Source of the DNA: a virus
Strand: one strand, 5' to 3'
Virus record (IMG/VR): IMGVR_UViG_3300013130_000007
Span: 1 to 45,107 of that record
DNA length: 45,107 bases
The notes under the pieces were generated by a model. The model worked only from the letters and a program-made list of their open reading frames with translations, had not been told where the DNA came from and ran no database searches. The position numbers and the translations under genes are program-made. Below are positions 1 to 45,107 of the stretch, in pieces; position 1 is the stretch's first letter; each line of letters begins with the position of its first letter.

Positions 1-1
1 A

Positions 2-106
2 AGGCTTGATGAGCGGGAAAGGTGTGCAAGGATTGCCGAGAGGTACGAGCCCGACGAAAAGTCTTCTCATGTGACGTATGCTTCTCGCGATATTCGGATG
101 CTTTAG
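2..106 (+). CDS. 3' end of an unknown protein (partial)
   Basis: An open frame enters from the left edge and ends at a TAG, giving about 34 residues (RLDERERCARIAERYEPDEK at its start). It is rich in charged residues, as expected of a coding C-terminus, and lies in the same direction as the following genes. The start is outside the window and no domain can be assigned. The 116 bases that follow hold no gene that I can support. Confidence 0.45.
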   Translation, partial: RLDERERCARIAERYEPDEKSSHVTYASRDIRML

Positions 107-222
107 TCTAGCTAGATAACGCTAATGTTTACCGGGCACGCGCCGGTAGGCTCTCCATCGAGAAAACGCCGGATCGCGTGCTCCGGTACAACATTTTGTT
201 CGTCTGCGAATCGAGGTGAGAT

Positions 223-501
223 ATGGCAAAGGTAGTTGTGAATAGATGTTGGGGCGGATTCGGATTGTCGCAAGAAGCGTACAAGGAATTGGGTCTTGAT
301 TGGGACGGTTACGGATTTGCGTACAGAGAAGAAGAAAAGCGAAGCGACCCCAAGCTGGTCGAAGTAGTCGAAAGGCTTGGCGCGAAAGCCAGTGGGGCAT
401 TGGCGAACCTTCAAGTGGTCAGCATCCCAGGCGATGTTAGCTGGGAGATCGACAATTACGACGGACAGGAAGCCGTGAGAGAGCGTCATCGGTCTTGGTG
501 A
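223..501 (+). CDS. Small phage protein of unknown function
   Basis: A 92-aa soluble protein whose start is fixed by a good ribosome binding site (GAGGTGAG two bases before ATG). The N-terminus VVVNRCWGGFGLS resembles a widespread family of small uncharacterised phage proteins that begin with a V-I-N-R-C-x-G-G-F-G-L-S pattern, which is followed by an acidic and aromatic middle. No catalytic motif, membrane segment or signal peptide is visible. It is the first complete gene of a run of small accessory genes on the same strand. Function unknown; that it is a real gene is fairly certain. Confidence 0.75.
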   Translation: MAKVVVNRCWGGFGLSQEAYKELGLDWDGYGFAYREEEKRSDPKLVEVVERLGAKASGALANLQVVSIPGDVSWEIDNYDGQEAVRERHRSW

Positions 502-544
502 TCGTCAGACGAACGCTTGCCATAACCGGGCCGAAAGGAAAACG

Positions 545-976
545 ATGACCAAACCAAACGACGTTAATGAGGCTCCGGTTCATGGCATTGTTCACACGCC
601 GAAGTGTTGGACGTGCGAAGGAACCGGCAAGAATTGGGGATTTCGTTGCTATCGATGCAACGGGACAGGAGTATTTGGGATGACAGAAAAGCCAACGCCA
701 GGCCCGTGGAAAATCATGTGCGACGAGGCGAGGGGCAAGCCGCGTTGTTTGATCGTAGATCAGGATGGAAACGAGATCGCGGTGGTCAACCCGTATCGCG
801 AATCGTGGAACGAAGACGCGGAGTTAATCGCTTCTGTGCCAGTGATGGCAGAAGCGTTGCGGAAGATTGTCGCTTGGCACGATATGGACAATCAGAATAT
901 GACGTACGGCGAAGTGCAGGATATGTACGACCAAACGATTAACGCGGTGAAAGCAGCGTTGCGTAAGGTCGTGTGA
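545..976 (+). CDS. Zinc-knuckle / TPGPW-domain protein
   Basis: A 143-aa protein with two recognisable parts. Residues about 20-45 contain two CxxC knuckles of the DnaJ type (CWTCEGTG and CYRCNGTG), predicted to bind one zinc ion. From about residue 50 it follows the small-phage-protein pattern PTPGPWKI ... AELIASVPVMAEALR, also seen in the genes at 3752 and 4047 (HTPxPW ... LIAAAPELL). It therefore looks like a fusion of a zinc knuckle to that domain. The gene is preceded by a CCGAAAGGAAAA ribosome-binding region shared with its neighbours. The role of the TPGPW family is not known to me. Confidence 0.75.
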   Translation: MTKPNDVNEAPVHGIVHTPKCWTCEGTGKNWGFRCYRCNGTGVFGMTEKPTPGPWKIMCDEARGKPRCLIVDQDGNEIAVVNPYRESWNEDAELIASVPVMAEALRKIVAWHDMDNQNMTYGEVQDMYDQTINAVKAALRKVV

Positions 977-1006
977 ACGCTCGGATTCACCGAGCCGAAA
1001 GGAAAG
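976..1006 (+). repeat. Stem-loop/ribosome-binding module, copy 1
   Basis: A 31-nt intergenic sequence that recurs exactly at 1247-1277. It forms a short hairpin (CTCGG, loop ATTCA, CCGAG) followed directly by the purine-rich ribosome binding site CCGAAAGGAAAG. It lies between the stop of the upstream gene and the ATG at 1015. A degenerate relative (CCGGGCCGAAAGGAAAA) precedes the gene at 545. Confidence 0.75.
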
Positions 1007-1014
1007 ATAACAAG

Positions 1015-1248
1015 ATGAGCGAGACAAACGAGGCTTCGGTGCAATCCGTGGTTGTGCGTTGTTGCTTGTGTAATCGTGTTCGCAAGATTGCCTGGTATCT
1101 CGACAACTACTTTGGGTTGGGCAGTAGATTAGATGGCGCAACGTGTCAGCAATGTTATGAAGGTGTGTCTCATAACGCTTATGGCGTTGCGCTGCATCCT
1201 CGCAGGTATCGGAACGCACTTAAACGGTGGTTGGCAAGAAACGCATAA
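1015..1248 (+). CDS. Small CxxC zinc-binding protein, unknown function
   Basis: A 77-aa protein with two cysteine pairs, CCLC near residue 17 and CQQC near residue 45, about 27 residues apart, consistent with a single zinc ribbon. The ATG at 1015 is preferred over an in-frame start 42 bases upstream, because the upstream one lies before the stem-loop and the GAAAGGAAAG binding site. The C-terminus is basic (RRYRNALKRWLARN), which could contact nucleic acid. No known family recognised. Confidence 0.7.
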   Translation: MSETNEASVQSVVVRCCLCNRVRKIAWYLDNYFGLGSRLDGATCQQCYEGVSHNAYGVALHPRRYRNALKRWLARNA

Positions 1249-1277
1249 CGCTCGGATTCACCGAGCCGAAAGGAAAG
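1247..1277 (+). repeat. Stem-loop/ribosome-binding module, copy 2
   Basis: An exact second copy of the 31-nt module at 976-1006, with the same CTCGG-ATTCA-CCGAG hairpin followed by GAAAGGAAAG. It overlaps the stop of the gene at 1015 and precedes the ATG at 1289. Confidence 0.75.
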
Positions 1278-1288
1278 AGTTAACAAAA

Positions 1289-1468
1289 ATGGTACTTGTT
1301 GAAATTTACAACAAAGCTACAAACGAAGTTTGTAAACGCATGGGTCCAATGAACGACAGAAAAGCTGAACGTGTCATGGCTGGTGCGTCAATTAACTTAA
1401 ATCATGACGATTTTGCGGTCCGGATTGTGCCCGCAGAAACAACTACCGAGAAAGAAGCAGCTAAATGA
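1289..1468 (+). CDS. Small hypothetical phage protein
   Basis: A 59-aa protein. The ATG at 1289 is chosen because it follows the repeated GAAAGGAAAG binding site; the frame is open further upstream but would overlap the previous gene heavily. The pattern MNDRKAERVMAGASINLNHD is typical of short uncharacterised phage ORFs. Its stop overlaps the dCTP deaminase start by four bases (ATGA), so the two are probably translated together. Confidence 0.65.
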   Translation: MVLVEIYNKATNEVCKRMGPMNDRKAERVMAGASINLNHDDFAVRIVPAETTTEKEAAK

Positions 1469-1998
1469 TTTTGACTGGCAACGATATTGCTACTGCGGTT
1501 GATTGTGGTGACATCGTCATTGATCCGTTTGATACTGCGCAGTTGGGTCCAAACAGCTACGACTTGCGTTTAGCTCCGCACGTTGCAGTCTATGAAAACC
1601 CATACCTGGATGCCGCAGTTGAACCTGCTATTAGCAGATTTGAAATTGATAAATGCGGCTTGCTGCTTGAACCCGGCAAGTTGTATTTGATGTGCACGCG
1701 AGAAATGACTGGCGGCAATGTCTATGTGCCGGGAATCGAAGGGCGTTCTTCTGTCGGTCGTCTAGGCATTAGTATTCATGCTACTGCCGGATTTGGTGAT
1801 GTTGGGTTTTTAGGAACATGGACGTTAGAAGTTTCTTGCATTCAGCCTGTCAGAGTTTACGCAAACATGCGGATTTGCCAGATATTCTTTATGCGGTGTA
1901 ACCCAGACCAAGCCACACTTTACAACGGAAAGTACTACGGCCAAGGTTTACCTCGAGCCAGCAGTATCTTCAGAGAGAAAGAAGAGTGGTTTCGGTAA
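1465..1998 (+). CDS. dcd: dCTP deaminase (Dcd / dUTPase fold)
   Basis: A 177-aa protein of normal length for dCTP deaminase, which converts dCTP to dUTP on the way to dTTP. Visible family signatures are GPNSYDLRL near residue 28, the nucleotide-binding GRSSVGRLGI near 93-102, and HATAGFGDVGF followed by WTLE near 107-122, whose Glu is in the position of the catalytic glutamate. Together with the thymidylate kinase at 24950 it indicates that the phage raises its own dTTP supply. It starts by ATGA overlap with the preceding small gene. A 9-bp hairpin (GAGTGGTTT / AAACCACTC, 1984-2005) spans its stop codon. The bifunctional dCTP deaminase/dUTPase alternative cannot be excluded. Confidence 0.92.
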   Translation: MILTGNDIATAVDCGDIVIDPFDTAQLGPNSYDLRLAPHVAVYENPYLDAAVEPAISRFEIDKCGLLLEPGKLYLMCTREMTGGNVYVPGIEGRSSVGRLGISIHATAGFGDVGFLGTWTLEVSCIQPVRVYANMRICQIFFMRCNPDQATLYNGKYYGQGLPRASSIFREKEEWFR

Positions 1999-2027
1999 AC
2001 CACTCTGTTGTTTGTATCACTTCGTAG

Positions 2028-2057
2028 CCCGCAGGATTTCCTGCGGGTTTTTTTTTT
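2028..2057 (+). terminator. Intrinsic terminator after dcd
   Basis: A perfect 8-bp stem CCCGCAGG / CCTGCGGG with an ATTT loop is followed by ten T residues. It closes the first operon. Confidence 0.92.
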
Positions 2058-2070
2058 AAGGGTAATACTT

Positions 2071-2373
2071 ATGGATTACAAAACAGTAGTTACGGCCATC
2101 GTTACCGGCGAGTTAGATGACAATTTGCTTGACATAATCTCGCACATCAACAACCGACGAGACGTTGTGGCTAAGCACATGTCGTACACCGTTCAAATTG
2201 GAGATACGGTTACGTTGTACAACATCCGACCTCAGCATCTAAACGGTGCGCGTGCAACAGTAACAGCCGTAAATCGAACAACTGTCACTGTTAAATTGGA
2301 AAAAGACAAAGACAAACCATTTGTGCCGTCAAGTCGAGTTCCTCTCAAGTGCTGTCAGCTGGTAAAGGGTTAA
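2071..2373 (+). CDS. Small KOW/SH3-like hypothetical protein
   Basis: A 100-aa protein starting at the first ATG after the terminator (AAGGGTAATACTT before it). An in-frame upstream start would lie before the terminator and is rejected. The C-terminal half (IGDTVTLYN ... LNGARATVTAVNRTTVTVKL) has the alternating pattern and G-D/N-G turns of a small beta-barrel of the KOW or SH3 type, as in proteins that touch RNA or ribosomes. This is a fold guess only. It begins a new run of small genes. Confidence 0.65.
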   Translation: MDYKTVVTAIVTGELDDNLLDIISHINNRRDVVAKHMSYTVQIGDTVTLYNIRPQHLNGARATVTAVNRTTVTVKLEKDKDKPFVPSSRVPLKCCQLVKG

Positions 2374-2376
2374 ATC

Positions 2377-2589
2377 ATGGCTTTCAAGTACAACACTATG
2401 CTCGATATTGCGTTTTCTGTTGAGCATAGTTTTCCAGACGCAGAATCCTTGTTGGATTCAGCGCAAGGTCGTCAAATGGTTCTTGCTGCGTTACTGAAAC
2501 GCATAGCATTTTTGGTTGAAGAACCAAATGAAGCCGCAGAAGCTTTTGGAATTTGCGACACATACGACATTCCGGAGGAAAAGTCTTGA
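2377..2589 (+). CDS. Small hypothetical protein
   Basis: A 70-aa, mostly alpha-helical, acidic protein starting three bases after the previous stop. There are no membrane segments or metal ligands. Its 3' end contains GGAGGA, which serves as the ribosome binding site of the overlapping TTG-start gene at 2586, so the pair is translationally coupled. Function unknown. Confidence 0.6.
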   Translation: MAFKYNTMLDIAFSVEHSFPDAESLLDSAQGRQMVLAALLKRIAFLVEEPNEAAEAFGICDTYDIPEEKS

Positions 2590-2732
2590 GTAGCGAAAAA
2601 CCAGGAGCAGTCCTAATTTTGTTTTTGATTCTTGCGCTAATCGTTTTAGCAATTGAATCCTGTTCAGAATCAAGCTGGCGTCGTAAAGATGCTGAGAAAG
2701 AATACTTAGAGGAAAACAATCATGCGAACTAA
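2586..2732 (+). CDS. Small single-pass membrane protein
   Basis: A 48-aa ORF with a TTG start, supported by GGAGGA five bases upstream. Residues 7-23 (GAVLILFLILALIVLAI) form one clear transmembrane helix, followed by a Cys and a highly charged tail (SWRRKDAEKEYLEENN). The gene overlaps the previous stop by four bases and the next start by eleven, which fits a real operon member. Small one-helix phage membrane proteins include spanins, holin accessories and exclusion factors; nothing here decides between them. Confidence 0.65.
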   Translation: MSSEKPGAVLILFLILALIVLAIESCSESSWRRKDAEKEYLEENNHAN

Positions 2733-3405
2733 TGAAGTACAAGCAGAAGAAACTGCAAAGCGATTTGAGCTGCTAGAAAACTCCATGTATCGACATCTAC
2801 ATCGGTGGTGCGAGCAATGGAAAAGAACTACGTTGTTTACTGAGTCTGGTTTTCAACGGCTGTCAAGCATCGCAGGATACATCCTTGCACTTAAGCACGC
2901 TGAAAAGGAAGAACTAGCCGCGGCAATGCTTAACGACCTGTATTTGCAAATGGAACACCTGGCAGGACACGACATTGAGGTTGAGATAAACACAGGCGAC
3001 AACAAGTACGAAACAGTCAAACTGCCGTCACGAAAAACCGTGCTGCACGACGATGGTTGTTTGCATTCGTTTTCGTTTCTGAGTTACTTCCTGGTTTCAC
3101 CGGATCGATACAACGAACGCTTGAAGTTTCATCAAGCAAAGCACGACGAAAATCGACCCATCAGTCAGTCTGATGGAACGGCACACCAAGCAGTCGTTAA
3201 AGAATTGAACATCCTTGAACGGCTAAATGATCGCGAGCCATATTCCAACGAACTTACCGAAACGCGTTACTGCGGTAATCGTTTTCGTCAGTTCTATTAC
3301 TGTCGTGGCTACAACGGCGGTTTGATTTATCACGGGCCTGGGGCAGGTGAAACCTTTTCAGTGCTTGTTAGCAACAAACCGACTTTTTGGTCAATTCACA
3401 CTTGA
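2722..3405 (+). CDS. Hypothetical protein
   Basis: A 227-aa soluble protein with a helical N-terminal half and a tyrosine/glycine-rich C-terminus (YYCRGYNGGLIYHGPGAGE). It overlaps the small membrane-protein gene by 11 bases and uses the GAGGAAAA sequence inside that gene as ribosome binding site. No recognisable domain. It runs convergent to CRISPR array 1 on the opposite strand. Confidence 0.65.
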   Translation: MRTNEVQAEETAKRFELLENSMYRHLHRWCEQWKRTTLFTESGFQRLSSIAGYILALKHAEKEELAAAMLNDLYLQMEHLAGHDIEVEINTGDNKYETVKLPSRKTVLHDDGCLHSFSFLSYFLVSPDRYNERLKFHQAKHDENRPISQSDGTAHQAVVKELNILERLNDREPYSNELTETRYCGNRFRQFYYCRGYNGGLIYHGPGAGETFSVLVSNKPTFWSIHT

Positions 3406-3455
3406 AGGCAAATTTAATCTGTAGTGCAACTTTGTTCGTTACTCATATTTGCCTT

Positions 3456-3564
3456 CCCTCAGTGAATCTAAGTTCTTATTTTCACTTCAAGCCTGGTATC
3501 GTAGCTCAGGCGGTCGGACGACTGTCTGCCCTCAATGAATCTAAGTTCTTATCTTCACTTCAGG
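3456..3564 (-). CRISPR. CRISPR mini-array 1 (2 repeats, 1 spacer)
   Basis: Two 36-nt repeats (3456-3491 and 3529-3564) flank one 37-nt spacer (3492-3528). Read on the minus strand, they match the repeat of all other arrays in the window (start CCTGAAGTGAAG, centre TAAGAACTTA, end CACTGAGGG). The distal repeat is degenerate at its 5' end (CTTGAAG) and has one internal change. The leader element lies at 3565-3698, so transcription would run leftward. The spacer resembles the 5' half of a tRNA gene on the + strand. Confidence 0.93.
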
Positions 3565-3698
3565 GGCCATCAGGTTTGACCCTGAATATCCCTGACTTTT
3601 AGTGGCATTCTGCGATGGACTAAATCACTCGAAGTGTTTAACCCATCGCCGTCGGCCTGAAGGTGGCCATCTCTAAACGTATCTTAAGACACGTCTAG
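3565..3698 (-). ncRNA. Conserved structured leader/tracr-like element of array 1
   Basis: About 134 bases, minus strand, directly abutting the first repeat of array 1. The same sequence precedes arrays 2-5. Hairpins in transcription order are a long 5' stem (CTAGACGTGTC / GATACGTTTAG), GGCC-loop-GGCC, a stem GCGATGG / CCATCGC enclosing CACT-TCG-AGTG, and TCAGG / CCTGA next to the repeat. Homology with the array 2 element continues about 30 bases further upstream, so the two form imperfect inverted repeats around the genes at 3752 and 4047. A leader with promoter function and a tracrRNA-like guide scaffold are the two main readings. Confidence 0.8.
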
Positions 3699-3751
3699 GT
3701 GATGGCCTATTGTAACTACAATTTAATCCTAGTCAATCAAGGAGTCAAAAA

Positions 3752-4045
3752 ATGAATCACACACCGGAACCGTGGACGATTGCATACGAGGACGATGATG
3801 GCAACGAGTATGACAATGGAGTGCGGATTGATTCGCCCGAGGAGCCGGTCGCATTTAACGTCATTGACTGCTCTGCCCACCTCATTGCCGCAGCACCGGA
3901 ACTGTTAGCTGCACTAATAGGTCTTGTCAATATCGTTAGCGACGACCCTAACGACTACCCTGACATGGCCGCTTATCGCCAAGCAAAAAAATGCGAACAG
4001 GCTGGGGCTGCCGCTATCGCTAAAGCAGAGGGGAGGAGAGAGTGA
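3752..4045 (+). CDS. TPGPW-family small protein A
   Basis: A 97-aa acidic protein, MNHTPEPWTIAYEDDDGNEY at its N-terminus, with LIAAAPELLAALIGL near residue 45. It is paralogous to the next gene and to the C-terminal part of the protein at 545. A GGAG ribosome binding site lies upstream. The gene sits with its paralogue between two divergently oriented CRISPR leader-arrays, so the pair could be passengers of a mobile CRISPR cassette or work with it; the sequence does not decide. No biochemical function is known to me for this family. Confidence 0.75.
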   Translation: MNHTPEPWTIAYEDDDGNEYDNGVRIDSPEEPVAFNVIDCSAHLIAAAPELLAALIGLVNIVSDDPNDYPDMAAYRQAKKCEQAGAAAIAKAEGRRE

Positions 4046-4046
4046 A

Positions 4047-4361
4047 ATGAGTCATACACCGGGACCGTGGGCAATTTATGACGACGGCCCAAATGGATCT
4101 GACGTAATACTTGCTAATGTCGAGGGAGAAAATTGGGATGTTGCTTACATCTCAAACGACAGCTGCGAATCTAGGCCGGAGAATGAGCGCAAGGCTAATT
4201 CCCGCCTCATTGCGGCAGCACCGGAACTGCTAGAGCGGCTCAACGCTATGGTCAGTGGCATGGAGTGCGAGTGCGACAAGGCGGACGTAGAACATCCAAT
4301 GTGTGACATCTGTTGGTCACGATTGGTCATTGCTAAAGCAAAACCGCTTGACCTTGACTAG
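4047..4361 (+). CDS. TPGPW-family small protein B
   Basis: A 104-aa protein, MSHTPGPWAIYDDGPNGSDV at its N-terminus, with LIAAAPELLERL near residue 55 and a cysteine-rich C-terminus (ECECDKADVEHPMCDICW) that could bind a metal. The ATG at 4047 follows GGGAGGAGAGAG and lies one base after the stop of its paralogue, so the two are coupled. The homology region leading into CRISPR array 2 begins directly after its TAG stop. Confidence 0.75.
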   Translation: MSHTPGPWAIYDDGPNGSDVILANVEGENWDVAYISNDSCESRPENERKANSRLIAAAPELLERLNAMVSGMECECDKADVEHPMCDICWSRLVIAKAKPLDLD

Positions 4362-4391
4362 GATGAAGTTGTAGTCACAATATGCTATCAC

Positions 4392-4525
4392 CTAGACGTG
4401 TCTTAAGATACGTTTAGAGATGGCTACCTTCAAGCCGACAGCGAGGGGCTAAACACTTCGAGTGATTTAATGCCTCGCAGAATGCCATTAAAAGTCAGGG
4501 ATATTCAGGGTCAAACCTGATGGCC
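4392..4525 (+). ncRNA. Conserved structured leader/tracr-like element of array 2
   Basis: The same element as at 3565-3698, in + orientation. In the second hairpin GGCC/GGCC is replaced by GGCT/AGCC, and in the third GCGATGG/CCATCGC by GCGAGG/CCTCGC. Both are paired substitutions that keep the stems, which supports a functional RNA structure. The first hairpin is of the CTAGACGTGTC type shared with arrays 1 and 5. Confidence 0.8.
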
Positions 4526-4705
4526 CCTGAAGTGAAGATAAGAACTTAGATTCATTGAGGGGCTAAAGCCAATTGGTCGTTCACAGCCTGCTTACACCCT
4601 GAAGTGAAGATAAGAACTTAGATTCATTGAGGGTAACTGGTTCATGCGTGTTGTGCTGCGGAACGATCCCCTGAAGTGAAGATAAGAACTTAGATTCACT
4701 GAGGG
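4526..4705 (+). CRISPR. CRISPR mini-array 2 (3 repeats, 2 spacers)
   Basis: Repeats lie at 4526-4561, 4598-4633 and 4670-4705, with two 36-nt spacers between them. The first two repeats carry the TTCATTGAGGG variant and the last the TTCACTGAGGG form. About 35 bases of unique sequence follow the last repeat before AT-rich DNA and a terminator, so a final unit without a closing repeat is possible. Confidence 0.95.
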
Positions 4706-4772
4706 ACGGCAAACCACCGATCGAAGTCAAAAACAGCTAATCTGCGTTTAGTTGTTGACAAGTTTTACACGA

Positions 4773-4805
4773 GCCGGGCAGGCGTTCTGCCCGGCTTTTT
4801 TTTTT
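4773..4805 (+). terminator. Intrinsic terminator after CRISPR array 2
   Basis: A perfect 9-bp stem GCCGGGCAG / CTGCCCGGC with a five-base loop is followed by ten T residues. It closes the array 2 transcript. Confidence 0.93.
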
Positions 4806-4813
4806 GTATTCTA

Positions 4814-4825
4814 AATTCCGGAATT
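4814..4825. promoter_or_regulatory. Palindrome AATTCCGGAATT, copy 1
   Basis: A perfect 12-bp palindrome between the terminator and the start of the next operon. Two further exact copies lie at 8775-8786 and 37629-37640, each shortly before a start codon. It is a possible operator or transcription-start element. Confidence 0.5.
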
Positions 4826-4838
4826 GAGGTATCACATC

Positions 4839-5120
4839 GTGACCAAAAAGAAAAACACTGTCGTAAACGTAGACCCTAACTTTAATGAGTTTTCCGCAGA
4901 CTCAGTACGCGCGATTAACCGCTCAAAACCGCTGACGTTCTTTTTGACACCCAAGCACGTAGCTGTAGTGCAAACCGCAGCACTTGCTTGCAACATGAGC
5001 TGGCGTGAGTTTGTAGCAATGGCCGTGCTAGTTCAGGCAAAGAACACGTTGGATCAACAATTACCTAAAACGCTGAGCGTGATTGATTACGAACAGCTTT
5101 ACAGCAAAGGCAATAAGTAA
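4839..5120 (+). CDS. Small ribbon-helix-helix-like protein
   Basis: A 93-aa protein. GTG at 4839 is chosen because GAGG lies nine bases upstream; the in-frame TTG at 4824 would place that binding site inside the gene. The segment LTFFLTPKHVAVVQTAALAC followed by MSWREFVAMAVLVQAK has the strand-helix-helix shape of small ribbon-helix-helix regulators, so a DNA-binding role is possible. The next gene starts at TAATG overlapping its stop. Confidence 0.6.
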   Translation: MTKKKNTVVNVDPNFNEFSADSVRAINRSKPLTFFLTPKHVAVVQTAALACNMSWREFVAMAVLVQAKNTLDQQLPKTLSVIDYEQLYSKGNK

Positions 5121-5422
5121 TGGAACAGATGCCATTTTCTGTTTTTGCAGCCAAGTACTGCGAAACACAACAGTCAACACCAGACAAGCTGCTAGACATC
5201 CTACGTAACCAACTCGCACAACATCAGTGCGATGGTTGGTTCATGGGTGAAGCAGCTTTGATGGATTCAAGCTGGTTCGGTTCTCGTGTAATTATACCTT
5301 ACGGTCCGAACAACACGTTCAAAACCATTCCAGATCACCCTTTCAGTCCCCGCGGCCTAGCCAGCGACACGTCAGTAGTTATTGGTTTCTTGTCCGCAGA
5401 TGAAATTCGCAACAAGGTTTAA
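5120..5422 (+). CDS. Hypothetical protein
   Basis: A 100-aa soluble protein beginning at a TAATG overlap with the preceding gene. Mixed alpha/beta composition, no recognisable motif. The overlap and matching composition make it a probable operon member of unknown function. Confidence 0.6.
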   Translation: MEQMPFSVFAAKYCETQQSTPDKLLDILRNQLAQHQCDGWFMGEAALMDSSWFGSRVIIPYGPNNTFKTIPDHPFSPRGLASDTSVVIGFLSADEIRNKV

Positions 5423-5427
5423 CTCAA

Positions 5428-5661
5428 ATGACTTGGACATTAACACAACGCGAGTATTCCAATCTCAAACGAAGGTTAACTCGAGTACTTAACGAAGGCA
5501 ACCACGACAAGATCATTGCTGAGTGCAAGCACGCACTGACAATCTTTGAAGATAAAGGTTGGCCTGATGATCATTTTCGATGGCAGCGCGCGTTAGAAGA
5601 CGCTGAGTTTGCCAAAAAACGTGCTTCTTTTAGTTGGTCTTCTGTAAATTTGTCGAGGTAA
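5428..5661 (+). CDS. Small hypothetical protein
   Basis: A 77-aa basic, helical protein (YSNLKRRLTRVLNEGNHDKI in its first half) five bases downstream of the previous gene. The ribosome binding site is weak (AAGGTTTAACTCAA), so translational coupling is likely. No known family. Confidence 0.55.
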   Translation: MTWTLTQREYSNLKRRLTRVLNEGNHDKIIAECKHALTIFEDKGWPDDHFRWQRALEDAEFAKKRASFSWSSVNLSR

Positions 5662-5663
5662 TT

Positions 5664-5972
5664 ATGGCAAGCAACTTTGTAAAGTTAGAAATTCCTGAAA
5701 CAGCTTGGCGTCCTGTCGGTTGGACCGACATTAAGAACGAAGATGCTAAGCTAGACAGATTACTAACTACAGTGGTAATTGACGGTAGCTATCATCATTT
5801 AGAAGCGTATCGTGTTTATTACGACGACGCAGACGGGATGCTGAGGATGAAAGATACCGCAATGGAAAAAGACCTTATGCCAACGCTGCAAAGACTGCAC
5901 GACGGCAATTATTATACCGTGACAATTTTTGGTCATAAGTATGTTTTGTTCATGTTTCCTTATACAGGGTAA
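5664..5972 (+). CDS. Hypothetical protein
   Basis: A 102-aa protein. The ATG at 5664 follows GAGGTAATT and is preferred over an in-frame start 30 bases upstream inside the previous gene. It is rich in Tyr and Asp (HHLEAYRVYYDDADGM), with no identifiable domain. Confidence 0.6.
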   Translation: MASNFVKLEIPETAWRPVGWTDIKNEDAKLDRLLTTVVIDGSYHHLEAYRVYYDDADGMLRMKDTAMEKDLMPTLQRLHDGNYYTVTIFGHKYVLFMFPYTG

Positions 5973-5977
5973 ACACA

Positions 5978-6268
5978 ATGTCGAACATTGTCGAAATCAT
6001 TCCGACCGAGTTTCACAACGTCCGAAGCAAAGTCGTAACTTACGGTTATCGAATTTACGATGACTACGAGTGTTTCTATCACAACCTTTGGGACAGCATT
6101 CCTGAAAGTGACATGGAGTTTTTAACCAAAGTAGTTGCTACAGTAAAAGAAGAACACCCTGCCGCGCTAGAAATGCTGCGGTTTTGTGTTCAAGAAGAAA
6201 AAGGCATTTCAATTGATATGCAGTACTACGAGTACGATCAAATCAAACACATCTTGTATGGAGTTTAA
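5978..6268 (+). CDS. Hypothetical protein
   Basis: A 96-aa acidic protein starting five bases after the previous stop, with a tyrosine-rich core (YGYRIYDDYECFYHN). No domain recognised. It belongs to the run of short genes with matching strand and spacing. Confidence 0.6.
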   Translation: MSNIVEIIPTEFHNVRSKVVTYGYRIYDDYECFYHNLWDSIPESDMEFLTKVVATVKEEHPAALEMLRFCVQEEKGISIDMQYYEYDQIKHILYGV

Positions 6269-6281
6269 GAGAAAGGAACAA

Positions 6282-6614
6282 ATGAAAACAGTTCTTACTT
6301 TTTGTGATGGCGAAGAAGTCGAAATCACAATTGCAGTTGGCCACTTTCACAACGGAAAGCTGGCTGTGTTTGCTAACGGAGAAGATGGGCCTTTTGGTCG
6401 AATCAGTGTCAATACAGACTATCCACTCAAACCAGGTGAAATTGCTGTAAAGACATACAATGAAAACTCAGGCTGGGTAGAACAACTGTTGAACTTGATG
6501 CCGACAGTGTTTCAAGACACCGGTGTTCGCCTGCCTGTTGGATTCTCAGAGTTACACATTTGGAAATTTACACCTCCGCTTTCGCTAGGGGACAACTTAC
6601 ATGAAGCGAGTTAA
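6282..6614 (+). CDS. Hypothetical protein, possibly DUF4313-like
   Basis: A 110-aa protein. The ATG at 6282 follows GAGAAAGGAACAA; an in-frame start 96 bases upstream would overlap the previous gene and is rejected. The order 'HNGKLAVFANGEDGPFGRIS', 'VNTDYPL', 'AVKTYNENSGWVEQLL', 'LPVGFSELHIWKF' resembles the DUF4313 family of phage and plasmid proteins, which have an N-Y-(S/N)-E-N-x-G-x-(V/L)-E motif before a terminal 'G' turn. The match is from memory; function unknown. Confidence 0.6.
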   Translation: MKTVLTFCDGEEVEITIAVGHFHNGKLAVFANGEDGPFGRISVNTDYPLKPGEIAVKTYNENSGWVEQLLNLMPTVFQDTGVRLPVGFSELHIWKFTPPLSLGDNLHEAS

Positions 6615-6786
6615 ATCTAAAAGAATTACGCTTTTTCTTGGTGAATTGCAGCCATTGGTTGACGAAGCGGCGGAGAGGGAGGGTATTAGTGTTTATCAGT
6701 GGGTTAGGAATGCGATCGCTAAAAAGCTGAAAGTGAAGTCTCCGATCATTGCTGCTGGTAGGCCAAAGAAGCAGTCTGTTAAATGA
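6601..6786 (+). CDS. Ribbon-helix-helix (CopG/Arc-like) DNA-binding protein
   Basis: A 61-aa very basic protein: an N-terminal beta strand (SKRITLFLGELQ), then a helix (LVDEAAEREG), a turn and a second helix (ISVYQWVRNAIAKKLKV). This is the layout and length of CopG-type ribbon-helix-helix regulators. It overlaps the previous gene by 14 bases. A likely dimeric transcriptional regulator of phage genes. Confidence 0.7.
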   Translation: MKRVKSKRITLFLGELQPLVDEAAEREGISVYQWVRNAIAKKLKVKSPIIAAGRPKKQSVK

Positions 6787-6807
6787 TTCAGAGAAGAAAG
6801 ACAAGTC

Positions 6808-7143
6808 ATGCGACACGAAAAAATCTTAAAGCGAAAAGACGGTTCTAAAGTCAAAATTGTTGTCAAGTTTTCTTGTGACTACATTGCTTCAGGGCCACAT
6901 TGGGAAATTGATGTGTATCTTTGCGAACCAGGTAAGCGTATCTGGCGACAAGCAATCGATCGTGACAGTTACACGTTCCGAAAGCTTGACAAGCAAGGTC
7001 AAGCCGCTGAAACGCTGCGAGCTGCACTTCTTCACATATCAAAAGAAGAAGCTGTAGGTGCAATGTCTGAAGTTTGGACGCAACTTAAACCACCAACAGA
7101 GATAGAGAGTGAACAATGGGTGCGAATTTTTTATGGGCGTTAG
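6808..7143 (+). CDS. Hypothetical protein
   Basis: A 111-aa basic protein of mixed secondary structure, with AGAGAAGAAAGA upstream as ribosome binding site. It overlaps the next gene by 28 bases in a different frame. No recognisable family. Confidence 0.55.
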   Translation: MRHEKILKRKDGSKVKIVVKFSCDYIASGPHWEIDVYLCEPGKRIWRQAIDRDSYTFRKLDKQGQAAETLRAALLHISKEEAVGAMSEVWTQLKPPTEIESEQWVRIFYGR

Positions 7144-7499
7144 CTCCGATTTGGACAGCCACAGATGAGCGTAAAGTCGCGTTGCAGCAAGCAATTGATG
7201 ACATCTCAGATGAAGCGCTTGCTGAATACGAAGAGCTGTACCACGTTTTCAACACAGAAGATCCAGCAGAAGCGAGAAAAGTACTGTTTGAATCTTGCAT
7301 GTTTTGCGAGGCTAGTCAGTGCGAAACGCGAGACACTTCGGATATGAAGCTAGCAGAAATGAACTGGCGAGCTGTGGTAACGGGCGGACTTAGCTGGGGA
7401 GATGCTCCGACAGACGCGTTTGGACCGCTTGTAATGGTTAGCACGGTGGAAGAAGTGTATAACTTACTTAAAGCGTGGTCCGCAGAAGACGAAGTCTAA
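7116..7499 (+). CDS. Hypothetical protein
   Basis: A 127-aa acidic protein starting inside the end of the previous gene, with an AGAGAGTGAACA binding region. A helical N-terminal part (KVALQQAIDDISDEALAEYE) is followed by two Cys pairs that are too loosely spaced to call a zinc site. Unknown function. Confidence 0.6.
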   Translation: MGANFLWALAPIWTATDERKVALQQAIDDISDEALAEYEELYHVFNTEDPAEARKVLFESCMFCEASQCETRDTSDMKLAEMNWRAVVTGGLSWGDAPTDAFGPLVMVSTVEEVYNLLKAWSAEDEV

Positions 7500-7512
7500 G
7501 GGAGAATTTCTA

Positions 7513-7827
7513 ATGGAAGTGCATGGAGGCCCCTCCAAGCGTAAGAGACGCAAACAGCCAGATCCAGAGTGGTTGGAATTCATGTCCGACGATGAAAAGG
7601 AACGTCGTCGGATTAAAGAGCTTTATCAGGTAACGCTGTCTGATGTCGGCTTACCCGTTCGGGTGGTTAACACTCTTGAAAATCAAAAAATTTTCACACT
7701 GGGGGATTTAGCTCAGGTCACAGGTACACAACTTGCGTCAGTACCCAATTTGGGGGAAATTACTATACGCAAGTGTCAAAGACTTCTGGCAGAGTTTCAA
7801 CTGCCTAACCGGTTACATCTTCAGTAA
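7513..7827 (+). CDS. RNA polymerase alpha-CTD-like protein
   Basis: A 104-aa protein. A basic head (SKRKRRKQPDPEW) precedes a domain at about residues 50-100 with the signature of the RNA polymerase alpha-subunit C-terminal domain: LPVRVVNTLENQKIFTLGDL, then the helix-hairpin-helix-like LASVPNLGEITIRKCQRLL, matching 'S.R..N.L...I.T..DL ... L....NLG..S...I...L'. In the host enzyme this domain binds UP elements and activators. A free copy without the subunit assembly domain could redirect host transcription toward phage promoters or recruit another protein to them. Related HhH domains occur in other DNA-binding proteins, so the role is inference. Confidence 0.75.
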   Translation: MEVHGGPSKRKRRKQPDPEWLEFMSDDEKERRRIKELYQVTLSDVGLPVRVVNTLENQKIFTLGDLAQVTGTQLASVPNLGEITIRKCQRLLAEFQLPNRLHLQ

Positions 7828-7850
7828 AAATACCCAAAAGAGGGGTTTTT
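7826..7850. terminator. Weak bidirectional terminator
   Basis: An AAAAATACCC / GGGGTTTTT arrangement around an AAAAGA loop at the stop of the alpha-CTD-like gene. The GC stem is only 3-4 bp, but it has a T tract on one side and an A tract on the other. Confidence 0.55.
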
Positions 7851-7853
7851 AGC

Positions 7854-7911
7854 CTACAGCACAAGTTGCGAATTCGCAGCTTGTGCTATTTATCCTCTAC
7901 GAGGATATGTA
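7854..7911. repeat. 58-bp inverted repeat, left arm
   Basis: Exactly the reverse complement of 8165-8222. Each arm also contains a nearly perfect internal palindrome (AGCACAAG ... CTTGTGCT centred on GCGAATTCGC) and a second hairpin (ATCCTC-TAC-GAGGAT). The arms enclose 253 bases without an ORF. Confidence 0.9.
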
Positions 7912-8164
7912 AAACCTCGCGTGTGTAGGCCCTTTTTGGCTCGGGAAAAGTGGTGGGCGAATCGACGCTGGAGAAGTGAAACCCTCCAACGGCTCCTCTG
8001 AAGGGAGTACGGCCACGAAGTACCTATTTGAGTTTCTAAAAATACCTAAAAGATGATGTACTGGCGGCGTCTCTTCCTAGGCTGTTGAGTTGCCGCAAAA
8101 CTTTTGGCTACAAAAAATCTGCATTAGATTTTTTTATATGAGTAGAGCTGGTTTAAGCCAGCCC
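7912..8164. other. Gene-free interval between inverted repeat arms
   Basis: 253 bases with no supported ORF. It holds several short self-complementary segments (for example GTAC-GGCCACGAA-GTAC, GCTGG-TTTAAG-CCAGC) and a terminator-like hairpin at 8112-8135. It could encode a structured RNA or form part of an origin or recombination site. I recognise no known RNA family. Confidence 0.4.
8112..8135. terminator. AT-type bidirectional terminator hairpin
   Basis: A 9-bp stem AAAAAATCT / AGATTTTTT with a GCATT loop, flanked by A and T tracts on opposite sides, so it could terminate in both directions. It ends the structured interval inside the inverted repeat. Confidence 0.65.
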
Positions 8165-8222
8165 TACATATCCTCGTAGAGGATAAATAGCACAAGCTGC
8201 GAATTCGCAACTTGTGCTGTAG
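8165..8222. repeat. 58-bp inverted repeat, right arm
   Basis: The exact reverse complement of 7854-7911. The last bases overlap the -35 region of the promoter candidate that leads into the structured RNA at 8250. Confidence 0.9.
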
Positions 8223-8249
8223 ACAAAACGTCTTCTTTTGTGGTACAAT
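8220..8249 (+). promoter_or_regulatory. Sigma70-like promoter for the downstream RNA
   Basis: TAGACA (5 of 6 to TTGACA) at 8220-8225 and TACAAT (5 of 6 to TATAAT) at 8244-8249 are separated by 18 bases. It is the clearest housekeeping-type promoter I can see in the window and points into a GC-rich structured segment that ends in a terminator. Confidence 0.6.
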
Positions 8250-8407
8250 GCTAACTGCGCAAGCGCAGCAAAGGTTGCCAAACCTAGTCTCGGAGTGACC
8301 GGACTAAATTGGCGGTGCTCCGTGAGTGCCAGGGGTCTCATTTGCCCTTAACCACGGAAAGAACGACTCCGTTCCGCGGTGGCCCCGATGCGTAATTCGG
8401 GGCTTTT
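8250..8407 (+). ncRNA. Putative structured small RNA
   Basis: About 155 bases between a promoter candidate and an intrinsic terminator, with no credible ORF. Visible hairpins are CTGCG-CAAG-CGCAG, AGTC.CGG-AGTGA-CCG.GACT and CCACGGAA ... TTCCGCGGTGG. I do not recognise it as tRNA, tmRNA, 6S RNA or a known riboswitch. It may be an independent phage small RNA or a leader of the gene at 8441. Confidence 0.5.
8382..8407 (+). terminator. Intrinsic terminator of the small RNA
   Basis: A 7-bp stem GCCCCGA / TCGGGGC is followed by TTTT, 33 bases before the next start codon. Confidence 0.7.
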
Positions 8408-8440
8408 GTTTCATTTACCTCAACTCTACAAGGAAAATTT

Positions 8441-8776
8441 ATGACTTACTTGGAACAGATTCACGCGGGTATTAGCAAATTTGAATCGCTGCAAAGAACA
8501 TTTGCACCGCAAGGCGCAGGAGACACTGAGCCTGACGTAATTTTTCAATGCTTGTTAAAACAAGCTATTACAGGTGCAGCTGTTGTTGTGCCAAAAACAG
8601 AACGAGGCTGGGAGTTGTATTGTGGAGTTACTAACGCAGATCGAGCTGCTGAAGAAATGCACAAATGTGCATCAGAGGTTATTCAGTTGATTCAAGACTG
8701 CCCGGTAAAAGAATTAACCAAGTTGCGAGACTATCTTGAAAATTACTGTTGGCGATCTCCTTTTTTGTTTTCTTAA
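8441..8776 (+). CDS. Hypothetical protein
   Basis: A 111-aa protein with a good ribosome binding site (AAGGAAAATTT). Largely helical, two well-separated cysteines, no identifiable motif. It is the first gene after the structured intergenic block, so it may be controlled by the upstream RNA or terminator. Confidence 0.6.
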   Translation: MTYLEQIHAGISKFESLQRTFAPQGAGDTEPDVIFQCLLKQAITGAAVVVPKTERGWELYCGVTNADRAAEEMHKCASEVIQLIQDCPVKELTKLRDYLENYCWRSPFLFS

Positions 8777-8786
8777 TTCCGGAATT
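8775..8786. promoter_or_regulatory. Palindrome AATTCCGGAATT, copy 2
   Basis: An exact 12-bp copy of the palindromes at 4814 and 37629. It touches the stop codon of the preceding gene and lies five bases before the ATG at 8792. Confidence 0.5.
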
Positions 8787-8791
8787 TAACC

Positions 8792-9655
8792 ATGATTATG
8801 GATGAAGTTGAAGCAACAACTCAAACTAAACTCAAAGGTGTAGTTCTTCACAAGCTTTCAACTTCGGTTAAGAGCCAGGTGTCGTTTCGTCTTTTGTGTG
8901 AGTGTGTCTTAAGCGCTATGCCAGGGCACGAAAATAAATCTCCGGTTGCAAAAACGATTTTACTTCAACGCAGTTTGCGCTCTCAGTATTTTCGGTTAAT
9001 GAACTTGGACAAAGAAAACAAATTGCGAAATGTGTACAGGTTGAATTGTTGTCCGGTCGGTTTTGACGTCACACCAATAACTCGATTCTGTACTCAGCCT
9101 CAGATTTGTCCTTGGTGTTTTGTGCGCCGTTGGCTTCTTCCGACTTATTTGGCGCTTCACGAAGTACTAAAACCAGTTCGAGAAAAGCACGCAATTGTTG
9201 CTTGGCGTAGGATTAACTTTAACGCAAAACCACTTCCGTTTTTTGCGTCAAACTACGGTCCGCATCAGTGGTGTAAAGCTTTGGTTACTGTGCAATTAGG
9301 TTTTCCTTGGTTGTATTACAGTGCCAGTAATCGCCAGACTTTTTCATCCTACTATCACATCGGTTTTCAAATTGTGCCTAGGTCCTGCGATGTGACAGCT
9401 GCTTTGAATCGTCGCGCAGTTTCTCCTGCTCTGAGTATCGCTCGAGAGCCCAAAGCAACGACAGAAAACATCTTTAAGCTTATGTCGCACATGGCTTCGT
9501 TATCATGGTTGCCGTTGTACGAAAATGAGAACTTTGACTTTTTTTCAAATGCAGTTTTGTCGTCAAAAACCAAGTCGACAAAACTGTTACGTATCACTCA
9601 CTATCGAGAAAGAAACACAGATGGAAATCATCAGTCCTCCGTATCCGAAGAATAA
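8792..9655 (+). CDS. Cys-rich hypothetical protein
   Basis: A 287-aa basic protein. Near residues 99-112 it has RFCTQPQICPWCFVRRW, a CxnCPWC metal-binding knuckle with adjacent arginines, reminiscent of zinc-binding regions in some replication initiators and transposase-like proteins. Nothing further supports that role. Tyrosines occur in WLYYSASNR and SSYYHIGF, but no HUH motif or Walker motif is seen. ATG at 8798 is an alternative start. The gene ends 35 bases inside the next one. Confidence 0.6.
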   Translation: MIMDEVEATTQTKLKGVVLHKLSTSVKSQVSFRLLCECVLSAMPGHENKSPVAKTILLQRSLRSQYFRLMNLDKENKLRNVYRLNCCPVGFDVTPITRFCTQPQICPWCFVRRWLLPTYLALHEVLKPVREKHAIVAWRRINFNAKPLPFFASNYGPHQWCKALVTVQLGFPWLYYSASNRQTFSSYYHIGFQIVPRSCDVTAALNRRAVSPALSIAREPKATTENIFKLMSHMASLSWLPLYENENFDFFSNAVLSSKTKSTKLLRITHYRERNTDGNHQSSVSEE

Positions 9656-10175
9656 CTCCTCGCCGCAAAACCTGTATCAGGCATTGCAGGAGTTGTATGC
9701 CTGGACGTCTGAGCACAGAGACTGGGCTAACGTAGAAGCGTCACGTCTTGACGCTCCAGAGTCTCCTTGGATTCCAGAAATGGGTGTCTTACCGACACCT
9801 GAAAATTTTGACAAGTTTATTAACTTGTCTGTACCTGACATGTTTATGTCGTGGCAAGTGTTACGGCAAATTCGCGAGCGTTACGACGACGTAGTACGAA
9901 ACTATGAGTCGGAAATTGACTGGCAAACTGACGCTTGCATTTTTCATCGCATCAACATTTTGCGAATGGCTTCGCTTTTATTGAGCGTTGCATTTTTGAA
10001 CTCCGAGCAACGGGAAGCAAAAGATCATGAGTTCAAAGTAAAAGCGTCAAAGGAGTTCTTGAAAAAGGTCAAAAAGGCTTTTCAAGAGATCAACAACTTT
10101 CAGAAGGGCGAAAGCTATGACAACACGGAAATCGACTTCGACAACTTGTTCAACTCGAACGATGACGAAGATTAA
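9621..10175 (+). CDS. Hypothetical protein with acidic C-terminus
   Basis: A 184-aa protein. The ATG at 9621 follows GAGAAAGAAACACAG; the open frame extends upstream but deeper into the preceding gene. Mostly helical, with a lysine-rich segment (KASKEFLKKVKKAFQEINNF) followed by a terminal acidic tail (DFDNLFNSNDDED). It overlaps both neighbours. No known family. Confidence 0.6.
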   Translation: MEIISPPYPKNNSSPQNLYQALQELYAWTSEHRDWANVEASRLDAPESPWIPEMGVLPTPENFDKFINLSVPDMFMSWQVLRQIRERYDDVVRNYESEIDWQTDACIFHRINILRMASLLLSVAFLNSEQREAKDHEFKVKASKEFLKKVKKAFQEINNFQKGESYDNTEIDFDNLFNSNDDED

Positions 10176-10446
10176 GAAAGGAATCAAAAGAATTCACGTC
10201 AACCAGCACGCAATCAAGCGAAACTTGAAGCGCGCGACTGACGAACCTGTCATTACGGTCAAGCAAAGCAAAGACAACACGTACGGACACGAAGTTTTGA
10301 TTTACGACAAGCAGGGTGAGCTTGTTGCAATTGTGACACAACCTCTAGACAAGAAACTAAGTTGTGGTGCAAGAGTGTGGATTGAAACTTTGTGCGCGGT
10401 CGAAGTAATCGACCGCAACAAGAAAACAACAAAAATGTTACCTTGA
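10162..10446 (+). CDS. Small basic hypothetical protein
   Basis: A 94-aa very basic protein (MTKIKKGIKRIHVNQHAIKR at its start). ATG at 10162 overlaps the previous gene by 14 bases; an in-frame ATG 45 bases further upstream is less likely because of the larger overlap. The middle (GHEVLIYDKQGELVAIVTQP) suggests a small beta sheet. Possible nucleic-acid binding by charge only. Confidence 0.55.
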   Translation: MTKIKKGIKRIHVNQHAIKRNLKRATDEPVITVKQSKDNTYGHEVLIYDKQGELVAIVTQPLDKKLSCGARVWIETLCAVEVIDRNKKTTKMLP

Positions 10447-10457
10447 AAGACAAACAA

Positions 10458-11192
10458 ATGAGCATAGCAATGAACACCAAAATGAAAATCAAACTCAAGT
10501 TGGACATGGACTCAGAGGGAATATCGCCATTTGATGAAAATGATCTTTGGAAATTTGTTACGTTTCGTATGGATAGCATGTACGACGTCAAAGCCGATGA
10601 GTGGACGCTTGAGTCCGAAGGTTTGACTACTGCTGATCTTGACGTCAAGTATTGGCCTGTTAGTTGTTATCGTCACAGTGGCGCGCATTGGTTTTTGCAG
10701 CAGGACAATAAGAACTCTTGTCCGTGGGATACTCGTCGTTTGGCAGGGTACATTATCTTGCTGCAAACAGAAGGCAAGTATGAGATACCCAAAGAAAACA
10801 GACTTAAAGCTGCGCGAGGCATGATCGAGTCTTTTGACGCATGGGCTCGCGGCGACTGCTGGTGGTATGCGCTCACATACGATCAAAAGTTACCTGTAGA
10901 TCCGCACAGCACTTTACATGGTTGTCCATCTTGCAAGTGCGGACCAGCTCTAGCTGAGATTGAAGAACAAGAGTACGACTCTTGTGGTGGGTTTATCGGA
11001 GAAGAAGACACAGTAGAGTCAGTGTGTCAAAGCTTTGCAGCGCTACACTTGTCTGGAAACGTCAAGCCAGAAACACATGAAATTGTGTTAAGTGTTCCGA
11101 AGTACTTATTCGTAAGCACTTCGGAGTTGACTGAGAGGCTTAAGAACATGGGTTACGATGTGCAGCTTGATGAATATCGCACTAACTACTAG
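10458..11192 (+). CDS. Hypothetical protein
   Basis: A 244-aa protein. The ATG at 10458 follows GAAAGACAAACAA; the frame is open 66 bases further up, inside the previous gene. It has many Trp residues and a cysteine cluster CPSCKCGP near residue 155 that could hold a metal, followed by a C-terminal alpha/beta segment (EIVLSVPKYLFVSTSELTER). No recognised domain. Its 3' end meets the minus-strand gene tail-to-tail with an 11-base overlap. Confidence 0.6.
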   Translation: MSIAMNTKMKIKLKLDMDSEGISPFDENDLWKFVTFRMDSMYDVKADEWTLESEGLTTADLDVKYWPVSCYRHSGAHWFLQQDNKNSCPWDTRRLAGYIILLQTEGKYEIPKENRLKAARGMIESFDAWARGDCWWYALTYDQKLPVDPHSTLHGCPSCKCGPALAEIEEQEYDSCGGFIGEEDTVESVCQSFAALHLSGNVKPETHEIVLSVPKYLFVSTSELTERLKNMGYDVQLDEYRTNY

Positions 11193-11571
11193 CGTGATTC
11201 ATTTTGCAATCAACAAAGTCCGATTGGCTTACCAGTTCGGCAATCTGGTTTTTAATCCTAACTCGAATACGATTTAGGTCTCGAATATGAATAGCTCGAA
11301 TGCCGATCTCGCTTAAACCGAGGTCGGCATCGAGCCCTTGTCGGATAGCAGCTTCAGCATCCCAAATGCTAGCGTTAATTTCCAAAAGGTTACAAAGAAA
11401 ATCTGCCATACCCGGCAAGGAGCGATCAATACCACTGTCATAATACCTGATTTGACGCCGCAATCCTTCCTTGTCGATTTCCGAATCTGGTAATCGCTCA
11501 AGTTTAAGCTGCGCAATGGTATAACGATCGCACAATTCGCAAACAGGCATGGCTACAGGTTGTACCTTCAT
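11182..11571 (-). CDS. Lone minus-strand hypothetical gene (DUF6165-like pattern)
   Basis: A 129-aa helical protein and the only supported minus-strand protein gene in the window. The start at 11571 is chosen because GAGGAAAAT precedes that ATG; an in-frame ATG 66 bases upstream has no such site. The pattern CDRYTIAQLKLERLPDSEI ... EINASIWDAEAAIRQG ... RAIHIRDLNRIRVRIKNQIA resembles a family of short helical proteins (DUF6165-like) often found in phages and near sugar-modification genes. The reaction, if any, is unknown. It lies divergent to the SbcD gene, so the 22-base gap must hold signals for both. Confidence 0.7.
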   Translation of the reverse strand: MKVQPVAMPVCELCDRYTIAQLKLERLPDSEIDKEGLRRQIRYYDSGIDRSLPGMADFLCNLLEINASIWDAEAAIRQGLDADLGLSEIGIRAIHIRDLNRIRVRIKNQIAELVSQSDFVDCKMNHASS

Positions 11572-11593
11572 ATTTTCCTCAACGGAGTTTTGT

Positions 11594-12718
11594 ATGAGAA
11601 TTTTAGTTACTAGCGATCTGCACTTGTCTGATCGCATTTGGCGACACCGAGCAATTGAAGGTGACAGCTACCATAGCTGGCACCAGATTGTAGACCTAGC
11701 AATTAGCGAACGAGTCCACGCGGTTATTCTAGCAGGAGATGTGCTTGATAAGCAGCAGAACTTGTCTGCTCCTGTTCAACATTTGCTGGAAGGTATAACC
11801 GAATTATCAAAAGAAGGCATTCGTGTACTTTACAATCAAGGACAGCACGAGTTTCAAGCTCAACCTTGGATATCGGCCGGACCTGGTACGCAATGGCTTC
11901 AATTGCTGGATTACGTTACACCGAAAGGCTGGGTAATTTCTGGGTGCGACTACCAAAACGCAGACAATCTGCAAACGTTCCTAAAGAGTTTTCGAGCTAA
12001 AGCAGCAGATATTCTCGTCTGTCACCAAGTTTGGAAAGACTTTATGGGAGAAGTTGGAAAGCCGCAGGGCGAGTTTGCTGACATCCCAGAAAACGTCAAA
12101 TTGCTAATTACTGGCGATTACCACGAGCACATCTGTCAACAATTTGGCAAGTTAACTGTGTTGTCGCCAGGCAGCACGCACATGCGGTCAATTACAGAAC
12201 CTGAAGACCATTTTGTCTTTTTGTTGGAATTGGGCAGTCGAGAAGAAAAACCCAAGATCAAATCGCTGGAACTGTTTACGCGTCGATGTATTTGGTTAAT
12301 CGCTAAAAGTTTCAAGTCCGAAGCTGCGCTCGACAAACGAGTTAAAGCTGAGCTTGAATCTGCAAGCGAATATGCAGCAAAGCATAATTTTCCAGATCAG
12401 CTTCGTATGCCGCTTATTCACTTAACGCATCACGTAGATGACAACGAACTGGTTAACCGGTTTCAAACCAGATGGGGTTCGGCCGCGCACTTGTTTTTCA
12501 AGCAAGTGACAAACCATACCACAGAAGAAGACAAAGTGGTTGACTATCTCGATGCGAGTGATCGTGTAAGCATGTTGAGTTGTTTGGATCAGTTTTTGGA
12601 TCCACAAACACAACCTTTAAGTTATTCGTTGGCTTTGGCTTTAGTGCAAAGTCCAGACCCAGAACAAACTCTCCATCGTTGGATAAAGGAACAAACCAGT
12701 GCAGATAACCAGAGTTAG
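11594..12718 (+). CDS. SbcD/Mre11-like nuclease subunit (T4 gp47-like)
   Basis: A 374-aa calcineurin-like metallophosphoesterase, partner of the ATPase that follows. In this family the pair resects double-strand ends for recombination-dependent replication. Motifs in order: SDLHL (residues 7-11), GDVLD (about 49), NQGQHE (about 82, where the family usually has GNH[DE]), TGDYHEH (about 174, usually GHxH), and SPGST. The first and last motifs match, while the GNH and GHxH motifs are altered by one residue each; the metal-binding histidines are kept. It overlaps the partner gene by 20 bases. Confidence 0.88.
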   Translation: MRILVTSDLHLSDRIWRHRAIEGDSYHSWHQIVDLAISERVHAVILAGDVLDKQQNLSAPVQHLLEGITELSKEGIRVLYNQGQHEFQAQPWISAGPGTQWLQLLDYVTPKGWVISGCDYQNADNLQTFLKSFRAKAADILVCHQVWKDFMGEVGKPQGEFADIPENVKLLITGDYHEHICQQFGKLTVLSPGSTHMRSITEPEDHFVFLLELGSREEKPKIKSLELFTRRCIWLIAKSFKSEAALDKRVKAELESASEYAAKHNFPDQLRMPLIHLTHHVDDNELVNRFQTRWGSAAHLFFKQVTNHTTEEDKVVDYLDASDRVSMLSCLDQFLDPQTQPLSYSLALALVQSPDPEQTLHRWIKEQTSADNQS

Positions 12719-14840
12719 GTTGCAAAACATTGGACCGCATCGTCACTTTCAAGTTGATTTGACTAGCGGTCTTATTGGTATTGTCGGCGCAAACGGCGCA
12801 GGCAAGTCTACGTTGGTAAACAGCATCTACGCAGCGCTGACAAATGATTTCAGTCGCTTTTCAACTGTCAAGTCTGACATTATCCGAAATGGATCAGGGA
12901 CAGAACCTAGTTTTATTCAGCTTGAAGGCGTACATCGTGGTCAAGAGTTTTTGCTTACGCGATCTCTGCGGCCAAGCGGTAACGAATTTTCTATTGGAGG
13001 AAAATCGTATACGAAGGCTAACGAAGTCAATGACGCAGTAACGGCTGAACTGAACATTACCAAGTCAGTGATCGACAAGTATGTCTTTGTTGACCAGTGG
13101 CAAATGTTTGGCTTTTTGAACGAGACAGCTAGCGAACGAGCTAAAACGTTTCAATTTCTTTGCGGCACTGAGATTGCAAGTCAGATTAACAAAGTGTGTT
13201 CCGACTATGTAACTCGGCAGCAAGACATAGAGATTGTTGACAACTCGGTTGAGCTAGAAGCCGCAATTGCTGAAGCGAAACAATCAATGGACGAGGCTAA
13301 GAAAGAAGGTAAAGAAGCTGAAGCTTGGTTGCTTTCTGAAGAGGCGCTAGATGCAGCACAGAACCTTTATCAGGCAGGTAAGCGTGTTATAGAAGCTAGA
13401 GAACAAGAAGCAAGAGCAAATGGTTTGCTTACTTTGTCACTAGAGGAAAAGACAACGCTGACTGAAGCCAGGATTGATCTAGAGGATAAAATCAAAGCCA
13501 AACAAGCTTGGTTGAAGAAATCAGAAGAAGCTATTGCAGCTGCAAGAGCGTTTTTGAAATCTCAAAAATCTCGTGACAATATTGCAAGTCTAATAAAAGA
13601 AACTGCCATCGATTTAAGCGACGCAAAATTGATGGTTAAAGAACGTGCTGACGCAGATAAATGCAAAGTAGAGCTGTATATCTCGCCAAGTATTCGGTCT
13701 TCTACAAAGGAGTCAATTGCAAGCTTGACTAGCATGATCAAGGCAGCTAAAGCATCCCAATTAGACAATGCAGTCTGTCAGACTTGCTTACAGCCAATTG
13801 ACGATAAGCATAAGCAAAAGCTTAAAGCCAGTTTGGCTGAAAACGAGAAAAAGCGTTCAAACCTTGTCGTAGCATTGCAATATTCGGAAATGTATGACAA
13901 CGAAGAAGCAGCAAGGCAGCAATCGCTACAAGGCTGGGTTGAAACTGTAACACGGCTAGAGGCACAACTGGAAAAGCTACAATCTGCTGAAGAATCTGAT
14001 TCAATCGAAAACAACTTAACGGTTGAAGAAGCTAAAGATTGGTTACGTAAAGAAAAAAAGTGCAGCGCTTTGATTGAAGAATTGAACGAAAAGCTATCGG
14101 GTTATCCGGAAGGCGGGATTATAGGTAGACTCGAAAGAAGTCAAGCAAATGTATTTCGTGCAGAAGCAAGGTTGCAGGCTGCACGAGATATCATTAAGGC
14201 AGCACCTAGCGCAGCTGAATTTGCTAGAGTTAAGAAAGAGCTTAAGTCGCATCGTGATGCCGAGAACAAGCGGGCAATAGCACTAGGTCGCTATCGTGCG
14301 TTCAAGCGAACGAAAGCAAACTCCGAAGAAATGCTGGCTCAACTCAAACTTCGGTTAGCCGAGACGGCTAAAATCCGGAATTTGCTGGAAACGATTTCTT
14401 ATGTTGGCGATGTATTTCACTGGAACGAACTGCCAAAAACGGTATCACAAGCAAATCTCGAGTTGTTGATCGATGACATCAACAGCAACTTGAAGTTGTT
14501 CAACAATCCGTTTGTAGTTGAAGCCGATTCTGATCTCACGTTTAGAGTATTTTTACCAGGTCAACCGCCAGTCAAAGCAAAGCAATTGTCTGGAGGACAA
14601 AAAGTTATCCTAGCAATTGCTTTTCGTGCTGCTCTGGATAGAGTCTTTGGCCATGATGTTGGTATGATGTTTCTAGACGAGCCAACGGCCGGGTTGGATG
14701 CAGACAATGTGAATTTCTTTCATGAAGCTTTGCAACAACTTGCCCAAAAAGTTGGTCACAGTCGCCAGTTGGTCGTTATCACACACGTCCAAGAACTTGG
14801 AACGGTTTTCGATCAGCTAATAGAGGTCAAGAAAGGATGA
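12699..14840 (+). CDS. SbcC/Rad50-like ATPase (T4 gp46-like)
   Basis: A 713-aa SMC-type ATPase. It has Walker A GANGAGKST near residues 30-38, long coiled-coil segments on each side of a zinc-hook CxxC (CQTC near residue 359), the ABC signature LSGGQ near 630, and Walker B MMFLDEPTAGLD near 656. This is the expected arrangement for SbcC/Rad50/gp46, at the short end of the family as in phages. With the upstream SbcD-like subunit it should form a DNA end-processing complex. Confidence 0.93.
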   Translation: MQITRVRLQNIGPHRHFQVDLTSGLIGIVGANGAGKSTLVNSIYAALTNDFSRFSTVKSDIIRNGSGTEPSFIQLEGVHRGQEFLLTRSLRPSGNEFSIGGKSYTKANEVNDAVTAELNITKSVIDKYVFVDQWQMFGFLNETASERAKTFQFLCGTEIASQINKVCSDYVTRQQDIEIVDNSVELEAAIAEAKQSMDEAKKEGKEAEAWLLSEEALDAAQNLYQAGKRVIEAREQEARANGLLTLSLEEKTTLTEARIDLEDKIKAKQAWLKKSEEAIAAARAFLKSQKSRDNIASLIKETAIDLSDAKLMVKERADADKCKVELYISPSIRSSTKESIASLTSMIKAAKASQLDNAVCQTCLQPIDDKHKQKLKASLAENEKKRSNLVVALQYSEMYDNEEAARQQSLQGWVETVTRLEAQLEKLQSAEESDSIENNLTVEEAKDWLRKEKKCSALIEELNEKLSGYPEGGIIGRLERSQANVFRAEARLQAARDIIKAAPSAAEFARVKKELKSHRDAENKRAIALGRYRAFKRTKANSEEMLAQLKLRLAETAKIRNLLETISYVGDVFHWNELPKTVSQANLELLIDDINSNLKLFNNPFVVEADSDLTFRVFLPGQPPVKAKQLSGGQKVILAIAFRAALDRVFGHDVGMMFLDEPTAGLDADNVNFFHEALQQLAQKVGHSRQLVVITHVQELGTVFDQLIEVKKG

Positions 14841-15679
14841 GCGTAAGCAAAAGGCATGAGCACACCTGTCTTCACATGGATTCGGATCGGATTATATGGG
14901 GCATGACGCCTCAAGGCGTAGCAAAGCCTGTAAAGCTGCGTGATTTAGAAGAAGTACTGCGTGCAGGGAATTATCGTGTAGTTGGTTTACCGACTAACTA
15001 CGGGTTAATTACGGAACTACACGCATTGTTGATGCGAAGAAAAGCAAAGGCGCAAATTTGGATTGGTTCTCCTGAAGTTTGTCCTAGGAAAAACTGCCAA
15101 CCTGCGCCGTTGCTTTCTTGCTTGTCAGTACTAGAAGTGCATGACAATCTGCATCACCGATGGCACCTCCTTTCAAGTGAGACTTACAACAATTTTCTTT
15201 TGTTGCGAGCTTTGCATGATGAAGGGTTTTCTGACTTGACTGGAGCAATCTACAATTCGCACTGTCTTAAACCGTTTTGTCAATTTGTAGGTTTGACAGA
15301 CTGGAAACTGGCGACGAATGTAATTGCCAGCATTGGAGATCCGCGGTGGTATTTGAATCCGAAACGACCTTATCGAATGACTCGATTGGAAAGTTATTTC
15401 GGGCTGATTCGTTCGCAGCTTGTAGATAAAAGAAACGTTTTGCGACAACAAAGACGTGTTGCTTTGATGCAGGTATTGGATTCATTACCTAATGACAATT
15501 GGTTATGGTCAGAACTTGCAGCGAGATCACTTCAACGCGTAGATGGATGCAAATTGTTACTTGGATTTTTAGTTCGCAACTGGTTGACGCAGCTTACACC
15601 GCTAGATCACTTTGATCCTGATCGGTTTTTTCAGCATCAAGAAGCAAAATTGAGTTACTTTAATCAGTTCAAGGATTGA
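14837..15679 (+). CDS. Hypothetical protein in the recombination operon
   Basis: A 280-aa protein that begins at an ATGA overlap with the SbcC-like gene. It has a possible small metal site (EVCPRKNCQ near residue 75) and an arginine-rich C-terminal half (LVDKRNVLRQQRRVALMQVL). I do not recognise a domain. Its tight coupling suggests a role in end processing or replication, but that is position only. Confidence 0.6.
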   Translation: MSVSKRHEHTCLHMDSDRIIWGMTPQGVAKPVKLRDLEEVLRAGNYRVVGLPTNYGLITELHALLMRRKAKAQIWIGSPEVCPRKNCQPAPLLSCLSVLEVHDNLHHRWHLLSSETYNNFLLLRALHDEGFSDLTGAIYNSHCLKPFCQFVGLTDWKLATNVIASIGDPRWYLNPKRPYRMTRLESYFGLIRSQLVDKRNVLRQQRRVALMQVLDSLPNDNWLWSELAARSLQRVDGCKLLLGFLVRNWLTQLTPLDHFDPDRFFQHQEAKLSYFNQFKD

Positions 15680-15685
15680 GTTGTT

Positions 15686-16183
15686 ATGCGAGAGCTAAGT
15701 GTTCGCATCAGGTTTACTAACCCCAGTCTAGGAAACGAAAAAGATTCCAAAACAGGTCGTTTTCGTTTTCAACGCAGTCCAGGACGTGAAGGTAAAATTT
15801 TGTTTTTAGCAACTTGGCAACATGCCAACATGAAGTTAGCTGCGGACATGCTAGGGCGTCATCAAGAAGCAATTAAGCAAATTTGTTGGGATATTGAAAT
15901 TGACGCGACTTTGCGAGAGAAGTGCTTAACCAAGTGCTACTATCAAAAGTCACCGGGAGGTAGAGAACGTTGGAGTTTGCATGAATCTATTATGCAAGGT
16001 CAAACGATCACTATCAACTGCGTAGTACCTGTTGAAATTGACGATCAAGACTTTTGGTCGTTGATGCAGATTGCCGGAAAATACAAAGGTCTCTCACCTT
16101 GGCAACCCGGCAAATACGGTCACTACGAGGTTATCAGCATTCAACCAAGAAGGCGTCAATTGTCGGTAGACGTTGACGCATAA
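15686..16183 (+). CDS. Hypothetical protein
   Basis: A 165-aa basic protein with a beta-rich C-terminus (GKYKGLSPWQPGKYGHYEVI) that recalls uncharacterised phage proteins I cannot name. It starts six bases after the previous stop with only a weak TTGAG-type binding site. It precedes a strong hairpin and the helicase gene. Confidence 0.6.
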   Translation: MRELSVRIRFTNPSLGNEKDSKTGRFRFQRSPGREGKILFLATWQHANMKLAADMLGRHQEAIKQICWDIEIDATLREKCLTKCYYQKSPGGRERWSLHESIMQGQTITINCVVPVEIDDQDFWSLMQIAGKYKGLSPWQPGKYGHYEVISIQPRRRQLSVDVDA

Positions 16184-16188
16184 AAATT

Positions 16189-16216
16189 GCCACCTGGGCG
16201 GCGAAACCCAGGTGGC
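16189..16216. promoter_or_regulatory. Strong intergenic hairpin without U tract
   Basis: A perfect 10-bp stem GCCACCTGGG / CCCAGGTGGC with an eight-base loop, five bases after the stop of the preceding gene. No T run follows, so it may be an RNA-processing or mRNA-stability element, or a factor-dependent terminator, rather than a classic intrinsic terminator. The rest of the gap to 16305 shows no further clear signal. Confidence 0.6.
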
Positions 16217-16304
16217 ATGCGTGTAGCGGTCTGCGGTGTACGTCGCATGACCCGTTGTTATTTTACCGACACAAAAATGAAATGCAATGAGGAGAATGGC
16301 TTGA

Positions 16305-17798
16305 ATGGCAGCTAAAGTTGTAACTTTGTACAAAACGGGAAATTTAATTTACTTGGATCCAACAAGTGATCGCATTTTTTCAACTCTCAAACCAGTACTG
16401 ACTTTCAAAGAGCCTAAAAAAGCATTTGGCTACGAAGCAGCGCAGTTAAAAAAGCAAGGTCGGTCAACTTTCGAGTTTGTAGAACACACTCTGTTTGAGT
16501 TGGACCATAAACAAAGGATTGCAACAAGTTTTGGTTTTTGGAAGCTAATTCGAGACGCTCTGCGAGGCGCAGGTTATCAAGTTAATTTCAAAGACTTGTC
16601 GCCACCGCAACCAACAAAGTTTGAACCGCATTGGAAAAACATAAGTCAGTACTCGTTGCGGGACAACCAACCAGAGTTTATTGAGAAAGTGCTAACAAAC
16701 CGCTGTGGGCGATTTGATTGCCCTCCTGGTTTTGGTAAGTCTTTCATGATTGGAATCATTGCAGCCTTGTTGCCAAAAGCAAAGATTGACGTAGTAACGC
16801 GAAGAGTCGCAGTATTGCGCGATCGTATTTATCCTGAGCTTGTGCAAATGGTTGGTGATGTCGGCATTGTTGGGGGTGGTAAAAACGTTCGCAACAAACG
16901 TGTAATGTGTTACACAGTCGGTTCTATGAAGCACAGTCCGGCAACCGCAGATATTTTGATAGGTGATGAAGTTCATGAATTAGCTGCGGATGTGGCTTCA
17001 GCTGAACTTGTGCGTTGGCAGAACAGTCGTAATTACGGGTTGTCTGCTAGTCACGACTTACGCTGGGACGGCAAAGACTTGCGTGTTCATGGTATTTTTG
17101 GCCCTATTGTTTTCAGGGTGGACTATCAGCAAGCACAAGAAGCTGAAATGGTAGTTCCTATTGAAGTCCATTGGTCTTCTGTGATCATGGATTACGATCC
17201 TTGTGGCGCTAGGGAAGACGTTGAGAAAAAGCGATGCGGCATCTGGAAAAACGAATACCGCAATCAAGTAATTGCAGATGACGCAAGAAGCTACAGCGAC
17301 GACACTCAAGTGTTGATTACAGTCGACACGCTAGAGCATGCCATGAATCTAAAGCGGCTTTTACCTGAGTACACTTTGGTTTACATGGAAAACGGTTTGA
17401 CAGAATCAGAGCGCGCAAGATACGCAAAACAAGGATTTTGCAAACCAGATGAGCCATTAATGGATTTAGAGCGACGAATGAAACTGACAAAAGACTTTGA
17501 AAAGGGTAAACTTAAAAAGGCGATCTGTACTACGGTATGGAACGTCGGAGTTAGTTTTAACAGTCTTGCTGTTTTAATTCGAGCTGCTGGAGGCGGTTCG
17601 GCTATCAACGATATCCAAATTCCGGGACGTGTTAGCCGTATTGCTGAAGGAAAAACGCATGGCATTGTTCACGACTACCTCGATCAGTTTAACCGCGGCA
17701 TGAAAATGCAGGCAGCAAGTCGTGCTAGGACTTATGAGCGAAACAAATGGAAACAAATTTTTCCCAGAGCTGGAATGTTAAAGGAGCTGCTAGGGTAA
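16305..17798 (+). CDS. Superfamily 2 DNA helicase (UvsW-like)
   Basis: A 497-aa helicase. Walker A is CPPGFGKS near residue 138, motif II is DEVH near 219 (ILIGDEVHE), motif III is GLSAS, and motif VI appears as QIPGRVSRI near 438 (family form Q..GR..R). The N-terminal 130 residues resemble the small DNA-binding domain of T4 UvsW. UvsW-type enzymes unwind R-loops and branched recombination intermediates, which fits the neighbouring SbcCD, RecA-like and replication genes. The start follows GAGGAG; a nearby ATG is out of frame. The stop overlaps the next start (TAATG). Confidence 0.88.
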   Translation: MAAKVVTLYKTGNLIYLDPTSDRIFSTLKPVLTFKEPKKAFGYEAAQLKKQGRSTFEFVEHTLFELDHKQRIATSFGFWKLIRDALRGAGYQVNFKDLSPPQPTKFEPHWKNISQYSLRDNQPEFIEKVLTNRCGRFDCPPGFGKSFMIGIIAALLPKAKIDVVTRRVAVLRDRIYPELVQMVGDVGIVGGGKNVRNKRVMCYTVGSMKHSPATADILIGDEVHELAADVASAELVRWQNSRNYGLSASHDLRWDGKDLRVHGIFGPIVFRVDYQQAQEAEMVVPIEVHWSSVIMDYDPCGAREDVEKKRCGIWKNEYRNQVIADDARSYSDDTQVLITVDTLEHAMNLKRLLPEYTLVYMENGLTESERARYAKQGFCKPDEPLMDLERRMKLTKDFEKGKLKKAICTTVWNVGVSFNSLAVLIRAAGGGSAINDIQIPGRVSRIAEGKTHGIVHDYLDQFNRGMKMQAASRARTYERNKWKQIFPRAGMLKELLG

Positions 17799-18574
17799 TG
17801 GATAAGCGCAAGTTTAGTCGTCCACCTAAAATTGGAAGTCAAGCACGACCAGCAAGAAGAGTGGATGCGAACGCGCTTCCACCTGAGGTAGAGGAGTTCA
17901 AACAAACTTATATTACAGAGCGTCGTCTTATTGAGCGTTTTCGTAATCCTGAAGCGACTCCTTACAATCCTGCGGCAAGTTTAGACGGTAAGTCTATGTT
18001 TGATTCACCGGAAGAACGAAGTAAGGAAAACCAGTGGTTACTTACATACAAGAAGTTATGTAAGCTTCAAAAAGAAACGACGCCAGTATTTTTTGTGCGA
18101 GTTCTGTTTAAGGTTTTGCGTACTTCATCGCTATCAATTCCAACTGTTCAGCAGCTAGCTTGTCCAGGTACGATTGATTTGGTTGTTGAATGTATAAAAG
18201 CTGTACCTGTTGAGTTGCGTGCTCAATTCATCTCAGAAACGCAAAGAGCAACTTCAGCGATTCGTTTGCATCAAAAAGCGGGTAGCTCGTCTTTCCCTTT
18301 GGCGGTATACTACGCCATCGTTGATTCTCGACTTGGCCTATCACCATTGTTCAAGTATTGCCTAGCAATTACGACAGTGGAAAAGGTTCAAAAAAACAAC
18401 GACGAAAGCGTACATTGCGACAAGCTAGAAAATCTAGCAAAGCAATACGAATTTTTAGCGTTGCTGGATTACACCTTGTTTCAGAATTCCTACAATGAAA
18501 TCTGGCAAGATGCAATTCCGGAGCGTTTGCGTGTAGCGGCAAAAAGTTTCATGGCGACTGCTTTAGGGCAGTGA
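17798..18574 (+). CDS. Hypothetical protein between the two helicases
   Basis: A 258-aa protein with a basic N-terminus (MDKRKFSRPPKIGSQARPAR) and a helical body. It begins at a TAATG overlap with the UvsW-like gene and is followed by the DnaB-like gene. Position and size would suit a helicase loader or replication accessory, but no AAA+ or loader motif is visible, so this is only a positional suggestion. Confidence 0.6.
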   Translation: MDKRKFSRPPKIGSQARPARRVDANALPPEVEEFKQTYITERRLIERFRNPEATPYNPAASLDGKSMFDSPEERSKENQWLLTYKKLCKLQKETTPVFFVRVLFKVLRTSSLSIPTVQQLACPGTIDLVVECIKAVPVELRAQFISETQRATSAIRLHQKAGSSSFPLAVYYAIVDSRLGLSPLFKYCLAITTVEKVQKNNDESVHCDKLENLAKQYEFLALLDYTLFQNSYNEIWQDAIPERLRVAAKSFMATALGQ

Positions 18575-18602
18575 AACGTGTACCTCGCATGAAAGGAAAA
18601 AA

Positions 18603-20279
18603 ATGCAAGACCGACAGTCTACAAGACTGTCAGGAGCCCATTTGCGATTATTCGTGGCGATCCTTGTGCAGAACGAGGGCGTATTTGAGCATTTTAAGGG
18701 CCGACTGACAGTCAAACATTTTGAGGAAGATGAATATAGGCTGCTGTATCGTGCAGTGCTCGATCACCATGCAGCTTACAGTAGTTTGCCTAGTTTCGCT
18801 GAGATTGAAACAGGACTTGAAAGCTACTTTGAAGAAGATCCCGAAATCATATCTGAAAGCTCGCGAGAAGAGCTGGAAGATTTCTTAGCTTACGCATTCA
18901 ACCCGGAACTGTTTTCAGATTATCCTGTCAATAGTCCTAAGTTTGAAAAGTTCGCTTACAACGCAGGTAAAAAGTTTTTACTGCAATACCAGAAATCAAT
19001 TCTGGAACAAACGTTTCGCACCGAAACGTCGCTTGATCAGTTGCCGTTTATTTTGCGAGCGGCACAAAGCCAGATCGAGCTTATTCAGCTTTCTAGCTAT
19101 CACTCTGGTGCAACAATTTCGTTTCCAGAGGAATGGGACAAACGAGCAGCACGCATGATTCAGTCGACAGGGATAGGATTCCTCGACAAGTATCTTGGCG
19201 GTGGTGCATGTAAAGGTGAAGTGTATGGCGTCATGGCTCCGTATGGCACATGCAAAACTACGCTTGCAGTTATGCTCTGGTGTACGACAGCACAACAAGC
19301 TTACGAACAAACTTTGATGGATGAATGGGATGGTCAAAAAGGGTTGTCAGTGCTTGTCACGTACGAAACACCACTTGCACCTGAGATTCAACGACGAAGT
19401 GTAATGTATGCAGCGCAAGTTAGCCGATACAGTTTAGACCGGATGGCAGGTGTTGGTTTGTCAATGCTTCGGGATGATCCTGAAAATCCAGACACCTACG
19501 AAAAGAGAATATTCAAGCAAGAAATTATGGACGGAGTGTTTCGTCCAGAACGCAAACGTGTTGAAGATACTATTGTTTGGTTGAATGAACATACTTTGTG
19601 TTTAGATTTTTCGGGCTCGGATAAACGCTTTCCTACCGCAGGCAATGGAGGCATAAGCGAAATCATTGAGCGAATAAAGATGGAGCTAAGAAACAGGAGC
19701 GACAAACACTACGTCAAAAATGTAATCATTGATTACTTGGGTTTAATGATCGACCGCGATTTGTCTTTGAAAGCAGATAAGCGATCTATATTGGAAGATC
19801 ACAAGACATACCAACAAGCTGGCGAGCGTGTCGCTAAAGAAATATGCAAGCAACACTTCGATTGTCACGCGTGGATATTTCATCAGCTTAGTGGCACAGC
19901 AAATGCGATGCTTAGTCCTACAAAGACGTTGCATCACACAGACGCAAAAGGTTCAAAATCTTTTGCAGAAAACTTGGATCACTGTTTTGTATTTGGAAAC
20001 TTGAACAATGACAGCATGGGACAAATTGCATGTACCAAGCATCGTCACTGGCATAAGTTACCTCCATCAATCATCAAAGTTGACGGTGAGTTTAATCTGG
20101 TATCTTCACCAGAAAACTTTCACATCGACAGCGATGGTAAAATTGTGGACAAGTCTACGGCTTCAACTGCCGGTATTGTCGCAAGCGATCCTATGTTTGA
20201 TGCTTTAATGGCAGAAGCAAACCCAAGTTATCAATCTACAACTGATTCTGATGAAAACGATTTTGATGCAAATGACTGA
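18603..20279 (+). CDS. DnaB-like replicative helicase
   Basis: A 558-aa protein with a helical N-terminal domain and a RecA-fold ATPase from about residue 190. The Walker A motif is MAPYGTCKTT (about 210-219), with Cys where the P-loop glycine before Lys is usual. Walker B is VIIDYLGLM near 374. It is followed by AKEICKQHFDCHAWIFHQLS, which matches the LK.LA.E....V....QL region of DnaB helicases, and TLHHTDAKGSKSFAENLDH, resembling the 'D.rgSg.ieq.aD' motif. It should unwind the phage fork with the primase encoded next. The acidic C-terminal tail (DSDENDFDAND) may bind partner proteins. Confidence 0.85.
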   Translation: MQDRQSTRLSGAHLRLFVAILVQNEGVFEHFKGRLTVKHFEEDEYRLLYRAVLDHHAAYSSLPSFAEIETGLESYFEEDPEIISESSREELEDFLAYAFNPELFSDYPVNSPKFEKFAYNAGKKFLLQYQKSILEQTFRTETSLDQLPFILRAAQSQIELIQLSSYHSGATISFPEEWDKRAARMIQSTGIGFLDKYLGGGACKGEVYGVMAPYGTCKTTLAVMLWCTTAQQAYEQTLMDEWDGQKGLSVLVTYETPLAPEIQRRSVMYAAQVSRYSLDRMAGVGLSMLRDDPENPDTYEKRIFKQEIMDGVFRPERKRVEDTIVWLNEHTLCLDFSGSDKRFPTAGNGGISEIIERIKMELRNRSDKHYVKNVIIDYLGLMIDRDLSLKADKRSILEDHKTYQQAGERVAKEICKQHFDCHAWIFHQLSGTANAMLSPTKTLHHTDAKGSKSFAENLDHCFVFGNLNNDSMGQIACTKHRHWHKLPPSIIKVDGEFNLVSSPENFHIDSDGKIVDKSTASTAGIVASDPMFDALMAEANPSYQSTTDSDENDFDAND

Positions 20280-20306
20280 GCCTAATGATAGTAATTGAGG
20301 GAGACT

Positions 20307-21389
20307 ATGGACAATGACGAGAAAAAAGCGCTTAATCGGGCTTTGTTTCGACGTTGTAAAGCAACGTTCAAACATGTGCGCATTAAAAATCCCGGGGAAA
20401 AACAAACTCGCCGATTGACGACGGATTTGATTACTGGACAACCTAAATCGGTGATCACTCATCCTGGAGAATACTACGCAGTTTGTTGTCCTTTCTGCAA
20501 TGACACGCGATATCGGTGTTACATTAATCATCGGTATGGTACAGATGACGAGTTTGGTAGATCGCAAACACAGTTAGCCTTTTGCTTTAATGCCGGTTGT
20601 TCACTGGCATCGAAAGCACCTCACGCATATCAGGAATTAGCTGAAATGTTGTGCGGGCAAAAGCTAGTCAGTTTGCGCAAGGCCACAATTGCGGAAGGTC
20701 GTGAAGTTGATGTTGATCAAATACGAATGACTTGGCCAGGCAAAGTAACCCGTATCGATCAGCTTCCGCCAGAGCATGAAGCCAATGTTTATCTGACAAG
20801 TCGCGGATTTGATCCAGACAAGATCGGAAAATTTTGGAACGTGCACTGGTGCAGCGAGTCTCCGCGTTATATCTGCCAAGAACGGATAATCATTCCAATC
20901 TACCACAACAAAAAAATGGTCGGTTGGCAGGCTCGCGCAGCTTACGACATTGATTGGAAACTATCGCACTTACCGAAGTACTACACGGCTCCAGGAACTC
21001 CAAGACGTCAAGTCTTGTATAACCTCGGAAACGCAGCAAAGTATCAAACAGGTATAGTGGTTGAAGGTGTTACGGACGTGTGGAAGATAGGACCTCAAGC
21101 GGTATGCACGCTTGGAGCTTCATTCACGCAACCGCAACAAACCCTGTTTCGCAAACACTTTAAGGATTACGGTGGTGTGTTGCTATATGACCCGGACGTC
21201 AAAGACAAGATTGCATCACAAGTAGCGGCAATCGTTTCATCGCTACACGACCAGTTAAATTCCGGATTTTGCGCAGTGTACTTACCTGACGGCACAGATC
21301 CTGGTTCACTCGATCGTGATTTTTTAAGGCCTTACATCTTGCAGCAAGCCGCTGAGCAAGGTGTAACTGTCTCTTGGAACAAGAGGTAA
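20307..21389 (+). CDS. DnaG-like DNA primase
   Basis: A 360-aa primase, short as in phages. There is an N-terminal zinc-binding region (CCPFCNDTRYRC near residue 60 and CFNAGC near 93), then a TOPRIM domain with VVEGVTDVWKIG near 252, GASF, and LLYDPDVKDK near 293 (the D-x-D element). It makes RNA primers at the fork with the DnaB-like helicase. The start at 20307 follows GAGGGAGACT; the open frame also allows TTG twelve bases upstream, which would put the binding site inside the gene. Confidence 0.9.
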   Translation: MDNDEKKALNRALFRRCKATFKHVRIKNPGEKQTRRLTTDLITGQPKSVITHPGEYYAVCCPFCNDTRYRCYINHRYGTDDEFGRSQTQLAFCFNAGCSLASKAPHAYQELAEMLCGQKLVSLRKATIAEGREVDVDQIRMTWPGKVTRIDQLPPEHEANVYLTSRGFDPDKIGKFWNVHWCSESPRYICQERIIIPIYHNKKMVGWQARAAYDIDWKLSHLPKYYTAPGTPRRQVLYNLGNAAKYQTGIVVEGVTDVWKIGPQAVCTLGASFTQPQQTLFRKHFKDYGGVLLYDPDVKDKIASQVAAIVSSLHDQLNSGFCAVYLPDGTDPGSLDRDFLRPYILQQAAEQGVTVSWNKR

Positions 21390-21391
21390 TT

Positions 21392-24300
21392 ATGGTTCGA
21401 CGTAAAGTCAAAATTTTTGGCGAAACTGTGCCGCAAACAGCTTCAACAGGTAATCCAGTCATTCAACAGGTTTACCTGAAAAGATTGGCTGAAATGCAGC
21501 AAGGTCTGGCGATATTTCCATTGACGGCACCTGGTTTACCTCCGCTACCGCCTAATTCAGCTTTTCTAAGCTATGTGCAAGCTTTGGGAGACGAAGAATC
21601 GAGAGTAGTTGAAGAGGTGGTTAAAAACGAAGAGGGTAAGAAGTCGACCGAGCGTCGGTTGATTTACAGTGACAAGTTGTTGTCCTTGATTCGTTCTGCG
21701 ATTCGTGACCCAGGATTTACGCTGCCTGTTGAAGTCGGTCCTCATCAAGAGAAAGAAGCTACGTTCGTTCCTGGACATTTGTGGGGTGCGGATAAAGCAA
21801 CTGGTCCTCGTGCTGCGGATGTCATGATTATCAACAAGAATCCATGGCTACCTGAGGAGAAGTCTGGTCGCTGTATGGTAGGCGAAGACGGGGTCTTGTT
21901 ATTGGATATCTTTAGGCGATTAAAAGCTAAAGGCGTTGGACGTTTCTACGTTACTCACCTAGTCAAATTTCGCCCACCAGACTGGAAGACTACGCTTAAA
22001 GCCGTTTGGATAAAAGACTGTTTCCACCTGCTTTACCAAGAGCTGAAGATCGTACAACCCAAATTCATTTTGTGCCTTGGCGCAGATGCAAGCAAAGTGC
22101 TTCTTGGCACATCTGCCGGTGTCGCTGAAATGGAAGGTCGCGTTGAAACTTTCCGGTATAACGCAGCTTTATCTGAAAAGGATGGAGACAATCATTGGCG
22201 AGAAGCCAAAGTCATGACTGTCGTTCATCCAAAGCAAGTGATCAGAGACCAGTCTGCGGCGAGGCAGCTTGAAAACGGCGTTGCGCGTTTTGTGGCGCTG
22301 CTTAACAACGTAGATGTCGGTTCAACCGAAAAGGTAGATCATCGAGTTGTCGATAACCACGCAGACTTGCTTCAAACTCTAATCGAGATTGAGCAACAAG
22401 CAGAAGACAACGTTATCGCTGTTGACGCGGAATGGCATGGACAGCATCCGGTAAACAAAGGTAGCTATATGCGTACGATACAGTTCGCATGGGCTCCTAA
22501 GAAAGCTGTAGGGATTAAGCTGCACGAACCTGGCGGTGAAGTTGTTGAAGGGTTTCGAGATGGTTACGTCAATCATCGCTGCATATTGACTAAAACGATT
22601 GCTTTGTTGAATACCTTTTTCAAGGGAGGCGAGTTGGATTTGGGCGACGGTACGAGTGTTACGTTCAAACGTAAGCGCGTAGTTGGTCATTTTTTCAACG
22701 CTGACCTTGAGTGGTTGGTAGCGTATGGAATTGATATTCAGGAATGTTTTCTGGTACCGCTATACGACCACCGTATCACTGAAGAGAACAAGAACACAAA
22801 GCGGTCAAAGCAATATCGCACAGACGGTTTCAAAGTAGGCGAAAATGTTCCTGCTTGGTATCGCACCAAGTACGAAGGCGGCGCGGACACAGGTTTAATG
22901 GCTCATGCAATTGAAGAGACTGCAACCTACAAGCTTGAGACACTGGCTATGCGATACACGACGGCACCGCGGTACGACAAAGAATTACAGGATTGGCGTA
23001 CGAAGTATTGTCAGGAGCAAGGGCTAAAAAGCGGTGATCTTGAAGGTTACGGTATGTGCCCTGATGAGATTCTGTTGCCATACGGTATGTATGACGCAGA
23101 TGTGACACTGCGATTGTTTTACAAGTTTTCTGTGTTACTAGACGAAGATTACGAAGGAAACAATTGCCGCGAAGCATTTTGGGAATCACAAATTGCAACA
23201 CCTTCAGTTCTTGAAATTCATCGTAGCGGTATCACCGTAGACCGTGGTCGAATTGATTTCTTGACTGCAAGGTTTGTGGCAGCAAGATTAAAAATTGAGG
23301 AGCAACTGCGAGCTGAAATCAAGTGGCCAGACTTCAACATTCGATCAACGCAACATGTAAAGGAGTTTTTATTCGGACATAAGCTCAACGGAAGGCTAGA
23401 TAAAGAAACGGGTAAACCTGTAAGGATTAGACCTGAGACTGCAATTAGCTTATCGCTGACACCTTTGTTTGATACAGGTAAACCACCAAAACCGTGGATT
23501 GAAATTATTCGAGCGCATAAGGAACACGAACATGCTCCTAGCACGAATAAGCAAGCCTTGTCTTTGATGGCGCAGCAAGCTCCTAATGCCAACGCTGCAA
23601 GGTTGATCAACACGTTACGAGATTACCGATTTCTGGATCAGGTTCTCAAAACAGTTTTGCGTCCACCTGTAACAGATGACGATACTGGTGAAGCTGTTTT
23701 TGATGACGACGGTAATTGGTCATACGAGGACGGTCTAGCGTCAATGACCTGCGACGACGGAAAGGTCCGGACTCACATTTACCAGACCAAGGAAACCGGC
23801 CGGTGGTCGAGTGCCCGCCCCAACTTGCAGAATATCAGCAAGCAGCGGGACCCTGACTACAAGCGGCTTCTGGGCGACGAGTACAAGTACAGTCTGCGGA
23901 GTGTACTGAAAGCGTCTCCGGGTCATGTGTTGATTGAGGCAGATTACGTAGGTGCTGAGTTGTTTGGTATGGCAGTCATGTCTGGTGATCCTAACATGAT
24001 TGAGCATGCCACACGAAATCAGTTACCAGAAGATCACCCAGACTACTACGACATTCACTCTAATGTGGCCGTGTTTGCGTTTAAGCTGAATTGTTTGCCG
24101 ACCAAAAGTGGTTTGGCTTCAATCGGTAAAAAGCACATTCGTATTGTGGCTAAGTCGGTTATTTTTGGTATTGCTTACGGTCGAGGGGCAAAAGCTATTG
24201 CTGTTGCTGCTAAAGAGCAGGGAATTGAAATTACCGTCGATGAGGCGCAAGCCGTTATCAACGCGATTTTTCAAATGTATCCGTTACTGAAGCCGTTTTT

Positions 24301-24949
24301 TGAGGAGTGTCAGCAAAGGGCTACCGGTCGCTATGTAGATCCTGGAACTGGAGAACTTGTAAAAGAGCGATACCTGTGTAACTGTTACGGACGTTTTCGT
24401 CGGTTTCCTGATTCTGCCGGTGACCTAGCTTTGGCTGCTGAGTTTGAACGTCAAGCAATGAACTATCCGATTCAAAGTATGATTGCTTCTGCTGTAAGTC
24501 GTGCGTTGGCTTACATCCACGACTACAAGATGAAGCAATTTAGAAAAGGTCGGGACATGTTCACAATCCTCCTACAAATTCACGATGCGATTTTGTTGGA
24601 GGTTCCTTACAAATACGTTAAGCACGTGTGTGAGCATGTGTTACCGACGTACATGAGAAAGGCTGTGCCAATTTACCCTTCTAATTTGGAAGGGATACCA
24701 ACAGGTTCGGGGCCTTACTATCTTGGTATTGAAGCTGAGGTGATGGATCATTGGGGCGAAGGATTAACTTTCGAGCAAGCAGTCGAACGTAATCTACCTA
24801 CTGGTCACGGTGGAGTTGAAGGTTGCGTTGTGAACTACAGCAAACCTGGAGAAGCTAAACCGCAGCGTTCTGTTGTCCTGGCTAGTAAAGCAAGGCCTGT
24901 TGCAAATCTTGTTGAACCTGAGAGGTTTCCAAAGAAAAGGAAATGGTAA
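21392..24949 (+). CDS. UDG-like / 3'-5' exonuclease / family A DNA polymerase fusion
   Basis: A 1185-aa replicative polymerase. Residues about 120-300 look like a family-4-type uracil-DNA glycosylase: INKNPWLPEEKSGRCMVGED near 144, FYVTHLVKFRPP near 188, LGADASKVLL, and VVHPKQV near 277. A DEDD proofreading exonuclease follows (AVDAEWHG near 343; GHFFNADLEWLV). The polymerase has motif A IEADYVGAELFGMA near 846, motif B RIVAKSVIFGIAYG near 917, and motif C LQIHDAILLEVP near 1061. Motif C has Ala where Pol I has the Glu of HDE. UDG-PolA fusions are known from other phages. Together with dcd this raises the question of how uracil is handled at the phage fork. The start follows AAGAGGTAATT. Confidence 0.92.
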   Translation: MVRRKVKIFGETVPQTASTGNPVIQQVYLKRLAEMQQGLAIFPLTAPGLPPLPPNSAFLSYVQALGDEESRVVEEVVKNEEGKKSTERRLIYSDKLLSLIRSAIRDPGFTLPVEVGPHQEKEATFVPGHLWGADKATGPRAADVMIINKNPWLPEEKSGRCMVGEDGVLLLDIFRRLKAKGVGRFYVTHLVKFRPPDWKTTLKAVWIKDCFHLLYQELKIVQPKFILCLGADASKVLLGTSAGVAEMEGRVETFRYNAALSEKDGDNHWREAKVMTVVHPKQVIRDQSAARQLENGVARFVALLNNVDVGSTEKVDHRVVDNHADLLQTLIEIEQQAEDNVIAVDAEWHGQHPVNKGSYMRTIQFAWAPKKAVGIKLHEPGGEVVEGFRDGYVNHRCILTKTIALLNTFFKGGELDLGDGTSVTFKRKRVVGHFFNADLEWLVAYGIDIQECFLVPLYDHRITEENKNTKRSKQYRTDGFKVGENVPAWYRTKYEGGADTGLMAHAIEETATYKLETLAMRYTTAPRYDKELQDWRTKYCQEQGLKSGDLEGYGMCPDEILLPYGMYDADVTLRLFYKFSVLLDEDYEGNNCREAFWESQIATPSVLEIHRSGITVDRGRIDFLTARFVAARLKIEEQLRAEIKWPDFNIRSTQHVKEFLFGHKLNGRLDKETGKPVRIRPETAISLSLTPLFDTGKPPKPWIEIIRAHKEHEHAPSTNKQALSLMAQQAPNANAARLINTLRDYRFLDQVLKTVLRPPVTDDDTGEAVFDDDGNWSYEDGLASMTCDDGKVRTHIYQTKETGRWSSARPNLQNISKQRDPDYKRLLGDEYKYSLRSVLKASPGHVLIEADYVGAELFGMAVMSGDPNMIEHATRNQLPEDHPDYYDIHSNVAVFAFKLNCLPTKSGLASIGKKHIRIVAKSVIFGIAYGRGAKAIAVAAKEQGIEITVDEAQAVINAIFQMYPLLKPFFEECQQRATGRYVDPGTGELVKERYLCNCYGRFRRFPDSAGDLALAAEFERQAMNYPIQSMIASAVSRALAYIHDYKMKQFRKGRDMFTILLQIHDAILLEVPYKYVKHVCEHVLPTYMRKAVPIYPSNLEGIPTGSGPYYLGIEAEVMDHWGEGLTFEQAVERNLPTGHGGVEGCVVNYSKPGEAKPQRSVVLASKARPVANLVEPERFPKKRKW

Positions 24950-25633
24950 ATGTTTGTAGTGATTGAGGGTATTGATGGTTCCGGCAAAGGTACCGTAACT
25001 ACGAAGTTACTTGCTACATTAGCGAGTGCAGAGGTGAAAGCAGAGAAACTAAGCTTCCCAAGGTACGAGAACACAAGTTACGGAAAACTTGTTGGACGTT
25101 ATTTGAACGGTGACTTTGGTACTGAAGCCCATCCTTATCTGCATGGTACTTTGTTTGCCATGGATCGGTTTGAAAGTCGGGATTACTTGAAAAACCGATT
25201 GAGCAACTGTGACTTTGTGTTATGTGACCGATACATTCCGTCAAACCTGTGTTATTCCGCAATGAAAGTGGAGGAAGGAGAACGTGATGCGCTGGTAAGA
25301 CATTTTGCGAAGTTCGAGTATGGGTTTCTCCAGATGCCCGTACCTGACGTGATTTTTTTCCTTGACGTTCCGGTAAAGTTTGCAGTCCAAAACATTGCCA
25401 AGAAGGCGACACGCAGCTATACTGATAAGGCCTCGGATATTTTCGAGGCAGATGAGCAGTATCTGAGCCGTGTGCGGTCCTTTTACATGTCGGAACTGAT
25501 AAATTATCATCCGTCTTCGACATGTTTTCAGACCGTCGAATGTGTATCCAATGACAGTCTCAAACCGATTGATGAAATCGTAGAGAATGTGCGTGGAATG
25601 TTGTTTCAAATGTACGAAAGAGGAATTGACTGA
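24950..25633 (+). CDS. tmk: Thymidylate kinase
   Basis: A 227-aa dTMP kinase: the P-loop EGIDGSGKGT at residues 6-15, the DR(Y/H/W) motif as CDRYIPSNLCYS near 92, and a lid-like segment with AKKATRSYTDKA near 145. It phosphorylates dTMP to dTDP, complementing the dCTP deaminase in dTTP supply. It starts directly after the polymerase stop and overlaps the next gene (TGATG). Confidence 0.93.
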   Translation: MFVVIEGIDGSGKGTVTTKLLATLASAEVKAEKLSFPRYENTSYGKLVGRYLNGDFGTEAHPYLHGTLFAMDRFESRDYLKNRLSNCDFVLCDRYIPSNLCYSAMKVEEGERDALVRHFAKFEYGFLQMPVPDVIFFLDVPVKFAVQNIAKKATRSYTDKASDIFEADEQYLSRVRSFYMSELINYHPSSTCFQTVECVSNDSLKPIDEIVENVRGMLFQMYERGID

Positions 25634-27417
25634 TGCGTAAGAAAAGAAGTTTGGTGCCACGTACTCGTGAGTCGGTAAATCGACAGTTGGACAGTACGAA
25701 GGATGACGGATTTGCGATGACTCCGAAAGGAGACTTCAGCATCAATCCAAAGCTCAAGAATGTTCGGTTTGATCGTCTCCGTTGCTACAAGAACGGAAAA
25801 ACCGTCATTCGTATCTGGAACATGCTTGATCCAGAGAACCCCAGTGACGCGTTGCTAAACGGTCGTTTGTCCGCAGTCGACATGGCTGGTCTTGGTGGGA
25901 TGTCCATTTCAGAGCCTGCGTACTGCGTGCAGTATGCTGGTATTAACAAGGACACTATCGGCAATTACCTGTCTAGACCAGAAGATGCTGAGCCGTGTTC
26001 TTACATCATCGCTCGTAGTAAGGCTAGCGTCTATGAGGGTGTCGGGTTCTGGGACGAACCGTATGTCAAGCTGTATGTAACGGCGAAGAAAGCTCGAGAC
26101 ACGGGCGAATTTGGTCACGGTCGTGCTTGGGATCCAAAGTGGAATGCTTTGATGACAAACAAAGAAAACCCAGCTTTGGGTCCGTTCAAGCAACGCCACT
26201 TTGTTGTGTGCTCTGTTTACGAAAATGGTCCATCACTGGACTTGACGCGAGAGCACATTGAGTATCGAAAGTCTGGTAAGGACGTCTCGAAGGATATCGC
26301 TCGTAATGGAATTCCGCTTGGCGAAGGGCCCGAAGATCCTTTGGTTATTCTTCAGCTCCCGATTAGTGCTGGCAAAAAGCTGTTACAGCTTTGCTGCGCT
26401 GAAAAGCAAGATTGGGAAGGCGACGAGAATGTCAATCCATCCGTTATGTTCAAATACGGAGATCCTTGCGGTCATTTCGATGCTAGTTCTGGGATAGTTA
26501 AAGGCGGCGTGTTTTTCACGCTGTACAACCCAGAAAAGGTAGAGATTGAAAAGAACTCAACGTTCCGCGGTATCCTTAATCCGCAAGTGGTTGAGTACGA
26601 AGCAGCGGTGTCGAAGGTGTATGAAGGACCAAACGGCAAATTGACAGCTGATTTGTCGAAAGAACAGGTCGACAATATCTTGTCGAAGCATTTGTTCTTT
26701 TGGAAAGAAAGCAGCGCGGATCCTGAGGATTCGTATTTGTTGCACGAGCCGACAATTGAGGAGCGATGCCTTCTCATTGCAAAGGCGTACAAACAAGTTC
26801 CAAAGCTGCTTGAATTTTGCTGGATGTCGAATCCGGAATACTTGAATTTCGATTCCGTTCAAACTGTTCTCAAGAATCGAAAAGCCGTGTTAGTTCAAAA
26901 GCCTGACATGGACGACGAAGAGGAAGATGAGGACGACGTCGAAGAGGAAGTAGTGCAAACTACTACACCTGCGACAAAGACCAAGACTACGAAGAAAGCA
27001 GACAAACCAAAGAGTGCTGCTGACTTGGTCGACGAATTTGAAGACGATGAGGAAGACGTCAACGCTGCTCAGTCTGATGAAGAGGAATCTTTTGATGACG
27101 AGCCTGTTGTTGCAACGAAATCAAAACCAAATCCAACGAAGAAAAAGCCTCCTTTTGAAGTCGAAGACGATTTCGACGATGAAGACGAGGAAGAGCTTGA
27201 CGAAGACGAGCTTGATGACGATGAGCTCGAGGATGAGGATTTTGATGACGAAGACGATGAGGAAGACGATGCTGAAGAAGAAAAGTCTGACGACTTTGAC
27301 GACGAGGTAGATAATTCCGCAGTGCAAGAGCAATTGAACAATCACCTGTCAAAGGCGAAAGGTCTTGCTCGAAGCAGCAAACGAACTTCAACACCTCCAA
27401 AGGGTAAGAAGTCCTAG
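25633..27417 (+). CDS. Putative ssDNA-binding protein with very long acidic tail
   Basis: A 594-aa protein. Residues about 1-425 form a globular domain that I do not recognise. From about 428 to 575 the chain is low-complexity Asp/Glu with a few Lys/Pro islands, ending in a basic tip (GLARSSKRTSTPPKGKKS). A globular nucleic-acid-binding domain plus an acidic tail is the design of phage SSBs such as T4 gp32 and T7 gp2.5. The position between polymerase/tmk and the RecA-like gene fits, and no other SSB is apparent. The tail is far longer than usual. The stop codon TAG lies inside the array 3 leader. Confidence 0.6.
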   Translation: MRKKRSLVPRTRESVNRQLDSTKDDGFAMTPKGDFSINPKLKNVRFDRLRCYKNGKTVIRIWNMLDPENPSDALLNGRLSAVDMAGLGGMSISEPAYCVQYAGINKDTIGNYLSRPEDAEPCSYIIARSKASVYEGVGFWDEPYVKLYVTAKKARDTGEFGHGRAWDPKWNALMTNKENPALGPFKQRHFVVCSVYENGPSLDLTREHIEYRKSGKDVSKDIARNGIPLGEGPEDPLVILQLPISAGKKLLQLCCAEKQDWEGDENVNPSVMFKYGDPCGHFDASSGIVKGGVFFTLYNPEKVEIEKNSTFRGILNPQVVEYEAAVSKVYEGPNGKLTADLSKEQVDNILSKHLFFWKESSADPEDSYLLHEPTIEERCLLIAKAYKQVPKLLEFCWMSNPEYLNFDSVQTVLKNRKAVLVQKPDMDDEEEDEDDVEEEVVQTTTPATKTKTTKKADKPKSAADLVDEFEDDEEDVNAAQSDEEESFDDEPVVATKSKPNPTKKKPPFEVEDDFDDEDEEELDEDELDDDELEDEDFDDEDDEEDDAEEEKSDDFDDEVDNSAVQEQLNNHLSKAKGLARSSKRTSTPPKGKKS

Positions 27418-27543
27418 TTGTGGCAACATGACTAGAGATGGCCACCTTCAGGCCGACGGCGATGGGTTAAACACTTCGAGTGATTTAGTCCATCGTAGAA
27501 TGCCACTAAAAGTCAGGGATATTCAGGATCAAACCTGATGGCC
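27414..27543 (+). ncRNA. Conserved structured leader/tracr-like element of array 3
   Basis: About 130 bases from the TAG stop of the SSB-like gene to the first repeat. The 5' hairpin is the second type (CTAGTTG-TGG-CAAC followed by GACTAG), shared with array 4 only. The GGCC/GGCC hairpin, the GCGATGG ... CCATCGT stem around CACT-TCG-AGTG, and the TCAGG/CCTGA hairpin are kept. Confidence 0.8.
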
Positions 27544-27784
27544 CCTGAAGTGAAGATAAGAACTTAGATTCACTGAGGGTCGTGGAGGTTGCTTTAGGTT
27601 GTGGCGATGAAAAACCTGAAGTGAAGATAAGAACTTAGATTCACTGAGGGGCAATTGGGTTAGGCTACCCGGTCTTCATCACACTTACCTGAAGTGAAGA
27701 TAAGAACTTAGATTCACTGAGGGATCTCCAGTGGTGACGTTGAAATTGCTTGAAGTGAAGATAAGAACTTAGATTTACTGAGGG
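27544..27784 (+). CRISPR. CRISPR mini-array 3 (4 repeats, 3 spacers)
   Basis: Repeats lie at 27544-27579, 27615-27650, 27688-27723 and 27749-27784. The spacers are 35, 37 and only 25 nt. The last repeat is degenerate at both ends (CTTGAAG start, TTTACTGAGGG end), as expected at the distal end of an array. It separates the SSB-like and RecA-like genes. Confidence 0.95.
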
Positions 27785-27808
27785 CATCCAAGACTGTTAA
27801 TTTTTTTC

Positions 27809-27843
27809 ACGGGGTTAGGGCTAAGCCCTGACCCCGTTTTTTT
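27809..27843 (+). terminator. Intrinsic terminator after CRISPR array 3
   Basis: The stem ACGGGGT-T-AGGGC / GCCCT-G-ACCCCGT, with one mismatch and a TAA loop, is followed by seven T residues. It ends the array transcript 25 bases before the RecA-like gene. Confidence 0.9.
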
Positions 27844-27867
27844 CCTTAAATAAATAGGAGACTTAGT

Positions 27868-29328
27868 GTGGCAGATTTTGATGACTATGAGCTTCCTGAA
27901 ACTCCTGTACCTAGTCCGAAACCGGAACGTAAGGCCGCATCAGAGTCTGAAACGAAGCCAAAACCCAAAGCAAAGTCTAAAGAAAAACCGCAGGCAGTTT
28001 CGGATAAAACTGAACCTGCTCCTAGCAAGAAGCGTGTTGCCAAGCTGGAAGATGGTCGCAAGCTAACCAACAAAGGCATTGAATCGTTGCGTAGTCGTTG
28101 GTCCGCTGAAAATAGTGGACAGAGTCGTAACATGATGATGCAAGGACTGCTAAACGCAGCAAGAAGCAAGTTTGGCGCTGATCGTGTTTTTGGTTCTAGA
28201 GAAGAGTTAGATCAGCTAGCTATTGGCATTCCAACACCTAGCCTAGCTTTTGAGTATTTGATTGCGAACGACATTTTTCCATTGTCGAGCGTCATGATGC
28301 TTGCAGGTAGTTGGGGTAGCTGCAAATCTGCTCTTTCCTACGAGTTCTTTCGTTGGTTTTACGAGCTTAGCGGTTTGGCTGTTCACACTGACACTGAGGA
28401 TAAGTTTGACGCACAGTTTGCGTGTGACATCATGCGAGCACCAAAAGATTCAATGCCAATCATTTCAAACCGTGCAAGTTCGGTTGAGCAAATGCAACAA
28501 ATTTTGACGCATTACTTACGAGAAGTGCAGAAGATGTTGATTGGCACTAAAGAAGAACCTGGGCCAGGTAAAACTGTTCCTGTGTGTTTCTGTATTGATT
28601 CGCTTGCTGGTGCGACTTCTGAAGAAATTCAGGAGAAGATTATGAAAGACGGCATGGCAAATCGAACTCACCCTGTTAACGCTTTGAAGAATTCTATCTT
28701 CCTGCCAGGCATCAAAAAGCAATTTGAGAACTGGCCGTTTACTTTGTTGGTGGTCAACCACCTCAAAGAAAAACTGGATGATATGGGCAATACCCATCAG
28801 TACACGTTAGGTGGCCAGAGTTTCAACTTCCATGAGTCTTTTGAACTGCGTAACTCAATTTGGAAAACCAAATTTCAGAATGCGCAGTTTGAGGGAATTG
28901 GCATTCGTATTCATTGCGCGAAGAATTCTTTTGGACCTACTGGTCGTCGAATCAAAACACGTTTTCTTTGGTGGATTGAAGACGACGCAGAGACAGGTGA
29001 ACCTAGAGACGTTTTTCTTTGGGATTGGAATTGGTCGTTGTGTACGCTGCTGAACGAGATGGACGGAATTCAAAAACAACGGTTGTCTGACCGTGATCTA
29101 CGTATTCAGTGCAAGAGTCCAGCGGCTGATCTTGAGTGTCTGGCAAACTTCCGAGCGGTAGGTATGGGCAAAGACGAGTACTTGCCTTTTCAAGAAGTGG
29201 GTCAGTTGATCCAAGACAACGAAGAGGTATGTAACCGGATTCGTGATGCGTTGAACATCAAGCGAAGATACCATCTTGATCGCCCTTACGATGAGATTAT
29301 CAAAGACCATTTGAAGAAGGCGAAATAG
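27868..29328 (+). CDS. RecA/UvsX-like recombinase
   Basis: A 486-aa RecA-fold ATPase with a Pro/Lys/Glu-rich linker-like N-terminus of about 60 residues. Walker A is AGSWGSCKSALS (about 145-156), again with Cys in the usual P-loop Gly position. Walker B-like VCFCIDSLAG lies near 239 and TLLVVNHLKEK near 290 corresponds to the motif after Walker B in which RecA/UvsX have 'NQ/NH'. It should form filaments on ssDNA for recombination-dependent replication. The GTG start is supported by AGGAG seven bases upstream. A RadA/DnaB-type role is a less likely alternative. Confidence 0.8.
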   Translation: MADFDDYELPETPVPSPKPERKAASESETKPKPKAKSKEKPQAVSDKTEPAPSKKRVAKLEDGRKLTNKGIESLRSRWSAENSGQSRNMMMQGLLNAARSKFGADRVFGSREELDQLAIGIPTPSLAFEYLIANDIFPLSSVMMLAGSWGSCKSALSYEFFRWFYELSGLAVHTDTEDKFDAQFACDIMRAPKDSMPIISNRASSVEQMQQILTHYLREVQKMLIGTKEEPGPGKTVPVCFCIDSLAGATSEEIQEKIMKDGMANRTHPVNALKNSIFLPGIKKQFENWPFTLLVVNHLKEKLDDMGNTHQYTLGGQSFNFHESFELRNSIWKTKFQNAQFEGIGIRIHCAKNSFGPTGRRIKTRFLWWIEDDAETGEPRDVFLWDWNWSLCTLLNEMDGIQKQRLSDRDLRIQCKSPAADLECLANFRAVGMGKDEYLPFQEVGQLIQDNEEVCNRIRDALNIKRRYHLDRPYDEIIKDHLKKAK

Positions 29329-29892
29329 ATGGACAAGATCAATCCGCTAAATCCGTTGCTTGGAAAGATTGAAAAGTTTGAACAAGCCGAATCAGGGATT
29401 AGACAATGGGAGTCGGCTAGAGTAGAGTGGACTTTAAGGAGACTCAAGCTTGAGTCACAGCGCAAGGAAATTTTGGCGTCTTCGGTTGGAAACCAGTATA
29501 CGTTTGCGGAGTTTAGTCGGGTCGTGCCCAGCTTCCCCCTATACTTGATCGCTGAACCGTTAAAGGGTGGTATGCCTATTCACCGCGATCCGCGGTCTAT
29601 CCATCCTATGTGGTTCAAATCTTTTCGCGGACTTCCGTTCGTCAAGCGCTACGAAGAACGGTTTGAGGAGCTATACTCAACATTCAAAGGCAAACCTTTT
29701 GGCATGGTATTTCCACGCAAAGGTTTTGCTCAAGGATTAGTTCTTCACAATGGAGATTGGGATTTGTTCGTGCCGACCCAGTCTAGTTGCCATGTATTCA
29801 AAGGTGGTAAAAAGCACGCGATGACCTTGCTGGTTCAACCCTACAGCGGGTTTGTCGATCACATTCGAGATGGTCTCGGATGGACGTTTTAG
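29329..29892 (+). CDS. Hypothetical protein
   Basis: A 187-aa basic protein starting immediately after the RecA-like stop, so translationally coupled to it. A helical N-terminus (SARVEWTLRRLKLESQRKEI) is followed by a beta-rich C-terminus. No recognised motif. Confidence 0.6.
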   Translation: MDKINPLNPLLGKIEKFEQAESGIRQWESARVEWTLRRLKLESQRKEILASSVGNQYTFAEFSRVVPSFPLYLIAEPLKGGMPIHRDPRSIHPMWFKSFRGLPFVKRYEERFEELYSTFKGKPFGMVFPRKGFAQGLVLHNGDWDLFVPTQSSCHVFKGGKKHAMTLLVQPYSGFVDHIRDGLGWTF

Positions 29893-29927
29893 GGTTAAAT
29901 TCCGGTTTTTAGAAAGTGAAAAAAACC

Positions 29928-30830
29928 ATGGCAATTTCAACTGAACTCACAGTCAAAGCGCGCGAAGCTATCTTTGAGGAGATGGCACCGGTGACTCGTG
30001 ATGTGGCTCTCGAAGGTTTGAAGCGATTGCAAGCCGGGTACCAAATTTCGCTGCTAGTGCAGTACGATTTGGGTACCTTGGTTAATTCGATCTACTCAGA
30101 CGAAACGCTGAATGATGCGCAAAAGAAGAAGGAAATTCAACGACTGGCTGATTATTGGAATCAACCTAACATCAACACGTCGACACTGTACGATTTGCGT
30201 AACGTCTCGACAGCTTTTGAGCGAGACTTTATCAAAGCTCAAGTCGAAGAGCGAATGGTCAACGGCGGTTACTTGACGTGGAGTCACTTTAAGGAACTGC
30301 AAAAGATCGGGTCAGAAAAACGACAGATGGCGGTTCTCAAGCAGATTCGACAGCACTGCTGGTCTGCAAAAGAACTTGCTTTGGAACTTCAAGGCAAGAA
30401 AGAATCCGAAATCAAGCGTTCGGGTGGTCGCAAGCCAGCCTTGCCAAAGACGCCGACAGCGATGTTGCAAAAGATCTTTGCCTCGGTCCAGCAAACAGAC
30501 AACTATTTGGAAGCTGTTGCTGAGCCGCTTGAAGGTATGTTCATGGAGATGGCTCCAACTGAGTTTGATGAGCAGTTTGTTGAAAATCTTGACAACACAT
30601 TGTCTCGGCTAGATCAGATGGAACAACACATCAAAGAAACGCGCAGCAAGCTCAAGAACGTACGCAAACGAGCTGCTTCAATTGCAACTTCGTCCGAACC
30701 TGAAATGGCTCTAGCTGCCAAGAAAGCGGTAACTGAAGATCCAGGTCAGAATGGTGAAGATGCGGCAGAAAGCATAGTCGCAGCGGGCAAGATTGACGGT
30801 CGAAAGGCCCCTAGGCGAGCTCGTAAGTAG
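29928..30830 (+). CDS. Helical protein with DUF1016-N-like segment
   Basis: A 300-aa protein. ATG at 29928 is preferred over an in-frame GTG twelve bases upstream. Residues about 85-160 contain STLYDLRNVSTAF ... YLTWSHFKELQKIGSEKRQM ... HCWSAKELALELQGK, which resembles the N-terminal helical domain of the YhcG/DUF1016 family (LSWSHY..LL ... WSVRELERQI). The C-terminal PDDEXK nuclease part of that family is absent; instead there is a coiled coil and a basic tail (RKAPRRARK). A DNA-binding role is plausible by analogy. It ends before a strong terminator. Confidence 0.65.
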   Translation: MAISTELTVKAREAIFEEMAPVTRDVALEGLKRLQAGYQISLLVQYDLGTLVNSIYSDETLNDAQKKKEIQRLADYWNQPNINTSTLYDLRNVSTAFERDFIKAQVEERMVNGGYLTWSHFKELQKIGSEKRQMAVLKQIRQHCWSAKELALELQGKKESEIKRSGGRKPALPKTPTAMLQKIFASVQQTDNYLEAVAEPLEGMFMEMAPTEFDEQFVENLDNTLSRLDQMEQHIKETRSKLKNVRKRAASIATSSEPEMALAAKKAVTEDPGQNGEDAAESIVAAGKIDGRKAPRRARK

Positions 30831-30855
30831 TTTGCGTAGTGATTTTGTGGTAGGG

Positions 30856-30897
30856 AAACCCGCAGTTTGCTACGTTAGCAGCTGCGGGTTTTTTTTT
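30856..30897 (+). terminator. Intrinsic terminator
   Basis: The stem AAACCCGCAG / CTGCGGGTTT encloses a smaller hairpin (GCT-ACGTT-AGC), and a T run follows. It ends the RecA-like operon. Confidence 0.9.
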
Positions 30898-30921
30898 AGT
30901 TTCTAGATAGGTAACTCCAGT

Positions 30922-31734
30922 ATGTTTTCTGTCTGCGCGCTGTTTTACGGCGATTATCCTGATCTAGCTAAACGCTTGTTGGACTCCTTACGCGTCAACG
31001 AGTATGTACAAGATTTTCGTTTTGGATTGAACCAGGTCGGACATAAAACGCTGGACTACATTCATAGTTGGTCATTGCAACAATATCATCAACAAAAGGT
31101 CTACGTTTACACTGAAGCTAACGGGGCAAACATTGGCAAGTATCCTTTGATGCGTCAAATGTTTAGAGATCGAACTGTCGCTCGCCGAATTATGTGGTTT
31201 GATGATGACAGCTACGTTGATTCTTCGGCCGGTAAAGAGTGGTGGTCTCGCGCATACGAGTTAAGCCGTAACAAGATTCAAGTAGGTGCAGTACATTTGA
31301 TTATGCAACGAAACAAGCAGTATGAAGTGATACAGCAGCAATCATGGTTTACAGGTAAAGTCATAAACGCAAAACATCGTTTTGAATTTGCAACAGGCGG
31401 ATGGTGGATTGCTGATTCTTCTTTCTTGTTGCAGTGGGACTATCCGTTTCCTGCGCTTTACCACAACGGCGGTGACTCTATTCTGGGAGAGCTTTTGCGA
31501 CAGCAAGGTCATTCTGTGACTAGATTTCCAGGTGGAGTGCAGTGTCACTGTGAAAGCTGTTTACGTCATGGTACAGGACAAGGTAAGCCTGTAGTGCACA
31601 TCAACGTTGGTGGACGAAAAGGGCGGCGAGGTATTGGCGTGCAAAACGAGCGTTATGTCTGGAATGACGGTAATCCAGTTCCATCATTAACTCATCAAAA
31701 CTTTGACATGAGAGTTCTGCGATATGAAGTTTGA
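30922..31734 (+). CDS. Glycosyltransferase-like protein (GT-A fold)
   Basis: A 270-aa protein with the order of a small GT-A enzyme: N-terminal strand VCALFYGDYPDLAKRLLDSL, then NIGKYPLMRQMF near 73 (sugar-nucleotide region), then IMWFDDDSYVD near 90-100, which supplies the DxD metal-binding motif, and later FATGGWWIADSSFL and NGGDSILGELLRQQG, typical of the acceptor side. It would transfer a sugar to DNA, a virion protein or a host target; the acceptor is not evident. It is the first gene of a new operon after a terminator. Start by AGGTAACTCC. Confidence 0.8.
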   Translation: MFSVCALFYGDYPDLAKRLLDSLRVNEYVQDFRFGLNQVGHKTLDYIHSWSLQQYHQQKVYVYTEANGANIGKYPLMRQMFRDRTVARRIMWFDDDSYVDSSAGKEWWSRAYELSRNKIQVGAVHLIMQRNKQYEVIQQQSWFTGKVINAKHRFEFATGGWWIADSSFLLQWDYPFPALYHNGGDSILGELLRQQGHSVTRFPGGVQCHCESCLRHGTGQGKPVVHINVGGRKGRRGIGVQNERYVWNDGNPVPSLTHQNFDMRVLRYEV

Positions 31735-32116
31735 TTACTATTCGTTTGACGTTGAGCCTTACGTTCAAAAAGGAGTTCAACCATTGTTTTGGTTGGATGA
31801 AAAATTAGATCCGGCTTCTGTGTTTTACACATTGTCAGACCCAGCTACTGGCAATTACTCAAAGAGTGTCGGTAAAGTTCATCGCATACCCGTCTTTGCA
31901 ATGTCGACACCTCCCACTGAAAACAGTGATTTGCAGTATTTGACACACGGAAGTCTTTTGACCGCGTTAGGTATGGAAGTCGCTATGCGATTTCTCAATC
32001 AACTCAACTTAGACAAACCGGCAGTCAGAGCCGTTATCTTGATGGCTCAAACGTGCCATCAATTAGCTGACAGACGTTATCGGGCATATTTTGGAATCAC
32101 TATTGAGGCAAAATAA
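31724..32116 (+). CDS. Hypothetical protein
   Basis: A 130-aa protein overlapping the glycosyltransferase gene by 11 bases, so probably co-translated with it. Mixed alpha/beta, no recognisable motif. A role linked to the glycosylation step is possible by position only. Confidence 0.6.
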   Translation: MKFDYYSFDVEPYVQKGVQPLFWLDEKLDPASVFYTLSDPATGNYSKSVGKVHRIPVFAMSTPPTENSDLQYLTHGSLLTALGMEVAMRFLNQLNLDKPAVRAVILMAQTCHQLADRRYRAYFGITIEAK

Positions 32117-32118
32117 CA

Positions 32119-32643
32119 ATGTTTGATTGGACAAAATTGCAGCCTAGCGACGGTTACTTTGCAAGGCTTGAGTTTTCCGGTGGAACAGCAACTTTGTTCT
32201 TAGGGTTGCAGGTCGACGGAAAGCTGCACAAAGCAAGGACAGTTTCACTGGCTTCTGATGCTGATGTGTTTCAACTAGGAAACATGAAGCGCAAGCTAAT
32301 CGTGCTTGAAGCAATTGCAGAGTATTTGAATGCTGGCGGATATGTAGAAGAGCTTGCAGACCTTTTACCGCAAGGTGAAGGTTCTTTGTGGGCAGAGGGC
32401 TGGCACTACTTTGATGGCGGCGTAGAGCCGACAACAGGTCATCGCGTTCACGAATTTATGGATGATAAGTGTGAAAACTTTGTACGGTGGGTACGGCACG
32501 AATTCATTGACACAAACCTTACTTTGGAGGAGATAAGTGACGACCAACTCGAGTCATCCCCCATTGCCTCACTTATCCGTCAGTCAGATCTTGAAGAGGC
32601 GGGACAAACTGACGGCGAAGTCCTCGGACTTCCTGGGTCATAA
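32119..32643 (+). CDS. Hypothetical protein
   Basis: A 174-aa acidic protein starting two bases after the previous stop. Its last 107 bases are shared with the start of the next gene in another frame. No domain is recognised. The acidic, low-conservation-looking tail is consistent with tolerance of the overlap. Confidence 0.6.
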   Translation: MFDWTKLQPSDGYFARLEFSGGTATLFLGLQVDGKLHKARTVSLASDADVFQLGNMKRKLIVLEAIAEYLNAGGYVEELADLLPQGEGSLWAEGWHYFDGGVEPTTGHRVHEFMDDKCENFVRWVRHEFIDTNLTLEEISDDQLESSPIASLIRQSDLEEAGQTDGEVLGLPGS

Positions 32644-33451
32644 ATTGGTTGCAGGCACTTTCCAGGCATTTGTTGATCGTTTGCATGCAAATCTGCCTGG
32701 ATTGGTTTTGCGACACACAGTTCACGAAAGCGTCAAGCATCTTCTTAAGAAGGAGTTAACGCAAGACTTGTTGGTAGATACGGCTTGGAGGTTGGCAGGT
32801 AATCTTGAAAAGCTACTAGAACAGCAACCAGTACCGAAATGGAACGGGCAAAAAGAGTTTGAATGGATTCCAGCTCAAGTTTGTGAAATACAGACTGTTC
32901 GTCGATTTGGTAACTTGGTCAATTTTTTGTCTTTTCAAAGTTTAGCTGGCAGCGTTGTTCCATTACGGTTGACTCAATTCTGGTCCTTCAAAAAAACCAA
33001 TTACCTATCAGTTTACAAAAACTCGTCAGGTTATGGTTTTGGGTTTAGTCGTTCTAGGATTAATAGTCGTGGAGAACAGCAGAATACAGGACTGTATCGT
33101 AATCCGATGCAGTTTTACGGGCTACGATGCTTTCTGTTGCTAGACCCCGTACGCTCGCAACCTGATCCATTTGTGATAGAGGTAGGTCACACAAGCGCAA
33201 CAACTGAGTACAATAAACGATTGATTGAAGGAAGAGACAGGGCTAGAACACCTTGCATAAAAAAGTTTCCGAATACTTTAGAATGTTACATGTGTCCTAT
33301 TGGAGTTGATCGCTGTGTTCTTGCAACGCACGAAGCAACATACGAAAGAAAGCTCTGTCCAAAATGCGCTTGTGTTAGCTTTTTTGATCCAACTGAAATA
33401 GAGTATCCAGAACTCTGTTTGACTTGTTCTCGTGAAGAAAGAAAACGATGA
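32537..33451 (+). CDS. Cys-rich hypothetical protein with zinc-finger C-terminus
   Basis: A 304-aa basic protein. The GTG start at 32537 has a very strong ribosome binding site (GGAGGAGATAA) and forces a 107-base overlap with the previous gene. The C-terminal 60 residues hold three cysteine clusters (CYMCPIGVDRC, CPKCACV, CLTC), enough for one or two zinc sites. The middle contains an aromatic, Ser/Gly-rich region (YKNSSGYGFGFSRSR). A nucleic-acid-binding or nuclease-like protein is possible; nothing specific is recognised. Confidence 0.65.
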   Translation: MTTNSSHPPLPHLSVSQILKRRDKLTAKSSDFLGHKLVAGTFQAFVDRLHANLPGLVLRHTVHESVKHLLKKELTQDLLVDTAWRLAGNLEKLLEQQPVPKWNGQKEFEWIPAQVCEIQTVRRFGNLVNFLSFQSLAGSVVPLRLTQFWSFKKTNYLSVYKNSSGYGFGFSRSRINSRGEQQNTGLYRNPMQFYGLRCFLLLDPVRSQPDPFVIEVGHTSATTEYNKRLIEGRDRARTPCIKKFPNTLECYMCPIGVDRCVLATHEATYERKLCPKCACVSFFDPTEIEYPELCLTCSREERKR

Positions 33452-33957
33452 CACTACAGGCTAGAATGACTGCGGATGATCGCCGATTGTATAATCCGGC
33501 TCGCGATGTTGCGCATAACTTTCAAGAAGTTATGAACCTAGTTGCGGGTCGTTTAGAGGACTACGCTTGGCCGGAGCTCAACGAAGTTCTGGCTCGCGAA
33601 GGAATCACAATTGATGATTTAGGGGAAGCTTGCGGTGCTTATTGTCGGTATTTAGCTAGCGCAGCGCAGGAGCCTAACGTGTCTATGGCCGAAGGCTTAG
33701 CTCGTTCAGGTTTTACGCAATGCGAACCTGCTGCGCAGGTAGCTGTGATGGCAATGCTGGGTACCTGTTATTCAGGTATTCAGCATGCTGGCATTCGAGA
33801 AGCTAGCGTTGGCGGCGAAGGTCCGATGTACACCGTGGCTGACTTGATCGTGCATGCAGAGAGATTTCAAGCACACATAGGTCAATCACGTTGGCGTCGC
33901 CGATGGGAAAGATTGAAAGGAAAAATCAAAGCTGGAATTAAAGCTTTGAGGTCCTAG
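33448..33957 (+). CDS. Hypothetical protein upstream of CRISPR array 4
   Basis: A 169-aa helical protein with an ATGA overlap to the preceding gene and a strongly basic C-terminus (RWRRRWERLKGKIKAGIKAL). Its stop codon TAG is the first base triplet shared with the array 4 leader (TCCTAG), the same arrangement as at the end of the SSB-like gene before array 3. Unknown function. Confidence 0.65.
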   Translation: MTLQARMTADDRRLYNPARDVAHNFQEVMNLVAGRLEDYAWPELNEVLAREGITIDDLGEACGAYCRYLASAAQEPNVSMAEGLARSGFTQCEPAAQVAVMAMLGTCYSGIQHAGIREASVGGEGPMYTVADLIVHAERFQAHIGQSRWRRRWERLKGKIKAGIKALRS

Positions 33958-34083
33958 TTGTGGCAACATAACTAGAGATGGCCACCTTCAGGCCGACGGC
34001 GAGGGGCTAAACACTTCGAGTGATTTAGTGACTCGCAGAATGCCAATAAAAGTCAGGGATATTCAGAATCAAACCTGATGGCC
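33954..34083 (+). ncRNA. Conserved structured leader/tracr-like element of array 4
   Basis: About 130 bases, with the same 5' hairpin type as array 3, here fully paired (CTAGTT / AACTAG around GTGGCAACAT). The third stem reads GCGAG / CTCGC with CTAAA / TTTAG inside it, a paired change from the GCGATGG, TTAAA/TTTAG form. The last hairpin is shorter (TCAG / CTGA). Confidence 0.8.
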
Positions 34084-34192
34084 CCTGAAGTGAAGATAAG
34101 AACTTAGATTCACTGAGGGCGGGAAACCGATACGAACTTGATGAAATGGGAAACAGCCTGAAGTGAAGATAAGAACTTAGATTTACTGAGGG
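34084..34192 (+). CRISPR. CRISPR mini-array 4 (2 repeats, 1 spacer)
   Basis: Repeats at 34084-34119 and 34157-34192 flank a 37-nt spacer. The second repeat has the distal TTTACTGAGGG form. Only 45 bases separate it from the start of the Cas12-like gene, with no terminator seen between them, so the array and effector could share a transcript. Confidence 0.94.
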
Positions 34193-34237
34193 CCCGTATC
34201 GTCGGTGTTTGACGTCATTTTAACGAAAGGGAAAATT

Positions 34238-35611
34238 ATGGTTAAAAAAATCAAGGACGTATACGTCCGAACAATTTGTGTTCCGGTTGCTGAGTGTATC
34301 TCGCATACCAAAACAGAACTTTACGCAGCTATACGAAAGTCACTTGATGCTTCGCGTAGAGTTTCAAACTTGGCGGCAAGCGAATGTGCGCGGCAAGACG
34401 ATATCCGCGATGAAAAGTGCAAAAAGTTGTATACATATCCTGCATGCCACGATCCGTTATTGGATGCGGTACCAGGTAAGGGCGCGATTGTTTCGGCATT
34501 ATGTCGTGCCGTAGAGAAAAACTACTTGCAAGATCGGTGGAAAGTTCAGCGAGGCGATCGAAGTCTTCGTAACTATCGTACCATGCCGTGGCCGCTGCTA
34601 CAGAGTCAAGGCCATTTTAAGCTAATTGACGATGGAGAATTTTTAGTTGCAAGAATTCGACTGTTTGACGGAACCTATGACGTTCGTTTGGCAGGCGGAA
34701 GTAACTACCGAGATCAAATAGCAGGTTTGCGTAAGTCAATTTCAATTGACGGTATAGGCGACAGTAAGTTGTGGATTGAAAAGGCAGGAGATAAAAAGCA
34801 CAAAGCGATGCTTGGCATTAGTGTTAAGTTGCCTAAGAAAGTTGAAAAAGAACGAACCGGTGCTGTTGAAGTAGTGAGCGGCATTGAATTTCTTGTTGCG
34901 ATGACTATTCCACGAAGGCAAAGTCCTTTTGTTTTTACTGGTGAAGACGTTCGGATTTGGAAAGAAACAAGCGTCCGACGTAATCAACAGTGGAGACAGG
35001 CAAGAAAACAAGGCGCTGACAGAAAACGGTTGCGAGAACAATCGAGAGCATTTGCGGAAAAAATGCAACGCAGACTCAAAACTAAAGTTCACGAGCTGGC
35101 GTCGCAGATTGTTAAAAAGGCTGATAGATGCAAAGTCGCAACAATCGAAATCGACTTTACCATCAAGAGTTATTTGAAACAATTTCCATGGAGTGATCTT
35201 AAGGAAAAAATCAAGCACAAAGCGGAGCTATGCGGTATTGCGATTTTTGACAAAACGCAGACAATAGCAGAGCCAGACTTAGACAAGCCTCATATTTACT
35301 TTTTGTACGATCCAAACGCAGAGCGCGTAAAGATTGGCAGGACGAAAGGTAAAGCAGGTCGGTTGGAGTCATACTACACATTCGTGCCTGATTGTGTAGT
35401 GTTGGCGATCGACAATCAGCCAATCAACAAATTGGTAAGCAGAGAAAACCATTGGCACGCTTTGTTTGACAACCATCGCGTGACAGGTCGAAAAGAAGCT
35501 GGCAATGAGGTATTTGAGGCTGGTTACGTAATTAAGTGGTTGCGAGATAGGGGCTGGTTAGGAAATGCCGGAAACCTCTCGCAGATCGCTCAAGTCCTAG
35601 ACGTGTCTTAA
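34238..35611 (+). CDS. Cas12-like effector with C-terminal GIY-YIG nuclease domain
   Basis: A 457-aa protein flanked by CRISPR arrays 4 and 5. Residues about 1-200 look like a compact Cas12/TnpB recognition part (basic, helical, YAAIRKSLDASRRVSNLAA near 29). VVSGIEFLVAM (212-222) corresponds to RuvC-I 'GIDLG', with Glu217 in the Asp position. GEDVRIWKETSVRRNQQWRQ starts a basic bridge-helix-like region; VATIEIDF (300-307) then PWSDLKEKIKHKAELCGI (317-334) match RuvC-II with its following helix. The zinc finger and RuvC-III that should follow are absent. Instead residues 351-440 form a GIY-YIG domain: HIYFLY, VKIGRT, Arg375, Glu403. I infer an RNA-guided DNA-binding protein with a replaced nuclease. 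The start follows GAAAGGGAAAATT. The gene ends inside the array 5 leader. Confidence 0.75.
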   Translation: MVKKIKDVYVRTICVPVAECISHTKTELYAAIRKSLDASRRVSNLAASECARQDDIRDEKCKKLYTYPACHDPLLDAVPGKGAIVSALCRAVEKNYLQDRWKVQRGDRSLRNYRTMPWPLLQSQGHFKLIDDGEFLVARIRLFDGTYDVRLAGGSNYRDQIAGLRKSISIDGIGDSKLWIEKAGDKKHKAMLGISVKLPKKVEKERTGAVEVVSGIEFLVAMTIPRRQSPFVFTGEDVRIWKETSVRRNQQWRQARKQGADRKRLREQSRAFAEKMQRRLKTKVHELASQIVKKADRCKVATIEIDFTIKSYLKQFPWSDLKEKIKHKAELCGIAIFDKTQTIAEPDLDKPHIYFLYDPNAERVKIGRTKGKAGRLESYYTFVPDCVVLAIDNQPINKLVSRENHWHALFDNHRVTGRKEAGNEVFEAGYVIKWLRDRGWLGNAGNLSQIAQVLDVS

Positions 35612-35730
35612 GATACGTTTAGAGATGGCCACCTTTAGGCCGACAGCGATGGGTTAAACACTTTGAGTGATTTAACCCCTCGCAGAATGCCATTAAAAGT
35701 CAGGGATATTCAGGGTCAAACCTGATGGCC
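35597..35730 (+). ncRNA. Conserved structured leader/tracr-like element of array 5
   Basis: 134 bases that overlap the last codons of the Cas12-like gene, whose TAA stop lies in the loop of the first hairpin (CTAGACGTGTC / GATACGTTTAG, 35597-35622). The GGCC hairpin has a loop change only. The third stem has a T/C mismatch but gains an 8-bp stem GGGTTAAA / TTTAACCC around CACT-TTG-AGTG. Confidence 0.8.
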
Positions 35731-36199
35731 CCTGAAGTGAAGATAAGAACTTAGATTCACTGAGGGAGGATGTGATCGATCGCAGCTTGGCCTTTCAGCC
35801 ATCCTGAAGTGAAGATAAGAACTTAGATTCACTGAGGGCTCGGAGGAAAACTCATGTTCGATGACAATGGAACACCCTGAAGTGAAGATAAGAACTTAGA
35901 TTCACTGAGGGCCCATACTCGAGATCCATCTCTTTCTCGACGATAGCCTGAAGTGAAGATAAGAACTTAGATTCATTGAGGGCAATGACGCGATCGGCCG
36001 ATCGCTGAGACGAGCACATTTGAAGTGAAGATAAGAACTTAGATTCACTGAGGGCTGTGAGCCTCGACGTAATCCTGCATCGTGATCGGAACCTGAAGTG
36101 AAGATAAGAACTTAGATTCATTGAGGGCAATGACGCAATCGGCCGACCGCCGAGACGAACACACCTGAAGTGAAGATAAGAACTTAGATTCACTGAGGG
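35731..36199 (+). CRISPR. CRISPR array 5 (7 repeats, 6 spacers), main array
   Basis: Repeats start at 35731, 35803, 35876, 35947, 36019, 36092 and 36164, each 36 nt, with spacers of 36, 37, 35, 36, 37 and 36 nt. Repeats 4 and 6 have the TTCATTGAGGG variant, and the spacers that follow them are near-identical (four transitions in 36 positions). Repeat 5 is degenerate at its 5' end (TTTGAAG). The repeat can fold (AGTGAA ... TTCACT, with CCT/AGG outside). No terminator separates the array from the exonuclease gene 30 bases downstream. Confidence 0.96.
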
Positions 36200-36229
36200 A
36201 GGGAAGGAATAGAAACGTAAGGATGCGAA

Positions 36230-37141
36230 ATGATTATCAATGCGTGGGATAATCAATTTACTGCAAAGTATGGTCATCACTTTCCACCGTCTTACTTATG
36301 CTTCGACACGGAATTTACCGGTCGAAGCGAGCGGGATGACTTGATTGTAGAAATTGGTCACGTTCTGGTAGAGGATGGAAAAATAGTCGACCGGTTCAAC
36401 CTTGTGTTGAACTGGTATGAAATGAACATTGTTCCTGCATCTTGGTTGGACTACAAACTCAATCAAATGCGGCACATTGTAGGGCCAGAATGGAGATTGC
36501 TTCCTGAAACTGTGAAGAAAGAAGGAATCAATCCTCTTCAAGCTTTGCGGTTTTACCATAAGTTGTTTCACACTTGGGCAAACCGAGGTTTGCCCTTTGT
36601 CGCGCAGAATGGCACAAATGCTGATGAACCTATGATTCGAGGAAACTTGAATAGGTTTTTGAACAAGACTTTTGAAATACCGGCAAACAGTTACTTTGAT
36701 ACAGGAGCAATTTTCAAGGCCAATCAAATTTGGCAGGCACAAACCGGTGATTTGACTAACTATCGTGCAATCATATTGCCCACTAGAACTGAAACGTTGA
36801 AAGCGTATTTTCATCGAGTGTGTGGTGCTAGGATACGAGGTGTTCACTGGTCACTTAAGTTGATCTTGGAACATTTCGATCTGATCAAAAAACACAACTT
36901 GGATACTTCTAATTTGCACAATGCAGGTTTTGACGCCTTGTGTTTGCATTTAATAATGGAAGAATACCGCTCAATGGTAACACCGCGAGAAATTCCGGCA
37001 CCTGAAGTGCCTCGCGTGTTCAAAGCCGATCAAGTAAAACCTAACCTTATACCTGTGCAAAAGCAAAACACTTCTACAGTTACCGGGCAGAGTGCTTCGC
37101 AACAGACGCCGAAGCCTTTGAAACGTCAGCGTCTGATGTGA
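36230..37141 (+). CDS. DnaQ-like DEDDh 3'-5' exonuclease
   Basis: A 303-aa protein. Motif Exo I is LCFDTEFTG (Asp26, Glu28), a middle Asp lies in FVAQNGTNADEPMI near residue 130, and the C-terminal motif is HNAGFDALCLHLI (His near 230, Asp near 235), giving the DEDDh set. The last 50 residues are a Pro/Gln-rich tail. The polymerase already carries its own exonuclease, so this one may trim DNA or RNA ends elsewhere. DnaQ-family exonucleases trim prespacers in several CRISPR systems, and this gene follows the main array directly, but no Cas1/Cas2 is seen. RNase T-like or general phage nuclease roles are equally possible. Confidence 0.85.
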   Translation: MIINAWDNQFTAKYGHHFPPSYLCFDTEFTGRSERDDLIVEIGHVLVEDGKIVDRFNLVLNWYEMNIVPASWLDYKLNQMRHIVGPEWRLLPETVKKEGINPLQALRFYHKLFHTWANRGLPFVAQNGTNADEPMIRGNLNRFLNKTFEIPANSYFDTGAIFKANQIWQAQTGDLTNYRAIILPTRTETLKAYFHRVCGARIRGVHWSLKLILEHFDLIKKHNLDTSNLHNAGFDALCLHLIMEEYRSMVTPREIPAPEVPRVFKADQVKPNLIPVQKQNTSTVTGQSASQQTPKPLKRQRLM

Positions 37142-37149
37142 GGGCTGTA

Positions 37150-37605
37150 ATGGTTGTGAAGAAAAAGAAGGCGGCGGCTTGTACTAATGATAAGCCGGTC
37201 AAGAAAAAGCGAATCAACTCTCGCGACAAAGGTGCGGTTGGTGAACGAGAGTTGGCAGGTGAATTTAATCGGCTGTTTGGTACAGCAGCTCGGCGAGGGC
37301 AACAGTTCAGTGGCTTGGAAGGCGAAGACGTCGTAGGCTTAGACGGTATTCATGTTGAAAGCAAGCGAGTGGAAAATCTAAATATCCACAAAGCAATTTC
37401 TCAAGCTGTTCGCGATTCCAAGGAACGCAAAATTCCTGCGGTGTTTCATCGTAAGAATCGAACCGACTGGTTGGTCACGGTACGATTAAATGATCTCGTA
37501 AAGTTTGCAGAATGCGTGCAAAATCTGGTAAAGTGTACGCACAAACTAACGACACCAAAGGTTGCGCAAAAGAAAAAAGCAGTGGAGATTTACGATTACA
37601 ATTAA
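37150..37605 (+). CDS. PDDEXK-type nuclease (Hjc/VRR-like)
   Basis: A 151-aa protein with a very basic N-terminus (KKKKAAA and KPVKKKRINSRDKG). The core reads AVGERELAGEFNRLFG, a conserved Glu helix, then GEDVVGLDGIHVESKRVE with Asp60, Glu70 and Lys72 forming the D-ExK triad, and IHKAISQAVRDSKERKIPAV as the following Gln-containing helix. This is the pattern of small Holliday-junction-resolvase-like phage nucleases. It would resolve branched DNA before packaging, in line with the recombination genes. The ATG at 37150 is used; the frame opens twelve bases earlier at an upstream ATG without a binding site. Confidence 0.8.
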   Translation: MVVKKKKAAACTNDKPVKKKRINSRDKGAVGERELAGEFNRLFGTAARRGQQFSGLEGEDVVGLDGIHVESKRVENLNIHKAISQAVRDSKERKIPAVFHRKNRTDWLVTVRLNDLVKFAECVQNLVKCTHKLTTPKVAQKKKAVEIYDYN

Positions 37606-37628
37606 GTAATCGCTATCCAGTGCGTTTC

Positions 37629-37640
37629 AATTCCGGAATT
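37629..37640. promoter_or_regulatory. Palindrome AATTCCGGAATT, copy 3
   Basis: The third exact copy of the 12-bp palindrome, 14 bases before the start codon at 37655 and just upstream of its AGAAAGGA binding site. Confidence 0.5.
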
Positions 37641-37654
37641 TAGAAAGGATCGGC

Positions 37655-38713
37655 ATGAGTGATTCAGAGCCAACCGCTGAAGTAGATCAGCTTAAACAGG
37701 AAATGGAAAAAGTCGCAGCAGCGGCTAACCAACTTGTAGCTGGTAATTCTAACTTCGCACAACTACTGGCAAGCATGTTAGCCGCAAGACAGCTTTACGC
37801 TATGTGCATGTATGAGCTTGAGTGGCTGGTACGTGAAGGCGATTGGAAGGTCAAAGACATTCCAGAAATGACCGATCACAACAAGATGATGCTGAAAGAG
37901 ATTCTGGTTAATGCAGCTGCGGTGCAGGCACAACAACCTTTTGACGAAAATGTACTGTTCCAAGGCATGTCGAGTACGGTTTTTCCTTGGATGCAAAAGG
38001 TTGTTGTAAAACACTCAGAGTATCAAGCCAAAGAACGACTCAAGCTTTTTGAAGCACAAGAAAAGGTTCGCGTAGAGACGCCAATTGATCTTGGGTTGTC
38101 AATTTCAGAAGCACCTTTGCAACGACAAATGCCTGTACTGTTGGTTGGCGAGAGTCATGTGCTTGCTTGGGTTATGTCACAGGTAAAAGCACACGTGGCC
38201 AATTGCGACAACATTCGGCAAATTGTTGAGCTAGTTGAATCCGCACCAAAGGAGCCTAGTGAAAAGACGATTCATGTTCCCGTTGGCGAATGGCAAAATT
38301 GCGCAAATTCAAACAACGGATTTCAACGGGTTTACGAACGGTTTATTCTTCCGCAATTAAGCAATCCTGTTGATGTGTTGTTCGTTCCTAATTTGCTACC
38401 TGCTTACAAGAGTATGTCATTCATCTCAGTTACAACACGGGCGAATGAAATACAATTCAAACTCAAGAAATGGACAAATGCTGCTGGGGCTTTGCTGGTT
38501 GGCGGTTTGGCACTAGATAGGCCTTTGAAAGCCAATGAGTTGAACTTGCCTGAGTTTGAAACTTTGAGAGTGCATAATGTGCTTCGCGGAGTTTCTGCTG
38601 TGCCAACAGATGTGCCTGACCAGTGGGCAATTCACGTAGGAGCACATGTGGCTGCTACGATCTCTACAGAAGAGTTGCACAGTTACAAAAAAACTAGCAT
38701 TGTGGTGGAGTAA
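37655..38713 (+). CDS. Hypothetical protein (352 aa)
   Basis: An acidic helical N-terminal half (coiled-coil prone, VDQLKQEMEKVAAAANQLV) and an alpha/beta C-terminal half with strands such as PVLLVGESHVLAWV and DVLFVPNLL. No complete Walker or nuclease motif is visible. It starts a run of genes leading to the portal and could be structural or accessory. Ribosome binding site AGAAAGGA. Confidence 0.6.
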   Translation: MSDSEPTAEVDQLKQEMEKVAAAANQLVAGNSNFAQLLASMLAARQLYAMCMYELEWLVREGDWKVKDIPEMTDHNKMMLKEILVNAAAVQAQQPFDENVLFQGMSSTVFPWMQKVVVKHSEYQAKERLKLFEAQEKVRVETPIDLGLSISEAPLQRQMPVLLVGESHVLAWVMSQVKAHVANCDNIRQIVELVESAPKEPSEKTIHVPVGEWQNCANSNNGFQRVYERFILPQLSNPVDVLFVPNLLPAYKSMSFISVTTRANEIQFKLKKWTNAAGALLVGGLALDRPLKANELNLPEFETLRVHNVLRGVSAVPTDVPDQWAIHVGAHVAATISTEELHSYKKTSIVVE

Positions 38714-38721
38714 CCAGGCGA

Positions 38722-39408
38722 ATGTATATTTACGTCAGTTGGTGCTACACCAGTGAAGCAGCTCAGGCAGATAACGCCAGGCAAGAGTGGCTTAAAAAGG
38801 TAGAGAAGAGCAAAGTCGAAGAGGACAAAGCTCTTGCGCTGGCTTTGAAGCTTGAAAACTGTTTGCCTGAGTATTCTGAATATTTGAAAGCTACAGCGAA
38901 TCGAAAGATGATTTTCGATTCGCTGACGGCTAATTTGCTAGGTATTCGTTTTGTTGTTCCTGCGTTGGGTGAAGTGCAGTCTTTTAAGTTAGCGAACCGA
39001 TTGCCGGGAGAGAAAAAACTTCCGGTTGCTGTAGGCGCGCGAAACTGGCTATTAAACGCATGTAACGGTGAATGGAACGGTAACCTTAGACGTTCAGAGC
39101 GATTTCGCGTAACGTTTGTTGGGATGCCTGACTTAGACCTTTTCTTGCATAACTGGGCACTAGCTTGTGCGGTGTACGATCAACCTTTGCCAGTAGACTT
39201 GTGGCAATTAACGCCAAGGTATGAATTGCCTCCCAGCACTACTGTGCGAGAACTAATTACTAGCTGTGCAGCTAATCAGGAAGATCCAGATAAGGCTGCT
39301 AAACATAAAGCACTAATCCGCGGTTGGTTTAGTTCTTCTTCCAGCGCTGAACGAGACAGTGCCATACTTCTAGCCACGGCTTTCAAGCTTGGTTTTAAGG
39401 GAGTCTAG
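38722..39408 (+). CDS. Hypothetical protein (228 aa)
   Basis: Starts eight bases after the previous stop. Helical, with a charged N-terminus (WLKKVEKSKVEEDKALALAL) and a serine-rich stretch near the C-terminus (WFSSSSSAERDS). No domain recognised. It lies in the presumed late or virion-related block before the portal. Confidence 0.6.
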   Translation: MYIYVSWCYTSEAAQADNARQEWLKKVEKSKVEEDKALALALKLENCLPEYSEYLKATANRKMIFDSLTANLLGIRFVVPALGEVQSFKLANRLPGEKKLPVAVGARNWLLNACNGEWNGNLRRSERFRVTFVGMPDLDLFLHNWALACAVYDQPLPVDLWQLTPRYELPPSTTVRELITSCAANQEDPDKAAKHKALIRGWFSSSSSAERDSAILLATAFKLGFKGV

Positions 39409-39409
39409 T

Positions 39410-40117
39410 GTGGCAGATGACAAGCTACCAAAGTTAAAGGAAGACAAGTTTTACGCGTTTAAGCCTTTTCGTGTATCTAAATACCGAATTGAGTTTCAGA
39501 ACGCCGGTAAGCTTGCTGACATTCCGGGTTATGTTTGGTACACGCCTGCACTGCTTTATATTTGGGGTCGATATCAAGAAACAAATTTGGCAGATGCTGT
39601 ACAACAGCATGATCTCCAGATTTTTTGGTATCGTTTTGATAAGCCTATCTTTAGTGGCTTTACTGTTAATGGCGACCCAGGATGGAATCATATTTTGTGG
39701 GCGGCAAGAGAAGATCAGTGGTCTAAGCTTGTTGATGCTATACTTGAAACTGTTCAATTCGACATTCCTAACAAACTGCTGTATCAGTACGCCTTGCAGC
39801 AATTAGTTGTTCCGGATCCATTGACGCACGATGTTCAAAGACTGCTACTGCCTACACATCCAAAAGTGACAATTAATGTGTTTGCTGTACTATCCAACAC
39901 AAAGCAAATAGCTTTTGACACAAGAAAAGCTGTACCGCATTGTCCAAGTGTGGTTCAATTTAAGCCGGATCCGATCCACGTTCGAGCAGGTCAACTGTTG
40001 TTCTGGGACGATAAGTTGAATCAGGATAAAGCGTTCGAGCGTTATAAAGAAATTTTGATGCAGACACAGGATGAGGAGTATCAGCAAAAAGTCAGCGATC
40101 AGAAAGGGAAACAATGA
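39410..40117 (+). CDS. Hypothetical protein (235 aa)
   Basis: GTG start at 39410 with AAGGGAG upstream; an in-frame GTG 21 bases earlier would overlap the previous gene. The N-terminal part is aromatic-rich (YVWYTPALLYIWGRYQE) and the C-terminus charged (YQQKVSDQKGKQ). No family recognised. The stop overlaps the next start by four bases (ATGA). Confidence 0.6.
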   Translation: MADDKLPKLKEDKFYAFKPFRVSKYRIEFQNAGKLADIPGYVWYTPALLYIWGRYQETNLADAVQQHDLQIFWYRFDKPIFSGFTVNGDPGWNHILWAAREDQWSKLVDAILETVQFDIPNKLLYQYALQQLVVPDPLTHDVQRLLLPTHPKVTINVFAVLSNTKQIAFDTRKAVPHCPSVVQFKPDPIHVRAGQLLFWDDKLNQDKAFERYKEILMQTQDEEYQQKVSDQKGKQ

Positions 40118-40347
40118 ACAGGCCTACAGAATTTCCGCTAGCTTCTTTGAGGCAATTTTTGATACCAGATCAGGTTGTGCTCTTTCGCTCATTCATTGCG
40201 GCAAACATTGAAGAACTAGATTATCAAATCAATGAATGGGTCAGAGAGTCAAAAGCCATCATAGCTGTACCTGGAACTCTGACGTTGTTGGGTGATCAAG
40301 GTGTTGGTCTGTGTTTGACTTACGTAAACGCAGTGGGGAGCACATGA
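40114..40347 (+). CDS. Small hypothetical protein (77 aa)
   Basis: Begins at an ATGA overlap and ends at another one, so it is tightly coupled to both neighbours. Mixed alpha/beta, no motif. A good ribosome binding site (AGAAAGGGAAAC) precedes the start. Confidence 0.6.
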   Translation: MNRPTEFPLASLRQFLIPDQVVLFRSFIAANIEELDYQINEWVRESKAIIAVPGTLTLLGDQGVGLCLTYVNAVGST

Positions 40348-40973
40348 GTAGCTCAAGCAAAGGAAATGCTATTTGGGAAACTTTTAAGACGGCCGTTCCA
40401 GGTCTAGCTGATAAGCTTGAGTCAAGCGAGCCACCTTTAGAAGATTCCGGAGTTGCGTTCATGCAGCTTATGGGTAGCTTGCCTGACGACGTACAAGAAC
40501 TTATCAGAGCAAATCACCTTAAAGCGGACGAGATTAGTTGGCAGAAGGAAATCAAGCATGTTTGGTGCCTATGTGACATGGCTGAGGGTGAATTTCCAAA
40601 GACGTATGAGTTCGATACGTTACACGAATTAGTAGCGGCTATGACTCGGGCAGAAGGCAGAGAAACTGCGTTAGTTGCTTTTTATGGTGTGCGCTTGCCG
40701 TTTAGTAAAGTACAAGCGACTAACGCAGGAAAACGTTATCGTTGTTTGTTTTTACCAAACGAAATGGTTGCATTGACAGGGGAACAGTTTCAACTGATTG
40801 AGCAGTCTTTGCTCGACAACAACATTGAAATTGAAGAGCAAGGTTGGGTGGGTGATCCTGCCTTCTTAGAAACTCCTACCTATTACACTCCAGGTTATGT
40901 AGAAGATGATGAGTTTTCAGCTGATCCTGATTTTGATGATGACGATGACGGCCTAGCGCCGGACGAAGCCTAG
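40344..40973 (+). CDS. Hypothetical acidic protein (209 aa)
   Basis: The ATG at 40344 overlaps the previous stop. It has a helical N-terminus and a strongly acidic C-terminal tail (DDEFSADPDFDDDDDGLAPD), a common feature of phage tail-assembly chaperones and DNA-mimicking proteins. Neither role is otherwise supported. Confidence 0.6.
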   Translation: MSSSSKGNAIWETFKTAVPGLADKLESSEPPLEDSGVAFMQLMGSLPDDVQELIRANHLKADEISWQKEIKHVWCLCDMAEGEFPKTYEFDTLHELVAAMTRAEGRETALVAFYGVRLPFSKVQATNAGKRYRCLFLPNEMVALTGEQFQLIEQSLLDNNIEIEEQGWVGDPAFLETPTYYTPGYVEDDEFSADPDFDDDDDGLAPDEA

Positions 40974-41007
40974 TCTTTTTTTTTAGCTATCAGCGAAAGG
41001 AAATCAT

Positions 41008-42006
41008 ATGGCAGACCAAGGAATTCGAGCAGATACACCTGACCCTACTAAGTACTTCCCCAATAGAGGCATGCCTGGAACAATGATTCCAAGAGCAGGC
41101 AAAGAAGGAGAATCACTTGGGTTTGATCATAATAAGCCGCAAAAAGTGGTTGTTGATCCCGGTGAAGCAGGCGGTGGTTTTGAATTGGATTTGTCGGAAA
41201 TTGCAAAACACAAAAGTACGTTTAACGCAGCTGCAAGCAAATCGTCAGTTGTCAACGATGTGTCTTCTTTTTATCGTGAGTTTAGTCGTCGCTTGAATCA
41301 ACCGGAACTTGCACCTGTAAAGGAAAAAATTATGTCAGAATCGACTAAACCTACCTCTGAAAAGCCAATACCCTTACAGCCTCTGCCAGCTATCCCTATG
41401 CTGGAACAACCGCAAGTGCAAGAAGTTGATCGTCTACTTGCAGAACAAGCCAAAAAAGCCGCAGAGTTGAAAGCTCAATACTTTTCTGCACCAGTAGCAC
41501 CGCCTCAGATTAATTGGGAACCTACATATGCTGATTCGCGAAACAATCAGTTGCGAGACCAACAAATGGCGCAACAGACGAATTTGATTAACGCTTTAAT
41601 TGAGCGAGTTAATCAACTTTCAATGCCCGTAGTAGAAAAGCGAGCAGAGCCTTTAGTGGAAGAAACTTCTAAAGTTAATGAGTTTGCTAGCCTGCAAATT
41701 CCTTTCTTGTCGGGGGAGAAAGCGGTTCGACCGGAATATGAAACCTATTTTGAGATGTCTAGAATGGGTACAATGGCAGCTCGGTATCATGCCGTGATTG
41801 CCGGACAGTCTTGCCTTGCCTTAGTTTATGACACTCGATTTGTTGACGGGTTTCAGTACCTACCACCCAATTTGGGTGAAGAACGAATCGTGGTTTCAAT
41901 ACCAAAACTCAAGCAAACTTACAGTTGTTCTTCACTTGGTTTGCATTGGTCGCTAGGCTGTTTAGATGTTGTGATTTTGATTTTGCACAAAGGAGATGAA
42001 TCGTGA
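41008..42006 (+). CDS. Hypothetical protein (332 aa), possibly virion-associated
   Basis: Strong ribosome binding site (GAAAGGAAATCAT). It has a disordered Pro/Lys/Gln-rich first two thirds (residues about 1-215, including EKPIPLQPLPAIPMLEQP) and a compact C-terminal domain of about 110 residues. The neighbouring portal suggests a head or packaging accessory, but no domain is recognised. The next gene starts by GTGA overlap. Confidence 0.6.
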   Translation: MADQGIRADTPDPTKYFPNRGMPGTMIPRAGKEGESLGFDHNKPQKVVVDPGEAGGGFELDLSEIAKHKSTFNAAASKSSVVNDVSSFYREFSRRLNQPELAPVKEKIMSESTKPTSEKPIPLQPLPAIPMLEQPQVQEVDRLLAEQAKKAAELKAQYFSAPVAPPQINWEPTYADSRNNQLRDQQMAQQTNLINALIERVNQLSMPVVEKRAEPLVEETSKVNEFASLQIPFLSGEKAVRPEYETYFEMSRMGTMAARYHAVIAGQSCLALVYDTRFVDGFQYLPPNLGEERIVVSIPKLKQTYSCSSLGLHWSLGCLDVVILILHKGDES

Positions 42007-42224
42007 CAATGGAAAAAAACGGAGCAATCAGCAGCGAAACTCCCAATTCTTGCGGAAAAGGTTGTGGTTGCAAAAAAGTCAAACAAGCAAGTAGCTTCAT
42101 TCCTAGCCAGCCTAAGCAACTTGAATTTACATTCCCTGAAGATACGAAAACCGCAGACGCGATTGACAAAGACCTGATGAAAGAAGCAATTGATTGCGTC
42201 AAAAACGCAAGCGTGCAGCAGTAA
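42003..42224 (+). CDS. Small Cys-rich protein (73 aa)
   Basis: GTG start at 42003 with AAAGGAGAT upstream and a four-base overlap with the preceding gene. It contains a compact cysteine motif SCGKGCGCKK near residue 16, which could bind a metal, and an acidic helical C-terminus. Unknown function; located just before the portal gene. Confidence 0.6.
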   Translation: MTMEKNGAISSETPNSCGKGCGCKKVKQASSFIPSQPKQLEFTFPEDTKTADAIDKDLMKEAIDCVKNASVQQ

Positions 42225-42254
42225 TTCATCGGCATTGTCAAGGAGGATTGGTGA

Positions 42255-45107
42255 ATGTCACTCTACGGAACCTCGAGCCCTTTTTTCAATCGAGGGGCAG
42301 GTACAACTTATTCTGAGTCTGCATTCGCTGACCCTTTTAATGATTACGCAACAACGCAGATGCCGACCACCATGCGGTCGGCACTATGGTGGTCAGAGTA
42401 TATCTGGCAGGTACAAGGTACCTACCGCATGGCAATGGAACGAATTGTTAGTTACTTTTTGACTGATATTGAGTTAGGCGGCGAAGCCAGCGACGACGAA
42501 AAAAAGAAATACAAAGAATTTCTAGACGAACAGCTTTATGCGTTGAATTTCTTAGGGCAGGTCATGCGTGACCGATTGTGTTTTCATGGAGACGTGAAGA
42601 CAACCACACGGGACGGTGTGTTCAAACTTCGCGAGCTGGTCGGGCAGACCGTCGATGTTCTCTCGCGAGACGGCGTGTATCGCCCGGCGACCTTCAAGTC
42701 GTTTGGCCGACAGGAGCTGCTCCAGGTCGAGTTCTCCGATGGCCGCACCGTGTTGGCCACCCCCGAGCACGAGTGGATCGCGCTCAACTGCTCGGGCAAG
42801 GAGGTCACGGTCGCGACCAAAGACCTCAAGCCCCGGTACCGGATCCAGCGCACGGTGGCCCCCCGCCCCGCCAAGGACGCCGATTACCACGAGGGCGTGC
42901 GCCACGGTTTCACCTTTGGCGACGGCTACCTGCATCAGCGCAGCCCCAGCCGCCCGGGTGGCTCCGAGCGGCCCCTGGTCAGCTGCGCCTGCTTCTATGG
43001 CGACAAGGACAGCCAGCTGCTGCCTTACTTCGAGGGGCACGGCTATAAGCCACTATCACAGCCCGAGCAGAACCGGGTGGTGATCGACGGCCTGCCAGCG
43101 CACTACAAGCAGCTGCCTGCCAACGACGCCAGCGCCAGCTACTGGTACGGCTTCGTGTCCGGATTCCTAGCCGCCGACGGCACCGTCGACCAGCACGGCT
43201 GTGCCCTGCTGACCCAGATCACGCGGACCACCCTCGAGGCCATCGAGGCCCAGCTGCCGCGGATCGGAATGGCCGCTGGGCCGATCCGGGCCCAGCGCCG
43301 GATCACCGACCTGCGGAAGTACAACGGCGAGAATCGCACCAATTCTGGAATTTACGACACCACGATCCACTTCATGACACTGCTCAAGCAGTTCATGACC
43401 CCCGACGACTTCCTGCTCGAGCACCACCGCGCCAACTTCTGCGCCGAGTGGAACCCTGAAAGCAGCTACGGCCGCTACGTGGCGGTGCGAGGCGTGACCG
43501 AGACCGGGCTGGTCGACGAGGTGTTCTGCTGCCAGGAGATGGAGACGCACACCTTCGTCATCGACCAGGGCGTGCTGACCAAGAACTGCTATGGCAACGC
43601 ATTTGCCAGCGTTGTTGTTCCGTTTCGCAGATACCTGCAATGCCCTAAAACTGGCGACATGTATCCTCTCAAAGTTGTTTACTACAATTTTGATTTCAAG
43701 TTCAACGATCAATTTGAGTTTGTCGCAACTTGTCCAAAAACAGGTTGGCGTGGTCCGTGGCAGTTAATTGACAAACCACGAGAAGAGTCAGATCACTTAA
43801 TCTTGAAGCGTTGGAATCCGCACGAGATTGAGCTACTGCACGATCCATACACAGACGAAGTCGCTTATCTTTGGCGCATTCCTGAGTATTACAAGCGAAT
43901 GGTTAAAGAAGGCAATCTCTTTCACCTTGAGCGAGCTAGTAAACAAGTTCTTGAGGCGATTCGACATAACAAGTTGTTTCGTTTTAATAAAGAAGCGCTC
44001 TTTCATATGAAAGAGCCAACTTTAGCCGGTATTCGTAACATGGGATGGGGTATTCCCAGAAGCATAGTTAATTACCGACAAATCTGGTATGTACAAGTGC
44101 TTCGCAGATATAACGAAGCCATTGCGCTGGACTACATTGTTCCGTTCCGCTTGATTACGCCAGGTACTAGTGGAGGTACAAGTGCAGGCGGTATCGCGAC
44201 AAACGATCCAATGAGCATTTACGCCGCAGGTGATTTCAGATCTCAAGTGCGAGGCATGCTTAACCGTAGACGTCGTGATCCTGCTTCTTGGCAAATGCTG
44301 CCGTTTCCGGTGAATTACCAAATGCTGGGCGGTGACGCAAAACAGCTTGCACCAACTGAAATGATCCAGCAAGGGTACGAAACATTATTGAATGAATCTG
44401 GCGCTCCAGTTGAGTTTTACAACGGAAGTTTGGCTATTCAAGCTGCTCCTGTTGCTTTGCGCCTGTTTGAAAGCACACACCGGCAATTAGTCACTGATGC
44501 AAACATGCTCTTGCAATGGATGGTTAACGCTATCAGTCGTATCATGTCCTGGGAATTGATAGACTGCAATTTGAAGCGAGTAACCATCGCAGACGACATG
44601 CAGAAGCAAATGTCTGCTTTGCAGCTCATGATGGGTCAACAGCTTTCAGGTACTTCTGGTCTTGCTGCAATTGGCTACGACTGGGAAACAGAACAAAAAC
44701 GTATTGCTGACGAAGCTCGTAAGCAACAGGAAATGCAAGCAAGGCAACAAGAAGAAATGGAGCAAGCTGGGTTTGCTCAACAAATTGCTAAGGGTGTTAA
44801 TCCAATGGCTCCTCCTGCGGGCGGCGATCCAAATGCTGCGGCAGGTGGTGCGGGTGGCGCACCTGCTGGTGGTGCTCCAGCAGGCGGAGATCCAGCTGCT
44901 GCGGGTATGCCATCGCAGTCGCCAGTATCTAACTACATTCAATCCATGGGCCCGAACGCCATGGTTACACCAAATGATTTGCAATCCGCAGCAGAACAAC
45001 TGGCAAATGAATTGCTTGGTTTGCCTGAAGGGGTAAAAGACTCAGAATTACGCAAGCTCAAGCAGTTCAATCCAACTTTGCACTCTATTACTCGAGCAAA
45101 GATGGAC
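42255..45107 (+). CDS. Portal-like protein interrupted by an intein (3' end outside window)
   Basis: One open frame of 951 codons runs to the window edge without a stop. The start has a strong AGGAGG site. The extein reads ...VMRDRL joined to CYGNAFASVVVPFRRYLQCP after intein removal. Portal-type features are WWSEYIWQVQGTYRMAMERI at the N-terminus, the SGAPVEFYNGSLAIQAAPVA segment, and a Gln-rich helix then an Ala/Gly/Pro-rich tail (PAGGDPNAAAGGAGGAPAGG). Two CPKTG motifs about 36 residues apart suggest a zinc ribbon inserted in the clip or wing region. The portal forms the ring through which DNA enters the capsid. Assignment rests on pattern and position, not a search. Confidence 0.75.
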   Translation, partial: MSLYGTSSPFFNRGAGTTYSESAFADPFNDYATTQMPTTMRSALWWSEYIWQVQGTYRMAMERIVSYFLTDIELGGEASDDEKKKYKEFLDEQLYALNFLGQVMRDRLCFHGDVKTTTRDGVFKLRELVGQTVDVLSRDGVYRPATFKSFGRQELLQVEFSDGRTVLATPEHEWIALNCSGKEVTVATKDLKPRYRIQRTVAPRPAKDADYHEGVRHGFTFGDGYLHQRSPSRPGGSERPLVSCACFYGDKDSQLLPYFEGHGYKPLSQPEQNRVVIDGLPAHYKQLPANDASASYWYGFVSGFLAADGTVDQHGCALLTQITRTTLEAIEAQLPRIGMAAGPIRAQRRITDLRKYNGENRTNSGIYDTTIHFMTLLKQFMTPDDFLLEHHRANFCAEWNPESSYGRYVAVRGVTETGLVDEVFCCQEMETHTFVIDQGVLTKNCYGNAFASVVVPFRRYLQCPKTGDMYPLKVVYYNFDFKFNDQFEFVATCPKTGWRGPWQLIDKPREESDHLILKRWNPHEIELLHDPYTDEVAYLWRIPEYYKRMVKEGNLFHLERASKQVLEAIRHNKLFRFNKEALFHMKEPTLAGIRNMGWGIPRSIVNYRQIWYVQVLRRYNEAIALDYIVPFRLITPGTSGGTSAGGIATNDPMSIYAAGDFRSQVRGMLNRRRRDPASWQMLPFPVNYQMLGGDAKQLAPTEMIQQGYETLLNESGAPVEFYNGSLAIQAAPVALRLFESTHRQLVTDANMLLQWMVNAISRIMSWELIDCNLKRVTIADDMQKQMSALQLMMGQQLSGTSGLAAIGYDWETEQKRIADEARKQQEMQARQQEEMEQAGFAQQIAKGVNPMAPPAGGDPNAAAGGAGGAPAGGAPAGGDPAAAGMPSQSPVSNYIQSMGPNAMVTPNDLQSAAEQLANELLGLPEGVKDSELRKLKQFNPTLHSITRAKMD
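42579..43586 (+). other. Intein with LAGLIDADG-type endonuclease domain
   Basis: 336 residues in frame with the portal gene. Block A is CFHGDVKTTTRDGVF (Cys1), block B has LATPEHEW (T-x-x-H), block F is METHTFVIDQGVL, and block G is TKN followed by Cys+1 of the extein. Two LAGLIDADG-like motifs lie at about residues 107-118 (HGFTFGDGYL) and 186-199 (GFVSGFLAADGTV). The penultimate residue is Lys, not the usual His. The DNA is GC-rich with C/G-ending codons, unlike the surrounding AT-leaning phage genes, so it looks recently acquired from a high-GC source. It should splice itself out, leaving L-C at the junction. Confidence 0.93.

What the first reader, a model, noticed from the sequence alone, without database searches (positions are those of the whole stretch)
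3565..4525. Two paralogous genes enclosed by inverted CRISPR leader-arrays
The leaders of arrays 1 and 2 form imperfect inverted repeats of about 165 bases (3565-3731 and 4362-4525) around the two TPGPW genes, with homology extending past the hairpin to the stop codon of the right-hand gene. The unit has the form of a cassette: array-leader-genes-leader-array. It could invert or move by recombination between leaders.
Basis: seen in the sequence. Interest (0 to 1): 0.7.

Follow-up and report, generated by a model that had tools for sequence, protein, structure and literature searches.

The report
Guide-RNA units of phage Cas12f–GIY-YIG protein
The inverted repeats are two of five copies of a structured guide-RNA-plus-CRISPR-array unit in a phage, and they most likely serve a phage-encoded Cas12f-like protein whose own DNA-cutting site is dead and which carries a different (GIY-YIG) nuclease domain instead: a combination not found in the literature searched here.

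Summary
The inverted repeat is real and longer than reported: 3529-3736 / 4354-4561, 208 nt, 93% complementary. It is not a dedicated cassette boundary. Each arm is one of five copies in the window (3456-3736, 4354-4705, 27415-27784, 33955-34192, 35594-36199) of a strongly folded RNA directly followed by a 36-nt-repeat CRISPR mini-array. The 'leader' folds far better than shuffles (z -6.4 and -4.5). It carries two anti-repeats complementary to both ends of the repeat, as Cas12f tracrRNAs do. Copies 1 and 2 carry an extra promoter-like stretch; copies 3-5 begin at or just before the upstream gene's stop codon. Copies 4 and 5 flank a 457-aa ORF related to Cas12f/TnpB (PADLOC Cas12f E 2e-17). Its RuvC-I aspartate is replaced by valine, its RuvC-III and zinc finger are missing, and a T5orf172 (GIY-YIG) domain sits in their place. 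Six collinear relative phages lack the gene and the arrays. The repeat core is absent from 84,980 reference genomes and from IMG/VR. Best reading: a phage-borne RNA-guided effector with a swapped nuclease and dispersed tracrRNA-array units. Inversion or mobility of the two-gene 'cassette' is unsupported. Nuclease action and spacer targets are inferred or unknown.

The parts
3456..3564 (-). Mini-array 1: two 36-nt repeats, one 37-nt spacer
3565..3708 (-). Scaffold RNA (tracrRNA-like 'leader') 1
3709..3736 (-). Promoter-like TTGACT-16-TACAAT immediately upstream of scaffold 1
   Evidence: consensus match only
3752..4045 (+). Small phage gene, PHROG 1273 (TPGPW family), between units 1 and 2
4047..4361 (+). 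Paralogous small phage gene, PHROG 1273
4354..4381 (+). Promoter-like TTGACT-16-CACAAT overlapping the stop codon of 4047-4361
   Evidence: consensus match only
4382..4525 (+). Scaffold RNA 2
4526..4705 (+). Mini-array 2: three repeats, two spacers
4771..4797 (+). Intrinsic terminator after array 2
27415..27543 (+). Scaffold RNA 3; begins at the stop codon (27415-27417) of the upstream gene
27544..27784 (+). Mini-array 3: four repeats, three spacers
27809..27837 (+). Intrinsic terminator after array 3
33955..34083 (+). Scaffold RNA 4; begins at the stop codon (33955-33957) of the upstream gene
34084..34192 (+). Mini-array 4: two repeats, one spacer
34238..35611 (+). 457-aa Cas12f/TnpB-like effector with inactivated RuvC and C-terminal GIY-YIG domain
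35291..35521 (+). T5orf172 (GIY-YIG superfamily) domain in place of RuvC-III/zinc finger
   Evidence: 23.2 bits, cut-off 20
35594..35730 (+). Scaffold RNA 5; overlaps the 3' end of the effector gene (stop codon 35609-35611 lies inside it)
35731..36199 (+). Array 5: seven repeats, six spacers, two of them 89% identical to each other

Best explanation
The inverted arms are two copies of a guide-RNA unit made of a tracrRNA-like scaffold followed by a CRISPR mini-array; copies 1 and 2 also carry a promoter-like stretch. Five such units are scattered in the 3' ends of phage transcription units and serve one phage-encoded, Cas12f-derived effector at 34238-35611. The scaffold is transcribed together with the array. 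Its two anti-repeats (UCAGGG and CCUUC/A) pair with the 5' and 3' ends of the repeat, in cis with the first repeat and in trans with later ones, to form Cas12f-type guide RNAs. The Cas12f moiety binds guide and target but cannot cut, because the RuvC-I Asp is replaced by Val and RuvC-III and the zinc finger are missing. The fused GIY-YIG domain most likely supplies the cut. Spacers point at unknown targets, probably competing phages or other mobile DNA. SHOWN: the repeats, structured RNA, complementarity, gene homology, domain swap, absence from relatives. INFERRED: transcription, complex formation, target type, cleavage by GIY-YIG.
For: Five scaffold-array copies, two of them directly flanking the effector gene and one overlapping its 3' end. 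Effector: PADLOC Cas12f 2e-17 and Cas12u3 3.8e-15; Cas12f1 chains are the only PDB hits; a four-sequence Cas12f profile gives 5.6e-11 against a best of 0.019 in 1000 shuffles, and aligns the RuvC-I Asp of GVDLG with Val of EVVSG. T5orf172 at 23.2 bits against a cut-off of 20. RNA: z -6.44 and -4.48; 96% of 280 pair cells are standard pairs across copies, 3 pairs have double changes, against 21-43% when partners are slid; both repeat ends pair into the leader in 4 of 5 copies as tested, while shuffled leaders match this in 0-2 of 200. [quoted passage not shown] Effector, units 4-5 and unit 3 are absent from collinear relatives.
Against: No relative of the system was found elsewhere, so there is no cross-species covariation or conservation. 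With five close copies the covariation measures exceed column shuffles only modestly. In copy 5 the second anti-repeat forms in one fold but not in a slightly different context or in trans. The T5orf172 score is only just above its cut-off. No spacer target, PAM or expression data. No Cas1/Cas2 was recognised, although the contig is a fragment.
Confidence: 0.62

Rival explanations
1. The effector is a guided binder only (CRISPRi-like, as Cas12m, TldR or nuclease-dead Cas12f), and the GIY-YIG domain is inert or structural; spacers silence target genes.
For: Inactivated RuvC relatives exist and repress or regulate (PMC11656645; PMC13418256); PDB 9n9c 'Nuclease-deactivated Cas12f' is also changed at RuvC-I and has no chain beyond the same point. 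One spacer (35839-35878) looks like a ribosome-binding site plus start codon.
Against: An added nuclease-superfamily domain retaining Y, KIG, R, H/E and EVF-type positions (seen in sequence) is unexpected for a pure binder.
Confidence: 0.25
2. Mini-arrays that borrow the host's CRISPR-Cas effector (inter-virus competition type); the Cas12f-like gene is unrelated to them.
For: Viral mini-arrays with host repeats are known (PMC11656645); the arrays are short.
Against: The repeat core is absent from 84,980 species genomes (exact 21-mer). Scaffold copies flank and overlap the effector gene. The leader carries anti-repeats.
Confidence: 0.06
3. One reading: leader-genes-leader is an invertible or mobile cassette recombining between the inverted leaders.
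For: 208-nt, 93% inverted repeat; mosaic leader copies suggest recombination among them.
Against: Units occur singly elsewhere; leader 1's core is nearest to leader 3; no recombinase-like gene was recognised between the arms; no inverted form or second location was found; the enclosed genes are ordinary phage paralogues with a third copy outside.
Confidence: 0.04
4. RNA-guided homing element: the effector cuts unoccupied sites in sibling phages so that the unit copies itself into them.
For: Exact placement after stop codons at sites empty in relatives; GIY-YIG domains are typical of homing endonucleases (general knowledge).
Against: No spacer matches the empty sites, flanks or any relative beyond shuffle level.
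Confidence: 0.05

Closest known systems
Type V-F CRISPR-Cas (Cas12f)
   Same: Effector homology; scaffold upstream of an array on the same strand; two repeat/anti-repeat stems predicted; 36-nt repeats
   Different: RuvC-I Asp lost, RuvC-III and zinc finger missing, GIY-YIG fused; five dispersed scaffold-array units; phage-borne; no adaptation genes seen
Naturally nuclease-deactivated Cas12f (PDB 9n9c)
   Same: RuvC-I Asp replaced; the solved chain (365 aa) matches up to residue 361, i.e. no RuvC-III/zinc-finger part beyond it
   Different: 9n9c has no GIY-YIG domain; the sequences are only distantly related
TldR (phage-encoded nuclease-dead TnpB repressors)
   Same: Phage-encoded, RuvC-inactivated member of the TnpB/Cas12 superfamily with a guide-RNA cassette next to the gene
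   Different: TldR is described with a gRNA cassette rather than CRISPR arrays, and without a GIY-YIG fusion
Viral CRISPR mini-arrays
   Same: Short arrays on a virus without Cas1/Cas2
   Different: Own effector and own scaffold RNA; repeat not shared with any reference genome

Membership tests
Type V-F CRISPR-Cas (Cas12f) | Cas12f-like effector | tested here: met
   PADLOC 2e-17; Cas12f profile 5.6e-11
Type V-F CRISPR-Cas (Cas12f) | Intact RuvC D-E-D site | tested here: not met
   RuvC-I Asp aligned to Val in two alignments; homology to Cas12f ends before RuvC-III and T5orf172 follows
Type V-F CRISPR-Cas (Cas12f) | C-terminal zinc finger/target nucleic acid binding domain | tested here: not met
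   No CxxC pair after residue 340 of the translation; T5orf172 instead
Type V-F CRISPR-Cas (Cas12f) | tracrRNA with long and short repeat/anti-repeat | tested here: met
   Predicted only: 6-bp and 5-bp stems with the two repeat ends; copy 5 depends on the context folded
Type V-F CRISPR-Cas (Cas12f) | T-rich PAM and guided DNA cleavage | not testable with these tools
   No protospacer found
Type V-F CRISPR-Cas (Cas12f) | Cas1/Cas2 adaptation module (often missing) | tested here: inconclusive
   None recognised among the translated and scanned proteins; not every ORF was scanned and the contig is a 45-kb fragment
TldR / nuclease-dead TnpB | Inactivated RuvC with a guide RNA cassette, no array | tested here: not met
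   RuvC inactivated, but multi-spacer arrays are present
Viral mini-array using host Cas | Repeat identical to a host CRISPR repeat | tested here: not met
   0 matches in genome contigs; the true host may not be in that collection
GIY-YIG nuclease (T5orf172) | Family profile score above cut-off | tested here: met
   23.2 against 20 bits
GIY-YIG nuclease (T5orf172) | Catalytic residues in place | not tested
   Y...KIG..., R, ENHWH and NEVF read by eye only; no aligned family members or structure
Invertible cassette | Both orientations observed and a recombinase | tested here: not met
   Only one orientation in the data; no recombinase recognised in the scanned ORFs; relatives lack the unit

The most novel reading that the evidence does not exclude
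A natural RNA-guided nuclease in which a Cas12f targeting core has lost RuvC activity and cuts with a fused GIY-YIG domain, programmed by five tracrRNA-array units dispersed through a phage genome.
Probability: 0.48. Interest if true: 0.92.

Novelty: new variant of a known kind. Interest (0 to 1): 0.77.

Why it matters
If right, it shows that evolution has replaced the single-site RuvC nuclease of a Cas12 effector with an unrelated nuclease domain, a natural counterpart of engineered dCas-nuclease fusions and a compact (457 aa) candidate for guided cutting with a different cleavage chemistry. It also shows a phage spreading complete guide units (scaffold plus array) into the 3' ends of its own transcription units, so that one effector is fed by several promoters and expression times.

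Tried and rejected
Close relatives of the effector: none in viral contigs, genome contigs, phages or plasmids. Exact repeat and scaffold cores in IMG/VR and the repeat in GTDB genomes: none. Spacer targets in relatives, IMG/VR (three cores) and phages (two spacers): nothing above chance. The spacer of array 1 looked like the 5' half of a tRNA, but ARAGORN and Rfam give no tRNA. Rfam finds no family for the scaffolds. A Rhodococcus phage protein matching the GIY-YIG part is not a T5orf172 member and was dropped. A search for an association of Cas12 or TnpB with GIY-YIG or T5orf172 in held papers found none describing a fusion (only passages of one paper were read), but subscription papers and preprints are mostly not held.

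Full report
Observation. The inverted repeat is real: 3529-3736 against 4354-4561, 208 nt without gaps, 93% complementary, 617 nt apart. The enclosed genes are two PHROG 1273 paralogues; a third lies at 545-976.

It is a family, not a pair. A pattern search finds 18 copies of the repeat core, none expected by chance, in five arrays at 3456-3564 (-), 4526-4705, 27544-27784, 34084-34192 and 35731-36199 (+). DNA comparison shows that each array is preceded by the same ~130-145-nt 'leader'. The repeat is 36 nt, CCTGAAGTGAAGATAAGAACTTAGATTCAYTGAGGG. There are 13 spacers of mostly 35-37 nt (the listed spacers there include the CCT of the next repeat). In arrays 1, 3 and 4 the last repeat carries base changes in the core, as CRISPR arrays often do at the trailer end (general knowledge).

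The leader is a structured RNA. Leader plus first repeat folds at -69.9 kcal/mol against -42.5 +/- 4.3 for shuffles in copy 5 (z -6.4), and z -4.5 in copy 3. The common fold has hairpin 1; a long hairpin (GCGAUGGG.../...CCAUCGC) with changes on both sides of a pair; a stem UCAGGG:CCCUGA between leader and the 5' end of the repeat; the repeat's own hairpin; and a stem CCUUC:GAGGG between leader and the 3' end of the repeat, next to the spacer. Across the five copies 96% of pair cells are standard, against 21-43% when partners are slid. Column shuffles are exceeded only modestly, since five close copies carry little covariation. Pairing of both repeat ends into the leader is matched by 0-2 of 200 shuffled leaders for copies 1-4. 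For copy 5 the 3'-end stem forms in one context and not in another. This double repeat/anti-repeat is what is described for Cas12f1 guides, a long stem plus a 5-7 bp short one (PMC11246509). Hence 'leader' = tracrRNA-like scaffold, by inference.

Why two are inverted. Copies 1 and 2 alone share some 30-45 further bases, which hold TTGACT-16-TACAAT and TTGACT-16-CACAAT promoter-like sites pointing into the scaffold (consensus matches only, 4 found in that region where shuffles gave 1.8 on average). Copies 3 and 4 begin exactly at the TAG stop codon of the upstream gene; copy 5 begins 15 nt before the stop codon of the effector gene and overlaps it. Arrays 2 and 3 end at intrinsic terminators; in relatives a terminator-like hairpin follows the corresponding gene without the array. 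So copies 3-5 are placed to be read with upstream genes, and copies 1 and 2 appear to be independent units firing outward. Copy relationships are mosaic: hairpin 1 is identical in 1, 2 and 5 and different in 3 and 4; the core of 1 is nearest to 3 (105/107). That suggests recombination among copies in the past, but nothing shows present inversion.

The effector. Between units 4 and 5 lies an ORF of 457 aa (ATG 34238, stop 35611). PADLOC Cas12f 2e-17 and Cas12u3 3.8e-15, weak TnpB and OrfB_IS605 models, and Cas12f1 chains as the only PDB hits. A profile of four Cas12f sequences, copied from PDB alignments printed, hits at 5.6e-11 against 0.019 for the best of 1000 shuffles. In both alignments the RuvC-I aspartate (GVDLG) falls on Val (EVVSG). 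Homology ends just before RuvC-III; the next 77 residues are a T5orf172 domain of the GIY-YIG superfamily (23.2 bits, cut-off 20), and there is no zinc finger. The solved 'nuclease-deactivated Cas12f' 9n9c shows the same loss at RuvC-I and no chain beyond this point. The RuvC site is therefore very probably dead and the GIY-YIG domain is the only evident nuclease.

Origin. Seven IMG/VR contigs encode a related DNA polymerase, six of them at 58-74% identity. Those six are collinear with the window and lack effector, repeats and T5orf172. The genes on either side of units 4-5 are near neighbours there (12-28 bp apart in five, 267 bp in G006, where another short ORF-like stretch lies between). 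In G005 and G006 the genes flanking the window's 3.4-7.5 kb stretch, which holds units 1 and 2, lie about 100 bp apart. The system was thus gained in this lineage, or lost repeatedly. The repeat core is absent from 84,980 species genomes and IMG/VR, against the idea of arrays borrowed from a host CRISPR system, although the true host may not be held.

Targets are unknown. No spacer matches the window, the relatives (at shuffle level), three tested cores in IMG/VR or two tested in phages. Two spacers of array 5 are 89% identical, suggesting two variants of one target.

Verdict. The thing itself is a phage-borne type V-F-like system with an inactivated RuvC, a GIY-YIG domain in its place, and five dispersed scaffold-array units.

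Noticed in passing
21374-24949: Family A DNA polymerase with an N-terminal uracil-DNA glycosylase domain fused (UDG 6.8e-13, DNA_pol_A 2.4e-42).
   Followed up: partly
42594-43589: In-frame 65% GC insert inside a 46% GC open frame (42255-45107): starts CFHGDVKTTTRDG..., ends ...VLTKNC, which looks like an intein in a structural gene; Pfam gave no hit at 0.001.
   Followed up: partly
7848-7911 and 8165-8228: A second, unrelated inverted repeat (64 nt, 97% complementary, 253 nt apart) with palindromes at its ends in a non-coding stretch; no Rfam family.
   Followed up: partly
8230-8410: Non-coding stretch with several GC-rich stems (read by eye), possibly another structured RNA; no Rfam match above cut-off.
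   Followed up: no
35983-36021 and 36128-36166: Two spacers of array 5 are 89% identical, all four differences in the aligned part being transitions: possibly two variants of one target.
   Followed up: partly
35839-35878: Spacer reads GGAGGAAAACTCATG..., like a ribosome-binding site and start codon; could point to targeting of gene starts.
   Followed up: partly
976-1007 and 1247-1278: Identical 32-nt intergenic repeat AACGCTCGGATTCACCGAGCCGAAAGGAAAGA before two small genes, with a diverged copy at 512-543.
   Followed up: no

What the first reader, a model, noticed from the sequence alone, without database searches (positions are those of the whole stretch)
35983..36163. Near-identical spacers 4 and 6 of array 5 with linked repeat variant
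Spacers 35983-36018 and 36128-36163 agree at 32 of 36 positions and differ only by transitions (positions 10, 20, 24, 32). Both follow a repeat with the rarer TTCATTGAGGG end. The repeat-spacer unit seems to have been duplicated and the spacer then changed, while the repeats stayed the same. This could be selection for two alleles of one target, or independent capture from two related genomes.
Basis: seen in the sequence. Interest (0 to 1): 0.75.

Follow-up and report, generated by a model that had tools for sequence, protein, structure and literature searches.

The report
Phage Cas12f-like system with swapped nuclease
A virus of bacteria carries five small CRISPR arrays, one holding two near-copies of the same guide (most likely a copy that drifted), beside a shrunken Cas12f-like protein whose usual DNA-cutting part is gone and replaced by a different kind of nuclease, which would be a new sort of RNA-guided cutter if it works.

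Summary
Observation confirmed. Spacers 35983-36018 and 36128-36163 agree at 32/36; the four differences are transitions; both follow the TTCATTGAGGG repeat. Two further transitions lie in the first two bases of the next repeat. The likeliest origin is duplication of a repeat-spacer unit, then drift. No reading frame makes more than two of the four changes synonymous, and no target was found, so 'two alleles of one target' is unsupported.

The setting is more interesting than the pair. The window is a phage contig with five arrays (18 repeats, 13 spacers), each preceded by a conserved, strongly folding ~135-nt RNA element predicted to pair with both ends of the repeat, as Cas12f tracrRNA does. 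Between arrays 4 and 5 lies one effector gene (34238-35611). Residues 1-337 match Cas12f (E 9e-18); RuvC-I Asp is Val, and motif III and the zinc ribbon are absent. In their place sits a GIY-YIG (T5orf172) domain with its key residues. Six related phages lack the cassette. No other such fusion was found in the collections or papers searched. Reading: a phage-borne type V-F variant, nuclease swapped from RuvC to GIY-YIG. Activity, targets and host are untested.

The parts
35983..36018 (+). array 5 spacer 4, member 1 of the near-identical pair
36128..36163 (+). array 5 spacer 6, member 2 of the pair (32/36 identical, transitions only)
35731..36199 (+). array 5: 7 repeats of 36 nt (CCTGAAGTGAAGATAAGAACTTAGATTCACTGAGGG and variants), 6 spacers
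35596..35730 (+). predicted tracrRNA-like element of array 5; its first hairpin overlaps the effector's last codons and stop (CTAGACGTGTCTTAA)
   Evidence: fold z -6.0
34238..35611 (+). effector gene, 457 aa: Cas12f-like residues 1-337 with RuvC inactivated, then a C-terminal GIY-YIG (T5orf172) domain, about residues 350-438 (ORF could start at GTG 34205)
34084..34192 (+). array 4: 2 repeats, 1 spacer
33953..34083 (+). predicted tracrRNA-like element of array 4; starts at the TAG stop of gene 33448-33957
27544..27784 (+). array 3: 4 repeats, 3 spacers (last one 27 nt)
27413..27543 (+). predicted tracrRNA-like element of array 3; starts at the TAG stop of gene 25633-27417
4526..4705 (+). array 2: 3 repeats, 2 spacers; terminator-like hairpin 4771-4797 downstream
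4391..4525 (+). predicted tracrRNA-like element of array 2; promoter-like TTGACT-16-CACAAT at 4354-4381
3456..3564 (-). array 1: 2 repeats, 1 spacer
3565..3699 (-). predicted tracrRNA-like element of array 1; promoter-like TTGACT-16-TACAAT at 3736-3709

Best explanation
The spacer pair is a duplicated repeat-spacer unit that has since diverged, inside the largest of five arrays of a phage-borne, type V-F-like CRISPR system. Shown by sequence: the arrays; their conserved 5' structured elements; one effector gene with a Cas12f-like body lacking a functional RuvC centre and carrying a GIY-YIG domain instead; and absence of the cassette at the same site in related phages. Inferred: each element is a tracrRNA in cis, which with the first repeat and spacer forms a natural single guide and may serve later spacers in trans; the Cas12f body binds guide and target; the GIY-YIG domain does the cutting that RuvC no longer can; and the guides act against competing mobile DNA (other phages or plasmids) in the same host. 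Repeats stay uniform through selection on the hairpin and anti-repeat pairing, or through gene conversion, while duplicated spacers are free to drift.
For: Pair: 32/36, same register, same upstream repeat variant, identical repeats; duplication is the usual cause in surveyed arrays. Effector: PADLOC Cas12f 9e-18 over profile positions 11-340 of 399 and Cas12u3 2.4e-15; nearest solved chain 8hr5. All Cas12f homologues found align to residue 336-337 and no further. RuvC-I Asp is Val213 against two canonical Cas12f proteins; motif II Glu is not kept; motif III and TNB are absent. GIY-YIG: T5orf172 E 1.1e-4, 23.1 bits, cutoff 20; Tyr354, KIG365-367, Arg375 and Glu403 match by alignment. RNA: five elements fold with z -3.1 to -6.0; 98% of cells paired and three compensated pairs; the consensus fold pairs CCUUC with repeat 3' GAGGG and UCAGGG with CCCUGA at the repeat's 5' end, matching the two repeat-antirepeat stems of the Cas12f guide (PMC10097598). 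Insertion: flanking genes 33448 and 36230 lie close together in relatives that lack effector, element and arrays. T5orf172 domains are modular and swap DNA-binding partners in phages (PMC10448857).
Against: No protospacer, PAM or host was found. The GIY-YIG match is modest, and both AlphaFold models are too poor to use (mean pLDDT 34 and 41), so the fold is not independently confirmed. The fusion is seen in one metagenomic contig only. No adaptation genes were identified among the window genes scanned, and not every gene was scanned. In the shuffle control the number of compensated pairs is not above chance (233/500), because five paralogues are few and similar.
Confidence: 0.62

Rival explanations
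1. The two spacers were captured independently, or the duplicate was kept by selection, to match two alleles of one target in related phages or plasmids.
For: Spacer divergence (6/38 with the TT/CC) contrasts with unchanged repeats.
Against: Same register and length plus shared repeat variant need a coincidence; no frame has more than two synonymous changes; no target found; independent insertions are under 1% of duplicate candidates elsewhere.
Confidence: 0.2
2. The effector is a nuclease-dead Cas12f acting as an RNA-guided binder or repressor (like TldR or Cas12m), and the GIY-YIG domain is a passive or DNA-binding tail.
For: Dead, truncated Cas12f without GIY-YIG exists in a Sphingobacterium genome, ending at the same place (L054); phage TldR repressors are known; one spacer spans a Shine-Dalgarno and start codon.
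Against: The GIY-YIG key residues, including the metal-binding Glu, appear kept; thirteen different guides fit targeting of invaders better than one fixed regulatory target.
Confidence: 0.25
3. The cassette is a mobile or homing element: an RNA-guided homing nuclease whose element-array units spread to gene ends.
For: T5orf172 is a homing-type domain; arrays 3 and 4 start exactly at stop codons and the cassette sits between genes that are neighbours in relatives.
Against: No spacer matches the empty sites or any other part of six relatives beyond chance-length matches of at most 20 nt.
Confidence: 0.1
4. The effector ORF is an assembly or recombination artefact joining a Cas12f fragment to a T5orf172 gene.
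For: Single contig, no close homologue.
Against: One open frame of 457 aa; the last codons overlap the array 5 element; the Cas12f part ends at the same boundary as an independent dead Cas12f.
Confidence: 0.07

Closest known systems
Type V-F Cas12f (incl. Cas12u3; solved chain 8hr5, Priestia L055, phage Cas12f L053)
   Same: Cas12f body by HMM; arrays with a cis element predicted to pair with both repeat ends; compact single effector; L053 is also phage-borne with a mini-array
   Different: RuvC-I Asp lost, motif III and zinc ribbon absent, GIY-YIG domain instead; five dispersed arrays each with its own element
Nuclease-dead Cas12f / TldR (Sphingobacterium L054; phage TldR, PMC13418256)
   Same: RuvC inactivated; L054 stops at the boundary where the window's Cas12f part ends
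   Different: L054 has no GIY-YIG domain, and none is described for TldR in the passages read; the window has many guides in arrays
Type V-M Cas12m
   Same: mobile-element-borne Cas12 with an altered RuvC centre that does not cut double-stranded DNA (PMC11656645, PMC10442227)
   Different: Cas12m keeps a RuvC domain and silences by binding; no second nuclease domain is described
T5orf172 / GIY-YIG phage nucleases (homing endonucleases; ICP1 Odn)
   Same: GIY-YIG nuclease joined to a target-recognition module in a phage
   Different: those mostly use zinc-finger (CapR-like) protein DNA-binding domains; here the recognition module is a Cas12f body with guide RNAs
Viral mini-CRISPR arrays (e.g. 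SPV1/SPV2, PMC11656645)
   Same: small arrays in a virus, likely inter-virus competition
   Different: this phage carries its own effector beside the arrays

Membership tests
Type V-F (Cas12f) | effector homologous to Cas12f | tested here: met
   PADLOC Cas12f 9e-18, profile 11-340 of 399
Type V-F (Cas12f) | intact RuvC D-E-D centre | tested here: not met
   Asp to Val213, Glu not kept, motif III absent
Type V-F (Cas12f) | TNB zinc ribbon | tested here: not met
   Cas12f1-like_TNB absent; present in L053 at 1.7e-25
Type V-F (Cas12f) | CRISPR array next to the effector | tested here: met
   arrays 4 and 5 flank it
Type V-F (Cas12f) | tracrRNA with two repeat-antirepeat stems | tested here: inconclusive
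   predicted by consensus fold and conserved in five copies; no expression data
Type V-F (Cas12f) | RNA-guided dsDNA cleavage | not testable with these tools
   needs biochemistry
GIY-YIG / T5orf172 | family match above curated cutoff | tested here: met
   23.1 bits, cutoff 20
GIY-YIG / T5orf172 | key residues Tyr, Arg, Glu present | tested here: met
   Tyr354, Arg375, Glu403 by alignment with L058 and L060; the Glu column is less certain
GIY-YIG / T5orf172 | GIY-YIG fold | tested here: inconclusive
   models too poor
Duplicated spacer unit | same register, shared repeat variant, high identity | tested here: met

The most novel reading that the evidence does not exclude
A phage-encoded RNA-guided nuclease in which a Cas12f body with a lost RuvC centre aims a GIY-YIG nuclease, guided by dispersed arrays that each carry their own tracrRNA in cis: a new cutting chemistry for type V CRISPR.
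Probability: 0.45. Interest if true: 0.88.

Novelty: new variant of a known kind. Interest (0 to 1): 0.72.

Why it matters
Type V CRISPR effectors are described as cutting with one RuvC domain. A natural swap of that domain for a GIY-YIG nuclease would show that guide binding and cutting are separable modules in evolution, and would give a small enzyme with a different cleavage chemistry. The element-plus-array units also show how a phage can carry several independent guide cassettes. The diverged spacer pair offers a look at how guides change after duplication without recapture.

Tried and rejected
Protospacers: searched in the window, six relatives, phages, plasmids and IMG/VR; only chance-level hits, e.g. 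spacer 6 to a Salipiger aldehyde dehydrogenase gene at E 0.2 and spacer 4 to Gordonia phage polymerase genes at E 0.4. Same repeat elsewhere: none in IMG/VR. Same effector fusion elsewhere: none in IMG/VR scans, phages, plasmids, one scan of bacterial genomes, or about 790 genomes of the two phyla that hold L054 and L055. These scans find close relatives best, so absence is weak evidence. Structure: two AlphaFold jobs, both too poor for a fold search. Host from the HIP1 motif: not enriched in the window. All changes from spacer 6 to 4 are A>G or C>T, hence wobble-compatible, but six events are too few to read anything into. Papers: none found combining GIY-YIG with Cas12f; the library is open-access only. 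That dead Cas12f proteins pair with sigma factors in Bacteroidota is from memory and was not found in the library.

Full report
Observation. The array 5 pair is as described: 32 of 36 identical, four transitions, both after the TTCATTGAGGG repeat. Over the whole 108-nt units the only other differences are two transitions in the first bases of the next repeat. The match cannot be chance. The repeat variant keeps the repeat hairpin by G-U pairing and also occurs in arrays 1 and 2.

What the pair is. Register, length and the linked repeat variant favour duplication of a unit, with later change. In surveyed bacterial arrays most duplicate candidates are duplications and few are independent insertions (PMC11472070). 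No reading frame gives more than two synonymous changes among four, so the pair does not look like two alleles of a constrained protein-coding target. Targets were not found in any collection searched, so selection for two alleles remains untested rather than excluded.

Surroundings. The window is a 45,107-base IMG/VR contig of a phage with a DNA polymerase, UvsX-like recombinase, thymidylate kinase and dCTP deaminase. Seven relatives were found by polymerase, six of them read in full. The window holds five arrays of one repeat, 18 repeats and 13 spacers. Every array follows a conserved element of about 135 nt. The five elements fold far better than shuffles. The structure keeps 98% of pairs, with compensated changes mostly in the first hairpin. 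That support is limited, because five paralogues are few: the count of compensated pairs alone is not above the shuffle control. The element is predicted to pair with both ends of the repeat, the same two repeat-antirepeat contacts described for Cas12f guides, one of which forms the conserved pseudoknot (PMC10097598). I therefore read it as a tracrRNA encoded in cis with each array. Arrays 3 and 4 begin at the stop codon of the gene before them and array 5's element overlaps the effector's end; arrays 1 and 2 have their own promoter-like sites.

Effector. The gene between arrays 4 and 5 matches Cas12f profiles end to end except for their last ~60 positions. Those positions hold the zinc ribbon and RuvC motif III, present in the canonical phage Cas12f L053 and Priestia L055. 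In the window protein RuvC-I Asp aligns to Val213 and motif II Glu is not kept. A Sphingobacterium protein, L054, is also RuvC-dead and stops at the same boundary, with no added domain. In the window a T5orf172 domain, a GIY-YIG subfamily, follows, with the usual Tyr, Arg and Glu by alignment. T5orf172 domains in phages are modular and exchange their DNA-binding partners (PMC10448857). All Cas12f homologues recovered end their alignment at residue 336-337, and one T5orf172 protein aligns to the C-terminal part only, so the fusion is so far seen only here.

Insertion. Genes 33448-33957 and 36230-37141 flank the cassette; in most relatives their orthologues lie within about 30 bases of each other, and in G006 they are separated by one small gene. 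The relatives show no effector, element or arrays at the sensitivity used. The cassette is therefore a gain in this lineage, or was lost in the others.

Mechanism, shown and inferred. Shown: arrays, conserved structured elements, effector architecture, insertion. Inferred: guide complex formation, target binding, cutting by the GIY-YIG domain, use against competing mobile DNA. Cas12f works as a dimer (PMC10097598); if this protein does too, two GIY-YIG domains could cut both strands, which is speculation.

Membership. It is laid out like a type V-F system with a predicted guide of that kind, but fails the RuvC and zinc-ribbon tests, so it is filed as a variant, not a plain Cas12f. Main weaknesses: one contig, modest GIY-YIG score, no usable structure model, no target, no host.

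Noticed in passing
3490-3528: The single spacer of array 1 is, in antisense, like the 5' half of a tRNA gene (AGCCTGGTATCGTAGCTCAGG...), but its D-arm would not close.
   Followed up: no
35839-35875: This spacer carries a Shine-Dalgarno-like GGAGG and an ATG in sense, so it would cover a gene start in its target.
   Followed up: no
3752-4361: Two tandem paralogues between arrays 1 and 2; the first matches phrog_1273.
   Followed up: partly
L053:4860-5340: A second phage contig with a canonical Cas12f, a 3-repeat mini-array and a long upstream non-coding stretch with a promoter-like site.
   Followed up: partly
L054:5692-6774: Sphingobacterium sp. SGG-5 encodes a RuvC-dead, truncated Cas12f with a FecR-like gene about 3 kb away.
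   Followed up: partly
27724-27750: Array 3's last spacer is short (27 nt against 37-39 for the others, counted to the repeat core).
   Followed up: no
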